From NCBI GenBank assembly GCA_024641735.1, contig JAHECN010000004.1:1-54735 (forward strand): a DNA stretch of 54,735 nucleotides, read 5' to 3'. The translations under genes and the position numbers were made by a program. Shown one piece after another: positions 1 through 54,735 of the stretch. Origin of the DNA: Gemmatimonadota bacterium (GTDB lineage: Bacteria > Gemmatimonadota > Gemmatimonadetes > Gemmatimonadales > GWC2-71-9). How positions within the stretch are numbered: the first letter of the stretch is position 1; each line of letters starts with the position of its first letter. The notes under the pieces were generated by a model. The model was given only the letters and a program-made list of their open reading frames with translations, was not told the DNA's origin and made no database searches.

Positions 1-1308
1 TGTTCGCCGTCGGTTTCCCTGCGACAATTGCATGCCGCAACCCTTCCGCATGGACTCCACCTCCCGCTCGACCCGTCCAGTGCGGCATGGGCCACGTTGG
101 GTGGCTTGGTGGCAACGAACGCCGCGGGGGCGCGCACGGTGCAACATGGTCCAATGCGCCGCTGGGTCGAGGGGGCAGTGCTGGAGACCGACGACGGTCC
201 GTTGACCCTGCATCGGGGTGTCGCTCCCGATCCGGACCATCCGGTCGTGCGCCGCTGGCAGCGTGAGGGCGAGTCGCTCCTGAGACAGCACCGCGAGACC
301 ATCCTCGCCCGGTGGCCCGCCACGCGGAAGAACACGCTCGGTTTTGACCTCTCGGCGTGGTACCAGTCAGGAGATCTGCTCGATCTCGTGATCGGGAGTG
401 AAGGGACCCTCGGGGTGCTCACTGAACTCACTGTCCGCCTGGCACCGGTCGCTCCGATTCGCATGGCGTTGCGGGTGGTGCTCGGGACCCGCCGTGTGCT
501 CGTGCCAGCGTTGGAGATCATCCGTGGCTACGACCCTGCGGTGCTGGAGTTCTTGGACGCCTCCTTCCTCCAGGTGGTCGAGGCGCCCGTGTCACCGGAT
601 GCCGCGGCCGTGCTGCTGGCAGACTTGGAGGGAACCGACGAAGCGCTGGTCCGCTCGCGCGCCCTGCACTGTCAGGAGGAACTCATCGCGATGCCGGGCG
701 TCATCGAAGTGGAGTTTGCCGCGGAGCCTGCGATGATCGCCGAGCTCTGGAGCATCCGCCATGGGGCCTCGTCGCGGTTGGCGGCGCTTGCCGATGGCCG
801 GGAGTCGCTGCAGGTCATCGAGGATGGCTGCGTCCCACCCGCAGCGTTGGCCGAGTATCTGGATGCTGTCGAGGCGGCCTGTCGCGCCGTCGCGATCGAC
901 GTGGTGATGTTTGGCCACGCCGGGGATGGCCATGTCCACGTCAATCTCCTCCCCAACGTGCATCACCCAGATTGGTTGCCGCGCGTCCGATCGATCTACG
1001 AGGCTGTGGCCCAGGCGCTGCTCGATCTCGGGGGTACTCCTGCCGGTGAGCACGGCACCGGCCGACTCCGGGCACCGCTCGTCGCCCGCTTTCTGGGCCC
1101 CGAGGCGGTCAGCTGTTTTCACGCGATCCAGGCCGCCTTCGATCCGGTGGGGCGCTGGAATCCCGGCATCATCCTCGGGGAGCACGCGGATCCGCTGCGC
1201 CGCCTGAAGGTCGGGCCTGACGCGGCCCAGCTTCCGGAGGGCGTCGCGGAACGCCTTCGGGAGATCGACCGGGATGCGCGGTGGGGGGAGGGCCGGTGGG
1301 TCGAGTAA
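1..1308 (+). CDS. FAD-linked oxidase, GlcD / D-lactate dehydrogenase type (5' partial)
   Basis: The reading frame is open to the left edge, so the N-terminus and most of the FAD-binding PCMH domain lie outside the window; a TTG at 28 is in frame but is probably internal. What remains shows the end of the FAD domain (GGLVATNAAGARTVQHGPMR, then IGSEGTLGVLTELTVRL) and a full FAD-oxidase C-terminal domain with the GHAGDGHVHVNLLPN metal-site motif and GGTPAGEHGTGRLR. The family oxidises 2-hydroxy acids such as glycolate or D-lactate and passes electrons to quinone or another carrier. Which substrate applies cannot be read here. A low-complexity hairpin element begins directly at the stop codon. 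Confidence 0.85.
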   Translation, partial: CSPSVSLRQLHAATLPHGLHLPLDPSSAAWATLGGLVATNAAGARTVQHGPMRRWVEGAVLETDDGPLTLHRGVAPDPDHPVVRRWQREGESLLRQHRETILARWPATRKNTLGFDLSAWYQSGDLLDLVIGSEGTLGVLTELTVRLAPVAPIRMALRVVLGTRRVLVPALEIIRGYDPAVLEFLDASFLQVVEAPVSPDAAAVLLADLEGTDEALVRSRALHCQEELIAMPGVIEVEFAAEPAMIAELWSIRHGASSRLAALADGRESLQVIEDGCVPPAALAEYLDAVEAACRAVAIDVVMFGHAGDGHVHVNLLPNVHHPDWLPRVRSIYEAVAQALLDLGGTPAGEHGTGRLRAPLVARFLGPEAVSCFHAIQAAFDPVGRWNPGIILGEHADPLRRLKVGPDAAQLPEGVAERLREIDRDARWGEGRWVE

Positions 1309-1425
1309 AGAGGAGAGAGGAGAGAGGAGAGAGGAGAAAAGGGAGAGGATCACGTCCCGAGGGAGAGTGTGTAGATTGTTGGGGAGGTTCTCTCTCTTCT
1401 CTCCTCTCTCTTCTCTCCTCTTCGT
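1308..1425. repeat. Low-complexity inverted-repeat element E1 (GA/CT arms)
   Basis: The left arm (about 1308-1348) is built from repeated GAGGAGAGAG words and the right arm (about 1389-1425) from their CT-rich complement, giving an imperfect long stem around a 40-base centre. It fills the space between the oxidase stop and thyX. No ordinary terminator hairpin with a U-run is obvious inside it. It is one of nine similar elements in the window. Confidence 0.7.
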
Positions 1426-1436
1426 GACTCGCCCCT

Positions 1437-2192
1437 ATGATCACCATCTATCGCGATCCCGTTGTCACCCTGATCGGCCGTCCGCAGTACGTCGAGCCGG
1501 CGCACCTCCCCGTCCAATGGCACGAGGAAGGGACGGACGGGGAAAAGCTGGCGGAATTTGCTGGTCGACTCTGTTACATGAGTCAGAACAATCCGGCCAA
1601 CCGCAGCACAGCGGAATACCTCGGCAACATCCTGCGTCAGGGGCACGGGTCTGTCTTTGAGCACGCGGTGTACGTCGTCCTGATCGAGGGCGTCTCGCGA
1701 TCGCTGACGCACGAATTGGTGCGGCACCGTGCGGGCTTCGGATACTCCCAACTCTCACAGCGCTACGTGGACGAGTCCACCGCAGCCTTCGTGATGCCGC
1801 CGGCCATTCAGGGTGACGAGGCGCTGGAGGCGGCGTGGTCGGAGCAGGTTGCCTCGGCGCAGGCGAGTTACGTCGCGGCGGTGGAGCGTTTGATGGAGCG
1901 CTACGCCTGGGTCGAGGATCGCGTCCACCGTCGCAAGATGGCGCGCGAGGCGGCGCGCTCGGTCCTCCCGAACGGGACGGAAACCAAGATCGTGGTGAGT
2001 GGCAATGTGCGGGCGTGGCGCACGATGCTGGAGCTGCGTCTGGGCGAGGGTGCCGAGCGTGAAATCCGTCGCCTGGCGGTCCGGGTCCTCGAAACACTCC
2101 GTGGCGAGGCCCCACGCTTCTTCGCCGACTTCGAGCTCTATCAGGCGGAAGATGGCGAACGCGCTGGACGCGTGGTGTACCACAAGGTTTGA
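1437..2192 (+). CDS. thyX: FAD-dependent thymidylate synthase
   Basis: ThyX makes dTMP from dUMP using methylene-tetrahydrofolate, NADPH and a flavin, and replaces ThyA in many bacteria. The 251-residue length fits the family. The signature is RHRAGFGYSQLSQRY at residues 96-110, preceded by HGSVFEHAVYV and a helix with SLTHELV. The spacing between RHR and the serine that aligns with the family motif is eight residues rather than the textbook seven. The RS-rich C-terminal substrate region (ANGTETKI-like segment at about 180) is present. ATG 1437 is used; no clear Shine-Dalgarno precedes it. No thyA or folA is adjacent. Confidence 0.95.
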   Translation: MITIYRDPVVTLIGRPQYVEPAHLPVQWHEEGTDGEKLAEFAGRLCYMSQNNPANRSTAEYLGNILRQGHGSVFEHAVYVVLIEGVSRSLTHELVRHRAGFGYSQLSQRYVDESTAAFVMPPAIQGDEALEAAWSEQVASAQASYVAAVERLMERYAWVEDRVHRRKMAREAARSVLPNGTETKIVVSGNVRAWRTMLELRLGEGAEREIRRLAVRVLETLRGEAPRFFADFELYQAEDGERAGRVVYHKV

Positions 2193-2357
2193 CCGCTGCT
2201 GCCACGCGATGGCCGGGTTGCCGGGCACGAAGGTGCCCCGGCGGCCCTTGGCCCTCGGCCCTGCTCTCGCATCCCGCCGCCTGATTCCCTAGATTTCCCC
2301 GATGCCTTCCCCCACATCCATCGTCCTGTTCTCGGGAGCCTCGCACTCCTGGGCGGC

Positions 2358-2600
2358 GTGTCTGTGACCTGGTCCCCAGCCATCTGCGTTGACCGCTGCG
2401 TCTGCCAGCGCATGCTCTTTTCGCAGCTGCGGCCCCTTGCCGAGCGTGGGGGATGGGATCTCAGGCAGATCGCCGAGGAAACGGGGTGTGGCGATCAGTG
2501 TGGGATGTGCGTGCCGTACCTCCGCGAGATGCTCGCCGTGGGGACGGTCCGGTTTGATCGGATCCTCGTGGACGCCGCCTGCGGGGACGAGGCCGCATGA
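2358..2600 (+). CDS. BFD-like [2Fe-2S] small protein
   Basis: Eighty residues with cysteines at 10, 14, 16, 44, 48, 51 and 75. The C14-x-C16 pair followed by C48-x2-C51 within GCGDQCGMC matches the bacterioferritin-associated ferredoxin fold, which holds a [2Fe-2S] cluster. The start is uncertain: GTG at 2358 gives this length, while GTG at 2364 overlaps the stop of a tiny 21-codon frame at 2302-2367. The stop overlaps the next gene's start as ATGA at 2597-2600, so it is probably translated together with the histidine kinase. The function is unknown; an iron or redox input to the kinase is an inference from coupling. The preceding space after thyX (2193-2357) shows no other recognisable feature. 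Confidence 0.75.
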   Translation: MSVTWSPAICVDRCVCQRMLFSQLRPLAERGGWDLRQIAEETGCGDQCGMCVPYLREMLAVGTVRFDRILVDAACGDEAA

Positions 2601-4192
2601 CCACCACCAAGACCTTTCCCTCCATGAAACCGGTCGCGCGTCGGCCGTGGTACGCCCAGCTCTTCCGGACCGGTCCCCTGTTGATGGTGACCTTGTTCGC
2701 GGGATGGCTCTCTGTGGCCGGACTGGCCATGGGGCAGCGCGACCTTGGCCTCGGGCTCGCGGCCCTCGCCTCTTTTGCTGCGCTGTTGACGATGAAGCAC
2801 GGGCGCGCAATTGCCGAAGCCCAAAAAGAGTCGCTCTCCCGCGCGCTCGATGCCTCGGCGCGGCGCAATGGCGAGTTGGAGCGGTTGCGGGATCTGGCCG
2901 CGGCGCTGCTCTCGGGGAATGATCTGGCGACCCTCAACCGACAGGTCGCCCAGGCCGCCGCCGACCTCCTCGGCGCCGAGGGGGGCGCGATCATGCTGGT
3001 CGTGGAAGAAGGCCGCTTTGCCAAAGTCGTGGCGGGGTCCGGGCCACTCCTGCCGGCGGTCGGGGCGCTGGTGCCCATGGAACAGTCGTTGGTTGGTCAT
3101 GTGATCAACAATGACGTCGCCCTGCTGGTCGACGACATGGAAGGGGATGATCGGAACTATTCCTACGACCAGCTCGCCGGGCGACTCATCACCTCCGTGA
3201 TGGTGCCGCTTCGCTCGGCCGGGCTCGTGGTGGGTGCCGTCGCCGCGTACAATCGTCGAGATGGTCGGCCCTTCGAGGATCACGATCGCCAGCTGCTCCA
3301 GACCCTCGGCGATCAGGTCGTGCTCGGGCTCGATCGCACGACCGTGCTCGAAGAGTTGCGGCGGAACGAGCGAATGCTCGCCGCGAAGAACAAGGAGTTG
3401 CAGCGCGCCACGCAGCTCAAGAGTGAATTCCTTGCCAACATGTCGCACGAGCTCCGGACGCCGCTGAACGCGATCATCGGTTTCTCGGACCTCTTACTGA
3501 CCGAAGGGCTTGGACCGCTTGAAGAGCAACAGAAGGAATTTCTTGAGGCGATTCTCCGAAACGGTCGCCACCTCCTCGGCCTGATCAACGACGTGCTCGA
3601 TCTCTCGAAGATCGAGGCGGGTCGCATGGAGCTCTCGCTCTCGACCTGTGACGTCCGCGAGTCGATCGCCGCGTCGATCACGGACACGGCTTCCCTCCGG
3701 AGCGCCAAGAATCAGGAGTGCGTGGTCGACATGCCCGAAGGGGCAATGCTCGATGTGCTGGCGGATGGAGTGCGGCTCCGCCAAGTCTTGTTCAATCTCC
3801 TCTCCAATGCTTCCAAGTTCACCGGTGACTCTGGGCGGATCACCGTTTCGGCCGTCCGCACCGTGGCGCCGATGCCCGCGGCAGCCGGCGTTGGGACGAC
3901 CGATCGTGTGAAGCTCGCGACACGAGACGTCGTCTGGATTTCTGTCTCGGACTCCGGCGTCGGCATCAAGGCGGAGGACATGGGGAAGCTCTTCCAGGAA
4001 TTCACCCAGGTCGACACCTCCGCTTCTCGCGCCGCGCAGGGCACCGGCCTCGGGCTGGCGCTGTGCAAGCGTTTCGTGGAGCTGCACGGCGGGCAGATCG
4101 GCGTCGAGTCGATCTATGGCAAGGGGAGCACCTTCTGGTTCCTGCTGCCAGTCGATGGCCCGCCCAAGCGTGCAGGAGCAAGCGCGCTGTAG
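2597..4192 (+). CDS. Membrane-anchored GAF sensor histidine kinase
   Basis: A 531-residue sensor kinase. Two hydrophobic segments lie at about residues 24-42 and 46-66, then a short coiled region, a GAF domain at about 105-250, a second short coiled coil, and a transmitter domain. The H-box is FLANMSHELRTPLNA with the phosphorylatable histidine at 284. The N-box (LFNLLSNASKF, about 398-408), G1 box (VSDSGVGI, 450-457) and G2 box (GTGLGLALC, about 482-490) are all intact, so it should be an active ATP-dependent kinase. There is no receiver domain and no response regulator gene next to it, so its partner is elsewhere. It is coupled to the upstream [2Fe-2S] gene by a 4-base overlap. Confidence 0.93.
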   Translation: MTTTKTFPSMKPVARRPWYAQLFRTGPLLMVTLFAGWLSVAGLAMGQRDLGLGLAALASFAALLTMKHGRAIAEAQKESLSRALDASARRNGELERLRDLAAALLSGNDLATLNRQVAQAAADLLGAEGGAIMLVVEEGRFAKVVAGSGPLLPAVGALVPMEQSLVGHVINNDVALLVDDMEGDDRNYSYDQLAGRLITSVMVPLRSAGLVVGAVAAYNRRDGRPFEDHDRQLLQTLGDQVVLGLDRTTVLEELRRNERMLAAKNKELQRATQLKSEFLANMSHELRTPLNAIIGFSDLLLTEGLGPLEEQQKEFLEAILRNGRHLLGLINDVLDLSKIEAGRMELSLSTCDVRESIAASITDTASLRSAKNQECVVDMPEGAMLDVLADGVRLRQVLFNLLSNASKFTGDSGRITVSAVRTVAPMPAAAGVGTTDRVKLATRDVVWISVSDSGVGIKAEDMGKLFQEFTQVDTSASRAAQGTGLGLALCKRFVELHGGQIGVESIYGKGSTFWFLLPVDGPPKRAGASAL

Positions 4193-4214
4193 TCGGGGCG
4201 ATCTCACCACGACA

Positions 4215-4240
4215 AAGGGGCGACGCATGCGTCGCCCCTT
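4215..4240. terminator. Perfect 26-base palindrome between convergent genes
   Basis: The sequence from 4215 to 4240 is an exact inverted repeat: AAGGGGCGACGCA followed at once by its complement. It lies between the histidine kinase stop (4192) and the stop of the convergent GAF gene (4281), so it can act on both transcripts. It is followed by a pyrimidine-rich run (4241-4284) made of CCGTTCTCTGTT-like words, which resembles one arm of the other low-complexity elements but has no matching left arm here. Confidence 0.75.
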
Positions 4241-4280
4241 CTCCGTTTTCCGTTCTCTGTTCTCCGTTCTCTGTTCTCCG

Positions 4281-5327
4281 TCAGTCCCACGCCCCACGCA
4301 ACTCCGCCCGCGCCGTCCATCCCGCCACCCGTGGCGCCAGGATGCGCGCGGCCAAGTGCACCGCCGCTTCGTCCTCCTCGCGGAACCACGCCGGTGTCTC
4401 GCTGCCCAGACAGAGCCATCCGACGAATTCATCGCCGATGTCCAGTCTGGCGGCCACCATTGAGCGGACACGACCCGGTTCTTCGCCGGCCGCGGCCGGC
4501 CACGGTGTTTCGGAGAAGCGCAGATCGGGGATCCGTGCGACGGAGCGCGAGCCGAGATGGAAGACCAACGCATCCACCAAGTCGGTCACGTCCGCGTCGA
4601 GGTGCAATGGCGTCGAGGCGTTGCGGCCGGCGCTCACCAACGCCCAGCAATCGGGTGCCGGTGCCACGGCAATCAGTTCGCAGCGATCGTGTGGCACTTG
4701 ATTGCTCAGGGCGTCCGAGACGAGTTGCACCAGATCCCCACCCTCGCGGGCACGACCGATCGCTTCGAGCACGCCTTCGGTGACTGCTGCCACGATTGCC
4801 GTACGTTCGTCCGCGACCGGTGCGGGGACTACCCACGCGAACGCCGCGAGCCGACGGCATACGGTGGAGAGCTGCGACGCCATCCGATGGAGGAGGCGCA
4901 GGTCTGTCAACGTATGCGCATCCCGTTTCAGTGACCCGATCAGCAGCAAACCGACATCCTGCATCTCGGCCCGGATCGGCACCGCGATCACCGAAGGGTA
5001 TCCCGCCGCCCGGAGCCGATCTTCCAGTGCGTACAGACCTTCCTGGGAAACAAGCGGTTCGGCGGGAGGCGGCGAGAGTCGATCCGAGGAGAGCCCTGCC
5101 GGACCGATCAGTACCGAACCGCCACGGGCGGGGTAGAGCCACACGGCGGCGATGTCGGCGGCCACCAGAGACGCGACCGTATTGGTCAGCGCCTCGTGCC
5201 AGGTGCCCAGGTCCGCCAACGACGGACGCCGCCCCGGCCAGGTAAGGACCGGAACCAATGCATCCGCGGGGAAGGGCGAGTCCGAATCCATAGCCGGGGG
5301 CAAATGTGCACGGGATGTGCCAGTCAT
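4281..5327 (-). CDS. GAF-domain protein of unknown role
   Basis: A 348-residue soluble protein without a signal peptide or membrane segment. Two regions resemble GAF domains: roughly residues 45-165 (ending in the typical SVIAVPIRAEMQDVGLLLIG strand pair) and 185-340 (ending in SMVAARLDIGDEFVGWLCLG). No kinase, cyclase, HD or DNA-binding output domain is visible, so it is a sensor or adaptor without an obvious effector. ATG 5327 lies only 11 bases from the putative CsoR operator, so expression could be affected by copper status, but this is inference from position. It converges on the GAF histidine kinase gene. Confidence 0.65.
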   Translation of the reverse strand: MTGTSRAHLPPAMDSDSPFPADALVPVLTWPGRRPSLADLGTWHEALTNTVASLVAADIAAVWLYPARGGSVLIGPAGLSSDRLSPPPAEPLVSQEGLYALEDRLRAAGYPSVIAVPIRAEMQDVGLLLIGSLKRDAHTLTDLRLLHRMASQLSTVCRRLAAFAWVVPAPVADERTAIVAAVTEGVLEAIGRAREGGDLVQLVSDALSNQVPHDRCELIAVAPAPDCWALVSAGRNASTPLHLDADVTDLVDALVFHLGSRSVARIPDLRFSETPWPAAAGEEPGRVRSMVAARLDIGDEFVGWLCLGSETPAWFREEDEAAVHLAARILAPRVAGWTARAELRGAWD

Positions 5328-5334
5328 GGGGAAA

Positions 5335-5363
5335 TTGACATACCCCTACCCCCTATGTAACAT
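5335..5363 (+). promoter_or_regulatory. copZ-csoR promoter with CsoR-like operator in the spacer
   Basis: A perfect TTGACA -35 box (5335-5340) is separated by 17 bases from TAACAT (5358-5363), a fair -10 box. The spacer holds ACATA at 5338-5342 and TATGT at 5354-5358 as inverted arms around CCCCTACCCCC. AT-rich arms flanking a C/G tract are typical of operators bound by the CsoR/RcnR/FrmR family. A CsoR-type gene is the second gene downstream, so autoregulation by blocking polymerase is the natural model. AGGAG at 5381-5385 is a well-placed ribosome site for copZ. Confidence 0.75.
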
Positions 5364-5392
5364 TCCGAGATCACCGATTCAGGAGAAACAGG

Positions 5393-5620
5393 ATGTCCAC
5401 GGTCACATTGCATATCGAGGGAATGAGCTGCGGGCACTGTCTCAAGGCGGTGCGGCAGGCGTTGCAGGGGATTCCGGGGGCCACGGTCGATTCGGTGCAG
5501 ATGGGGCGTGCCACGCTGCAGACCACCGCGGAGGGGCCGACCCCAGAGGCCCTGGCGGAGCGGGTCACCGCGGCGGGCTATTCTGCCACAGCCGAAGTGC
5601 TGGACGCACGCCACCCCTGA
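5393..5620 (+). CDS. copZ: Copper chaperone, HMA domain
   Basis: A 75-residue single heavy-metal-associated domain. The GMSCGHC motif supplies the metal-binding cysteines at 13 and 16. CopZ proteins carry Cu(I) in the cytoplasm to a P-type ATPase or to the copper sensor. It is followed after 52 bases by csoR in the same direction. A CopA ATPase, the usual partner, is not in the window. AGGAG eight bases upstream supports ATG 5393. Confidence 0.92.
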   Translation: MSTVTLHIEGMSCGHCLKAVRQALQGIPGATVDSVQMGRATLQTTAEGPTPEALAERVTAAGYSATAEVLDARHP

Positions 5621-5672
5621 TGCGTCTGCGCCTCACCTACCTGACGCACCCTTGCCGCAGCCGAGGAGCCTG

Positions 5673-5972
5673 ATGCCCAAGCACCCCGACCACGCCGCAC
5701 ATGTGCCGGCGGAGACCAAGGAAGCGCTTACCAAGCGACTGCGCCGTATCGAGGGGCAGGTGCGGGGGCTGCAGAAGATGGTGGACGAGGAGCGTTACTG
5801 CGCCGATGTGCTAGTACAGATCGCCTCGGTGCAGGAAGCCCTTCGTGGCGTCGGTCGGATCTTGTTGCAGAACCATCTGACCCACTGCACCACCGACGCC
5901 ATCCGCTCCGGCGATCCTGCCGAAGCGGAACGGGTGATCGAAGAACTCGTGCTCCTCTGGGGGAAGCACTAA
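5673..5972 (+). CDS. csoR: Copper-sensing transcriptional repressor, CsoR/RcnR family
   Basis: A 99-residue all-helical repressor of the DUF156 family. The metal site of copper sensors is present as Cys43, His68 and Cys72 (the NHLTHC segment), matching the C-H-x3-C pattern that distinguishes CsoR from RcnR and FrmR. The basic KRLRRIEGQVRGLQKMV helix is the DNA-binding face. Copper binding is expected to release the operator in front of copZ. ATG 5673 follows GAGGAG with good spacing. The stop overlaps the end of the convergent malic enzyme gene by 4 bases. Confidence 0.92.
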   Translation: MPKHPDHAAHVPAETKEALTKRLRRIEGQVRGLQKMVDEERYCADVLVQIASVQEALRGVGRILLQNHLTHCTTDAIRSGDPAEAERVIEELVLLWGKH

Positions 5973-7624
5973 CGCGTGCTGCGGCGATCTCCCGGGATCG
6001 GGGGATAGACCGGCTGGTACATCCGTGCCGTGACCCACTCCGTGACATTCTCCGGCACTTCAACCGTCGCCAGTCCTTCCTCCACCGCGACCTGCACCAC
6101 AGCGGCCGCTATCACTGCTGAGGTGGAGCGAATGGTCTCGAGGGGAGGGAAGAGCGCGCCTTGTGCCAGGTCCGCCTCGCTGACGGTTCCGGCGAGGGCC
6201 CGTGCTGCAGCCAGAAACATCCGATCGCTCACGCCGGTGGCCTGTGTGGCCACGACCCCGAGCCCCAACCCTGGAAAGATGTAGACGTTGTTGGCTTGGC
6301 GCGGCACGAAGTGCTGGTCGCCGAGGGTGACGGCGGACGCGGGCGAGCCACTCGCGAAGAGGGCACGTCCCTCCGTCCACCGATACGCCTCTTCCGACGT
6401 ACACTCCGCTTTGGAGGTTGGATTGGAGAGCGCAAAGACGATCGGGCGAGCCGCAACCTCAGCGAAGGCGCGGAGCACCGGCTCCGAAAACGCCTTTGGT
6501 TGTGCTGCCACACCGATGAGCGCGGTCGGCTTGAGCACGCGCACGGCCTCTTCCAGCGTGGCGATGGGCGCGTGGTCGTGGGCGAACGGAATCTTGTGCG
6601 ACTGGAGATCGGTGCGGGAGCTGACGACGAGTCCCTTCGAGTCGAGGAACCAGCACCGGCGCCGGGCATCCGCTTCAGGCACGCCCTCCTCCACCATGGC
6701 GGCGACGATCAATTCGCCGATTCCGGTTGCCGCGGACCCTGCGCCGTAGAAGACAACCTGCTGGGTACTGAGCGAGGTGCCCATCGCGCGGCAGGCGGAA
6801 TAGAGTCCGGCGAGTGTGACCGCGGCGGTACCCTGAATGTCATCGTTGAAGGAGCGGATCCGGTCGCGGTGCGCTGCGAGGAGCCGGAAGGCGTTGTCGG
6901 TCGCGAAGTCTTCCCACTGGAGCAGGGCGTTCGGAAAGACGGCCGCCACTGCGTCCACAAATTCGGTGACGAACGCGTCGTACTCGGCGCCCCGCAAGCG
7001 CGGCTGCGTCAAACCCGGATAGAAGTCCGTCTCGCGCAGCGCAGTATTGTCGGTGCCGACGTCGAGCGTGACGGGGAGACAGTGCAGCGGAGTGATGCCG
7101 GCACAGGCGGTATACAGCGCCAGCTTGCCGATCGGAATGCCCATGCCCTGCGCGCCGAGGTCACCAAGACCAAGAATCCGTTCTCCATCCGTGACCACGA
7201 TCACTTCAATCTCTTTCTCCGGCCAATTTTCGAGCACTTCCCGGATGCGCCCGCGGTCACGGAGCGTGATCTGGAGTCCACGCGGACGGCTGAAGATCTC
7301 ACCAAAATGCTGACATGCCTCGCCGACGGTTGGCGTGTAGATGATCGGCATCAGTTCCGTGATGTGATCCATGACTGTCCGATAGAACAGCGTCTCGTTC
7401 CGCTCCAGCAGCCGAGCCAGCGTGATGTATTTGCCGAGCGGCGTTGCGGTGCGGCGCACGTTCAGCAGCATGCGCTGGATCTGTTCTTCGATGGTGAAGA
7501 CGCGCGCGGGGAGGAGGCCGTGCAATCCGTGGTCATCACGCTCTTCGAGGGTAAAGGCGCTGCCGCGATTGAAGTGGGGATTGCGAAGCAAGTCGGCTCC
7601 GCGCAGACCGGGAAGGCTAGACAT
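5969..7624 (-). CDS. maeA: NAD-dependent malic enzyme
   Basis: A 551-residue protein of the large malic enzyme family, which decarboxylates malate to pyruvate with NAD(P) reduction. It has the N-terminal domain with PTVGEACQHFGEIFSRPRGL and the conserved GDLGAQGMGIPIGKLALYTA, the metal-binding loop ending SFNDDIQGTAAVTLAGL, and a dinucleotide fold beginning VVFYGAGSAATGIGEL. The length equals that of E. coli MaeA-type enzymes rather than the shorter MaeB core. It is separated from the upstream MFS gene by 19 bases and may be the last gene of that minus-strand group. Confidence 0.95.
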   Translation of the reverse strand: MSSLPGLRGADLLRNPHFNRGSAFTLEERDDHGLHGLLPARVFTIEEQIQRMLLNVRRTATPLGKYITLARLLERNETLFYRTVMDHITELMPIIYTPTVGEACQHFGEIFSRPRGLQITLRDRGRIREVLENWPEKEIEVIVVTDGERILGLGDLGAQGMGIPIGKLALYTACAGITPLHCLPVTLDVGTDNTALRETDFYPGLTQPRLRGAEYDAFVTEFVDAVAAVFPNALLQWEDFATDNAFRLLAAHRDRIRSFNDDIQGTAAVTLAGLYSACRAMGTSLSTQQVVFYGAGSAATGIGELIVAAMVEEGVPEADARRRCWFLDSKGLVVSSRTDLQSHKIPFAHDHAPIATLEEAVRVLKPTALIGVAAQPKAFSEPVLRAFAEVAARPIVFALSNPTSKAECTSEEAYRWTEGRALFASGSPASAVTLGDQHFVPRQANNVYIFPGLGLGVVATQATGVSDRMFLAAARALAGTVSEADLAQGALFPPLETIRSTSAVIAAAVVQVAVEEGLATVEVPENVTEWVTARMYQPVYPPIPGDRRSTR

Positions 7625-7643
7625 CAGTTACTCCAGAAAATGT

Positions 7644-9080
7644 TCAATCCGCTGTGGCGGCTCGCGTTCGATCGCGCACCACGGTGCGGAGGGCACCAAG
7701 CATCACAAGACCACCAATCAAGGCTACCGCCGGCAGGAGCAGCATGGCTCTGTCGAGGCCAAACCGATCCGAGAGGGCACCGACCAGGGGGAGCGCAATC
7801 GCGTCACCCGCCAGATGAATGAAGAGCAGATAGGCGCCGCTCACCGTTGCGCCAATGCGGGCAGGGACGACGTCAAAGATAACGGCCGCCATCGGCCCGT
7901 TGTACCACGACAGGCAAAAGAAGGCGAGGGCAAAGATCGGCACGAAGGTGTCCAAATCCCGAACCGTCATCAGGTATATCGCGAGCGGGCCGCCGGTCAG
8001 CAGGCCGAGACCGACCGTCCAGACCCGTGCCCGGTCACTGTAGCGTCCGAGTCCGTCCGCGATGACGCCGCCCGCCAGCGCCCCGAGCGTCCCCGCGAGG
8101 AGGCCCCATTTGCCCAAGAGGATGGCCCCTTCGGAGGAGGTCAGGTCGAATGTTCGGGTCATGTAGGTCGGCCCCCATCCCACAATGCCATTCATCCCGA
8201 AGGAGATCGCCGCACCCGCAACGAAGGCATAGACCAGCGTCGGCGTCGCGAGGACTTGGCGACCCGCCGCCAGGAGGTCGTCCACGGCGCTCTCCAGTTC
8301 CGGCGTGAAGATTGTTTCGTCGCGGCGGTTCGCCTTCACCAGTCGCACCCATCGCCAGATCGTCAAGGCAAGTCCGATCGCCATGGCGGTTGCCAGCACG
8401 GCCGCATCTGCCTTGGAGTCGGCACCATAGCGGGTCGTCAGGATCCAGGCGGCAACGAGGCCGACCACGGTCATGATGATCAACGCGAGGAACTGCCGGA
8501 CGAATCCGCGGAGGCCGATCTCGAGTTCCGCCATCGCCGAGCGGAAGGTCATCGGGGCTTCGGGACGGGTCGGATCGACCAGTCGGGTCACCAACACGGC
8601 GCAGAGGAATCCGGGGAGACCGACCGCCATGAAGGCGACCCGCCACCCGTAGATCGTCTCGAGCCAGGCCCCGAGGAGCAGGCCGAGTACTCCACCGATC
8701 GGGATCCCCGCCGAGAGGATCGACATCGCCACGGCGCGATTTTTTCCCGGGAAATAGTCGGCGATCATCGACGACGAGGCCGGACCAAACGCCGCTTCCC
8801 CGACGCCGACTGCCGCGCGACAGATGAAGAGTTGCCAGAAGGAGCGCACCAATCCGCCCAGCGCCGTGAAGGCGCTCCAGACGGCCACGCCACCCGCGAT
8901 GACGTGTTTCCGGCTCCGCAGATCGCTGATCACACCGAGGGGCAGCGCGGCCACCGAGAAGACCAGGATATAGGCTGAGCCAAGCCATCCGAGTTGCGTG
9001 TCGGTGAGGAGCAGATCGCGCTTGATCGGCTCGAAGAGCGCGAAGATGACATTTCGGTCGAGATAGTTGAGCAGGTTCAC
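7644..9080 (-). CDS. MFS transporter, spinster-like (start uncertain)
   Basis: A 12-helix major facilitator with the family motifs after TM2 (LGVISDLRSRKHVI) and in the second half (LAGGVIADGLGRYSD), and the acidic residue motif VNLLNYLDRNV in TM1. GTG 9080 falls inside TM1, which leaves almost no N-terminal tail, and no ATG, GTG or TTG is available further upstream in the open frame. A CTG at 9149 is in frame, gives a normal 23-residue basic tail, and overlaps the stop of the LOG gene as CTGA. That is the same geometry as the many ATGA overlaps here, so CTG initiation is plausible. The substrate is unknown. A long loop between helices 6 and 7 contains an extra hydrophobic pair. Confidence 0.85.
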   Translation of the reverse strand: MNLLNYLDRNVIFALFEPIKRDLLLTDTQLGWLGSAYILVFSVAALPLGVISDLRSRKHVIAGGVAVWSAFTALGGLVRSFWQLFICRAAVGVGEAAFGPASSSMIADYFPGKNRAVAMSILSAGIPIGGVLGLLLGAWLETIYGWRVAFMAVGLPGFLCAVLVTRLVDPTRPEAPMTFRSAMAELEIGLRGFVRQFLALIIMTVVGLVAAWILTTRYGADSKADAAVLATAMAIGLALTIWRWVRLVKANRRDETIFTPELESAVDDLLAAGRQVLATPTLVYAFVAGAAISFGMNGIVGWGPTYMTRTFDLTSSEGAILLGKWGLLAGTLGALAGGVIADGLGRYSDRARVWTVGLGLLTGGPLAIYLMTVRDLDTFVPIFALAFFCLSWYNGPMAAVIFDVVPARIGATVSGAYLLFIHLAGDAIALPLVGALSDRFGLDRAMLLLPAVALIGGLVMLGALRTVVRDRTRAATAD

Positions 9081-9145
9081 GAACGCGAGAAGCGCCAGCG
9101 CCTTCCACGACGCTGTCCGTCTCGCAGCACTCTCGGTGCTGGTGG

Positions 9146-9913
9146 TCAGGCGTCGACCGCCATGATACCGAGGCGCTTGCGGCAGTCGAGGATCGTTCGC
9201 ACGACCGTGTGCGGGTCGTCGGTGACGGTAAAGAGCTTCTCGTCCCCTGCGGAAATCATGCCTTCGGCAAGGAGTCGATCGCGAATCCAGTCAGTGAGGC
9301 CACCCCAATACGCCGTCCCGAAGAGCACGACGGGAAAGTCGGTGACCTTGTCGGTCTGGATCAAGGTGAGCGCTTCGAACAGCTCATCCAGGGTTCCAAA
9401 GCCACCGGGAAAGACCACGAAGCCGATCGCATACTTCACGAACATCGTCTTCCGCACGAAGAAGAATTTGAAGTCCAAAGAGGATGTCAAATAGGGGTTC
9501 GAATGCTGCTCGTGCGGCAATTCGATGTTGCAGCCGATCGAAATGCCGCCCGCCTCATACGCCCCTTTGTTGGCAGCCGCCATGATCCCGGGACCCCCGC
9601 CAGTAATGACCGGCACCCCGGCCTTGGCGAAGAGGCCGGCCGTCGCTTCGGCAGCGAGGTACATCGGGTCGGTCGGTGCCGTTCGCGCCGACCCGAAGAC
9701 TGAGACGCCGCCCGCCACCGATTGGAGATTTTCGAAGCCCCAGACGAATTCACCCAGGATGCGCAGCACCCGCCACGAGTCTGACGAGCGCCGGATCTTC
9801 AGGGTCTCCTCGTCCAATGGGATGTCGAGGAGGCTCTCGTCCTGGGTCGTGCGGCGCGGCCGCTTCGGGTGGTGTGGCGCTCCATTCCGATCGTTGCTCT
9901 TCGCATTAGCCAT
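9146..9913 (-). CDS. LOG-family protein (TIGR00730 type)
   Basis: A 255-residue Rossmann-fold protein with ITGGGPGIMAAANKGAYEAGG and the PGGFGTLDELFE phosphoribohydrolase motif. LOG proteins cleave the ribose phosphate from nucleoside monophosphates; many bacterial members were formerly called lysine decarboxylases in error. This one has a longer basic N-terminal tail (about 45 residues) as in the larger LOG subgroup. ATG 9913 is the start; it overlaps the end of the aminotransferase gene by 8 bases. Its stop abuts the possible CTG start of the transporter gene. The physiological substrate cannot be told from sequence. Confidence 0.9.
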   Translation of the reverse strand: MANAKSNDRNGAPHHPKRPRRTTQDESLLDIPLDEETLKIRRSSDSWRVLRILGEFVWGFENLQSVAGGVSVFGSARTAPTDPMYLAAEATAGLFAKAGVPVITGGGPGIMAAANKGAYEAGGISIGCNIELPHEQHSNPYLTSSLDFKFFFVRKTMFVKYAIGFVVFPGGFGTLDELFEALTLIQTDKVTDFPVVLFGTAYWGGLTDWIRDRLLAEGMISAGDEKLFTVTDDPHTVVRTILDCRKRLGIMAVDA

Positions 9914-11048
9914 GATCAAGCACCTCCAGCATCGCGCGATGGTCGTCGGCGATGTTGTAGAAATAGGGAGACACACGCACATGCCCGGGGCGTGCATCGG
10001 TGATGAATCCTGCGCTGGCGAGCCGCGCGACCTCCGCCGCTGGATCGGCACTCGGCAACATGACGATCGCGCTCCGTTCCGCCGCCGTGGTCGCCATCGT
10101 TGGCGTCCGACCGATGGCCTGTGCACCTGCAATCAAGTCTTCCGTCAATGCCGCCGTGACGCGCCGAATGGCCTCGGCGCCCACGGCCTCCAGCACGTCA
10201 AGCCCACCCAGCTGCGCCACCACGGGGAGCAGCGGGGGCGTCCCGGCTTCGAAGCGCCGAGCATCCTCATGCGGCGTGAACTCTCTCGGGTCGAAGGCGA
10301 ACTGCTCACGATGGGCAAACCATCCCGTCGACTCGGGGCGGAGGGCGTGCGTAGTATCGGCGCGCGCATAGAGGAAGGTCACTCCAGTCCCGCCGAGCAA
10401 CCACTTGAGCCCACCAGAACAATAGAAGTCGACACCCGCCGCCCGGACGTCGACGGGCAACTGCCCGACGCCCTGGTACCCGTCAATGAGACTCAAGGCC
10501 CCGCGGCGCTCGGCAATCGAGCCCAGGCCGCCGATGTCCTGAATCGCACCAGAGCAAAAATAGACATGGCTGGTCGCGACCAATGCCGTGCGATCATCCA
10601 CCGCCGCCTCGAACATCTCCAGCGGGACCGAGATCCCATCCGGGCTTTCCAGCACCACCAGTTCGACATCACGCGGCAACCACTGGTAGGGCAGCGTCGG
10701 GAAGTCGAGCGCGGTCGTGACCACCTTGCGGCGGATCCGGGTGTCGAGCGCACTGGCCACCACGCCGAGGATGCTCGACACGGAAGGGTGCAGGGCGATC
10801 TCGGCAGGAGCAGCGCCCACCAAGGCGGCATAGCGCTGCCGAAGGGCATCGAGGTCGCCCCACCACGTGTCGTACCAGTTGGCAGCCCCACGCATTTCCC
10901 ACTGATCGAGGAAGCGCTCAACCCGTCTGCGCGAGGCACGCGAGAGGGCGCCCAACGAGCAGGAGTTGAGATACGTCGTCCGCTCGAAGGTCGGGAACTC
11001 GGTACGCCAGGACGCCAGTGCGTGCGAGGGGGAGGGGGAGCGCGTCAT
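9906..11048 (-). CDS. PLP-dependent class V aminotransferase / kynureninase-like
   Basis: A 380-residue fold-type I PLP enzyme. It begins with the class V pattern FERTTYLNSCSLGALS, has the cofactor aspartate segment SLIDGYQGVGQLPVDV, and the Schiff-base lysine in FYCSGGLKWLLGG. The family includes cysteine desulfurases, kynureninase and EgtE-like C-S lyases. The absence of a mobile catalytic cysteine loop argues against cysteine desulfurase. ATG 11048 was preferred over the longer upstream frame because the alignment begins just after it. It heads the minus-strand group with the LOG and MFS genes and is divergent from the NDH-2 group. Confidence 0.85.
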   Translation of the reverse strand: MTRSPSPSHALASWRTEFPTFERTTYLNSCSLGALSRASRRRVERFLDQWEMRGAANWYDTWWGDLDALRQRYAALVGAAPAEIALHPSVSSILGVVASALDTRIRRKVVTTALDFPTLPYQWLPRDVELVVLESPDGISVPLEMFEAAVDDRTALVATSHVYFCSGAIQDIGGLGSIAERRGALSLIDGYQGVGQLPVDVRAAGVDFYCSGGLKWLLGGTGVTFLYARADTTHALRPESTGWFAHREQFAFDPREFTPHEDARRFEAGTPPLLPVVAQLGGLDVLEAVGAEAIRRVTAALTEDLIAGAQAIGRTPTMATTAAERSAIVMLPSADPAAEVARLASAGFITDARPGHVRVSPYFYNIADDHRAMLEVLDHG

Positions 11049-11110
11049 CTGGCTGGAATATAGGCCGGTCGAGCCGATCACCCGGCCTCGCGCTTCGGTA
11101 TATTCCGCGA

Positions 11111-11401
11111 ATGGTGAACCCTTCAGCACCCGAGCCCGCGACCCAGCAATCCTGGGCCAGCCTCAGTGTCGCGTTGGCAGGGCGGGCGCTGCTCTCGCCT
11201 CGGCTGGCACTCGACCTCCTGCGGACGGCCTGGGCGTTCCGCCGCCGGTTCTGGTGGCGGCTTGCGCCGTTCCTGCCGGTGCCGGATCGGACCTACCTCC
11301 GGTGGCGGATGTACACGGCCTATGGCGATGAGCGGGCGGTGCCGCCGGTCGAGGATGTCGTGCGCTTCGCCCGGTGGCGGCGTGAGACGATGGGGTTCTG
11401 A
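11111..11401 (+). CDS. Small basic protein coupled to NDH-2
   Basis: Ninety-six residues, rich in Arg and Trp, with a weakly hydrophobic stretch near residues 18-55 (LALDLLRTAWAFRRRFWWRL and following) and a C-terminal VVRFARWRRETMGF. I do not recognise a family. Its TGA stop shares a base with the ATG of ndh at 11401, so the two are translated together. An amphipathic, membrane-associated partner of NDH-2 is possible but is only an inference from coupling. Confidence 0.65.
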   Translation: MVNPSAPEPATQQSWASLSVALAGRALLSPRLALDLLRTAWAFRRRFWWRLAPFLPVPDRTYLRWRMYTAYGDERAVPPVEDVVRFARWRRETMGF

Positions 11402-12693
11402 TGGCCGACGCAGCAGCTCGGCCTCACCTGATCGTGATCGGCGGCGGATTCGCGGGGCTCTATCTGACCCAGGGACTCGCCCGCGCCCCCATTCGGATCA
11501 CGCTGATTGATCGTCGCAATCACCATCTCTTCCAGCCGATGCTGTATCAGGTGGCGACCGCGGCGCTCAATCCGAGTGACATCGCCTCTCCGATCCGTTC
11601 GATCCTCCGCACACAGAAGAATGTCGATGTGCTGTTGGGTGAGGTCACACGGGTCGATGCCGACGCGAAGACGGTGCAGCTCGCCGACGGTGAGGTGCTC
11701 TCCTACGATTATTGCGCCGTGGCCACCGGCGCGCGGCACTCCTACTTCGGCAGGAGTGAGTGGGAGTCGCTGGCCCCAGGCTTGAAGTCGGTGGAAGACG
11801 CCCTCGAAATCCGACGGCGGGTGCTCCTTGCCTTCGAGCGCGCCGAGCGTGAACCCGATCCCAAGAAGCGGCATCAAGATCTGACCTTCGTGGTGATCGG
11901 CGGCGGACCGACTGGCGTCGAAGTGGCGGGCGCACTCGCAGAGGTTCGACGCTTCGCGTTGGCGCGGGACTTTCGGCACATCGATCCGCGTGAGGCGAGC
12001 GTCGTCTTGTTGGAAGGCGGCCCCCGCATTCTCTCGACCTATCCCCCGGAACTTTCCGAGAAGGCGAAGGGCACGCTCCGAGAGCTCGGCGTCGATGTAC
12101 GCGAGAACACGATGGTGACCGCCATCCATCCCGATGCCGTCGAGGCTGGCGGGTGGCGCATTCCCTCGACCACCGTCGTTTGGGCGGCCGGCAATGCCGC
12201 CTCCCCACTGCTTGCCACCATCGGCGCACCACTCGATCGACAGGGTCGCGTGCTGGTCGAGGCGGATTGTTCTGTCCCCGGTCATCCGGAGCTGTTGGTG
12301 CTGGGCGATGCCGCCGCGCATCAGCACAGTGACGCACCCGAGGCCGTCCCGGCGGTCTGCCCGGCAGCCATCCAGATGGGGCAGCATGCCGCGCGACTGA
12401 TTCGGGCCTCACTGGCGGGGCGGACGCGTCCCACCTTCCGCTACTGGAACAAGGGGGAGCTGGCGGTGATCGGGCGTGGTCAGGCGGTGGCGAATCTTGG
12501 TCGACTCCGATTCGCCGGCTTTCCCGCGTGGTTCGTCTGGATCTTCATCCATATCGCGTATCTGATTGGATTCCGGAATCGGTTGCTTGTCCTGATTCAG
12601 TGGGCCTGGTCTTACCTCACCTACGGGCGTGGCGCCCGGCTGATCACTGGAGAAACGGGCGAATACGCCGCCCGCATCCAGCCACCGCGATGA
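11401..12693 (+). CDS. ndh: Type II NADH:quinone oxidoreductase
   Basis: A 430-residue flavoprotein that oxidises NADH and reduces quinone at the membrane without pumping protons. The FAD site is LIVIGGGFAGLYLTQGLA near the N-terminus, the NADH site is FVVIGGGPTGVEVAGALAE at about 165, and the second FAD contact is ELLVLGDAAAHQ near 300, followed by the quinone-side AVCPAAIQMGQHAA. A C-terminal hydrophobic, aromatic segment (WFVWIFIHIAYLIGF) anchors it to the membrane. It overlaps the upstream small gene by 1 base and queG by 4 bases. Confidence 0.94.
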   Translation: MADAAARPHLIVIGGGFAGLYLTQGLARAPIRITLIDRRNHHLFQPMLYQVATAALNPSDIASPIRSILRTQKNVDVLLGEVTRVDADAKTVQLADGEVLSYDYCAVATGARHSYFGRSEWESLAPGLKSVEDALEIRRRVLLAFERAEREPDPKKRHQDLTFVVIGGGPTGVEVAGALAEVRRFALARDFRHIDPREASVVLLEGGPRILSTYPPELSEKAKGTLRELGVDVRENTMVTAIHPDAVEAGGWRIPSTTVVWAAGNAASPLLATIGAPLDRQGRVLVEADCSVPGHPELLVLGDAAAHQHSDAPEAVPAVCPAAIQMGQHAARLIRASLAGRTRPTFRYWNKGELAVIGRGQAVANLGRLRFAGFPAWFVWIFIHIAYLIGFRNRLLVLIQWAWSYLTYGRGARLITGETGEYAARIQPPR

Positions 12694-13637
12694 CTCTGCC
12701 GACGCTCGCCGAGATCCAGGCGGAGGCCGAGCGCCTCGGCTTCGTCGCGTGCGGGGTGAGCAGTATGGCACCCAATCGTCGGGCCGATGCGCTCGACCGT
12801 TGGCTCGCCGCGGGGTATGGCGGGACGATGCGGTATCTCAACCGGCAGGCGAAGAAGCGGAAGGCACCAGGGAACCTGCACCCAGAGGCACGCTCGGCGA
12901 TCGTCGTGCTCGACAACTACACGGCTCCACCGGAAGAGCGTGCCCAACCCGGTGATGCCTTTCGGATTGCGAGCTACGCACGCGGCACTGACTACCACCT
13001 GGTGACGCATGCACGGCTTCTCGTGCTCAAGGAGTGGATGCTGGCGCGGGGGGTGACCTTCGCCAGCGCCTGGATCGACGACGGCCCCGTCCCGGAACGG
13101 GAACTCGCCGAGCGGGCCGGCCTCGGCTGGATCGGGAAGAACACGATGTTGATCCACCCGCAGCTGGGGTCCTGGACCTTCATCGGCACGATCTTCACGG
13201 ACCTCGAGCTGCCGACGGACGCGCCATTGGTCACGGATCACTGCGGTAGCTGCACGCGTTGCCTGGATGCCTGCCCAACCGGTGCCTTCGTGGCCCCGCG
13301 CGTCCTCGATGCCACCAGATGCTTGTCGTATGTCACGATCGAGTACAAGCCCGATCCTCCACCCGAACTCGATGGCAAGTGGGCGGAATGGGCGTTCGGA
13401 TGCGATATTTGCAACGAGGTCTGTCCGTGGAACGTGAAATTCGCGGAACCGACCACGATCGATGAGTTTCGGCGCCGTCCCGTCCCGGATCGCCGTGATA
13501 CCGAAGCATTCGAGACGATCGACGAAGCGGAATTTCAGCGGCTCTTCGCCGACACACCCATCGCGCGCCCCGGCTTGGACCGGATGCGCCGCAACGTCCG
13601 GCACGCCACGGCGCGCCATGAGGAATCTGACGCATGA
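12690..13637 (+). CDS. queG: Epoxyqueuosine reductase
   Basis: A cobalamin- and iron-sulfur-dependent enzyme that performs the last step of queuosine synthesis in tRNA anticodons. The 315-residue protein has WIDDGPVPERELA (catalytic Asp131 region), the first [4Fe-4S] set Cys185, 188, 191 with the partner Cys245, and the second set Cys195, 238, 241 plus the conserved CLSYVTIEY at 211. It lacks the C-terminal HEAT repeats found in some longer members. ATG 12690 overlaps the ndh stop as ATGA, and its own stop overlaps the next start in the same way. No other que gene is nearby. Confidence 0.93.
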   Translation: MTLPTLAEIQAEAERLGFVACGVSSMAPNRRADALDRWLAAGYGGTMRYLNRQAKKRKAPGNLHPEARSAIVVLDNYTAPPEERAQPGDAFRIASYARGTDYHLVTHARLLVLKEWMLARGVTFASAWIDDGPVPERELAERAGLGWIGKNTMLIHPQLGSWTFIGTIFTDLELPTDAPLVTDHCGSCTRCLDACPTGAFVAPRVLDATRCLSYVTIEYKPDPPPELDGKWAEWAFGCDICNEVCPWNVKFAEPTTIDEFRRRPVPDRRDTEAFETIDEAEFQRLFADTPIARPGLDRMRRNVRHATARHEESDA

Positions 13638-14020
13638 GCGTAACGCTCCACTCGGTGGCCATCTTCGTGCACGACCTCGACAAGGCGCTGCATTTCTACA
13701 ACCACCAACTCGGGCTGCCGGTTGGGAAGCAGGGTTCGTTCGGCTTCGAGTTGCTGGAGGATCGACCGCATGTCGGCGTCCACCCCGCCCAGCACCCCGA
13801 TGCCAAGGCGATGGTCGGTCGACACACTGGATTGACCTTCGAGGTGCAGGACCTGCTGGAGCTCGCCTCGCGGTTGCTGGCGGACGGCGTGCGCTTTGTG
13901 GCGGAGCCGGCGCAGCAGGGGTTCGGGATGATGGCGATGGTCTCGGATCCGGATGGCAACATCATGGCGCTCTGGGAAGACAATGTGTCCCAGATCGTCA
14001 ACGAAGGTCCACCAGAATGA
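13634..14020 (+). CDS. VOC-superfamily protein (glyoxalase fold)
   Basis: A 128-residue single vicinal-oxygen-chelate domain made of two beta-alpha-beta-beta-beta units: LHSVAIFVHDLDKALHFYNH at the start and HTGLTFEVQDLLELASRL in the second half. Candidate metal ligands are His6, His69-region in GRHTGL and the glutamate in ALWEDN near the C-terminus. Members include glyoxalase I, dioxygenases and antibiotic-binding proteins, so the reaction is not assignable. It is locked in a four-gene string by ATGA overlaps on both sides. Confidence 0.85.
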   Translation: MSVTLHSVAIFVHDLDKALHFYNHQLGLPVGKQGSFGFELLEDRPHVGVHPAQHPDAKAMVGRHTGLTFEVQDLLELASRLLADGVRFVAEPAQQGFGMMAMVSDPDGNIMALWEDNVSQIVNEGPPE

Positions 14021-15051
14021 GTCTCCCGCGCGAATTCGCCAGCGACAACACGGCTCCCGCGCATCCCGCGGTGTTGGAGGCGATGGCGGCCGCGAATCAC
14101 GGCCCGGCCCACGCGTATGGGGCGGACGCATGGACCGCGCGCGCGGTCGCCTGGTTCCGCGACGAATTCGGCGGCGAGACCGAGGTCTTCCCGGTCTGGA
14201 ACGGCACCGGCGCCAACGTGACGGCACTCCGCGCCATGACCCGACCGTATCATGCCGTGCTCTGCACACCCTACTCCCACATTCAGGTGGATGAATGTGG
14301 TGCCCCGGAACTCCTGACCGGGTGCAAGTTGGTCCCGCTACCGACGTCGGATGGCCGACTCACCCCCGCACTGCTCCGTGGAGCCGTGAAGGGGATCGGG
14401 AACGAGCATTGGGTGCAGCCGCACGTGGTGTCGCTCACGCAGACCACGGAGTACGGCACGCGCTACACCGTCGACACGTTGACTCAGCTCTCTGGTGTCG
14501 CGCATGAACTCGGGTTGCTGGTGCACATGGATGGAGCGCGCATCGCGAATGCCGCGGCGTCGTTGGATGTGCCCTTGCGCGCCATCACGCGCGATGTGGG
14601 CGTCGACATCCTCTCCTTCGGCGCCACCAAGAATGGGGCGATCAACGCCGAGGCGGTGGTGGTGTTCAATCCTGCGCTCGTCCGCGAGATGCCATTCCTC
14701 CGAAAGCAATCCACCCAGCTCGCCTCCAAGATGCGCTATCAGTCGGCGCAGTTCCTCGCGTTGGCGGAGGGCGATCTCTGGCGCGCCAACGCGACGCACA
14801 GCAATGCGATGGCCGCACGCCTCGCAGCCGGATTGCGCGAGATCCCAGGGGTCGTGATCACCCAGCCGGTCGAGGCGAACGCAGTCTTCGCGATCCTCCC
14901 GCCGGCGGTCACGACCCGGTTGCAGGAGACCTTCCATTTCTATGTCTGGAACGAGGAGACGGGGGAAGTGCGCCTGATGGCGAGCTGGGCGACGGCGCCC
15001 GAGGATGTGGATGAATTGCTTGCCGCAATCCGTTCCGAGATGGCGGCGTAG
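14017..15051 (+). CDS. ltaE: Low-specificity L-threonine aldolase
   Basis: A 344-residue fold-type I PLP enzyme that splits threonine or allo-threonine into glycine and acetaldehyde. It starts with the family phrase FASDNTAPAHPAVLEAM and HAYGADAWT, has HMDGARIANAA for the cofactor aspartate near residue 170, and the PLP lysine in SFGATKNGAINAE near 207. Length and motifs match LtaE-type enzymes. It overlaps the VOC gene by 4 bases and is followed after three bases by the PAP2 phosphatase. Confidence 0.9.
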   Translation: MSLPREFASDNTAPAHPAVLEAMAAANHGPAHAYGADAWTARAVAWFRDEFGGETEVFPVWNGTGANVTALRAMTRPYHAVLCTPYSHIQVDECGAPELLTGCKLVPLPTSDGRLTPALLRGAVKGIGNEHWVQPHVVSLTQTTEYGTRYTVDTLTQLSGVAHELGLLVHMDGARIANAAASLDVPLRAITRDVGVDILSFGATKNGAINAEAVVVFNPALVREMPFLRKQSTQLASKMRYQSAQFLALAEGDLWRANATHSNAMAARLAAGLREIPGVVITQPVEANAVFAILPPAVTTRLQETFHFYVWNEETGEVRLMASWATAPEDVDELLAAIRSEMAA

Positions 15052-15054
15052 GGC

Positions 15055-15708
15055 ATGCTGACACGCCGATCCCTCACGCCCGCATCGCTCACGCTCTTCG
15101 CGGTGTTCGCTGTCCTCTCCGTGCTGGTGGTGTTGAATCTGACATTGCCGTTGGATGTGGCCGCGCTGGAGTGGGTGGGTCTGCATCGCACCCCTCGGCT
15201 GACCGACGCTATGTTGCTCTTCACCTTCATCGGCAACGGGTTGATCGAGTTCCCGCTCGCGCTACTGATCGCCTACCTGCTCTGGCGTCTCGGTCGACCG
15301 CTCTGCTCACGCCGCTTCGTCTACACCGCGCTCTCCGCCGAGTTGCTCTATCTGATTGCCAAGGCGTCCTTCGCGCGCGACCGACCACGTGTCATTGAAC
15401 GCCTCGCCGATGCCGGCTGGCACTCGTACCCGAGCGGCCATTCCATGCTCGCGCCGGTGATCTATGGATTCGGATTGATCTTGCTCGCGGAGTCGGTCCG
15501 CAATCGGTCGGCGCGCGCGGTGCTGATCGCGCTGGCGTTGAGTATCCCACCCTTGATCGCGTTCTCGCGCGTCTATCTCGGCGTGCACTACCCGAGTGAC
15601 GTCATCGGCGCACTCTTCTTGGGAACCGCGTGGGTGCTGCTCTGGTCGGAGCTGCCCGGGTCCCGATCGAGCAGACTCGCCACTTCGTCCGAGCCCGCAA
15701 CCAAATAA
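15055..15708 (+). CDS. PAP2-family membrane phosphatase
   Basis: A 217-residue integral membrane protein with about five to six hydrophobic segments. All three phosphatase motifs are present: KASFARDRP, PSGH in the middle, and SRVYLGVHYPSD near the end. Such enzymes dephosphorylate undecaprenyl diphosphate, phosphatidic acid or related lipids on the outer side of the membrane. Its last 121 bases, including the third motif's end, overlap the antisense 3' end of the Ser/Thr kinase gene, and both frames appear real. Confidence 0.9.
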   Translation: MLTRRSLTPASLTLFAVFAVLSVLVVLNLTLPLDVAALEWVGLHRTPRLTDAMLLFTFIGNGLIEFPLALLIAYLLWRLGRPLCSRRFVYTALSAELLYLIAKASFARDRPRVIERLADAGWHSYPSGHSMLAPVIYGFGLILLAESVRNRSARAVLIALALSIPPLIAFSRVYLGVHYPSDVIGALFLGTAWVLLWSELPGSRSSRLATSSEPATK

Positions 15709-17498
15709 TCGATCCGCTCCGCGAGGTCGCGTGCCGCATCCAAGTCGGCGGTCAGTGACCCCGCCTCGTTGCGCCCCACGGACATTCTCAGCAACCCCAC
15801 CCGCAAGGTGTCGATCGCCGCGACCGAGTGCTGCAGTCGCGCGGCCCATTGCCCGGATGCGCCAGCCGCGATCTGCTGACGCGCATGCTCCGCCTCCCGT
15901 TCGAGGCGCTGCACCACTTTGGGAAGATCGGCAAAATTGCGACGGACCGAATCCGGCAACGCCGCGAAGAGGCTCGCGGTCACATCGCCAAGCGCCACTT
16001 CGGTCGGACGCCACGCGGCCCACGTGGGGTCGGTCCCTCGGCGCAGGCCAATCCCCGCGATCTTCGTCATCACCTCGCCAAACGGTCCATTCCACATCCA
16101 TTTGCGGAGCCGCGCGAAGGAATCGACCGGCCGCACGCGCCGACCAGGAAAGATCAGGCCGAAGAGCGCCCCACCCACGGTCATCATCGTGCCGAGTCCG
16201 AAGAGCCCGAAGGCGGCTGCGGCTTCTGGCCGTGTGCTCGCCACCAACGCGCCGTACGCCATCGCGCCCAGCGCCGTGGTAAAGCCAGCGTATGTGAGGC
16301 CACGCACCGCGCGCGGAATCCAGTGGACCGGCCGCGCCACCTCATACCGGAGCTCTTCTTCGCGTCGCACCAAGGCGACGCCGAGTCCGTGACGCAACTC
16401 TTCGAGTGTGACGCCAGCTTCGAGTGCCCGACGTGTCTCGAGGATGCGCCACTTCCCATGGCCGATCCACGGCAGTGCCGTGGAAAAACCACAGAGCGCA
16501 ATGAAGAGCGAGGCAGAGAGGGGCCGCACCGGCAATTGTGAGGAGGCCACGAAGACCATGGTCCCGATGCCGTAAAAGAAGAGCGACCAGATGACGTAGA
16601 GCCCCTTCAGCTCGCGACCACGCTCGACCCACACCCGGACCGGGACTGGCAACTCCTGCGTCAACGCCCGCGGCGGTTCAAGGGCGTCCGCCATGGCCTC
16701 CGCGGTGACGAAGCGGTCGTCGGGATTCTTGCTGAGTGCCCGGTCGATGGCGGCGGCCAAGGCCGGACGCAGCTCAGGAACGACATTCAGCAATGGCGCC
16801 GGACGCTGAGTCAGGTGCTGTGCCAGCAACTCAGCGGCGTTGCCAAGAAACGGTGGACGGCCGGCGAGCATGTGGAAGCCCATGGCACCGAGCGCGTAGA
16901 GATCGCTGCGGCCATCAACGACATCGCCAGCGGCCTGTTCGGGGGCGACATACTCCGGCGTGCCCACGAGGCGACCAGGTAACGCCGCGTCATCCTGCAG
17001 AATCGCGATGCCGAAATCGGTCACCAGCGCACGAATTCCCTCACCTTCGAGGAGGATGTTGTCGGGTTTGATGTCACGATGAATGACGCCTTGCGCGTGC
17101 GCGTACGCCAACGCGTAGGCCACGTCGCGCAGGATCGCCCCGGCGGCCGAAGGGGCGAGGCGTCCCGTGCGACGCAGCCGGTCGCCCAGCGATTCCCCGG
17201 CCACATAACGCATCGCATAGAAGACGTATTCGCCGACCTCTTCGACGGCGTGGATCGGCACGATGTTCGGGTGCGCCAGCCGCGCGGCCATGCGTGCTTC
17301 CCGGAGGAACGCGTTCCGACGTTCCGGGATGCGGGCCATCTCAGGCGGCAACAGCTTGAGGGCGACCGGGCGATCGAGTTGGACGTCACGCGCGAGAAAG
17401 ACAATCCCCATCCCCCCGCGACCCAATTCCCGTTCCAGCGAATAGCGCCCGGCAAGGACCGCCTGGAGCGCCCAAAAGAGTTGGTCGGGAGATGTCAT
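15588..17498 (-). CDS. PknB-type Ser/Thr protein kinase with membrane region
   Basis: A 636-residue Hanks-type kinase. The N-terminal domain (about 18-275) has the glycine loop ELGRGGMGIVFLARD, the ATP lysine in VALKLL, catalytic loop VIHRDIKPDNILL, TDFG, and the GTPEYVAPEQ activation segment. A stretch of four hydrophobic segments follows (about 305-450), then a soluble C-terminal part of about 180 residues with possible coiled coil (VVQRLEREAEHARQQ). No PASTA or beta-propeller sensor domain is seen. The final ~40 codons run antisense through the PAP2 gene. It is divergent from the czcCBA operon across a 122-base gap that shows a possible TATACT -10 at 17563 but no convincing -35. Confidence 0.93.
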   Translation of the reverse strand: MTSPDQLFWALQAVLAGRYSLERELGRGGMGIVFLARDVQLDRPVALKLLPPEMARIPERRNAFLREARMAARLAHPNIVPIHAVEEVGEYVFYAMRYVAGESLGDRLRRTGRLAPSAAGAILRDVAYALAYAHAQGVIHRDIKPDNILLEGEGIRALVTDFGIAILQDDAALPGRLVGTPEYVAPEQAAGDVVDGRSDLYALGAMGFHMLAGRPPFLGNAAELLAQHLTQRPAPLLNVVPELRPALAAAIDRALSKNPDDRFVTAEAMADALEPPRALTQELPVPVRVWVERGRELKGLYVIWSLFFYGIGTMVFVASSQLPVRPLSASLFIALCGFSTALPWIGHGKWRILETRRALEAGVTLEELRHGLGVALVRREEELRYEVARPVHWIPRAVRGLTYAGFTTALGAMAYGALVASTRPEAAAAFGLFGLGTMMTVGGALFGLIFPGRRVRPVDSFARLRKWMWNGPFGEVMTKIAGIGLRRGTDPTWAAWRPTEVALGDVTASLFAALPDSVRRNFADLPKVVQRLEREAEHARQQIAAGASGQWAARLQHSVAAIDTLRVGLLRMSVGRNEAGSLTADLDAARDLAERIDYLVAGSDEVASLLDRDPGSSDQSSTHAVPKKSAPMTSLG

Positions 17499-17620
17499 TC
17501 AAGACCATACGGGATGAGGTGGTCCAGAGTGTCGGGACCCCCCAAGAAAACCCGATCTGGCCTATACTTCCATGATTCCGTGCTACTGCAGCCCATTTCT
17601 TCGAAACTGCCGGGGCCCTG

Positions 17621-18844
17621 ATGCTCGTGCTGCTCCTCCCACTGCTATTCCAAGACACGCTTCGCCTCGACGCGAACACCGCGTTGGCGCGCGCCGTGGA
17701 GCGGGCCCCGACGATCCTGGCTGCCGCCGCCCGCACGCGGGCAAGTGCGGCGGCTGGGAGCGAGGCCGGCCGGCTGCGCAATCCGCAGTTGGCCTTCCTT
17801 GCCGAAAACCTCGGCGCCCAACGCCAGGTCACCGGTGCGGATGGTCTGCGGGGAATCGAGGGACAGGTCACACTGCAGGGGCATCTCCCGATCGGCGGCG
17901 ATCTCGGCGCGGCACGGCGTGGGGCCACGGCCCAACTCGATCTCGCCACCGCCGATGCCGCCATGGTCGAGCAGGAATTCCGTGGTCATGTGCTCCTCGC
18001 GATCGCGACACACGATCGCAGTCATGCGTTGTTGCGGGAGGCCACCGCCGAAGCGAATGCCATGGCAACGTTCTCGGCCGCGATGACCGCGCGTGCGACA
18101 GAAGGACGTTCTTCCGATGGTGAGGCGGCGCGCACCCGCACGGAAGCGGTCATGGCGGCATCGCATCTCGCCCGCCGTCGCGCGGACGTGGCGTCCGCCG
18201 ATGCGGTGCTCGCGGCGTCGATCGGACTCACGCCCGGGACACTGCTCCGCGTCACGCCACCGCCTGCCTGTGTGCCGTCTGTGGCGGGCGAGGCGATCGC
18301 GGTGCAGCAGGCGACGGCGAAGATCACGCTCGCCGACGCGCTCGCGGATCAGGCCGCGGCGAGCCGGATTCCTGATTTGGCGCCGATCGTCGGGCTTCGG
18401 CGCAGCGGCACCTTCAGTGGCCTGCTTCTCGGATTGTCGTTCGACCTCCCATTCTTTTCGACCGGTGGCGGCAGTGTGGCGGCTGCGCGCGCCGAGGCCG
18501 AGTCTGCTCGGTCGGAAGCGACAGCGGTCTCGTTGGAGCGCGACGCCGCGATGGCCGGTGCCCGACAGGCGCTGCGCGAGCTCGACGTCATGGCGTCACA
18601 GTACGGGGCGACCTGGGAATCGGACCTCTCGCGTGCTGTTGCGGCAGCTGAGGCGCGCTGGCGCGAAGGGCAGGGGACGCTGGCAGAGCTCTTCGATGCG
18701 CGCCGCGCCCGGGTGGCGGCGCGTGAGGAACACGCCGTGTGGCAACTGCGCCGGATCGCCGCGCGTATCGCACTGGCACGCGCCAGCGGGGACGAATTGA
18801 CGACCTCACTCTTGATGGACGAATGCACTGGAGCCGCACGATGA
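17621..18844 (+). CDS. czcC: Outer-membrane efflux protein, TolC/CzcC type
   Basis: A 407-residue outer-membrane factor. A short hydrophobic leader (MLVLLLPLLF) precedes two long alanine- and arginine-rich helical repeats typical of the TolC barrel-and-tunnel fold, with RNPQLAFLAEN near the first beta strand. It forms the exit duct of a tripartite pump with the next two genes. The symbol is by operon context with a CzcA-type pump. Its stop overlaps the start of the fusion-protein gene as ATGA. Confidence 0.85.
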   Translation: MLVLLLPLLFQDTLRLDANTALARAVERAPTILAAAARTRASAAAGSEAGRLRNPQLAFLAENLGAQRQVTGADGLRGIEGQVTLQGHLPIGGDLGAARRGATAQLDLATADAAMVEQEFRGHVLLAIATHDRSHALLREATAEANAMATFSAAMTARATEGRSSDGEAARTRTEAVMAASHLARRRADVASADAVLAASIGLTPGTLLRVTPPPACVPSVAGEAIAVQQATAKITLADALADQAAASRIPDLAPIVGLRRSGTFSGLLLGLSFDLPFFSTGGGSVAAARAEAESARSEATAVSLERDAAMAGARQALRELDVMASQYGATWESDLSRAVAAAEARWREGQGTLAELFDARRARVAAREEHAVWQLRRIAARIALARASGDELTTSLLMDECTGAAR

Positions 18845-19947
18845 TCCGACACGCGAGATTGGTCTTCCTTGCCGCGCTTACGGCGTGCGCCGGCTCCACG
18901 CCCGATCAACCGGCCGAAAGTGCCGTGCCCGCAGGAAGTGTGGAGCTGAGTGACGCGCAGCTGACGACAGCCGGTCTAGCGTTCGACACGGTGCGGCTCG
19001 AGTCGACGGCGATCCCGCTCGCGGTCCCCGGCACGATCGGCACGCCGGAGCCGAACACGGCGCATGTTGGAGCCATCGTCCCAGGCCGCATTGAGGCGGT
19101 GATGGTGCTTCCCGGCGATCGCGTGCGTGCGGGTCAGGTGTTGGTCAAAATCCACTCGCACGAACTCGCCACGGCACGTCGCGATCTGGAGTCGGCGGCT
19201 GCCGCATCCTTTGCCGCGAAGGCCGCGTTGGATCGCTCCACGCGACTGCTCTCCGCGGGTGCCGTCGCGCGGGAAGAAGTGGAGCAGCGTGAGGCGACCT
19301 TTCGGGCTGCCGAGGGCGAGCGACTCCGCGCCGCCGAGATGGTCGAGCACTTGCACCCGGATGGCGATGATGTCGCGATTCGTGCACCGCGTGACGGCGT
19401 GGTGTTCTCGGTCTCAGCACACCTGGGAGAGGCCGTCTTGGAAGGCGCCCCACTCGTGGAACTGGGTGATGACTCCACGCTCTGGATGACCGCCTGGGTG
19501 CCCGAGGCTTCGGTTGGGCTGCTCCAGAGCGCGCAGCAGGTCCGCATCACCGTCGCGGCACTCCCGGGCGATACGATCGCCGGTCGGGTGGTGCGAACGG
19601 GTGGTCGCCTCGATGCCGAGCGTCGGGCCGTGGAGTTCCGGGTCGCGCTGCAGCGGCCTCCCGCTGCCGTGCGGCCGGGAATGTTTGCCACGGTGCACAT
19701 CGAGGGTGGTCAGCGCCTCGAGCGGGCGATCCTTCCCGCCGAAGCGGTGCAGCGCGTCGATGCGGGGGCGGAAGTGTATGTGGTCGATGCGCCGAACCGA
19801 TTCCGGCGCTTCCCAGTGACCGATGCCGTGACGCTCGCGGATGGGCGGGTTGCCGTGCGTGGGTTGCTCGCGGGGATGGTCGTCGTCGGTCGCGGCGCGT
19901 ATTTCGTGCGCTCCAGCCTGGACGCCGAGGCTCCTGAACATGATTGA
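18841..19947 (+). CDS. czcB: Periplasmic adaptor (membrane fusion) lipoprotein, CzcB type
   Basis: A 368-residue adaptor. The lipobox LTAC puts the lipidated cysteine at residue 16, so it is anchored by lipid. It then shows the barrel-sandwich half motif GRIEAVMVLPGDRVRAGQVL, a hairpin of about 80 residues, the second half ending DGVVFSVSAHLGEAVLEGAPL, and beta-barrel and membrane-proximal domains. It bridges the RND pump and the outer-membrane channel. No N-terminal histidine-rich metal loop is visible. ATG 18841 was chosen because of the signal peptide and the 4-base overlap with czcC. Confidence 0.88.
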   Translation: MIRHARLVFLAALTACAGSTPDQPAESAVPAGSVELSDAQLTTAGLAFDTVRLESTAIPLAVPGTIGTPEPNTAHVGAIVPGRIEAVMVLPGDRVRAGQVLVKIHSHELATARRDLESAAAASFAAKAALDRSTRLLSAGAVAREEVEQREATFRAAEGERLRAAEMVEHLHPDGDDVAIRAPRDGVVFSVSAHLGEAVLEGAPLVELGDDSTLWMTAWVPEASVGLLQSAQQVRITVAALPGDTIAGRVVRTGGRLDAERRAVEFRVALQRPPAAVRPGMFATVHIEGGQRLERAILPAEAVQRVDAGAEVYVVDAPNRFRRFPVTDAVTLADGRVAVRGLLAGMVVVGRGAYFVRSSLDAEAPEHD

Positions 19948-22900
19948 ATGGATCATTGGCGCTTCGATCCGGAGGCGTGGCCTCGTCCTCGGGAGTGTGG
20001 CAGTACTCCTGAGTGTGGGGATCTGGGCCTTCGCCACGATTCCGTTCGAGGCGTTCCCGGATCTGACCGCGAATAGCGTGAATGTGATCACCGAATCACC
20101 GGGACTGGCGCCGCAGGAAGTGGAACAACTCGTCACCTTCCCGATCGAACGTGCGCTGCTTGGTCTGCCCAACGCGACGGCCGTGCGCTCCATTTCCAAG
20201 TTCGGACTCTCCATCACTTCCGTCGTCTTCGAGGATGCGGTCGACCCGTGGTTCGCGCGCCAGGTGGTGTCGCAGCGACTCTCGGATGTGAACGCGATGT
20301 TGCCACCCGACGTCGCACCACTTCTGGGGCCACCCTCCACCGCCATGGGAGAGGTGTTCCAGTATGTGCTGACATCGAGCACCGTCGAGTGGGATGCGAC
20401 AGCCCTCAAGACGCTCCAGGACTTCACCATTGCCCCGCAACTGCGGACGATCGCCGGGGTGGCCGAAGTGAACTCCTGGGGCGGGCAGACGGAGCGGATC
20501 GACGTGGTGGCAGATCCGGCACGCTTGGCGGCGGCTGGGCTGACCCTGCGTGATCTCGAAGACGCGGTGGCACGGGAGAACATGAACTTCGGCGGCGCGT
20601 CGATCGAATCGCGGCAAGAGCGCTTCGTGGTGCGTGGGCTCGGTCGGTTCCAGCGGGCTGAGCAAATCGCGGAGATCCCCGTTGCCGTGGCCGGTGTGAC
20701 CCCGATCCGCCTCGGCGATGTGGCGACCGTGGAACGCGGCGCGCTCCCGCGCGATGGAGCCGTCACCGCCAACGGACAGGGGGAAGTGGTCAGCGGGATG
20801 GTGATCATGCGGAAGGGCGAGAATGCCCAGCAAGTGATGCGGGGCATCGCCGAGCGCGTGACGGTCATCGAGCAGTCACTCCCCGCAGGTGTCACGCTGG
20901 TGCCGTTCTACGATCAGACCCAACTCGTCCGTCGCACCACGCAAACCGTCGAGAAGAACCTCCTCCTCGGTGGCGCGCTGGTCGTCGCCATTCTCTGGCT
21001 CTTTCTGCGGAATACCGCGGCGGCATTGATCGTCGCCTTGGTGATTCCGCTCTCGATGCTCTGGGCGTTCATCGCCATGCGCATCTTCGGGTTCTCCGCC
21101 AACTTGATGTCCCTCGGGGCGCTCGACTTCGGTCTGCTGGTGGATGGCTCCATCGTGTTGATCGAGAACGTCATGCGCCGAGCGCACGGCAAGGTCTCGG
21201 ACACGGACCCGTCCGAGAAGATTCGCTCGGCTGCCGTTGAAGTCGGGCGACCGATTCTCTTCGGGATCGCGATCATCGTGGCGGTCTATCTCCCGATCTT
21301 CGCGCTGGAAGGGACGGAACGGCGCATGTTCGTCCCGATGGCGTTCACGGTGATGGCGGCGCTCCTCGGCTCGCTGTTGCTCGCACTCACGGTCGTGCCC
21401 GCCGCGGCACGGACGTTCCTCGCGCGCGCCGTCGAGCCGGAGTGGCCCGCCTTTGAGCGGTTGCGGGTCCGGTACGAGCAGTTGATCGCCGGCACCCTGC
21501 GACGAGTGCCTGTCATTCTGGCGATGGGTGTGCTCGCGACGGGAGCGGCGCTCTTCGCGTTGTCGCGCCTCGGCACCGAGTTCATGCCGCGTCTGGATGA
21601 GGGGAGTGTGCTCGTGATGTCGCAGCGCCTTCCCGCCACGGCACTCTCGGAAGGGATCGTGTTCAGTGGGATGATCGAGCGCGCGCTCGGTGCGCTGCCC
21701 GAGGCCAAGACCGTGGTCACCAAGTTGGGACGACCCGATCTGGCGACGGAAGCGATGGGAACGTACGAGTCGGATACCTATGTCATCCTCACGGACAAGA
21801 GCGAATGGCGCTCCGGTGGCAAGCCCGCGTTGATCGAGGCGATGGATTCCGTGTTGCACAACATCCCTGGTCTCTCCGTGGCGTTCACGCAACCGATTCA
21901 GATGCGTCTCGATGAAGCCGAAACCGGCATTACCACCGATGTCGGTGTGCAGCTCTTCGGGAGCGACGCCGACACGCTGGCACGCGTTGCCGAGCAGATC
22001 GAACGACTCCTGCTCGGGGTCGACGGTGCTGGCGACGTCAAGACGATCGCGGCCTCTCGCATGAAACAGGCGGTCGTCACGCTGGATCGGCAGCGGATGG
22101 CACCGCTCGGACTCTCCGTGGAGGATGTCGGGGGCGAGGTGGAGCGCGCCTTGGGTGCGGGGGAGGCCGGCGTCTTGATTGACGGCCCACGCCGCGTCCC
22201 GATCACGGTACGCCTGCCCGATGCCCAACGTCTCGATCCCGATCAGCTCGCGGCACTTCCCATTGGCCGGAGCCGCGGCGTGGTGGTCCCGCTTGGTGCG
22301 GTGGCGGATGTGGCGGTCGTCGAGGCTCCCGAGGCGTACGCGCATGAGGGTGGTCAGCGCATGGTCGTGATTGGCGCCAACATTCGCGGGCGTGATGTGG
22401 GCTCGTTCGTCAAGGAGGCGGAACAGTTGATCGCGCGGACCGTGCCGCTGCCGTCGGGGTACCACACGGAATGGGGCGGGCAGTATCGCCACCAGCAGAC
22501 GGCGATGTCCCGCCTGCGCCTCCTCCTGCCGGCCGCGATCGTGGGGATCATGGCGATGCTCTACCTCGCGTTCGGCACCTGGCGCCACGCGATCCTCATC
22601 ATGGCCAACGTCCCGTTCGCGCTCGTCGGGGGCGTGGCGTCCCTCTGGATCATGGGACTCAATCTCTCGCTTTCGGCGGCGATCGGATTCATCGCCCTCT
22701 TCGGCATCGCGGTGCTGAATGGTGTCGTGATGGTGACGTCGATCAACGACTTGTTGCGCGCCGGACACGACTTGGACACGGCGCTCCTCCGCGGTGCAGG
22801 GTCGCGGCTTCGCCCCGTCCTGATGACCGCCGCCGTGGCCGGTTTCGGCTTTGTGCCAATGGCGATCTCAACCTCGGCAGGCGCGGAGCTCCAGCGCCCC

Positions 22901-23029
22901 TTGGCCACTGTGGTGATCGGCGGACTGATCACGTCGACCGTGCTGACCTTGATTCTGTTGCCGACGCTCTTCGGGGCGATCGAGCGGTGGCACCGGGCAA
23001 GAGAAAAGGCCCACGCGACCATCGCGTGA
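19940..23029 (+). CDS. czcA: Heavy-metal efflux RND pump, CzcA family
   Basis: A 1029-residue inner-membrane pump with twelve transmembrane segments and two large periplasmic loops. TM4 carries the heavy-metal signature DFGLLVDGSIVLIEN (about residues 396-410), which separates HME-RND proteins from drug exporters. The N-terminal FEAFPDLTANSVNV and the gating segment near ITTDVGVQLFGSD are also characteristic. Zn, Co or Cd are the usual cargo of this DFG/DG class, while copper or silver pumps differ in TM4; the exact ion is not certain. ATG 19940 overlaps the czcB stop by 8 bases. The stop lies inside a strong terminator hairpin. Confidence 0.93.
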   Translation: MIEWIIGASIRRRGLVLGSVAVLLSVGIWAFATIPFEAFPDLTANSVNVITESPGLAPQEVEQLVTFPIERALLGLPNATAVRSISKFGLSITSVVFEDAVDPWFARQVVSQRLSDVNAMLPPDVAPLLGPPSTAMGEVFQYVLTSSTVEWDATALKTLQDFTIAPQLRTIAGVAEVNSWGGQTERIDVVADPARLAAAGLTLRDLEDAVARENMNFGGASIESRQERFVVRGLGRFQRAEQIAEIPVAVAGVTPIRLGDVATVERGALPRDGAVTANGQGEVVSGMVIMRKGENAQQVMRGIAERVTVIEQSLPAGVTLVPFYDQTQLVRRTTQTVEKNLLLGGALVVAILWLFLRNTAAALIVALVIPLSMLWAFIAMRIFGFSANLMSLGALDFGLLVDGSIVLIENVMRRAHGKVSDTDPSEKIRSAAVEVGRPILFGIAIIVAVYLPIFALEGTERRMFVPMAFTVMAALLGSLLLALTVVPAAARTFLARAVEPEWPAFERLRVRYEQLIAGTLRRVPVILAMGVLATGAALFALSRLGTEFMPRLDEGSVLVMSQRLPATALSEGIVFSGMIERALGALPEAKTVVTKLGRPDLATEAMGTYESDTYVILTDKSEWRSGGKPALIEAMDSVLHNIPGLSVAFTQPIQMRLDEAETGITTDVGVQLFGSDADTLARVAEQIERLLLGVDGAGDVKTIAASRMKQAVVTLDRQRMAPLGLSVEDVGGEVERALGAGEAGVLIDGPRRVPITVRLPDAQRLDPDQLAALPIGRSRGVVVPLGAVADVAVVEAPEAYAHEGGQRMVVIGANIRGRDVGSFVKEAEQLIARTVPLPSGYHTEWGGQYRHQQTAMSRLRLLLPAAIVGIMAMLYLAFGTWRHAILIMANVPFALVGGVASLWIMGLNLSLSAAIGFIALFGIAVLNGVVMVTSINDLLRAGHDLDTALLRGAGSRLRPVLMTAAVAGFGFVPMAISTSAGAELQRPLATVVIGGLITSTVLTLILLPTLFGAIERWHRAREKAHATIA

Positions 23030-23036
23030 GCCTTTT
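23004..23036. terminator. Bidirectional terminator overlapping the czcA stop
   Basis: AAAAGGC (23004-23010) pairs with GCCTTTT (23030-23036), and CACGCGA (23012-23018) with TCGCGTG (23022-23028), around a CCA loop with a single C/A mismatch. The A-run and T-run give U-tracts on both strands. It sits between czcA and the convergent peptidase gene. The czcA TGA (23027-23029) is within the right half of the stem. Confidence 0.88.
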
Positions 23037-23059
23037 GGAGGGCGGAGCCACCGGATCGG

Positions 23060-24538
23060 TCAGGGGCGCTTCGAGTTGTCCGGGCCGCCGTAGGTCGCTT
23101 CGGTGAGTGATGGTTCGGATGGGATCACGACGCCGTCCGCGCCGAGGGTGCGGAACAGGCTCCACTGGGCCTGCTTGGCCGCCCCGGAGTTGCCGCCGTT
23201 GTAGAGCGCGGCCACGATCAGCGTCCCATCGCTCTGGCCGAGATACCCAACCAGCGAGGAGACGTTGCCGAGCGTGCCGGTCTTGGCGCGGACGACTCCT
23301 GCCTCCGGGAGCCCCGTCTTCAGGGAGCGGAGTGTACCGCTGCCATTGGCAGGGAGGAGGAGAGGGAAGTTGCGACCCGCCGCCGTCTGCGGGAAGTTCG
23401 CCAAGTACGTGGTGAAGACGATCGGGGCGACCCGATCCGACTCTGACAAACCGCTCCCATCCAGCAACTTGACGCCGCTGCTGAGCCCGGTCACCGAACG
23501 GATATGCGCCATCAACTGCTCGGCCGCCCGATCCTGTCCGCCACCCCAGAGGAGCATCAACTCCGCCCCGATATTCAACGACCGGGTGTTCACTTCGTGT
23601 GCGATGGAGTCGAAGGACTGGGACACCACCTCGGCGAGAACGCGCCGTTCACCGAAACCCGGAGCCGCGATGGATGAGGTGCGCTCCCACTCGATGCCGG
23701 CAAGTTGGGTGGCATGGCGCCACGCCGCGTCGAGCACTGCGGTCGGGTCCGTGGCGACGGATTGGTAGCGACGGGCACCCGCACGGCTCCCGATTGTCCC
23801 GCTCACCACGAAGCGCCCGCCGGACTGCGCCGCGATCGAAATGCGGTTCCGGCGCCCGGCAACGGTTCTGGCCTTGTTGGTGATCAGCAGGGCGAGTCCG
23901 GCCGGCGCGTCACCGGCAATCACTGCAGGGGAACCAACCTTGGCTCCCGGCAGTACCGAGAAGGAGACCAGATTTTCGTTGAGGGTGACGGGTCCGATCA
24001 GTGGTGCATAGATCCGGCCCCGGTGCCGGGCCGGCCATGCGGCGGGGAAGATCGATCGCGTCTCGCCGGCTCCGGTCGTCACTGACAACGGACCGACCAA
24101 GCGACGCACACCGATCGTCGCCAGCTGCTGGGCGAGCGTGAGCAGCATCGGTCCGGTACGATCACGGCGTTCCAGGGTCGGATCGCCATTCAATTCGAGG
24201 GCCCAGCGCCCTTCCCAAGCCCCGGTCACCGGATTGACCCGACCATCTCCGATCACCCGGGTGGCCCGGCGGGCATCGGGTCCGACCACGGATCTCGCAA
24301 AACCCGTGGTCAATATCTTGACAGTTGAGGCGGGAATCAGCGGTTCATCGCCGTTCACCGACCAGAGGACGGTGCCATTCTGGTCCGCGACCACCACCCC
24401 CCAGGAGCCGGGCGCAGTGCGGCGAGCCTTGGCGTACCACGCCTCCAGCGCCGACAGGTCGGGCGCAGGCCCCTGGGCCGACCCGACATGTGGGGTCGCC
24501 AGGAGGCAAAGGGCAAGGAGGGCGGAGGGGAGACGCAT
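23060..24538 (-). CDS. dacB: D-alanyl-D-alanine carboxypeptidase/endopeptidase, PBP4 family
   Basis: A 492-residue exported peptidase of family S13 that trims or cleaves peptidoglycan cross-links. A signal peptide ends near residue 21 (VGSAQG). The active-site motifs are SxxK as PASTVKIL (Ser71, Lys74), SxN as RSLNIGAEL near 328 and KTG as RAKTGTL near 430. The SxN here reads SLN instead of the usual SDN, which is accepted in the S-x-N pattern. The large insert between the first two motifs, a hallmark of PBP4, is present. ATG 24538 begins the signal peptide. Confidence 0.9.
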   Translation of the reverse strand: MRLPSALLALCLLATPHVGSAQGPAPDLSALEAWYAKARRTAPGSWGVVVADQNGTVLWSVNGDEPLIPASTVKILTTGFARSVVGPDARRATRVIGDGRVNPVTGAWEGRWALELNGDPTLERRDRTGPMLLTLAQQLATIGVRRLVGPLSVTTGAGETRSIFPAAWPARHRGRIYAPLIGPVTLNENLVSFSVLPGAKVGSPAVIAGDAPAGLALLITNKARTVAGRRNRISIAAQSGGRFVVSGTIGSRAGARRYQSVATDPTAVLDAAWRHATQLAGIEWERTSSIAAPGFGERRVLAEVVSQSFDSIAHEVNTRSLNIGAELMLLWGGGQDRAAEQLMAHIRSVTGLSSGVKLLDGSGLSESDRVAPIVFTTYLANFPQTAAGRNFPLLLPANGSGTLRSLKTGLPEAGVVRAKTGTLGNVSSLVGYLGQSDGTLIVAALYNGGNSGAAKQAQWSLFRTLGADGVVIPSEPSLTEATYGGPDNSKRP

Positions 24539-24598
24539 GAACCTTCTATACGCAAAAGACGTGCGGGAAGTGACGTCGCGATGTGGGACGAAACAGCC

Positions 24599-24660
24599 GA
24601 GAGAGGAGAAAGGAGAGAAGAGAGGGGGTGTCCGACTCCTTTCTCCTCTCTCCTCTCTCT
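24599..24660. repeat. Low-complexity inverted-repeat element E3 (GA/CT arms)
   Basis: A perfect 17-base arm, GAGAGAGGAGAAAGGAG at 24599-24615, is complemented at 24636-24652, with a 20-base centre. CT-rich words continue to 24660. It lies just after the acyl-CoA dehydrogenase stop on the minus strand and before the peptidase start, so it could end the dehydrogenase transcript. Confidence 0.8.
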
Positions 24661-25822
24661 ATTTCAGCACCAGCTTCGCAATCGTCTGCAGCTGCATGTT
24701 GCTGGTCCCCTCATAGATCACGCCGATCTTGGCGTCGCGGAAGAACTTCTCGGCCGGGTATTCCTGTGAGTAGCCATACCCCCCGAACAGTTCGAGGCAG
24801 GTCGAGGTGATCCGATTGGCCGCCGTTGAGGAGAAGAGCTTGGCCATGGCGGCTTCCTTGGTGAACGGAAGGCCCGCGTCCTTCAGCCGTGCGGCGTTGT
24901 AGACCAGCAAGCGCGCGGCCTCGAGTTCCGTGGCCATCTCGGCGATCTGGAACTGCACGCCCTGAAATTCAGCGATCGTCTTGCCGAATTGCTTCCGTTC
25001 CTTGATGTACTGGCACGCCGCGTCGAGGGCCCCCTGCGCGACGCCGATCATCTGGGCGCCGATCCCGATCCGGCCTTCGTTGAGGGTCTCGATCGAGATC
25101 TTGTAGCCCTGGCCCACCGGGCCGAGGACATTCGCGGCGGGCACGCGGCAGGATTCGAGAATCAACTCGACGGTGCTGGACGCGCGGATACCGAGCTTCT
25201 TCTCCCGCTTGCCCACCGAGAATCCCGGAAAAGTGCTCTCCACCAGGAACGCCGTGATGCCCTTGTAGCCCTTGTCGAAGTCGACGTTCGCAAAGACGAT
25301 GAAGATCCCCGCTTCGGCACCGCTCGTGATCCAGAACTTCCGGCCGGTGAGCAGCCAATCGTCGCCATCCTGTTCGGCCTTGCACTCGAGCGCGAAGGCA
25401 TCCGATCCCGACGCCGGCTCCGAGAGCGCGAAGCCCCCCAACAAGTCGGTGGTCATCCGCGGGAAATAGCGGCTGTGCTGTTCGGCGGAGCCCCACCGCT
25501 TCAGGGCGTTGTTGAAGAGGGTGTTGTGCACGTCCACATAGATCGCGCTGGAGGCGTCCACGCGGGCCATCTCTTCAATCGCGAGCGTCGCGAGGAAGAT
25601 CGAGCCGCCTGCGCCGCCGAACTCTTCCGGCACTTCGATCCCCATCAGGCCGAGTTCAAAGAACTTGGTGATCAGGTCGGGCCGCATTTTCGCCTCGGCG
25701 TCCATCTCGCTGACGTACGGGCCGATTTCGGTTTCCGCGAACTCTCGCACCGTCTGGCGGAAGAGTTCCTCCTCCTCGGAGAGGACGGAGAGCGGGGCGG
25801 GCGCGGAGAGTGCAACAGACAT
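24659..25822 (-). CDS. Acyl-CoA dehydrogenase
   Basis: A 387-residue FAD enzyme that introduces the alpha-beta double bond in acyl-CoA. It shows FALSEPASGSDA (flavin contact, signature 1), KFWITSGAEAGIFIVFA, the helix ERKQFGKTIAEFQGVQFQIA, and the catalytic glutamate Glu371 in VIYEGTSNMQ near the C-terminus, as in short- and branched-chain members. The acyl chain preference cannot be fixed. No ETF or other beta-oxidation gene is adjacent. It stands alone between two low-complexity elements. Confidence 0.94.
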   Translation of the reverse strand: MSVALSAPAPLSVLSEEEELFRQTVREFAETEIGPYVSEMDAEAKMRPDLITKFFELGLMGIEVPEEFGGAGGSIFLATLAIEEMARVDASSAIYVDVHNTLFNNALKRWGSAEQHSRYFPRMTTDLLGGFALSEPASGSDAFALECKAEQDGDDWLLTGRKFWITSGAEAGIFIVFANVDFDKGYKGITAFLVESTFPGFSVGKREKKLGIRASSTVELILESCRVPAANVLGPVGQGYKISIETLNEGRIGIGAQMIGVAQGALDAACQYIKERKQFGKTIAEFQGVQFQIAEMATELEAARLLVYNAARLKDAGLPFTKEAAMAKLFSSTAANRITSTCLELFGGYGYSQEYPAEKFFRDAKIGVIYEGTSNMQLQTIAKLVLK

Positions 25823-25886
25823 GAGACGACGTCCGGGAAAAAGGTCAGCGATAAAGATATTGGTGTGAGCAGCTATCAGTGAAATT

Positions 25887-25984
25887 GGGAACAGGGAACA
25901 GGGAACAGGGAACAGGGAACAGGGGTACGGCGGTCGGGGCGACCCCTGCAGGGGTTCCTTGCTGTCCCGTTCCCCGTTCCCTTC
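25887..25984. repeat. Low-complexity inverted-repeat element E4 (GGGAACA tandem)
   Basis: Five exact tandem copies of GGGAACA run from 25887 to 25921. The right arm (about 25957-25984) contains imperfect complements such as CCCGTTCCCCGTTCCC. Between them is the palindrome ACCCCTGCAGGGGT at 25942-25955. The element lies at the 3' end of the homocysteine methyltransferase/MTHFR gene. That gene's last codons add ACGACTCACGACTCG, the word used in elements E5, E7 and E9. Confidence 0.8.
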
Positions 25985-25993
25985 AGTTCTCGC

Positions 25994-27847
25994 TCACGAC
26001 TCACGACTCGCCTCCAGCACCTCCAATGCCACCTCCACCCTCCCCATCGGCGCGGCCACCTGCGCGCCCGCTGTCATTCCGCGGACTTCAGTCATCATTT
26101 CCCGCGCGATGCTGACCCCCTCCGCCAGGGCAGCGTCCTTCCCTCGCGCGGAGGCACGGCGCATCCGATCCAGGACCGGCTCGGGGACCGTGATCCCCGG
26201 CACTTCGTTCGCGAGAAACTCGGCATTGCGCAGCGACACCAACGGCCAGATTCCAGCGATCACCGGTACACCGAACGACTCGAGTCGAGGGAGCACGCGT
26301 TCGAGTTGCCGCAGATCGAAGACGGGCTGGGTCATCGCGAAGCAGGCACCCGCTTCGGCCTTCCAGGCGAAGCGCGCCAATTCGCGATCCAGATCTGTGG
26401 CCGCAGGGTTCACGCCGACGCCGTGCACGAAGGCGGTCGGGGCACCGATGGAGTTGTCCCCCGGATCGAGTCCACGATTCAGGCGCGCTACCAGATTCGT
26501 CAAACCGATCGCGTCGATGTCGAAGACCGCGGTGGCATCGGGGTAAGGTCCCATTTTGGGTGGGTCACCGGTGACGATCAACAAGTTGCGCAGTCCTGCG
26601 GCCGCGGCGCCGAGGAGGTCGGAAAGCATGCCGAGCAAGTTGCGATCGCGGCAGGCGTAGTGGACGACCGCTTCGAGTCCGGTCTCGCGCTCGATCAGAA
26701 TGCCCGAGATCAACGCGCCCATCCTGCTCTGGGCGCGTGGCCCGTCGGGCACGTTGACCGCGTCCACGCCAGCCGCACGAAGCTGTCGTGCCTGCTCGAG
26801 CATCGGGGTGGGATCGACACCGCGCGGCGGCACGATCTCGACGGACGTTACCCACTGGCCAGCCGCGAGCTTGGCGCCGAAGGCCGAGCGTGCCGCGAGC
26901 GCGATCGGTTCGGTTCCCTTCACGCGTGGCAGCGTCACGCGATCGGCAGACACCACCGTGGCACGCGCCATGACACTCGCCGAGCGCACGAACCCGCGCA
27001 GCGCCTTCACATGCTCGGGTGTGGTCCCACAACAGCCACCGACAAATCGCGCGCCGGCTTCGACGATGCGGCGGCCATACTCCGCGAAGTACTCTGGGCT
27101 CGCCATGTAGATCTGGCGGTCTCCGACCTCGCGGGGGAGGCCGGCATTCGGCTGGGCCACGAGCGGCACACGGACGACCTTGGCAAGACGTTCAATCGCT
27201 TCGAGTACCCCTTGTGGCCCGATCGAGCAATTGATCCCGATGATGTCGGCGCCGGCGGCTTCGAGAAGGGGGCCAAAGCTTTCGGGCGCCGTACCGTAGG
27301 CCGTCAGTCCATCCACGCCGAGGGTGACCTGCGCCATCAGGGCGAGGTCGCTCCGCGCGCGCACGGCCCGGATCGCGGCTTCCAATTCGTGGAGGTCAGA
27401 GAAGGTCTCGAGGCAAAAGCCACCGACCCCGCCAGCAATCAATCCGTCCACCTGACGCCCGAAGGCGGCTTCCGCCTCGACGATGGACAATTCACCAAAC
27501 GGTTCGACCCGCGTCCCAAGTGGCCCGATGGCACCGAGCACGACGACGTCCGGGCCGACCGCGCCACGCGCCACCCGCGCGGCTGCGCCGTTGATCGCTT
27601 CCGTCTCGTCGGCCAATCCATAATGACTCAGCTTGATCGGATTGGCCCCGAAGGTATTCGTCTCGACGAGCTCGGCCCCAGCGGCCGCATACGCGGCATG
27701 CACCTCCGCGATCAACGTGGGCTGTCGGAGGACGAGCTCATCGAAGCAGACGTTGACGAAGACGCCCTTCTGATAGAGCATCGTCCCCATCGCGCCATCC
27801 AGCACATGGGCACCGCCGTCGGCGATCAGTGCGTGCAAGGTCGTCAT
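25994..27847 (-). CDS. Bifunctional homocysteine S-methyltransferase / methylenetetrahydrofolate reductase
   Basis: A 617-residue fusion like Bacillus YitJ. The N-terminal half (about 1-300) is a zinc-dependent homocysteine methyltransferase beginning [15 protein letters not shown], with the zinc cysteines in GINCSIGP and [11 protein letters not shown]. The C-terminal half (about 325-610) is an FAD-dependent MTHFR barrel starting VTSVEIVPPRGVDPTP, with LLIVTGDPPKMG and GVGVNPAATDLDRE. It can produce methyl-THF and may also methylate homocysteine. ATG 27847 begins one base after the metH stop, so the two genes form a methionine-cycle operon. The extended upstream frame was rejected because it lies wholly within metH. 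Confidence 0.92.
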   Translation of the reverse strand: MTTLHALIADGGAHVLDGAMGTMLYQKGVFVNVCFDELVLRQPTLIAEVHAAYAAAGAELVETNTFGANPIKLSHYGLADETEAINGAAARVARGAVGPDVVVLGAIGPLGTRVEPFGELSIVEAEAAFGRQVDGLIAGGVGGFCLETFSDLHELEAAIRAVRARSDLALMAQVTLGVDGLTAYGTAPESFGPLLEAAGADIIGINCSIGPQGVLEAIERLAKVVRVPLVAQPNAGLPREVGDRQIYMASPEYFAEYGRRIVEAGARFVGGCCGTTPEHVKALRGFVRSASVMARATVVSADRVTLPRVKGTEPIALAARSAFGAKLAAGQWVTSVEIVPPRGVDPTPMLEQARQLRAAGVDAVNVPDGPRAQSRMGALISGILIERETGLEAVVHYACRDRNLLGMLSDLLGAAAAGLRNLLIVTGDPPKMGPYPDATAVFDIDAIGLTNLVARLNRGLDPGDNSIGAPTAFVHGVGVNPAATDLDRELARFAWKAEAGACFAMTQPVFDLRQLERVLPRLESFGVPVIAGIWPLVSLRNAEFLANEVPGITVPEPVLDRMRRASARGKDAALAEGVSIAREMMTEVRGMTAGAQVAAPMGRVEVALEVLEASRES

Positions 27848-27848
27848 C

Positions 27849-31544
<3,696 letters not shown>

Positions 31545-31572
31545 AGGGGCTCCATCAGTTTGTCGCCCCGAG

Positions 31573-31627
31573 GGGCGTCTTAGCGGGTTGTTTAACGTGG
31601 CCGCAAGTCGCGAAAAATCGCCACGGA
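31573..31627 (-). promoter_or_regulatory. SAM-II-like riboswitch upstream of metH
   Basis: Read on the minus strand, CGTGGC (31625-31620) pairs with GCCACG (31601-31596). The enclosed loop starts GATTTTT and ends CTTGCG, and the stem is followed by TTAAACAA and CGCTAAGACGCC. From memory, alphaproteobacterial SAM-II leaders share the order CGTGG-GATTT-CTTGC-GCCACGTTAAACAA-CGCTAAA, which is a close match. One conserved A of CTAAA is G here. The 3' strand (GACGCC) is also half of a CGCCCC/GGGGCG hairpin at 31564-31577, just before the GGAG ribosome site. The two folds would exclude each other, giving a simple translational switch. Confidence 0.8.
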
Positions 31628-31645
31628 ACAAAGAACTAGTAACGG

Positions 31646-31697
31646 GTCGTGAGTCGTGAGTCGAGAGAGGGTCCCCTCGTGATTCGCGACTCACGAC
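31646..31697. repeat. Low-complexity inverted-repeat element E5 (GTCGTGAGTC arms)
   Basis: GTCGTGAGTCG at 31646-31656 is complemented at 31687-31697, and imperfect pairing continues inward through about 31670 and 31675. It lies between the YggT gene's 3' end (31704) and the metH riboswitch, so it may separate the two transcription units. It uses the same word as elements E7 and E9. Confidence 0.7.
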
Positions 31698-31703
31698 ACG
31701 CTG

Positions 31704-32303
31704 CTAGGGTACCAGCCACCCCATGACGACTCGCTCCGCCACCCCCAGCAGCAGCCACGCCACCAACGGGGAGAAGTCGATCATCCCCGTGCGTGGCAGG
31801 ATCCGCTGAATTGGCTCAAGGATCCAATCGGTCAACGCGCGCACAATGCGCATCCACCAGGAGTACGGCGACACACTGAACCAGGAGGTCAGGATCCGGA
31901 TGAGCAGCGCGGCCTGGAGCACCGAAAAGGTGGTGGAGACCAGCATCGGGAGGATGAGGCCGACCTGCAGCGCGTACTGGATGCGCAGGGCCACCCCAAA
32001 GAGCCAACTCACCGCCTGGATGAGGATCAGCCCGAGCACGACGACCGCACCGAGGAGCCAGAGCGGCGCAGATTGTGGGTTGCCTCCCGCGCGCACGACC
32101 CGATGCTCGACCGGGTTCAGCAGGGGATCGCTCCACCCCCGAACAAAGCGGGCCCACGCGCCGAATGGCGTGATGTGCCCGGCACGCACCGCCCAATGCG
32201 TGGCGGCGACGGAGGCACCCACCACGAAGCAGGCGCCCACACCCCACCGGACGACCTGCACACTCCAACCTGCAATCTCGAGAAGGCTCACCGCACCTGA
32301 CAC
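31704..32303 (-). CDS. YggT-family integral membrane protein
   Basis: A 199-residue protein with four to five hydrophobic segments. It contains two YggT-like repeats, recognisable as DPLLNPVEHRVVRAG and DWILEPIQRILPRTGMIDFSPLVAWLLL, the second being the better conserved. YggT (Ycf19) proteins are linked to membrane protein or photosystem assembly and to osmotic tolerance, but their reaction is not known. The start at 32303 overlaps the upstream small cysteine-rich gene by 16 bases. Confidence 0.85.
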   Translation of the reverse strand: MSGAVSLLEIAGWSVQVVRWGVGACFVVGASVAATHWAVRAGHITPFGAWARFVRGWSDPLLNPVEHRVVRAGGNPQSAPLWLLGAVVVLGLILIQAVSWLFGVALRIQYALQVGLILPMLVSTTFSVLQAALLIRILTSWFSVSPYSWWMRIVRALTDWILEPIQRILPRTGMIDFSPLVAWLLLGVAERVVMGWLVP

Positions 32304-32557
32304 TGACGCGTGGCCGGTGGCCGGTTGTCACAGGCGATGGCGTCGTTCATGCCGCTCGTGAGCGGACCGCAGGCCGTATTCTGCGCCGAGCGTGCGGCGT
32401 CGGCTTCGGTCTCATGCGAAGCGGTCGCGCAGTTTCTGCCGCCGTTGTACTCGACGCAGACTTCGCAGGTCACCTTCTGGGCGGAGAGCGTGGACCACGT
32501 CAGAAAGGCGACGAAGCCGAGGATCACCGCGAGGGTCGTGAGGGTCTTGGAATTCAT
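32288..32557 (-). CDS. Small exported cysteine-rich protein
   Basis: Eighty-nine residues. A hydrophobic N-terminal segment (LAVILGFVAFLTWSTLSAQ) is a signal peptide or anchor. The mature part has six cysteines spaced as CEVC, CATA, ACGP, ACDN and a final C three residues from the end, suggesting disulfides outside the cytoplasm. I do not recognise a named family. Its ATG overlaps the stop of the upstream lipoprotein gene as TAATG, and its end overlaps the YggT gene, so the three form one unit. Confidence 0.7.
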   Translation of the reverse strand: MNSKTLTTLAVILGFVAFLTWSTLSAQKVTCEVCVEYNGGRNCATASHETEADAARSAQNTACGPLTSGMNDAIACDNRPPATRQCQVR

Positions 32558-32931
32558 TATTTGGGCAACCCCGTGGTCTCGTCGCCGCTCTTGCCATCGG
32601 TGATCGGCACGACTTGCGCGTGCCAACCACTCGCGAAGGTCAGCACCAATCGGTGCCCCAGCGTGTCGGCGGTGACCGCAGTAATGGACGGGAACTTCTT
32701 CGCGTAGGCCAGGGCGGCATCAATCTGTGTCGCGAGTGCCTCTGGCGTGGTGCCATCGGCCGCCTTGCCGAACTCCCGCCCGACCGCCGTGGCGATCGCC
32801 TGGTCCGGACCATACTTGGCAAACTCGTCCGCCGGCATCAGGCCGTCCTGCGCCGACGCGTACTTCGCGGAGTCGTAGGTGGGGCACGCGGCAAGGAGGG
32901 CGAGCAGGGCTACCGGGGCGAAGCGACGCAT
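32557..32931 (-). CDS. Small lipoprotein of unknown function
   Basis: A 124-residue protein with a lipoprotein signal: LLALLAACPTYDS puts a cysteine after a leucine/alanine-rich stretch at about residue 16. The rest is soluble with no family I recognise. ATG 32931 was chosen over a longer upstream frame because it begins the signal peptide and has AGGGAGAT-like purines before it. It heads the lipoprotein, cysteine-rich and YggT group. Confidence 0.75.
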   Translation of the reverse strand: MRRFAPVALLALLAACPTYDSAKYASAQDGLMPADEFAKYGPDQAIATAVGREFGKAADGTTPEALATQIDAALAYAKKFPSITAVTADTLGHRLVLTFASGWHAQVVPITDGKSGDETTGLPK

Positions 32932-33101
32932 CAGGGAGATCTCCAGGCGGAATCGGATCAGGAACCAGCCCTGATGGCCGGGATTCCCGGACGCAGGGCA
33001 GGATGGAAAGATAGTCCGGCGACGATTTCCCGGCATCCTTGTCCCAGCCTTCGCCTTGTCCTACCCTTACCCCCGAACGTCAACTTGGAATGGAGTGATT
33101 T

Positions 33102-34724
33102 ATGAGTGCCATTGGAAACATCCCGACCCCCATCAACGAGCCCATCCTCAACTATGCCCCCGGGAGCGCCGAACGGACCGCCCTGGAAGCAGCGATTGTC
33201 GAGCTCGGCTCGGTCGTGACGGAGATTCCGGTGGTGATCAATGGGGTCGAGCACTTCACGGGGCAGACCGTGAAGCTGACCTCTCCGCAGCGTCACTCCC
33301 ACCACATCGCCAATCTCCATCAGACCACGCCGGAATTGCGTCAGGCCGCCATTGACGGGGCCGTCGCCGCGCAGCACGCCTGGGAGCGGTGGTCGTTTGC
33401 GGACCGCGCGGCCGTCTTCCTCCGTGCCGCCGATCTCCTCGCCGGCCCGTGGCGTCAGCGCGTCAACGCCGCCACCCTCCTCGGCCAGAGCAAAACGGCA
33501 CACCAAGCGGAAATCGATTCCGCCTGTGAATTGATCGACTTCTGGCGTTTCAATGTGCACTACGCCGAGCGGCTCCTCCATGAGCAGCCGATCTCGGTGC
33601 CTGGGGTCTGGAATCGGCTCGATTGGCGGCCGCTGGAAGGCTTTATCTACGCCATCACGCCCTTCAACTTCACCGCGATCGGCGGCAATCTCCCGACGGC
33701 GCCGGCGATGCTCGGCAATGTGGCACTCTGGAAGCCATCGACCACCGCCGCGCTCTCCAATTATCTGGTCTACCAGATCCTCCGTGAGGCGGGCATGCCG
33801 GCCGGCGTGATCCAGTTCATCCCGGGCGACTCGGTCAAGACGACAGCGACCCTGCTCGATTCGAAGCACTTGGCCGGAATCCACTTCACCGGCTCGACGC
33901 CTGTCTTCCGGAGCATCTGGCAGGGAGTCGCCGAGCGGTTGGGGACGTATCGTGGCTATCCCCGCCTCGTCGGCGAGACGGGTGGCAAGGACTTCATCGT
34001 GGCGCATGCCTCGGCCAACGTCGAAGCCTTGGTCACCAATCTCCTCCGCGGTGCATTCGAGTATCAGGGGCAGAAGTGCTCCGCCTGCTCGCGCACCTAC
34101 ATCCCACGCTCGCTCTGGCCCACCGTGAAGCGTCGGATGCAGGAAGAGATGGCCCAGATGAAGGTCGGCGATCCGGCGGACTTCTCGAACTACCTCGGTG
34201 CCGTGATCGACGAACGCGCCTTCCGGAAGCACGAGGCGTTGCTCAAGGCGGTGCAATCCGATCCGGCGATCACCGTGCATGCCGGCGGCACCTGCGACGA
34301 CAGCGTGGGATGGTTCGTGCAGCCGACGCTGCTTGAGAGCAGCGATCCGCATCACCGCATCATGCGGGAAGAGTTCTTCGGACCGATCCTCTCCGCGTAT
34401 GTCTACGAGGACGATCAGTGGAGCGAGGTGCTCACCTTGATTGACGAGACCGCAGAGTACGCGCTGACCGGCGCAATCTTCGCGAACGAGCGTGCTGCGG
34501 TGATCGAAGCGGAAGAGAAGCTCCGTCATGCCGCCGGCAACTATTACGTCAACGACAAGTGCACCGGCGCTGTCGTGGGGCAGCAGCCCTTCGGTGGGGG
34601 CCGGGCGTCGGGGACGAACGACAAGGCCGGCTCGCTGCTCAATCTGTATCGCTGGGTCTCTGCCCGAACGGTCAAGGAAACCGGCAACCCGGCGACGAAT
34701 TGGCGGTATCCGTTCCTCGGATGA
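33102..34724 (+). CDS. pruA: L-glutamate gamma-semialdehyde (P5C) dehydrogenase
   Basis: A 540-residue aldehyde dehydrogenase that makes glutamate from P5C in proline catabolism. It follows the P5CDH pattern: YAITPFNFTAIGGNLPTAPA, ALWKPSTTAALSN, GIHFTGSTPVFRSIW, the general base Glu292 in LVGETGGKDF, and catalytic Cys326 in YQGQKCSACSR. Its length fits the standalone P5CDH group rather than PutA fusions. No proline dehydrogenase gene is adjacent. TGGAGTG lies upstream of ATG 33102. The stop overlaps the start of the next gene as ATGA. Confidence 0.94.
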   Translation: MSAIGNIPTPINEPILNYAPGSAERTALEAAIVELGSVVTEIPVVINGVEHFTGQTVKLTSPQRHSHHIANLHQTTPELRQAAIDGAVAAQHAWERWSFADRAAVFLRAADLLAGPWRQRVNAATLLGQSKTAHQAEIDSACELIDFWRFNVHYAERLLHEQPISVPGVWNRLDWRPLEGFIYAITPFNFTAIGGNLPTAPAMLGNVALWKPSTTAALSNYLVYQILREAGMPAGVIQFIPGDSVKTTATLLDSKHLAGIHFTGSTPVFRSIWQGVAERLGTYRGYPRLVGETGGKDFIVAHASANVEALVTNLLRGAFEYQGQKCSACSRTYIPRSLWPTVKRRMQEEMAQMKVGDPADFSNYLGAVIDERAFRKHEALLKAVQSDPAITVHAGGTCDDSVGWFVQPTLLESSDPHHRIMREEFFGPILSAYVYEDDQWSEVLTLIDETAEYALTGAIFANERAAVIEAEEKLRHAAGNYYVNDKCTGAVVGQQPFGGGRASGTNDKAGSLLNLYRWVSARTVKETGNPATNWRYPFLG

Positions 34725-35485
34725 CCGCGAACGGCGAACGGCGAACGGCGAACAGCACGGGGGCACGATGCTTCCCATTTGCTGTTCGCCGTTCGCTGTT
34801 CGCGCTGGTCCTGGCAGTGCCGCTCTCCGCGCAGGCTCCGGTGCGGTACGTGGAGTCCGTCTCCACCGACGTGCGTTCGCGCACTGCCGTGGCGGAACAG
34901 GTGCGCGTGCTCGGGCGGGAGGCGCAGTACGCGGTGACGCGACGCGGCGACACCACCGTCGTCCAGGTGTTGGCCCTGGAGCTTCAGGAGCGTGACGCCG
35001 AGGCGACCACGCAGTTCAATACCGATGGCTTCGTTGGGGGACGCTGGAAGCTCGTGCCGGATTCGACAGGCGTGTTGCGCGTCATCGAGCGTCCGTTCCT
35101 TCCTCCAGCCTTGCTGGAAGTGAGCGACCTCACCACGGCGATGGACGACTTCTTCCCTCCCATGCCGGTTCGGCTCGCCGTGGGGGAGAAGGGTCGCGAT
35201 GCCGTGGGACGCGCGTGGCAACGCCTCGCGGATTCGGCGTCGGTGCGGCGGTATCACTGGGAGATCGCGCACCAGCGCGACACCACGGCTGTGGTTCGGG
35301 ACTCCCTGCTCCTTGATGTGGCGGAGGACGTTCGCGAGTCCTCGGAGCTGCGACTCGACGCACGGGGTGCACCAGTGGCGTGGCTCCGGCAGATCGTGAC
35401 CGAAGTCTCTTCACGCGGTGCCGGACGCGCAGTGCGAGCCACCATTCGGCATCGCATTGCGGTGCGATTGGAGTCGTCCCCGTGA
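34721..35485 (+). CDS. Secreted protein of unknown function, start within a repeat element
   Basis: A 254-residue protein. The only in-frame ATG (34721) overlaps the pruA stop. The first 37 residues are encoded by inverted-repeat element E6: the left arm gives TANGERRTANST and the right arm gives FAVRRSLFAL, which continues as VLAVPLSAQA, a good signal peptide core and cleavage site. The mature part is rich in charged beta-strand-like sequence with no family recognised. A shorter start at a CTG near 34798 is possible and would leave a more ordinary signal peptide. Confidence 0.7.
   Translation: MTANGERRTANSTGARCFPFAVRRSLFALVLAVPLSAQAPVRYVESVSTDVRSRTAVAEQVRVLGREAQYAVTRRGDTTVVQVLALELQERDAEATTQFNTDGFVGGRWKLVPDSTGVLRVIERPFLPPALLEVSDLTTAMDDFFPPMPVRLAVGEKGRDAVGRAWQRLADSASVRRYHWEIAHQRDTTAVVRDSLLLDVAEDVRESSELRLDARGAPVAWLRQIVTEVSSRGAGRAVRATIRHRIAVRLESSP
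34733..34804. repeat. Low-complexity inverted-repeat element E6 (GAACGGC arms)
   Basis: Tandem CGAACGG words run from about 34726; the 24 bases at 34733-34756 match the complement of 34781-34804 at 22 positions, with a 24-base centre. Unlike the other elements it is inside a reading frame, at the very start of the secreted protein gene and just past the pruA stop. Confidence 0.8.
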
Positions 35486-35573
35486 GCGGCGGTGCAGTGG
35501 AGGGCGTGCCCCCTTGCGCGGCGACCGATGCGACCCGACATTGCCAGCAACCCTGCCCGGAGGCCTACTGCCT

Positions 35574-36701
35574 ATGACGGAGCCCTTCTTCAGCTCCGAC
35601 GAGTATGATGAGCAGGCCCACCAACTGTACAACGAAGCCCGTTACGACGACGCTCTCACGCTCCTGCGTGACGGGATCACCCGCTACCCCCAAGCTGTCG
35701 AACTCCATGTCGGTGTGGGATACGCCCAACTCGCACGCGAGGAATACGCGTGGGCACGTCAGGCGTTCCATCACGCGCTCCTGCTCGATCCCGAGCAGGA
35801 GGATGCCCTCGCCGGGCTCGGCGAGACGCTTCTGGTGATCGGCCAGGTCGAGGGGGCGCTCCGCGCCTTCGAGCAGGTGGCGGAATTGGGCTTCGATGAC
35901 GACCACGAATTGATGCTGCAGATCGGCCGCGCCCTCTTCCGCGAAGGCTATTTCGTCGAGGCGCGTCGCGCATTCGAGCGCATTCAACTGCACCATGCGG
36001 ATTCGCCAGAGGTCGCGGCCTCGTTGGGGTACACGGCCCACCGCCTCGGGATGGATGCGGACGCCTTCTACTGGTTGCGCCGGGCGTTGGAATTGGAGCC
36101 GAGCTTCTCGGAGCCACGCGTGTACTTGGCCAATATCCTCTATGACCGCGGCGAGGTGACGGCGGCGATGCTCCACTACGCCCGCACCACGCCGGAGGAT
36201 CACTTCGACGATCTCAGTATCTGGCGTGTCATCGAGCTCCTGAAGACGGCACGGCAGGTCGGAGACGACGACAGCGAGGTCCAGGAATGGTTGGCGCGCT
36301 TGGCGGAACTCGGCGGTGATGTGTCGGCCGAGGACTTGGTGCTCGCCGAAATCGAAGGGATGCAGCCGGACGGCACGCCGCGCGATCCGACGCAGCTCGA
36401 ACTGTTCGGCACCCTCATGCGGGACGTGCCGGGGATGCAACGCCGCGTTGCGGCGGACGCTGTCCCTGGCGCGCATGTCATCGAAACGCTCGGAGGGCTC
36501 GCCCTGCGAGGCAATTGGGACGAACTTCTGTTGCAGTTGCAGGCGGTCGAAGGCGCCTGGGCCGACGGGACGGTGAAGGAATTCATGCAGGCGTATGCGC
36601 GGCGTGGCGTCGCAGAAACCGGAGTCCAGATTCCCGTGACGAGTGCCGAAGCCTTTCTCCGTGGCGCCGCCGAATCCGGCGTGATTCGGATCGTCGAATG
36701 A
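35574..36701 (+). CDS. Tetratricopeptide-repeat protein
   Basis: A 375-residue soluble protein. At least five TPR-like helical pairs cover residues 10-200 (for example YNEARYDDALTLLRDGITRYP and ALRRALELEPS-like units), followed by a less repetitive acidic C-terminal part of about 170 residues. TPRs mediate protein contacts, so this is probably an adaptor. It opens a run of co-directional, overlapping genes with the ABC ATPase (ATGA overlap at 36698). No catalytic motif is visible. Confidence 0.82.
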   Translation: MTEPFFSSDEYDEQAHQLYNEARYDDALTLLRDGITRYPQAVELHVGVGYAQLAREEYAWARQAFHHALLLDPEQEDALAGLGETLLVIGQVEGALRAFEQVAELGFDDDHELMLQIGRALFREGYFVEARRAFERIQLHHADSPEVAASLGYTAHRLGMDADAFYWLRRALELEPSFSEPRVYLANILYDRGEVTAAMLHYARTTPEDHFDDLSIWRVIELLKTARQVGDDDSEVQEWLARLAELGGDVSAEDLVLAEIEGMQPDGTPRDPTQLELFGTLMRDVPGMQRRVAADAVPGAHVIETLGGLALRGNWDELLLQLQAVEGAWADGTVKEFMQAYARRGVAETGVQIPVTSAEAFLRGAAESGVIRIVE

Positions 36702-37603
36702 TCCAGTTCGAAGGGGTGGCCAAGAGCTACACGGGACTCATCAGCCGAAAGCGTGTTGATGCGCTCACCGATTTCTCCATCGAGATGTCGCGCGGCGAAG
36801 TCGTGGGGATTGCGGGACCAAACGGCGCGGGCAAGTCGACCATGATTTCGCTGATGATGGGCTTCCTGCAGCCGAATGCGGGACGGATCACCATCGACGG
36901 CAAGCCGGCACGCCAATGGATAGAAGGGAATGGCGTGGGATATCTCACCGAGCTGGTGAATCTCCCTGCCGGGTGGAAGGTGCCCGCCACGCTGCAGCGG
37001 ATGGCGGCGCTCTCCGGCGTACCGTCGGCGGAGATTGCCGCACGCAGCGCGACGATGCTGACGCGTCTCGGTTTGGACGAGCACGCGGCCAAGTCCGTCA
37101 AGCAACTCTCCAAGGGAAATCTGCAGCGGGTCGGCCTCGGGCAGGCGTTGGTCGGCGACTTCGAGCTGGTCGTGCTCGATGAGCCAACCCACGGACTCGA
37201 TCCGCTCTGGACGCAGCGCTTCCGCGATGTAGTTACCGAGCTCCGCCGGCCGGACCGATTGATCATCATCGCCTCACACAATCTCGATGAACTCGAGACG
37301 CTGGCCGATCGTGTCGCCATTCTGGATCATGGTCGGCTGCAGCGCGTCGTGACGCATCAGACCGAGGAGCGAAGCGAACAACTCGCCTGGCGCCTCGTGC
37401 TTGAGGGGAGCGTGGACGTGGCGGCTGTCATTCCTGGCGCCACGGCTGTCGCAGGCCGAGAGGGCACCTGGCGCTGCGTGGCCTCACGCCGGGAGTTGAG
37501 CCAGGGGCTCGGGGCACTCCTCGCCGGGGGCGCGGTGTTGGTCGAATGTGTCCCAGAGGAAGGTCGGTTGGAGTCCGCCTTCCGCGCGGCGGTGCAGCGA
37601 TGA
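36698..37603 (+). CDS. ABC transporter ATP-binding protein
   Basis: A 301-residue ATPase. Walker A is GPNGAGKST, the signature region is KQLSKGNLQRVGLGQAL (the ABC motif reads LSKGN rather than LSGGQ, as in ABC-2 exporters), Walker B is LVVLDEPTHGLDP, and the switch histidine is in ASHNLDELE. About 70 residues beyond the core resemble the extension found in NatA/CcmA-type exporters. It pairs with the next gene, a membrane permease. The cargo is unknown. Confidence 0.93.
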   Translation: MIQFEGVAKSYTGLISRKRVDALTDFSIEMSRGEVVGIAGPNGAGKSTMISLMMGFLQPNAGRITIDGKPARQWIEGNGVGYLTELVNLPAGWKVPATLQRMAALSGVPSAEIAARSATMLTRLGLDEHAAKSVKQLSKGNLQRVGLGQALVGDFELVVLDEPTHGLDPLWTQRFRDVVTELRRPDRLIIIASHNLDELETLADRVAILDHGRLQRVVTHQTEERSEQLAWRLVLEGSVDVAAVIPGATAVAGREGTWRCVASRRELSQGLGALLAGGAVLVECVPEEGRLESAFRAAVQR

Positions 37604-38322
37604 ATCGCGATCTCTCGAAGCTCCGCTATCTCCGCTACCACGCACTCGACGTGGCGAAGGCCCCGCTGTTGATCTTCGCGTTGGTGGCCGCCGGGTTGTG
37701 CGTCGTGCTCTGGCGTTTCTCGCTGAAGGAGAACGCCGTCGTTCCGGGCCCCGATGTCTTCCTGTCCATGACGCTCGCAGTGGTCCTGACGGTGGCCTGT
37801 CTGATGGCATCGGGTGGGGTGGCGGGCAATGACATCGCGCGCGGGTACTATCGCTCCTGGTTCAGCAAGCCGATGGCCCCGTGGTGGTTCTACTTCCAGC
37901 GCTGGGTGCTTGGCGGCCTCGCGGTGCTTTGCATCCCAGCATTTCTTGGTATCGGTTTGCAGCTGGCCTTCGGGAAGGGGACGGGACTGACGAGTGACGT
38001 GTTCGCGCAGACGGCCCTCGTCTACTTGCTCGTGGGCGGTACCGTGCTGTTGGCGTCCGTCTTCACGGCGCGTGATTGGTTGATCACCTTCTTCCTCACC
38101 TTCCTCCAGGCGCAACTCGAGAACGTCAGCCGAGTCATCGAGCTGCCGGCCGCCGCCGAGTGGATGCACCGTGTCCTCCCGCCGTACCAGATGGTGGGCG
38201 TGGGAAGCCCGCTGCCTGAGGGGCAGAAGCTCACCCATGTGATCCTCTACGGTGTCGCGATGGTGGTGATCGCGCTGGTTCTCTTCGAGAAGAAGCCACT
38301 CGGGAGCGGCGGGCGCGCGTGA
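37600..38322 (+). CDS. ABC-2 type membrane permease
   Basis: A 240-residue protein with six predicted membrane segments, starting after a short basic tail (RDLSKLRYLRYHALDVAKA). It has no periplasmic domain. The layout matches ABC-2 permease subunits that dimerise and work with the ATPase encoded immediately upstream, to which it is joined by a 4-base overlap. GTGA at 38319-38322 couples it to the peptidase gene. Confidence 0.85.
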   Translation: MNRDLSKLRYLRYHALDVAKAPLLIFALVAAGLCVVLWRFSLKENAVVPGPDVFLSMTLAVVLTVACLMASGGVAGNDIARGYYRSWFSKPMAPWWFYFQRWVLGGLAVLCIPAFLGIGLQLAFGKGTGLTSDVFAQTALVYLLVGGTVLLASVFTARDWLITFFLTFLQAQLENVSRVIELPAAAEWMHRVLPPYQMVGVGSPLPEGQKLTHVILYGVAMVVIALVLFEKKPLGSGGRA

Positions 38323-40949
38323 GCGCGCGTCCCACCGAGGGTCTGCATCGCGAGCAGCTCCCCAATGGGGTGACGCTGCTTGTCCAACGATGCCGGACCG
38401 CTCCCGCGGCTGCGTTGGTCACCCATGTGCGTGCCGGTTTCCTCGATGAGCCTGACGAGGTCGCCGGCATTTCCCATGTCCTCGAACACATGCTGTTCAA
38501 AGGCACGCCGCGACTCGGTCCCGGCGAGCTCGCCCAACAGACCAAGGCACTCGGCGGCTCCCTCAACGCCTACACCGCCTACGACCGGACGGTCTACTAC
38601 GCGTCGGTGCCCTCCCGCCATGCGTATCAAGCCTCGGCACTGCAAGCGGATCAGGTGCGGAATCCGCTCTTCGATGCGGACGAACTCCGTCGCGAACTCG
38701 GGGTGATCATCCAGGAGGCGCGGCGCAAACTCGACACTCCCGGTGCCGTCACTGGCGAAACGCTGCACGAGTTGCTCTACGTGCGGCACCGCATCCGGCG
38801 CTGGCGGATCGGTCATGAGGCGGTGCTCGAGCAATTCACGCGCGACCAGGTCGCCGCCTACCACCGTTCCCGCTACATCCCGTCCCGCACGATCGTCGCG
38901 ATGGTGAGCGACCTCGATCCGAGTGAAGCGCTCGCGGTCCTCGCGGCGCAGTGGGGCGATTGGAGCCTGCCGAGTGTCACGATTCCGACGGGACCGACGG
39001 ACAGCGCCACGGCACCCGGGACGGCACGCCGACTCGACGGTGACGTGGCACTCGCCGATCTCGCGATCGGTTGGCGCGGCGTCGGGCCGCTCGATCCGAT
39101 GGCGCCCGCACTGGGAGTGGCCGCGGCCATTCTGACTGGCGGCCGCGGTGCGCGGCTCTCCAGATTGCTGCGCGAGACTGGTCGTGTCGCGTCGATTGGG
39201 GCGGCGCATTATGGCACCACCGACGCCGATGGCCGGACGCCAGTCGGCGTCTTCACGGTGGGTGCGGAGTGCGAACCCCACCGCCTCCGTGAGACGCTGG
39301 ACGAGACCGCCTCCACCCTCCGAGCGTTGCGGGAGGTTGGGCCGACCGAGGAAGAGGTCACCCGCGCCCAGACGTTGATCCGCGCCAGGATGCAGCGGCA
39401 GTTCGAGCGTTTCGAGGCGCGCGCGACGGCGCTTGCCGCAGCGGAAGGGCTCGGCGACGTGACCCGGCTCGATCGGGATGAGGCCGATCTCCTCGCCGTC
39501 ACGCCCGCTGCCGTGCAGGACGCGGCCCAGCGTTATCTCGACCCGGCCGTCGCCTCGGCAGTGGCCTATCTGCCGACCACATCGGACCGCGTCTTTGACG
39601 ACGCCATGCTCCACGACGCGATGCAGGCGCCGGCACGCGCGATCACGCCGCTGGCACTCCCTGCGACACCGCCGGCCGCGCGACCCACGTCGCCCACAGC
39701 ACGGCGCCGGGCGCGTGAGCATGGCGTGCTGCATGTCGCCCATGCGGGCGTTGACCTCCTCGTCGCGCAGCACGGCGATGTGCCGCAGGTTGGGCTCTGG
39801 CTCTATCGCCCACGGCCTCGCGTCGCAGACCCGATGCAGGCGGGTCTCGATGCCTTGGGGATGCGCGCCCTGATGCGCGGCACCGCGCGTCTTGAGGCCG
39901 CACAACTCGCGGTGGCGTTCGAGTCGCTCGGTGGCGTGCTCTCGTCCTCCGTGGGAGCGGATACCATCGGGATCGGGACGACGGTGTTGCAGGAACATCT
40001 CCCCGTCGCGACGCGCCTGCTCATGGAAACGCTGCAGCGGCCGCGCCTCGACGACGACGGCATTCGGATCGAGCGCGATCTGCTCCTCGATGACGCCCGT
40101 GCGGTGGCCGACGACATGGTCCGGTTTCCGTTCCAACTCGTGCTCGGCCAGGCGTTCGGCGACATCGGCTACGGAGCGCCGGCTTTTGGCACGCCAGATT
40201 CGCTGCGGACCTTTGACGCGGAGCGGGTGCGTGCCTGGCACCGGGAGTTCGCCGAGCGCGGACCGACGACGGTCGTGGCCGTCGGGGCAATGGACCCCGA
40301 GCATCTCGCCGACCTGCTCCTGCCGGAATTGGAATCGTTGATCGGGGAGGCGCCGACGCAGGACGTGCGTCCGCACGGGACGGAGCAACTGCAGTTCGGC
40401 GTTCGGCAGGCGACGCGCGAGCGGAAGCAGGCCGCGTTGGCGATGCTCTTTCCTGGTCCGAGTCGACAAGCACCGGAGCGCTACGCGGCCGAAGTCTGGG
40501 CCTCGATCGCCGGCGGACTCGGCGGGCGTCTCTTCGAGTCACTCCGGAGCGCACGTTCGCTCGCGTACACGGTGATGGCCTCCTCCTGGCAACGTCTGGA
40601 AGCTGGTGCACTGCTGACCTACATCGCCATGGCACCGGAACGGCTGGAGGAGGCGCGCGACGCGATGCTCGAGGAACTGGCGCAATTCCGAGATGCTCCC
40701 CCAACCGTCGAGGAGTTGCACCGCGCGACCGCGATGTTGGCGGGACAGGCCGAAGTGGCCCGCCAATCGGCTGCCGCCGTGGCCGGCGAGATCGCCGATG
40801 CCTGGTTGGTCGGTGCGGGACTGATCGAGCTTGCGGATCCCGGGGCACCCTATCGGGCAGTCACCGCCGACGAGGTGCAGGCGATCGCGGCCGCGTTCGA
40901 GCCGGCGCGGCGGTGTGAAGGCGTCGTTTCGCCCGGGGGATCTGAGTAG
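38319..40949 (+). CDS. M16-family zinc peptidase, tandem domains
   Basis: An 876-residue protein with two M16 halves. The first half is catalytic: HVLEH at residues 53-57 gives the inverted zinc motif and Glu133 in VIIQEARR is the third ligand. The second half (about 460-870) lacks the motif and is the usual inactive partner domain. No signal peptide is evident, so it may act in the cytoplasm, although many relatives are periplasmic. Start GTG 38319 overlaps the permease stop. Pairing of M16 peptidases with exporters suggests processing of an exported peptide, but no precursor gene is visible. Confidence 0.92.
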   Translation: MSARPTEGLHREQLPNGVTLLVQRCRTAPAAALVTHVRAGFLDEPDEVAGISHVLEHMLFKGTPRLGPGELAQQTKALGGSLNAYTAYDRTVYYASVPSRHAYQASALQADQVRNPLFDADELRRELGVIIQEARRKLDTPGAVTGETLHELLYVRHRIRRWRIGHEAVLEQFTRDQVAAYHRSRYIPSRTIVAMVSDLDPSEALAVLAAQWGDWSLPSVTIPTGPTDSATAPGTARRLDGDVALADLAIGWRGVGPLDPMAPALGVAAAILTGGRGARLSRLLRETGRVASIGAAHYGTTDADGRTPVGVFTVGAECEPHRLRETLDETASTLRALREVGPTEEEVTRAQTLIRARMQRQFERFEARATALAAAEGLGDVTRLDRDEADLLAVTPAAVQDAAQRYLDPAVASAVAYLPTTSDRVFDDAMLHDAMQAPARAITPLALPATPPAARPTSPTARRRAREHGVLHVAHAGVDLLVAQHGDVPQVGLWLYRPRPRVADPMQAGLDALGMRALMRGTARLEAAQLAVAFESLGGVLSSSVGADTIGIGTTVLQEHLPVATRLLMETLQRPRLDDDGIRIERDLLLDDARAVADDMVRFPFQLVLGQAFGDIGYGAPAFGTPDSLRTFDAERVRAWHREFAERGPTTVVAVGAMDPEHLADLLLPELESLIGEAPTQDVRPHGTEQLQFGVRQATRERKQAALAMLFPGPSRQAPERYAAEVWASIAGGLGGRLFESLRSARSLAYTVMASSWQRLEAGALLTYIAMAPERLEEARDAMLEELAQFRDAPPTVEELHRATAMLAGQAEVARQSAAAVAGEIADAWLVGAGLIELADPGAPYRAVTADEVQAIAAAFEPARRCEGVVSPGGSE

Positions 40950-40958
40950 CTTCCGGGC

Positions 40959-41504
40959 ATGTCCGAGTCGAACCGCCCCGTGACCCGCCAGTCCGGGATT
41001 TCCGCTGCTGATGTGATCACCTTGATCCGTCTGCCACTCGCCGTGGCTTTCCCCTTTGCCAGTGGCGCGACTGAACGGATCGTCCTGCTCGGACTCGCCG
41101 CCGTGACCGATCTCGGCGATGGCGTCGTGGCACGACGCTTTGGCGGGTCACGATTCGGCGCGGTGCTCGATCCGATCGTCGACAAGCTGTTCATGGCGTC
41201 GGCGTTTGGTGTCGTGCTCTTCTCGGGCGCGCTCGAGTGGTGGGAAGTCACGGCGCTCCTGATCCGGGATATCGTCCTGTCGCTCGCCTTCTTCGCGACC
41301 CTTGCCACCGACCGTGGCGGGACCGCTGTGCCAGCACGCCTCGGTGGGAAGGCCGTCACGCTGTTGCAACTCATGACATTGCTGGCCTTCATTCTGGAGT
41401 CACCGTTCCTGCGACCCCTCGCGTGGGCGACCGCTGCGGTCGCACTCTATGCGATCTACGACTACAACCAGCCCTTCTTCAGGAAGCTCAAGTCCAATGA
41501 CTGA
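40959..41504 (+). CDS. CDP-alcohol phosphatidyltransferase
   Basis: A 181-residue membrane enzyme. The diagnostic motif D-x2-D-G-x2-A-R-x8-G-x3-D-x3-D is complete: Asp51, Asp54, Gly55, Ala58, Arg59, Gly67, Asp71 and Asp75. Such enzymes move a phosphatidyl group from CDP-diacylglycerol to an alcohol acceptor to form phospholipid headgroups. Its size resembles PgsA or a short relative, but the acceptor cannot be told. It follows the M16 gene after nine bases and overlaps the OsmC gene by 8. Confidence 0.9.
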   Translation: MSESNRPVTRQSGISAADVITLIRLPLAVAFPFASGATERIVLLGLAAVTDLGDGVVARRFGGSRFGAVLDPIVDKLFMASAFGVVLFSGALEWWEVTALLIRDIVLSLAFFATLATDRGGTAVPARLGGKAVTLLQLMTLLAFILESPFLRPLAWATAAVALYAIYDYNQPFFRKLKSND

Positions 41505-41913
41505 TCCAACTCTGCGCCAAGCGCATCTGGAGTGGAGCGGCGACGCCCGCTTCACCGTGACGGCCCCCAGCGGCCATACCTATCTCCTCGATGGTGACGG
41601 CAAGGAGGCGGCAGGGCCGATGGTCATGCTGTTGTCCGCGATGGGGGGCTGTTCCGGGATGGACGTCGTCCCGATTCTGCAGAAGATGCAGGTCGGCTTG
41701 ACCAAGTGTCATGTCGACGTGAGTGGCTGGCGCCTGGAGGAGCACCCGAAGCGCTATCACCGCGCCATGCTCACCTTCACGCTGGCCGGTGAAGGGTTGA
41801 CGCAGGCCAAGGCGGATCGCGCCGTGGAACTCAGCGTGACCAAGTATTGCTCGGTGATGCTCTCCCTCAATCCCGACATTGTCATCGAGACCAAGGTGAT
41901 CGTCGAAGAGTGA
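41497..41913 (+). CDS. OsmC/Ohr-family protein
   Basis: A 138-residue protein with the OsmC fold. The two conserved cysteines are in MGGCSGMDV and TKYCSVMLSLN. Family members reduce organic hydroperoxides through these cysteines; this one resembles the YhfA-like subgroup, for which the substrate is uncertain. It ends the plus-strand run and is followed by a strong terminator. Confidence 0.9.
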   Translation: MTDPTLRQAHLEWSGDARFTVTAPSGHTYLLDGDGKEAAGPMVMLLSAMGGCSGMDVVPILQKMQVGLTKCHVDVSGWRLEEHPKRYHRAMLTFTLAGEGLTQAKADRAVELSVTKYCSVMLSLNPDIVIETKVIVEE

Positions 41914-41920
41914 ATGCACA

Positions 41921-41948
41921 AAGACCGGCCCCCGAGGGGGCCGGTCTT
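41921..41948. terminator. Strong bidirectional hairpin after the OsmC gene
   Basis: AAGACCGGCCCCC at 41921-41933 pairs perfectly with 41936-41948, 13 base pairs. It is 8 bases after the OsmC stop and lies before the convergent small gene's stop (41980), so it can end both transcripts. The flanking runs of A and T are short. Confidence 0.85.
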
Positions 41949-41979
41949 CGCGTGCCGCTCGTGGTGCGAGAGGAACGTC

Positions 41980-42291
41980 TTACGCTGTGGCGTCCGCCGT
42001 GGCGGTCGCGACTTCGTTCGTGCCTTCCACTTCCGTGTCCGCCGCCGGGTGACGCGTCACAGGCTGGCAGAAACGCTCGCCGAGCACACGCAACTGTGAC
42101 TGCTGCTCACCGGAGAGCTCCGGATAGCGATCGGCAACATACTGCATGGTATCGTCCATCCATTCCTTTTGGTGCTCCGGGGCGGCTTCGAGCACGCCGC
42201 AGCGGAGGATATGGCTGAACAGCTCATCCCGTGCCGAGTCAAACGCCGTAGGCATTGCCGGAGGACGGGGGGCCGTTTTCTTCTTGGTCAT
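41980..42291 (-). CDS. Small protein of unknown function
   Basis: A 103-residue soluble protein: a basic N-terminal tail (MTKKKTAPRPP), a helical middle (about 15-75, FDSARDELFSHILRCGVLEA and ELSGEQQSQLRVLGERF) and an acidic, Thr/Ala-rich tail. No family recognised. GGGAAGG before ATG 42291 supports translation. It converges on the OsmC gene and is divergent from the DsbA-like gene. Coding is likely but not certain. Confidence 0.65.
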   Translation of the reverse strand: MTKKKTAPRPPAMPTAFDSARDELFSHILRCGVLEAAPEHQKEWMDDTMQYVADRYPELSGEQQSQLRVLGERFCQPVTRHPAADTEVEGTNEVATATADATA

Positions 42292-42435
42292 TCGCCTTCC
42301 CTAATCGTTGCTGGGGGCGACATTGCCCCCGTATCCATTCCCTCTGGATCCCCATAATATAGCGAAACCGTTGCCCTTGAAGCAATTGGACCCCCTCGTT
42401 CCCTCCGGAAATCACGTTAGATTGCACCCCGTCGC

Positions 42436-42530
42436 CCCCCAACGCGTGGGGGATGCGGGCGCGGATCACCAGTAAAACCGCGCGTTCGCCGAGCCGGCCC
42501 CGAGGGGCCCCGCGCTCGCCGGTGAGCGCG
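42436..42530 (+). other. Structured 5' leader of the DsbA-like gene
   Basis: Three inverted repeats stand in a row in the 251-base gap before ATG 42543: CCCCCA/TGGGGG (42436-42452), GGCCCC/GGGGCC (42496-42509) and CGCGCTC/GAGCGCG (42511-42530). The last ends only 12 bases from the start codon. None has a U-tract. They could be ordinary GC-rich noise or a folded leader affecting translation. No known riboswitch pattern is recognised. Confidence 0.45.
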
Positions 42531-42542
42531 TCCGAGGATGCC

Positions 42543-43232
42543 ATGGCGCAGGGACAGAAGCCGTTCTATCTCGCACTTGGGGCCGTCGCGGTCGTAGGCG
42601 CGCTCTTTCTCGTTTCGCGCGTCATGGGGGTGGGAGCGGTCTCGATCCCGGCCAACGTGACCGTGATGCCGGCCGACACCAGCGGCTTTCGCGGCTACCT
42701 CTTGGGGTCGGAGAACGCTCCCATTGAGGTGTCGGAATACGCGGACTTCACCTGTCCGGGCTGCGCCGCCTTTGCCACCGTACAGTTTCCCGACGTCAAG
42801 GCACGGCTGATCGAGACGGGCAAGATCCGCTTCCGGTACCGGGACTTCCCGCTCGAGGGCGGAATTCACCAGCATTCACGCGTGGCCGCCCACGCAGTCG
42901 CCTGTGCCAACGATCAGGACAAGTTCTGGGTGATGGAGCCTGAGGTCTACCGCCGCCAGCCGGAATGGGCGATGAAGGGCAGCGCGATGGGTATCCTGGA
43001 AGAGATCGCGAAGGGGGCCGGACTCGATACCGGTGTCTGGATGGACTGCATGAAGTCCGCCAAGTATGCCGGTCGCATTCAGGCCTCGTTGGAGGAAGGC
43101 GGACGCTTGGGTATCCAGTCGACGCCAAGCTTTCTGATCGGTGGTCGGATCTACGCTGGCATGAATTCGGATGACATGGTCCGCTTGGTGGACTCGCTCA
43201 TTCTGGCGCAGTCCGGCACGCCGGCGCGATGA
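42543..43232 (+). CDS. Membrane-anchored DsbA-like thioredoxin
   Basis: A 229-residue protein with one N-terminal membrane segment (about 8-27) and a periplasmic DsbA/DsbG-type thioredoxin fold. The redox motif is FTCPGC with Cys71 and Cys74, and the cis-proline loop is QSTPSFLIGG near 195. CPxC proteins of this group oxidise or isomerise disulfides outside the cytoplasm. It could supply oxidising power to apocytochromes or the cysteine-rich protein at 32.4 kb, but that is inference. Its stop overlaps the kup start as ATGA. Confidence 0.9.
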   Translation: MAQGQKPFYLALGAVAVVGALFLVSRVMGVGAVSIPANVTVMPADTSGFRGYLLGSENAPIEVSEYADFTCPGCAAFATVQFPDVKARLIETGKIRFRYRDFPLEGGIHQHSRVAAHAVACANDQDKFWVMEPEVYRRQPEWAMKGSAMGILEEIAKGAGLDTGVWMDCMKSAKYAGRIQASLEEGGRLGIQSTPSFLIGGRIYAGMNSDDMVRLVDSLILAQSGTPAR

Positions 43233-45160
43233 GCCACGCTGATCGCAAACCTCCCGAGGGCAAGGCGCTGGCTGGCCTTGCCCTCGCTGCGCTTGGCGTG
43301 GTGTATGGCGACATCGGCACGTCACCGCTCTACGCGCTCAAGGAGTGCTTCGGCGGACCGCACGCCGTCGCCCTGACCCACGACAACGTCCTCGGCGTCC
43401 TCTCGCTGATCTTCTGGTCGCTGAATTTCGTGGTCTCGTGGAAGTACATCTCGCTGGTGATGCGCGCGGACAACCGCGGCGAGGGCGGCATTCTCGCGCT
43501 CCTGGCGCTGGTGCGGCCGGGCGGGGAAGCGAAGGGACGTGGCTTCCTGCTGATGGTCGGCCTCTTCGGGGCCGCGTTGCTCTACGGCGATGGAGTCATC
43601 ACGCCGGCGATCTCCGTCCTTGGCGCGATTGAAGGCCTCGAAGTGGCAACGCCGATCTTCAAGGCCTGGGTCGTGCCGATCGCCATGCTGATCATTACCG
43701 CGCTCTTTGCCGTGCAGCGGCATGGCACCGCCGGGATCGGCAAGATCTTCGGACCGGTAACGACGCTCTACTTCGTGGTGATCGCGGTCCTGGGTGTCCG
43801 CGGGATCTTCCTGAATCCGGAAGTCTTGCACGCGCTGAATCCCTACTACGCTGTCGACTTCTTCATTCGTGAGCAGTTACACGGGTTGGTCGTCCTTGCG
43901 GCCGTGGTCCTCGTGATCACCGGTGGCGAGGCGTTGTATGCCGACATGGGACATATCGGTCCAGTCCCCATCCGGTTGGCATGGTTTGGGGTCGTGTTGC
44001 CGGCGTTGGCGCTCAACTACTTCGGGCAGGGCGCGTTGCTCCTCTCCGATCCCACGACCGTCAGCAACCCGTTCTATCTGCTCGCGCCGGATTGGGCAAC
44101 CTATCCCTTGGTCATCATCGCCACCGGTGCGGCGGTCGTCGCCTCACAGGCGTTGATCTCGGGAGCCTTCTCGCTGACCCAGCAGGCGATGCAGCTCGGC
44201 TTTGCCCCGCGGATGCGGTTGATCCACACCTCGCGCACGGAAATCGGTCAGATCTACATGCCGGGCGTGAACTGGGCCCTCTGGGCCGCGTGTATCGCAC
44301 TCGTCTTGGCGTTTCGGTCGTCGTCCGCCCTCGCCGCCACCTATGGGGTGGCCGTCACCGGAACCATGTTGACCACCTCGATTCTCTTCTCGGTCGTGAT
44401 GCGTCGACTCTGGAAGTGGCCGATGTGGCGGGTCGTGGCGATCACGTCTGCCTTTGTCTTGGTGGATGTTGCCTTCCTCAGCGCGAATCTGCTGAAGATT
44501 CCTGATGGCGGCTGGTTCCCGCTCGTCGCGGCCGGCGTTATCTACTTGCTGATGAGTACCTGGAAGGCCGGGAAGTCCCAGATCAGCGAGATCCAGAAAG
44601 GCTCCTCCTTGCCGCTTGATCTCTTCGTGCCGGACATCGCCAAGCGGAAGCCGCACCGCGTCTCCGGGGTGGCGGTGGTGCTGAGCTCGATCCCGAATGT
44701 CGCCCCACCGGTCTTGTTGCATCACTTGAAGCACAACAAGGTGCTGCATCAGCAGGTGATCATGATGACGATCGTCTCGCTCGAAATTCCGCAGGTGGAC
44801 GACGCCACGCGGGTGAAGGTGAGCGACAAGGGCGAAGGCTTCGTGCAAATCATCGCCGAGTACGGCTTCCTGGAGACGCCGAACGTCGCGCACATTTTGG
44901 CGCTCGCCGCCGAGCAGATGCCGGCTCCGACGGAGGGGAAGGTCCCTGCGCTCAAGCTGCATGAGGTGACGTTCTACCTCGGGCGGGAAACGCTCGTCAT
45001 CGCGCCGCGGAAGAAGCGGAAGCCAAGCGACTTGCAGCTGATGCCGGCCTGGCGTGCGCGCCTCTTCTCGGTGATGACTCGTAACGCGCAGAGCGCCGCG
45101 GCATACTTCGGCCTGCCGCCCAATCGGGTGGTGGAGTTGGGGGCGCAGCTCCAAGTCTGA
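43229..45160 (+). CDS. kup: Potassium uptake protein, Kup family
   Basis: A 643-residue K+/H+ symporter of the KUP/HAK family. It opens with ALAALGVVYGDIGTSPLYALKE, the family signature, has twelve hydrophobic segments over residues 15-430 including DNRGEGGILALLALV and GDGVITPAISVLGAIEGLE, and a soluble C-terminal domain of about 170 residues. Length and order are typical. It follows the DsbA-like gene with a 4-base overlap and ends at inverted-repeat element E7. Confidence 0.95.
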   Translation: MSHADRKPPEGKALAGLALAALGVVYGDIGTSPLYALKECFGGPHAVALTHDNVLGVLSLIFWSLNFVVSWKYISLVMRADNRGEGGILALLALVRPGGEAKGRGFLLMVGLFGAALLYGDGVITPAISVLGAIEGLEVATPIFKAWVVPIAMLIITALFAVQRHGTAGIGKIFGPVTTLYFVVIAVLGVRGIFLNPEVLHALNPYYAVDFFIREQLHGLVVLAAVVLVITGGEALYADMGHIGPVPIRLAWFGVVLPALALNYFGQGALLLSDPTTVSNPFYLLAPDWATYPLVIIATGAAVVASQALISGAFSLTQQAMQLGFAPRMRLIHTSRTEIGQIYMPGVNWALWAACIALVLAFRSSSALAATYGVAVTGTMLTTSILFSVVMRRLWKWPMWRVVAITSAFVLVDVAFLSANLLKIPDGGWFPLVAAGVIYLLMSTWKAGKSQISEIQKGSSLPLDLFVPDIAKRKPHRVSGVAVVLSSIPNVAPPVLLHHLKHNKVLHQQVIMMTIVSLEIPQVDDATRVKVSDKGEGFVQIIAEYGFLETPNVAHILALAAEQMPAPTEGKVPALKLHEVTFYLGRETLVIAPRKKRKPSDLQLMPAWRARLFSVMTRNAQSAAAYFGLPPNRVVELGAQLQV

Positions 45161-45176
45161 AGCCTGAAGAGAAACG

Positions 45177-45271
45177 AGTCGTTAGTCGTGAGTCGCGAGA
45201 GCGAAGAGGCCGGCATCCCGATGGGGGGCCGGCCTTTCACCTTCTAGCGACTCACGACTCACGACTAACGA

Positions 45272-45273
<2 letters not shown>
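45177..45273. repeat. Low-complexity inverted-repeat element E7 with inner hairpin
   Basis: A perfect 19-base arm, AGTCGTTAGTCGTGAGTCG at 45177-45195, is complemented at 45255-45273. Nested inside is a separate hairpin, AGGCCGGC (45207-45214) with GCCGGCCT (45228-45235) followed by TT. It lies between the convergent kup and acs genes, and the right arm reaches the acs stop codon. This is the clearest case of an outer low-complexity stem around an inner terminator-like stem. Confidence 0.88.
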
Positions 45274-47218
<1,945 letters not shown>

Positions 47219-47260
47219 GGCGGAGCCGGGGATGTGAGGGAAGAAGAAAAGTAACGTGAA

Positions 47261-47347
47261 CCGAGAGACGAGATAGGAGAAAGGAGAAGGCGGTCAAGAA
47301 TTGGGGCCAACCCTCTTCTCTCCGCTCTCTTCTCTCCTCTCTCCTTG
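47261..47347. repeat. Low-complexity inverted-repeat element E8 (GA/CT arms)
   Basis: A purine-rich left arm (about 47261-47293, GAGATAGGAGAAAGGAGAAG words) faces a pyrimidine-rich right arm (about 47310-47347, CTCTTCTCTCC words) around GGGGCCAACC. Pairing is long but imperfect. Unlike the other eight, it lies between divergent genes (acs and the STAS gene), upstream of both. Confidence 0.65.
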
Positions 47348-47444
47348 GACTGTCAACTTTTCATACACCCACCCCCTTCCGCCGTTTGGCAGACCTCTTG
47401 CTCTTGCTCTCCACCATGATGCACACCGACCGGGCTGGAGGCCC

Positions 47445-47771
47445 ATGACAGTGACCACGGCGCAACCGCCGATCCGCGAATTGCCGGCACCAGCGACCCT
47501 GGGACTGGCCACCCGCGAGGCATTCCGACGCTCGGCCAACGAGCTCCTCGATGAGCTCGCCGAGGGGGAAGGGCGGCTCGTGGTCGATCTCTCCGGCACG
47601 AAGGAGGTGGACTCCTCGGGGCTGGGGGCCTTGGTCATGGTCCAGCGGCATGCCGTGGATCGGCGCCAGCAGGTCGTCCTGCGCGGCGTGTCGGCGGAAC
47701 TGGAGTTCCTCCTCGTCCTGACCAAGCTGGACGATCTCTTCCTTTTCGAGACCTCCCGCCCGAACCGCTGA
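47445..47771 (+). CDS. STAS-domain protein (anti-anti-sigma type)
   Basis: A 108-residue single STAS domain. The core is RLVVDLSGTKEVDSSGLGAL, in which the first serine of DSSG is the usual phosphorylation site in SpoIIAA-like proteins. Such proteins bind and release anti-sigma factors. No anti-sigma kinase or sigma factor is adjacent. ATG 47445 with GGAG eight bases upstream was preferred to a longer frame that runs through element E8. The following ccmA gene starts 56 bases later, so a shared transcript is possible. Confidence 0.85.
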   Translation: MTVTTAQPPIRELPAPATLGLATREAFRRSANELLDELAEGEGRLVVDLSGTKEVDSSGLGALVMVQRHAVDRRQQVVLRGVSAELEFLLVLTKLDDLFLFETSRPNR

Positions 47772-47827
47772 TTCCGCCGGGCTCTGGCCGCACTATCTTT
47801 CGCGATGCCTCAGCACACTGCCCGCGC

Positions 47828-48541
47828 GTGACCGACTCCGATTCCCCATTCCTGGTGGTTCGCGCACTCGAGCGTCGCTTCGGGGCGGTGGTGGCGTTAC
47901 GGGAGGTGTCGTTCACGGTGGAACGGGGCGAGGTGGTGCTTCTCCTCGGACCCAATGGCGCCGGCAAGTCGACGCTGCTCCGCTGCATCGCCGGACTCGC
48001 CAGGCCAACGCGCGGTGGTGTGACTGTCGCGCAACAGGACGTCCACCGCGACGCCAATGCCCGCAGCCACCTCGGTCTCCTCTCCCATCATGCGTTTCTG
48101 TACGAGGATCTCACGGCGCGCGAGAACCTGCGTTTCGCGGCGCAGTTGCACGGACTCGACAGTGTCGCAGAGCGTGTCGAAGTGGCGTTAGCGGATGCAC
48201 GCCTCACCTCTCGGGCGGACAGCCGCGTCTTCGGGTTCTCGCGCGGCATGATGCAACGCCTTGCCATCGCGCGCGCTACCCTGCATCAGCCGCCCCTCCT
48301 GCTGCTCGATGAACCCTTCACCTCCCTCGACGTGGCGGCCAGCGGCGAACTTCGGGAGCGGGTCCGCGGCGAACGCGACGCTGGCCGCGCGGTGCTCTGT
48401 GTGACCCATGAGCCGGGGGAACTGTGGGAGGTCACCACCCGGGTGATCGTCCTCCGGAGCGGGGCGATCGTGACCGATGAACCGCGGCCCGACGATCTCC
48501 AGGCCTTCCGCGCCCGCTACGACGCGTTGGTGGCAGAATGA
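47828..48541 (+). CDS. ccmA: Heme exporter ATP-binding protein
   Basis: A 237-residue ABC ATPase. Walker A GPNGAGKST, the RGMMQRLAIAR signature stretch and Walker B LLLLDEPFTSLD are intact. The short length, lack of extra domains and position before ccmB and ccmC identify it as CcmA, which with CcmB and CcmC loads heme onto the chaperone CcmE for cytochrome c maturation. Start GTG 47828. It overlaps ccmB by 4 bases. Confidence 0.9.
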   Translation: MTDSDSPFLVVRALERRFGAVVALREVSFTVERGEVVLLLGPNGAGKSTLLRCIAGLARPTRGGVTVAQQDVHRDANARSHLGLLSHHAFLYEDLTARENLRFAAQLHGLDSVAERVEVALADARLTSRADSRVFGFSRGMMQRLAIARATLHQPPLLLLDEPFTSLDVAASGELRERVRGERDAGRAVLCVTHEPGELWEVTTRVIVLRSGAIVTDEPRPDDLQAFRARYDALVAE

Positions 48542-49215
48542 GCATCTTCCGCATGGCATGGGTGATCGCCGCGAAGGACCTGCGGATCGAGTACCGGAGC
48601 CGAACCGCGCTCCACACGGCGACGCTCTTCGCCGTGCTGGTGCTCCTCATCGTGGTCTTCGCGCGGGATGGCGGCACCGTCTCCCTCGCGACGCTCGGGC
48701 CGAGCGTCCTCTGGATCACGATCGCCCTCGCGTCGCTGGTCACGCTGAATCGGGCCTTCATGCTGGAGCGAGAACACTCGGCGCTCGACGGCATCCTGCT
48801 CGCCCCGATCTCCCGGAGCGCCCTCTTCCTCGGGAAGTGGCTCGCCAATCTGGTCTTTGTGCTGGTGGTGCTGACGATCACCTTCCCGCTCTGGATCCTC
48901 TTCTACGGCGTGGCCGTGACCCCGGCGCTCCTGCTCGTCGCCGGTGTGGCACTGCTCGCCACGGTGGGGGTGACCGCGATCGGCACCCTCTTTTCCGCCA
49001 TCGCGGTGCGCACCCGCCACGCCGAGTTGATGCTCCCCGTGCTGATGTTGCCGTTTCTGCTGCCGCCTGTCTACTTCGCGGCGCAGGCGACGGTCCGACT
49101 CCTCGGGGGTCGGCCCTTGGATGAACTGCTGGGGTGGCTCAGATTCCTCCTGTTGTACGACATCGCATTCGCGATGCTCGCGGCCATGCTCTTTCCCGTG
49201 GTGGTGGACGAATGA
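48538..49215 (+). CDS. ccmB: Heme exporter membrane protein
   Basis: A 225-residue protein with six hydrophobic segments and the CcmB pattern: AWVIAAKDLRIEYRSRTAL at the start, then FMLEREHSALDGILLAPISR and LMLPVLMLPFLLPPVYFAA. It forms the membrane part of the CcmAB ATPase that releases holo-CcmE. ATGA overlaps join it to ccmA and ccmC. Confidence 0.93.
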   Translation: MSIFRMAWVIAAKDLRIEYRSRTALHTATLFAVLVLLIVVFARDGGTVSLATLGPSVLWITIALASLVTLNRAFMLEREHSALDGILLAPISRSALFLGKWLANLVFVLVVLTITFPLWILFYGVAVTPALLLVAGVALLATVGVTAIGTLFSAIAVRTRHAELMLPVLMLPFLLPPVYFAAQATVRLLGGRPLDELLGWLRFLLLYDIAFAMLAAMLFPVVVDE

Positions 49216-49907
49216 TTCCAGACGCAGCAGCTGCCAATCGGCAGATCAGCCGCGGTCGCGTCGTCACGCTGATCGGTTTGCTCGGTTTGGCGGCACTCTA
49301 TGTCATGGCGTTGCAGTTCACGCCCCCTGAACGCTTCCAGGGCTTGGCGCAGAAGATCTTCTACATCCATCCGCCCGCGGCCTACGCGATGCAGATGGCC
49401 TTCCTCTTCACCGGCGTCTCTTCGCTGCTCTACCTGCTGCTGCATGACGAGCGCTTTGATCTCTTCGCCGAAGCCTCGGCGGAAGTCGGCATGGTCTTCG
49501 GCTTGATCGTGGTGATCACCGGCCCGATCTGGGGCCGTCCGGCGTGGGGCACCTGGTGGGAGTGGGAGCCGCGCCTCACCTTCACGGTGATGGAGCTGGT
49601 CCTCTTCGGCGGCTACTTCGCATTGCGCGGCGCCATTCGTGACCCCGCAGACCGAGCCAAGTACTCTGCCGTCATGGGATTGATGGCGCTCGTGCTGGTG
49701 CCGTTCAATCACCTCACGGTCTATCTCTTCGCGTCGCAGCACCCGGAGCCGGTGGTCGTGAAGACCAGCAAGCCGGAACTGCCGCTTGAGATGCTGCGCA
49801 CCTTCCTCACCGGCTTTGCCGTCTTCACGGTGATCTATCTGGGCTTCGTCATGCAACGCTACGGCATCGGCGCGCGCCGTGCCCTCCAGGAGGTGACCGA
49901 TGCCTGA
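49212..49907 (+). CDS. ccmC: Heme-handling cytochrome c maturation protein
   Basis: A 231-residue six-helix membrane protein. It has the tryptophan-rich heme motif as GTWWEWEPRLT, where most CcmC proteins have WxWD; the acidic residue here is Glu. Conserved histidines flank it in KIFYIHPPAAY and VPFNHLTVYLF. CcmC presents heme to CcmE. ATG 49212 overlaps ccmB, and the 3' end overlaps ccmD by 8 bases. Confidence 0.92.
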   Translation: MIPDAAAANRQISRGRVVTLIGLLGLAALYVMALQFTPPERFQGLAQKIFYIHPPAAYAMQMAFLFTGVSSLLYLLLHDERFDLFAEASAEVGMVFGLIVVITGPIWGRPAWGTWWEWEPRLTFTVMELVLFGGYFALRGAIRDPADRAKYSAVMGLMALVLVPFNHLTVYLFASQHPEPVVVKTSKPELPLEMLRTFLTGFAVFTVIYLGFVMQRYGIGARRALQEVTDA

Positions 49908-49995
49908 TACCGGCAGCTACATGATCGCGGCGTATGTCGTGGTGGCAGTGGTGACGGTGGGGTATGCGTGGATGCTCTGGAAGAAGGGCCGATAG
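49900..49995 (+). CDS. ccmD: CcmD-like single-helix protein
   Basis: A 31-residue frame, ATG 49900 to TAG 49995: a short polar start, one hydrophobic helix (about residues 8-26) and a basic end (WKKGR). Size, single membrane segment and position directly after ccmC fit CcmD, which helps release holo-CcmE from CcmABC. It overlaps ccmC by 8 bases. The cluster stops here; ccmE, ccmF, ccmG and ccmH are not in the window. Confidence 0.85.
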   Translation: MPDTGSYMIAAYVVVAVVTVGYAWMLWKKGR

Positions 49996-50111
49996 AGTCG
50001 CGAGTCGTTGGTCGTGAGTCGCGAGAGGTATGCAGAAATCCCCCCGCCATCGGTTGGCGAGGGGATTCTTGTTTGAGCACTCTCACGACTCACGACCAAC
50101 GACTCGCGACT
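49996..50111. repeat. Low-complexity inverted-repeat element E9 with inner hairpin
   Basis: A 32-base arm at 49996-50027 (repeated AGTCG and GTCGTGAGTC words) matches the complement of 50080-50111 at 31 of 32 positions. Inside is an independent hairpin at 50037-50067, AATCCCC with GGGGATT plus CGCCA with TGGCG, followed by CTTGTTT. It lies between the convergent ccmD and aquaporin genes and overlaps the aquaporin stop. Confidence 0.9.
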
Positions 50112-50808
50112 ACGCCTCTGCGTCTTCCCCCTTCAAGATCACAAAGTTCCACAGCAACGCCGCCGCGACTGCACCCACAATCGGTCCGATCCACCAGACG
50201 GCCTGCGCCTGCATGTTGCCGGCGATGATCGCCGGGCCGAAGGCGCGGGCGGGGTTGAGCGCGGCACCGGTCAGCGGTCCACCGACGATGATCGCCGGGA
50301 GCAGCGTCAGGCCGATCGCGAAGCCGCCGACCTTTGGCGCCAACTTCGAGACCGCGGTGCCCATCACGGCGGACATCAGGAAGAAGGTCAGGATCGCTTC
50401 GATGATGATGCCATCGCTGAACGACACCGTGCTGTGCAGCGCCGGTGCGCCAAACCCAACCACTCGGCCGACATTTGGTGCGATGAAGGACTTCACGGCG
50501 AGGGCACCGAGAAGGCCGCCGGCGAGCTGCGCGATGATGTAGGCGAAGGCGTCCGCCGGTGAGATCTTGCGGATCGACAGGAGGCCGATCGTGACCGCGG
50601 GGTTCACGTGGCCGCCGGAAATCGACATGGTGGCGGTGATGGCGATGGCGAGCGCAAGCCCATGCGCCATGCCGATCCCGAAGACGCCATACTGCGCGCT
50701 CGGGAAGGAATTCATCACCACCGAGCCGGTGCCGAAGAAGATCAAGACGAAGGTGCCGAACATCTCGGCGAGGACACGTGGCGCAAGAGGACGCATAGGT
50801 CGGGTCAT
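50110..50808 (-). CDS. Aquaporin / MIP family channel
   Basis: A 232-residue six-helix channel with both pore loops: SGGHVNPAVT and LNPARAFGP. Residues that would separate water-only AqpZ from glycerol-conducting GlpF are not decisive, so no symbol is given. The short loops and length are closer to AqpZ-like proteins. It is the last gene of the minus-strand run but is separated from the ketosynthase by 42 bases and may be functionally unrelated. Confidence 0.92.
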   Translation of the reverse strand: MTRPMRPLAPRVLAEMFGTFVLIFFGTGSVVMNSFPSAQYGVFGIGMAHGLALAIAITATMSISGGHVNPAVTIGLLSIRKISPADAFAYIIAQLAGGLLGALAVKSFIAPNVGRVVGFGAPALHSTVSFSDGIIIEAILTFFLMSAVMGTAVSKLAPKVGGFAIGLTLLPAIIVGGPLTGAALNPARAFGPAIIAGNMQAQAVWWIGPIVGAVAAALLWNFVILKGEDAEA

Positions 50809-50850
50809 CCTGTCAGAAGGTTGGCGGGGGGAGAAACCACACGCGCGAAT

Positions 50851-52092
50851 CTACACCCGTGACGCGCGGAGGAGGAGCGTCGCGTTGCACCCCCCAAAGC
50901 CAAAGGAATTCTTGAGGACCGCGCGTGGGCGGAGCGCGAGCCCGTCGCTGCCAAGGTGCCGAAGCCGTCCTTCGGGCTCCGGGGCGAGGCAGTTGAGCGT
51001 GCCCGGGACCCAACCATCCCGGAGCGCCCGGAAAGCGATCGCCGTTTCGATGGCACCGCTGGCCCCGAGCGCGTGACCATGCCACCCCTTGGTGCCGCTC
51101 ACCGGGAGGGTGTCGGCGGCGTCACCGAACACAGTCCGAATCGCGGCCGACTCGGTCGCGTCATTGAGGGTGGTCGAGGAGCCGTGCGCGTTGACCCAAT
51201 CGACCTCGTCGACGGTGCAGGTGGCTTCGGCCAGGGCCAGGCGCATCGCGCGGACCGCCTCGCGCCCGTCGGGGCGCGGTTGCGTCATGTGGTGCGCGTC
51301 GTTGGTGAGCCCGAATCCGGCGACTTCGCCATAGATCTGTGCGCCACGCGCGACGGCGCGTTCTTCCGCCTCGAGCACGAGGACCGCGGACCCCTCGCCC
51401 ATCACGAAACCATCCCGCCCTTGATCGAAGGGACGGGAGGCCGTCGCGGGATCGTCATTGCGGGTGCTCATGGCGCGGATCAGCGAGAACGAACCGAAGC
51501 AGAGGGGATAGAGGGGCGCCTCGCTGCCACCGGCCAGGATCACGTCGGCTTCGCCATGCGCGATCGCGCGGAAGGCCTGGCCGATTGCCAGCGTCCCTGA
51601 CGCACAACTCATCGCGTTGGTGCTGTTGACGCCGGAGACGGCATGCGTGATGGCGATGTTGCACGAGAGGGCACCACCGAACACAGTGAGGGCGAGGAGT
51701 GGATCGACGCCGCGCGGCCCTTCCTGCACGTAGCGGGTGTTCTGTTCCTCCGCGAAGCCGATGCCCCCAAGCGCGGTGCCCATCGATACACCAACACGGT
51801 CCGGTGCTTCCGCAGCGAGGTCAAGCTGCGCGTCTTCGAGGGCGAGGCGTGTGGCGGCGAGCGCCAGCTGGGAGCAACGATCCGTTCGGCGCGCCTGACG
51901 CGCGCTGAGCATCGCTTCGGCGTCGAAGTCGTTGATCTGTGCGGCGACATGCGTGCGGAACGGCGAGCTGTCAAAGCGATCGATCCGTTGCACCGCCGAG
52001 CGTGCGGTGTGCAGCGACGCCCACACGGCATCCATGCCAATACCGATCGGCGTGATCGCCCCGAGCCCGGTGATCACAACTCGGCGCCTCAC
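50851..52092 (-). CDS. Beta-ketoacyl synthase, FabF/KAS II type
   Basis: A 413-residue ketosynthase. The active-site cysteine is in SCASGTLAIGQA and the two histidines are in NAHGSSTTLND and KGWHGHALGASG, so the catalytic triad is complete. It condenses acyl and malonyl groups on a carrier protein. Context (SRPBCC cyclase-like, methyltransferase and flavin genes) favours a biosynthetic role over housekeeping FabF. GTG 52092 overlaps the stop of the SRPBCC gene as GTGA and begins exactly at RRRVVITGLG. Confidence 0.9.
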   Translation of the reverse strand: MRRRVVITGLGAITPIGIGMDAVWASLHTARSAVQRIDRFDSSPFRTHVAAQINDFDAEAMLSARQARRTDRCSQLALAATRLALEDAQLDLAAEAPDRVGVSMGTALGGIGFAEEQNTRYVQEGPRGVDPLLALTVFGGALSCNIAITHAVSGVNSTNAMSCASGTLAIGQAFRAIAHGEADVILAGGSEAPLYPLCFGSFSLIRAMSTRNDDPATASRPFDQGRDGFVMGEGSAVLVLEAEERAVARGAQIYGEVAGFGLTNDAHHMTQPRPDGREAVRAMRLALAEATCTVDEVDWVNAHGSSTTLNDATESAAIRTVFGDAADTLPVSGTKGWHGHALGASGAIETAIAFRALRDGWVPGTLNCLAPEPEGRLRHLGSDGLALRPRAVLKNSFGFGGCNATLLLRASRV

Positions 52093-52559
52093 CGTGCCGC
52101 CTCCGCCGCACGCGCCACACCGGCCAACGTGCGCTCCGCGATCCCGTGCACGAAGACCGGCCCGATGACCCACTCCGACGCGATTCGTCGGATCAGTGGC
52201 CACGGCGGCCCATCCCAGGTGTGCACGATCGTCACGTCACTCGCCCCATCGGCGGTGGGCTCAATGGTCCACAACACGTCCATCCCCGTGGTGATGCCGC
52301 CGATATGCCGATAGCGCACTTCCCGCTTCGCCGCGTCCACCCACATCTGACTTTTCCACCAGGTCGGCCAATTCAGCGGACCACCGAACGGCCGATAGGC
52401 CGACATCTCGACGACACCGTCGCCCCCGAGTGTTCCTTCCGTCCGCGTGACCCAGCGATAGTGCGACAAAATGGTGGGCCACGTCTCGACATGGGCGGCG
52501 TGCGGCCAGACGGCGTCCGGCGTCGCGTGAATCAGTCGGCGATCGACAATCCGCATCAT
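52089..52559 (-). CDS. SRPBCC-fold protein (polyketide cyclase-like)
   Basis: A 156-residue START/Bet v1-like domain, starting IVDRRLIHATPDAVWPHAAH and ending in the long C-terminal helix. The fold makes a deep hydrophobic pocket and is used by aromatase/cyclases in polyketide pathways, but many members only bind lipids. ATG 52559 overlaps the methyltransferase stop as ATGA; ATG 52556 is the alternative. Tight coupling to the ketosynthase gene supports a shared pathway. Confidence 0.82.
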   Translation of the reverse strand: MMRIVDRRLIHATPDAVWPHAAHVETWPTILSHYRWVTRTEGTLGGDGVVEMSAYRPFGGPLNWPTWWKSQMWVDAAKREVRYRHIGGITTGMDVLWTIEPTADGASDVTIVHTWDGPPWPLIRRIASEWVIGPVFVHGIAERTLAGVARAAEAAR

Positions 52560-53239
52560 GGGGCGGTCCGCCACGCGGCGACGACGCGTGCGCCGGTCAT
52601 CGTCCAGGGGAGGACGGTGCGATCAGTGGCCTCGTGAATCATCATGCCAAGTGCCTCGGGAGTGAATCCGCGCGCGAGCGAAAGGACGCCGTCGCTCACG
52701 GTGAGTGGATGCATGCCGAGCATTGGGCCGGCCAAGCGATACCCGAATGCTGCGAGTGGGGACGGTCGAAGGTCCGCGATGACCACCCCGCGCCGCGCGA
52801 TACTGTCGCAGGCAGCGAGTAACTCAATCGCGCTGTCGCGGTCGAAGTGGTGCAAGAGCTGACTCATGACGACGAGGTCGACACTCTTGGGCCGCAGGGG
52901 CAACGCGCCCGCGCAGCCGAGGAGCACCGGGATGCCGTTCGATTGGGCGAGCAGGGCGGCAGCCGGAATGCGTTCGACGCCGAGTGGCCGAATCGTGATG
53001 CCGCGCCTGGTGGCCCATCGCACGGCATCCTGGGGGAGATCGCCGGCCCCGGTCCCGATGTCGAGCAGGGAGAGCGTGGTACCACGATCCTCGGGTCCCA
53101 CCAACTCGGCGAGTCCGGCACGCACCGCTCGGCGGCCACCGAACCACCGATTGCTCTTCGCGATGTCACGCAGCATCCGCGCAACGAGTGCCGGCGAGGT
53201 GGCCGGGTCGTCGAGCGCCTCGTGCCCGAGTGGTGACAT
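52556..53239 (-). CDS. SAM-dependent methyltransferase
   Basis: A 227-residue class I methyltransferase. Motif I is LLDIGTGAGDLPQDA, motif II region LGVERI, and the post-motif is DLVVMSQLLHHFDRD; the hydrophobic centre AFGYRLAGPMLG suggests a lipophilic substrate. GTG 53254, one base after the flavin reductase stop, is an alternative start. It probably O- or C-methylates the pathway product. Confidence 0.88.
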   Translation of the reverse strand: MSPLGHEALDDPATSPALVARMLRDIAKSNRWFGGRRAVRAGLAELVGPEDRGTTLSLLDIGTGAGDLPQDAVRWATRRGITIRPLGVERIPAAALLAQSNGIPVLLGCAGALPLRPKSVDLVVMSQLLHHFDRDSAIELLAACDSIARRGVVIADLRPSPLAAFGYRLAGPMLGMHPLTVSDGVLSLARGFTPEALGMMIHEATDRTVLPWTMTGARVVAAWRTAP

Positions 53240-53255
53240 CGTGAGCGTCGTCACG

Positions 53256-53732
53256 CTAGAGCGATTCCGGGTCGGCGTAGCCACCGCGGTAGTAGAGCAG
53301 CGGCCGGCCATGCTCGGCCGCGGCCCCATCCAGCACGCGCGCAATGAACAGCGTGTGATCGCCGGCCTCGACCATCGAGACGCGCTCGCACTGCAGGTGT
53401 GCCAGGCAGCCATCGAGCACGATGCGTCCCGCGGCATCCGGCACGAAGCCGACGCCCTCGAAGCGATCCGTGTGTCCACCCGCGAAACGGCGCGAGAGGG
53501 CTTCCTGATGCGACTCCAGGATGTTGACGGTGAACGCGGTCGTGGCGAGCAGGACGTCGTGCATCGAGGCGCTGTGGTCGATCGCCATCGAGATGAGCGG
53601 TGGCACCAGCGACACCGAGGCAAAGGAGTTCACCGTCATGCCAGCGGGCTGCCCGGACGCATCCCGTGCCGTGATGATGGTGATCCCGGTTGCAAAGCGA
53701 CCGCACAGTTGGCGGTAGTCATACGCGTCCAT
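53256..53732 (-). CDS. Flavin reductase-like protein
   Basis: A 158-residue FMN-binding split-barrel protein with FATGITIITARDASGQPAGMT, SFASVSLVPPLISMAID and GDHTLFIARV, matching flavin reductases that supply FMNH2/FADH2 to two-component monooxygenases (HpaC-like). It lies next to an FAD oxidoreductase gene, an expected partner. No separate NADH-binding domain is present, as is normal for the group. Confidence 0.9.
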   Translation of the reverse strand: MDAYDYRQLCGRFATGITIITARDASGQPAGMTVNSFASVSLVPPLISMAIDHSASMHDVLLATTAFTVNILESHQEALSRRFAGGHTDRFEGVGFVPDAAGRIVLDGCLAHLQCERVSMVEAGDHTLFIARVLDGAAAEHGRPLLYYRGGYADPESL

Positions 53733-53780
53733 CGATCCTCCTCTCCTGTGGAGCCATTCCTGCTGAGCCGTGGGTGAGCA

Positions 53781-54735
53781 CTAGACAATCATCCGCGCAA
53801 GAAACCACGGATTGAGCACGCGCCATGGCGAGACGAAGTGTCCCGTGACGCCAATCAAGGTATCTGCCATGCCGCGACGTCCGATGCGATCGACTGCGCG
53901 ATCGAAGAGCCGTGGCGTGAGCATGGCGTAGCCGATCAATCGTTCGACGATCCACTTCCCGAGGAAGGCACGCCGGCGCGCATGACGATACCCGGCGAGA
54001 TGCCGTGCGCGCAGCGGACCGGGGCGGGCGAGTGCCCGAGTCAGCGTGGTCGCGGCCAACTGCGCGCCGGTGAGCGCCGTGCAGACACCCTCTCCCGTGA
54101 AGGGATCGAAGAAGTCCGCGGCGTCGCCGACCAGCAGTACGCCATCCGCGGTGCTGCGACGGCAGGTGGTATCGAACGGCCCGGTGACCATCACCTCGCG
54201 GACGATGCGCGCGTCACGCAATCCGTTCCAAGCGGATGGGTAGCGCGCGAGTGCTGCAAGGAAGAATGCCGTCGCGTCACCACCTGCGGCCTTTGCGTCT
54301 GCCGCAGGAATCACCAGCGCGACGTTGGTCACCCCGTCGCCGATCGGGTTCAGGCCGAGGTAGCCGCCTGTGCCAACATGCAGGGCGGCGACTGGCTCGG
54401 GGGTGATGACGCCTGTCATGTGCGCCACGAATGCCATGCGGCGGAGCCGGCCTCGGCGGTGGAGCCCGGCGTAGCGCGCCACCGCGGAGCGGATGCCGTC
54501 GGCGCCAACCACGCAGCGTGCGGTGATCTGCATTTGGGCACCGTCACTTCCGCGCGCCGTCACCTCTCGGCCAGCGGCGTGCATCGCGCCGAGGCCGGTG
54601 ACCATCACGCCTTCAAGAACGCGCACGCCGGCGCGGCGGGCGGCCTGCACCAATGCCTCGTCGAGGACCCGACGCGACACCGCCAGTCCCGTGGCCCGGA
54701 ACGGCGTGCCGCCCGCCCGCGCGAAACGCCCGAGC
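53781..54735 (-). CDS. FAD-dependent oxidoreductase, geranylgeranyl-reductase-like (5' partial)
   Basis: The frame is open to the right edge, so the N-terminal FAD-binding GxGxxG lies outside; GTG 54680 is internal. The visible 317 codons include RFARAGGTPFRATGLAVSRR, VVGADGIRSAVARYAGLHRR (the DG motif) and VLLVGDAADFFDPFTGEG (the second FAD contact), typical of p-hydroxybenzoate-hydroxylase-fold enzymes including geranylgeranyl reductases and aromatic monooxygenases. It is the first visible gene of the right-edge cluster and may hydroxylate or reduce its product. Confidence 0.85.
   Translation of the reverse strand, partial: LGRFARAGGTPFRATGLAVSRRVLDEALVQAARRAGVRVLEGVMVTGLGAMHAAGREVTARGSDGAQMQITARCVVGADGIRSAVARYAGLHRRGRLRRMAFVAHMTGVITPEPVAALHVGTGGYLGLNPIGDGVTNVALVIPAADAKAAGGDATAFFLAALARYPSAWNGLRDARIVREVMVTGPFDTTCRRSTADGVLLVGDAADFFDPFTGEGVCTALTGAQLAATTLTRALARPGPLRARHLAGYRHARRRAFLGKWIVERLIGYAMLTPRLFDRAVDRIGRRGMADTLIGVTGHFVSPWRVLNPWFLARMIV

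Follow-up and report, generated by a model that had tools for sequence, protein, structure and literature searches.

The locus raises the question of how expression of a methionine synthase gene is controlled from a leader that resembles a SAM-II riboswitch, and at which step S-adenosylmethionine (SAM) would act. SAM-II, the metA motif of Rfam family RF00521 (Corbino et al., 2005; PMC1273637), has been described from alphaproteobacteria, a few other proteobacteria and Bacteroidetes (PMC1273637; PMC2258182), and the published proteobacterial SAM_alpha regulon comprises a metY core together with hom, metA, metX, metC and metW, with no metH (PMC4239095). The stretch of DNA analysed here, hereafter the window (54,735 nt), belongs to a Gemmatimonadales MAG of 2.75 Mb in 245 contigs that is 96% complete.

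A SAM-II aptamer precedes the metH operon

A search with Rfam 15 matched the minus-strand leader to RF00521 (SAM-II, SAM_alpha) over the full model length (1-79) with an E-value of 1.3e-6 (Table 1; 36 bits is the curated gathering cutoff), this being the sole gathering-level Rfam match in the whole 54.7 kb window. All the conserved blocks named in the initial annotation were found on the minus strand where it had placed them, and so was the replacement of CTAAA by CTAAG. From 31634 to 31542, the leader reads UCUUUGUUC-CGUGGC-GAUUUUUCGCGACUUGCG-GCCACG-UUAAACAACCCGCUAAGACGCCCCUCGGGGCGACAAACUGAUGGAGCCCCU-GUG. The covariance-model check proposed in that annotation also gave a clear outcome: SAM-V produced no match on 31500-31720, even at E <= 10, in contrast with the 43.7 bits of SAM-II. 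SAM-V shares its core and a related ligand pocket with SAM-II, and a few metagenomic examples of it precede metH (PMC2704228); nevertheless, given these scores and the presence of the outer P2b helix, an identity as SAM-V was rejected and is extremely improbable.

The window copy agrees with RF00521 in score, in P1 and the conserved blocks, in the H-type pseudoknot P2 and in its location in the leader of a methionine-pathway gene. It differs in standing on metH, in the sequence CTAAG, in a P2b register one pair further inward and in the absence of a terminator. CTAAG was also found in five other metH copies of the genus, at a column that is nearly invariant elsewhere. Judged by its sequence, the aptamer is an ordinary SAM-II and is predicted to recognize SAM.

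The gene directly downstream is a complete metH ORF starting at GTG, whose score for NF007024 is well above the cutoff of 1497 bits. Since the ORF for a homocysteine S-methyltransferase/methylenetetrahydrofolate reductase (MTHFR) begins right past the metH stop, the two genes likely share a methionine-synthesis operon. Regulation of metH by the SAM-II aptamer is very probable. In all eight members of the genus the metH start is GTG, TTG or apparently CTG, and never ATG.

Table 1. Features of the metH operon and its leader in the window (window positions).
Feature	Position	Strand	Basis
SAM-II aptamer, Rfam model bounds	31559..31634	-	43.7 bits vs gathering score 36
P1 5' strand CGTGGC	31620..31625	-	sequence; P1 cells paired 99.8% in 76 relatives
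GATTT block	31619-31615	-	read from sequence
P2b 5' strand GCG, pseudoknot, genus-type shifted register	31609..31611	-	alignment pairs 18-50, 17-51, 16-52
CTTGC block (contains TTGC)	31607-31603	-	read from sequence
P2a 5' strand GCG, pseudoknot	31602..31604	-	pairs with CGC 31585-31583
P1 3' strand GCCACG	31596..31601	-	sequence; homologue alignment
TTAAACAA block	31595-31588	-	read from sequence
CGCTAAG (contains GCTAA)	31585-31579	-	read from sequence; CTAAG where CTAAA expected
P2a 3' strand CGC	31583..31585	-	homologue alignment
P2b 3' strand CGC, common to hairpin's 5' arm	31575..31577	-	homologue alignment
Alternative hairpin CGCCC-CUCG-GGGCG, proposed anti-sequestor	31564..31577	-	predicted first on growing transcript, -11.0 kcal/mol
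GGGGC, proposed sequestor strand, overlaps hairpin 3' side	31565..31569	-	pairs with 31550-31546 in MFE folds
Shine-Dalgarno GGAG, 5 nt ahead of start codon	31550..31553	-	read from sequence
GCCCC, sequestor partner; overlaps last G of Shine-Dalgarno and spacer	31546..31550	-	predicted folds
metH start codon GTG	31542..31544	-	homologous start position in eight genus members
metH, cobalamin-dependent methionine synthase, 1231 aa	27849..31544	-	NF007024 1924.8 bits; TIGR02082 1614.2 bits
Bifunctional homocysteine S-methyltransferase/MTHFR	25994..27847	-	NF006396 677.5 bits, cutoff 453

The pseudoknot is maintained in a shifted register

Base pairing was assessed in an alignment (A1) of 76 Gemmatimonadota SAM-IIs. 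P1 was paired almost throughout (Table 1), and both P2a and P2b covary among homologues; at the P2b column pair 15-53, GC was found 31 times, CG 26 times, and AU and UA once each. The structure as a whole exceeded 500 of 500 shuffles for pairing and covariation score, and all slid registers for pairing. In the window and its genus mates, 15-53 is a C-C combination and the outer pair is lost, whereas the inner pair 18-50 is gained, so that P2b of the window reads GCG:CGC in a register one pair nearer the ligand side. Among the 76 sequences, 59 can form the outer pair only, nine the inner pair only, eight neither and none both. Because the genus loses 15-53 yet gains 18-50, and no sequence has both, the pseudoknot is maintained, although the genus sequences are related and the register shift therefore represents few independent events.

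These data bear on the possibility that the aptamer is a decaying relic, kept by recent ancestry in a source genome where its output has been lost. A shortened platform, the CTAAG sequence and the missing outer P2b pair would fit such decay. However, the lost pair is replaced by the inner one, the Rfam score lies above the cutoff and the members of the genus retain SAM-II upstream of metH, which makes a relic quite unlikely.

SAM-II is widespread in Gemmatimonadota and most often precedes metH

Among 61 near relatives, 57 carry SAM-II, as do 202 genomes in a sample of 298 from across the phylum; none of 14 control genomes has one. At 213 distinct sites, a sample that leans to high-scoring SAM-IIs, the commonest first gene was metH (77 sites), followed by genes of the homocysteine methyltransferase/MTHFR type (25), thrC (25), metY (17), metF (15), metX (10), panB (9) and an ATP-grasp gene (8), others being fewer. 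A survey of 80 metH loci, aimed at other phyla, detected SAM-II only at the Gemmatimonadales locus (L032) and at one locus of Candidatus Marinimicrobia (L061), with a search model built from Gemmatimonadota that could miss distant SAM-II forms. The Marinimicrobia locus carries a SAM-II with a terminator upstream of metH (L061, 2404-2480; Rfam, 41.0 bits).

The initial annotation had regarded control of metH by SAM-II in a probable non-proteobacterium as notable. The occurrence of SAM-II on metH in Gemmatimonadales bears this out, but the arrangement is no isolated oddity, as it is the commonest use of SAM-II among the sites collected from the phylum. In the open-licence literature searched, no description of SAM-II in Gemmatimonadota was found, an absence that does not prove novelty, and a broader search returned a soil metagenome survey only. 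The sensor class was already known, and the new details are probably the metH target across the phylum and the changed output part. SAM-II, mostly seen as a proteobacterial switch of early pathway steps, would thereby gain a second phylum in which it is the main control of the methionine pathway and acts on the last, B12-dependent step of methionine synthesis.

Some less expected targets were also observed. At L135, L170, L132 and L157, SAM-II lies upstream of operons in which panB (3-methyl-2-oxobutanoate hydroxymethyltransferase) stands beside thrC, some of these operons also carrying thrB-like and MoaD/MoeB-type sulfur-carrier-like genes; the panB and thrC families were checked with NCBIfam on L135 and L114, and the remaining genes were judged by eye. 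At L128 and L153, SAM-II precedes an ATP-grasp-like gene, without an NCBIfam match, followed by an apparent luciferase-type flavin monooxygenase gene.

Output modules differ between the genus and its relatives

Of 63 metH SAM-II leaders from outside the genus, 52 contain a hairpin followed by a U tract, compared with none of the eight inside it (Fisher p 7e-6, relatedness ignored). In these relatives, an antiterminator can pair alternatively with the 3' strand of the aptamer, GCTAA..CGCC (mean z -2.1; 19 of 34 at p <= 0.05), the clearest antiterminators being exact reverse complements, as for GCUAAAACG with CGUUUUAGC. Since this strand is common to aptamer and antiterminator, the shared-strand design pointed out in the initial annotation is general in the phylum and explains SAM-OFF termination there. 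Antiterminator-type pairing did not reach significance when the genus members were scored together (mean z -0.4).

The window leader could also work, like those of most relatives, by premature transcription termination at an atypical or Rho-dependent terminator; besides the leaders outside the genus, this would be in line with the genus members G002-G005, which retain hairpins resembling terminators, their tails degraded as in TTCGTCATTT. Against it, the window leader has only 38 nt between the end of CGCTAA and the last base of the GTG start, and holds one 5-bp hairpin followed by ACAAACTGATGG; no U-tract terminator was found between aptamer and metH start, and a terminator-type platform was rejected for this leader. 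Termination is therefore considered unlikely.

A second possibility is that P2b directly occludes the Shine-Dalgarno sequence, as proposed for the compact, translational metX SAM-II from the Sargasso Sea and as in the best-studied SAM-II mechanism (PMC9373788). This seems to be the design in G001, G008 and G009, where the start codon lies 15-16 nt past the start of GCTAA and P2b itself therefore covers the ribosome site, suggesting that metH switches in the genus can act on translation. In the window, by contrast, GGAG (31553-31550) is located outside the P2b strand (31577-31575) and about 21 nt past it, and this platform was also rejected, direct occlusion being quite improbable here. The window copy thus resembles the Sargasso Sea riboswitch in likely acting on translation, and differs from it in that P2b does not hold the Shine-Dalgarno sequence, for which closure via a second helix is proposed. 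Its leader is the shortest among the genus copies with a separate Shine-Dalgarno.

Taken with the absence of a terminator, an output mainly on translation rather than on termination is reasonably probable. A comparable situation has been described for the SAM-II copies of S. meliloti metA and metZ, which also have alternative leader structures, and of which one is translational and the other has a terminator in the same genome; the genes are different, and the start codon of S. meliloti metA is a second, distant AUG (PMC9373788). For the phylum, there is an even chance that SAM-II is the main methionine-pathway switch, coupled to exchangeable outputs that include terminators, direct occlusion, a three-strand switch and a serial Met leader-peptide sensor. 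The genus, in which the same aptamer has different outputs on metH, offers a natural experiment in expression-platform change with the sensor kept.

A candidate three-strand switch in the window leader

Behind the aptamer and its pseudoknot, the window leader holds mutually exclusive pairings. Strand 1 (CGCCC, 31577-31573) can pair either with the aptamer loop, as P2b, or with strand 2 (GGGCG, 31568-31564), and the 5' arm of the resulting hairpin includes the 3' strand of P2b; the initial annotation had recognized that the last aptamer bases are shared with a hairpin. Its placement of the hairpin at the ribosome site needs qualification: the hairpin adjoins GGAG without covering the Shine-Dalgarno itself, and the pairing of GGGGC with GCCCC is the likely switch. 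Of 5000 dinucleotide-shuffled leaders, 12 (0.24%) showed the three-strand arrangement, as did 121 of 15628 window stretches of equal length (0.8%); these figures lend only moderate support, as the test was designed after the sequence was seen. The arrangement is known from one genome, the source genome.

In the proposed mechanism, SAM binding would lock the P2b pseudoknot via CGC (31577-31575), with strand 1 then held in the aptamer loop, so that the hairpin could not form; the freed GGGGC (31569-31565) would then pair with strand 3 (GCCCC, 31550-31546), closing the ribosome site and turning metH off. Without SAM, the hairpin would form first during transcription and hold GGGGC, the ribosome would enter and metH would be on. 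Simulated folding of the growing transcript is compatible with this order, the hairpin of strands 1 and 2 appearing first (-11.0 kcal/mol) and the sequestor being favoured once GCCCC has been made. Given this preference for the closed form, the ON state would have to be kinetic or aided by early ribosome binding.

At ligand-free equilibrium, the sequestor fold (-17.6 kcal/mol) is already more stable than the hairpin form (-14.2), and it also pairs GACGC with GUGUC at the start codon. Equilibrium folding thus fails as a proof of polarity, and SAM-OFF control does not follow from the energies alone. The compact on/off design suggested in the initial annotation remains plausible, but its direction comes from SAM-II biology and the relatives, not from folding energies. 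The opposite polarity, with SAM turning metH on by taking GACGC away from the start codon that it pairs with, would agree with a folding proxy in which the start codon is more open with the P2b strand removed than at ligand-free equilibrium. Repression nevertheless makes more biological sense and agrees with the contexts in which SAM-II has been described, and the relatives carry SAM-linked terminators, which leaves SAM-ON control very unlikely; on this analysis, SAM would in all likelihood be an OFF signal for metH. Overall, the SAM-II riboswitch probably represses the metH operon when SAM is plentiful. Translational SAM-OFF control in general is likewise somewhat favoured, and the exact three-strand route of the window copy is put forward tentatively, at slightly less than even chances.

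Methionine-rich leader peptides behind SAM-II

Another SAM-II of the source genome (42.5 bits) lies ahead of a gene for a metX-type homoserine acyltransferase, and no SAM-I was found elsewhere in this genome. This metX leader (L112, 3276-3640 of its contig) consists of SAM-II, a first terminator, a 31-codon ORF (MTHHAARILMRMIRMTGAPLGETDGQLRISA), a second hairpin and metX; the second hairpin is terminator-like (-34.6 kcal/mol) and is followed by TTGC rather than by a long U tract. The succession of SAM-II, terminator, Met(-Cys)-rich ORF and second terminator was also observed at L149, L132, L147, L181, L188, L271, L274, L276 and L305, and probably at L273 and L308.

Among the 22 SAM-II leaders in which the gene lies at least 150 nt away, nine contain a short ORF with at least three Met in nine residues (examples are MMCMTMRM, MCMCMGMC, MMCMGMRHMAMAMC, MYMCMG and MPMPMMC), against none in reversed sequences and a mean of 0.0 in shuffles. 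A second hairpin with a T-containing tail was found in eight of these nine in the same scan, and in the ninth (L188) in a separate scan. The Met run ends 76-98 nt ahead of the 5' arm of the second terminator in all 10 leaders examined, and the stretch between them pairs with that arm above chance in five of the 10 (combined p 3e-5). The genes concerned are metX, metY, hom, panB and an aminotransferase gene, and the loci are spread over at least three families within Gemmatimonadota.

The layout of these leaders is apparently that of ribosome-mediated attenuation relying on Met codons. A survey of Actinobacteria found no methionine leader-peptide attenuation (PMC1262725), and a 2010 screen added Firmicutes to the Proteobacteria and Actinobacteria, from which alone leader-peptide systems were then known (PMC2965389). 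In the open-licence literature searched, no precedent was found for a Met leader attenuator placed in series behind a SAM riboswitch, and such attenuators behind SAM-II are possibly more novel than the metH switch itself. If real, they would stack a second, tRNA-charging sensor on the SAM sensor, and transcription would need both low SAM and scarce charged methionyl-tRNA.

Other sequence elements

A TTGAC...TA...T motif with ACAATTGA precedes P1 at most SAM-II sites of relatives, and is absent ahead of the window copy (31626-31675). Intergenic inverted repeats of heptamers (CGACTCA) occur in the window at 31634-31709, 45179-45271 and 50005-50102. The repeat ahead of the riboswitch has a folding energy of -38.8 kcal/mol (z -6.1), and a 16-mer of the repeat has 77 near-exact matches in the genome, compared with 0 in the backward control. 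Several tandem arrays of period 7 with other units (GGGAACA, GCGAACG, CTCCTCT) are also present in the window.
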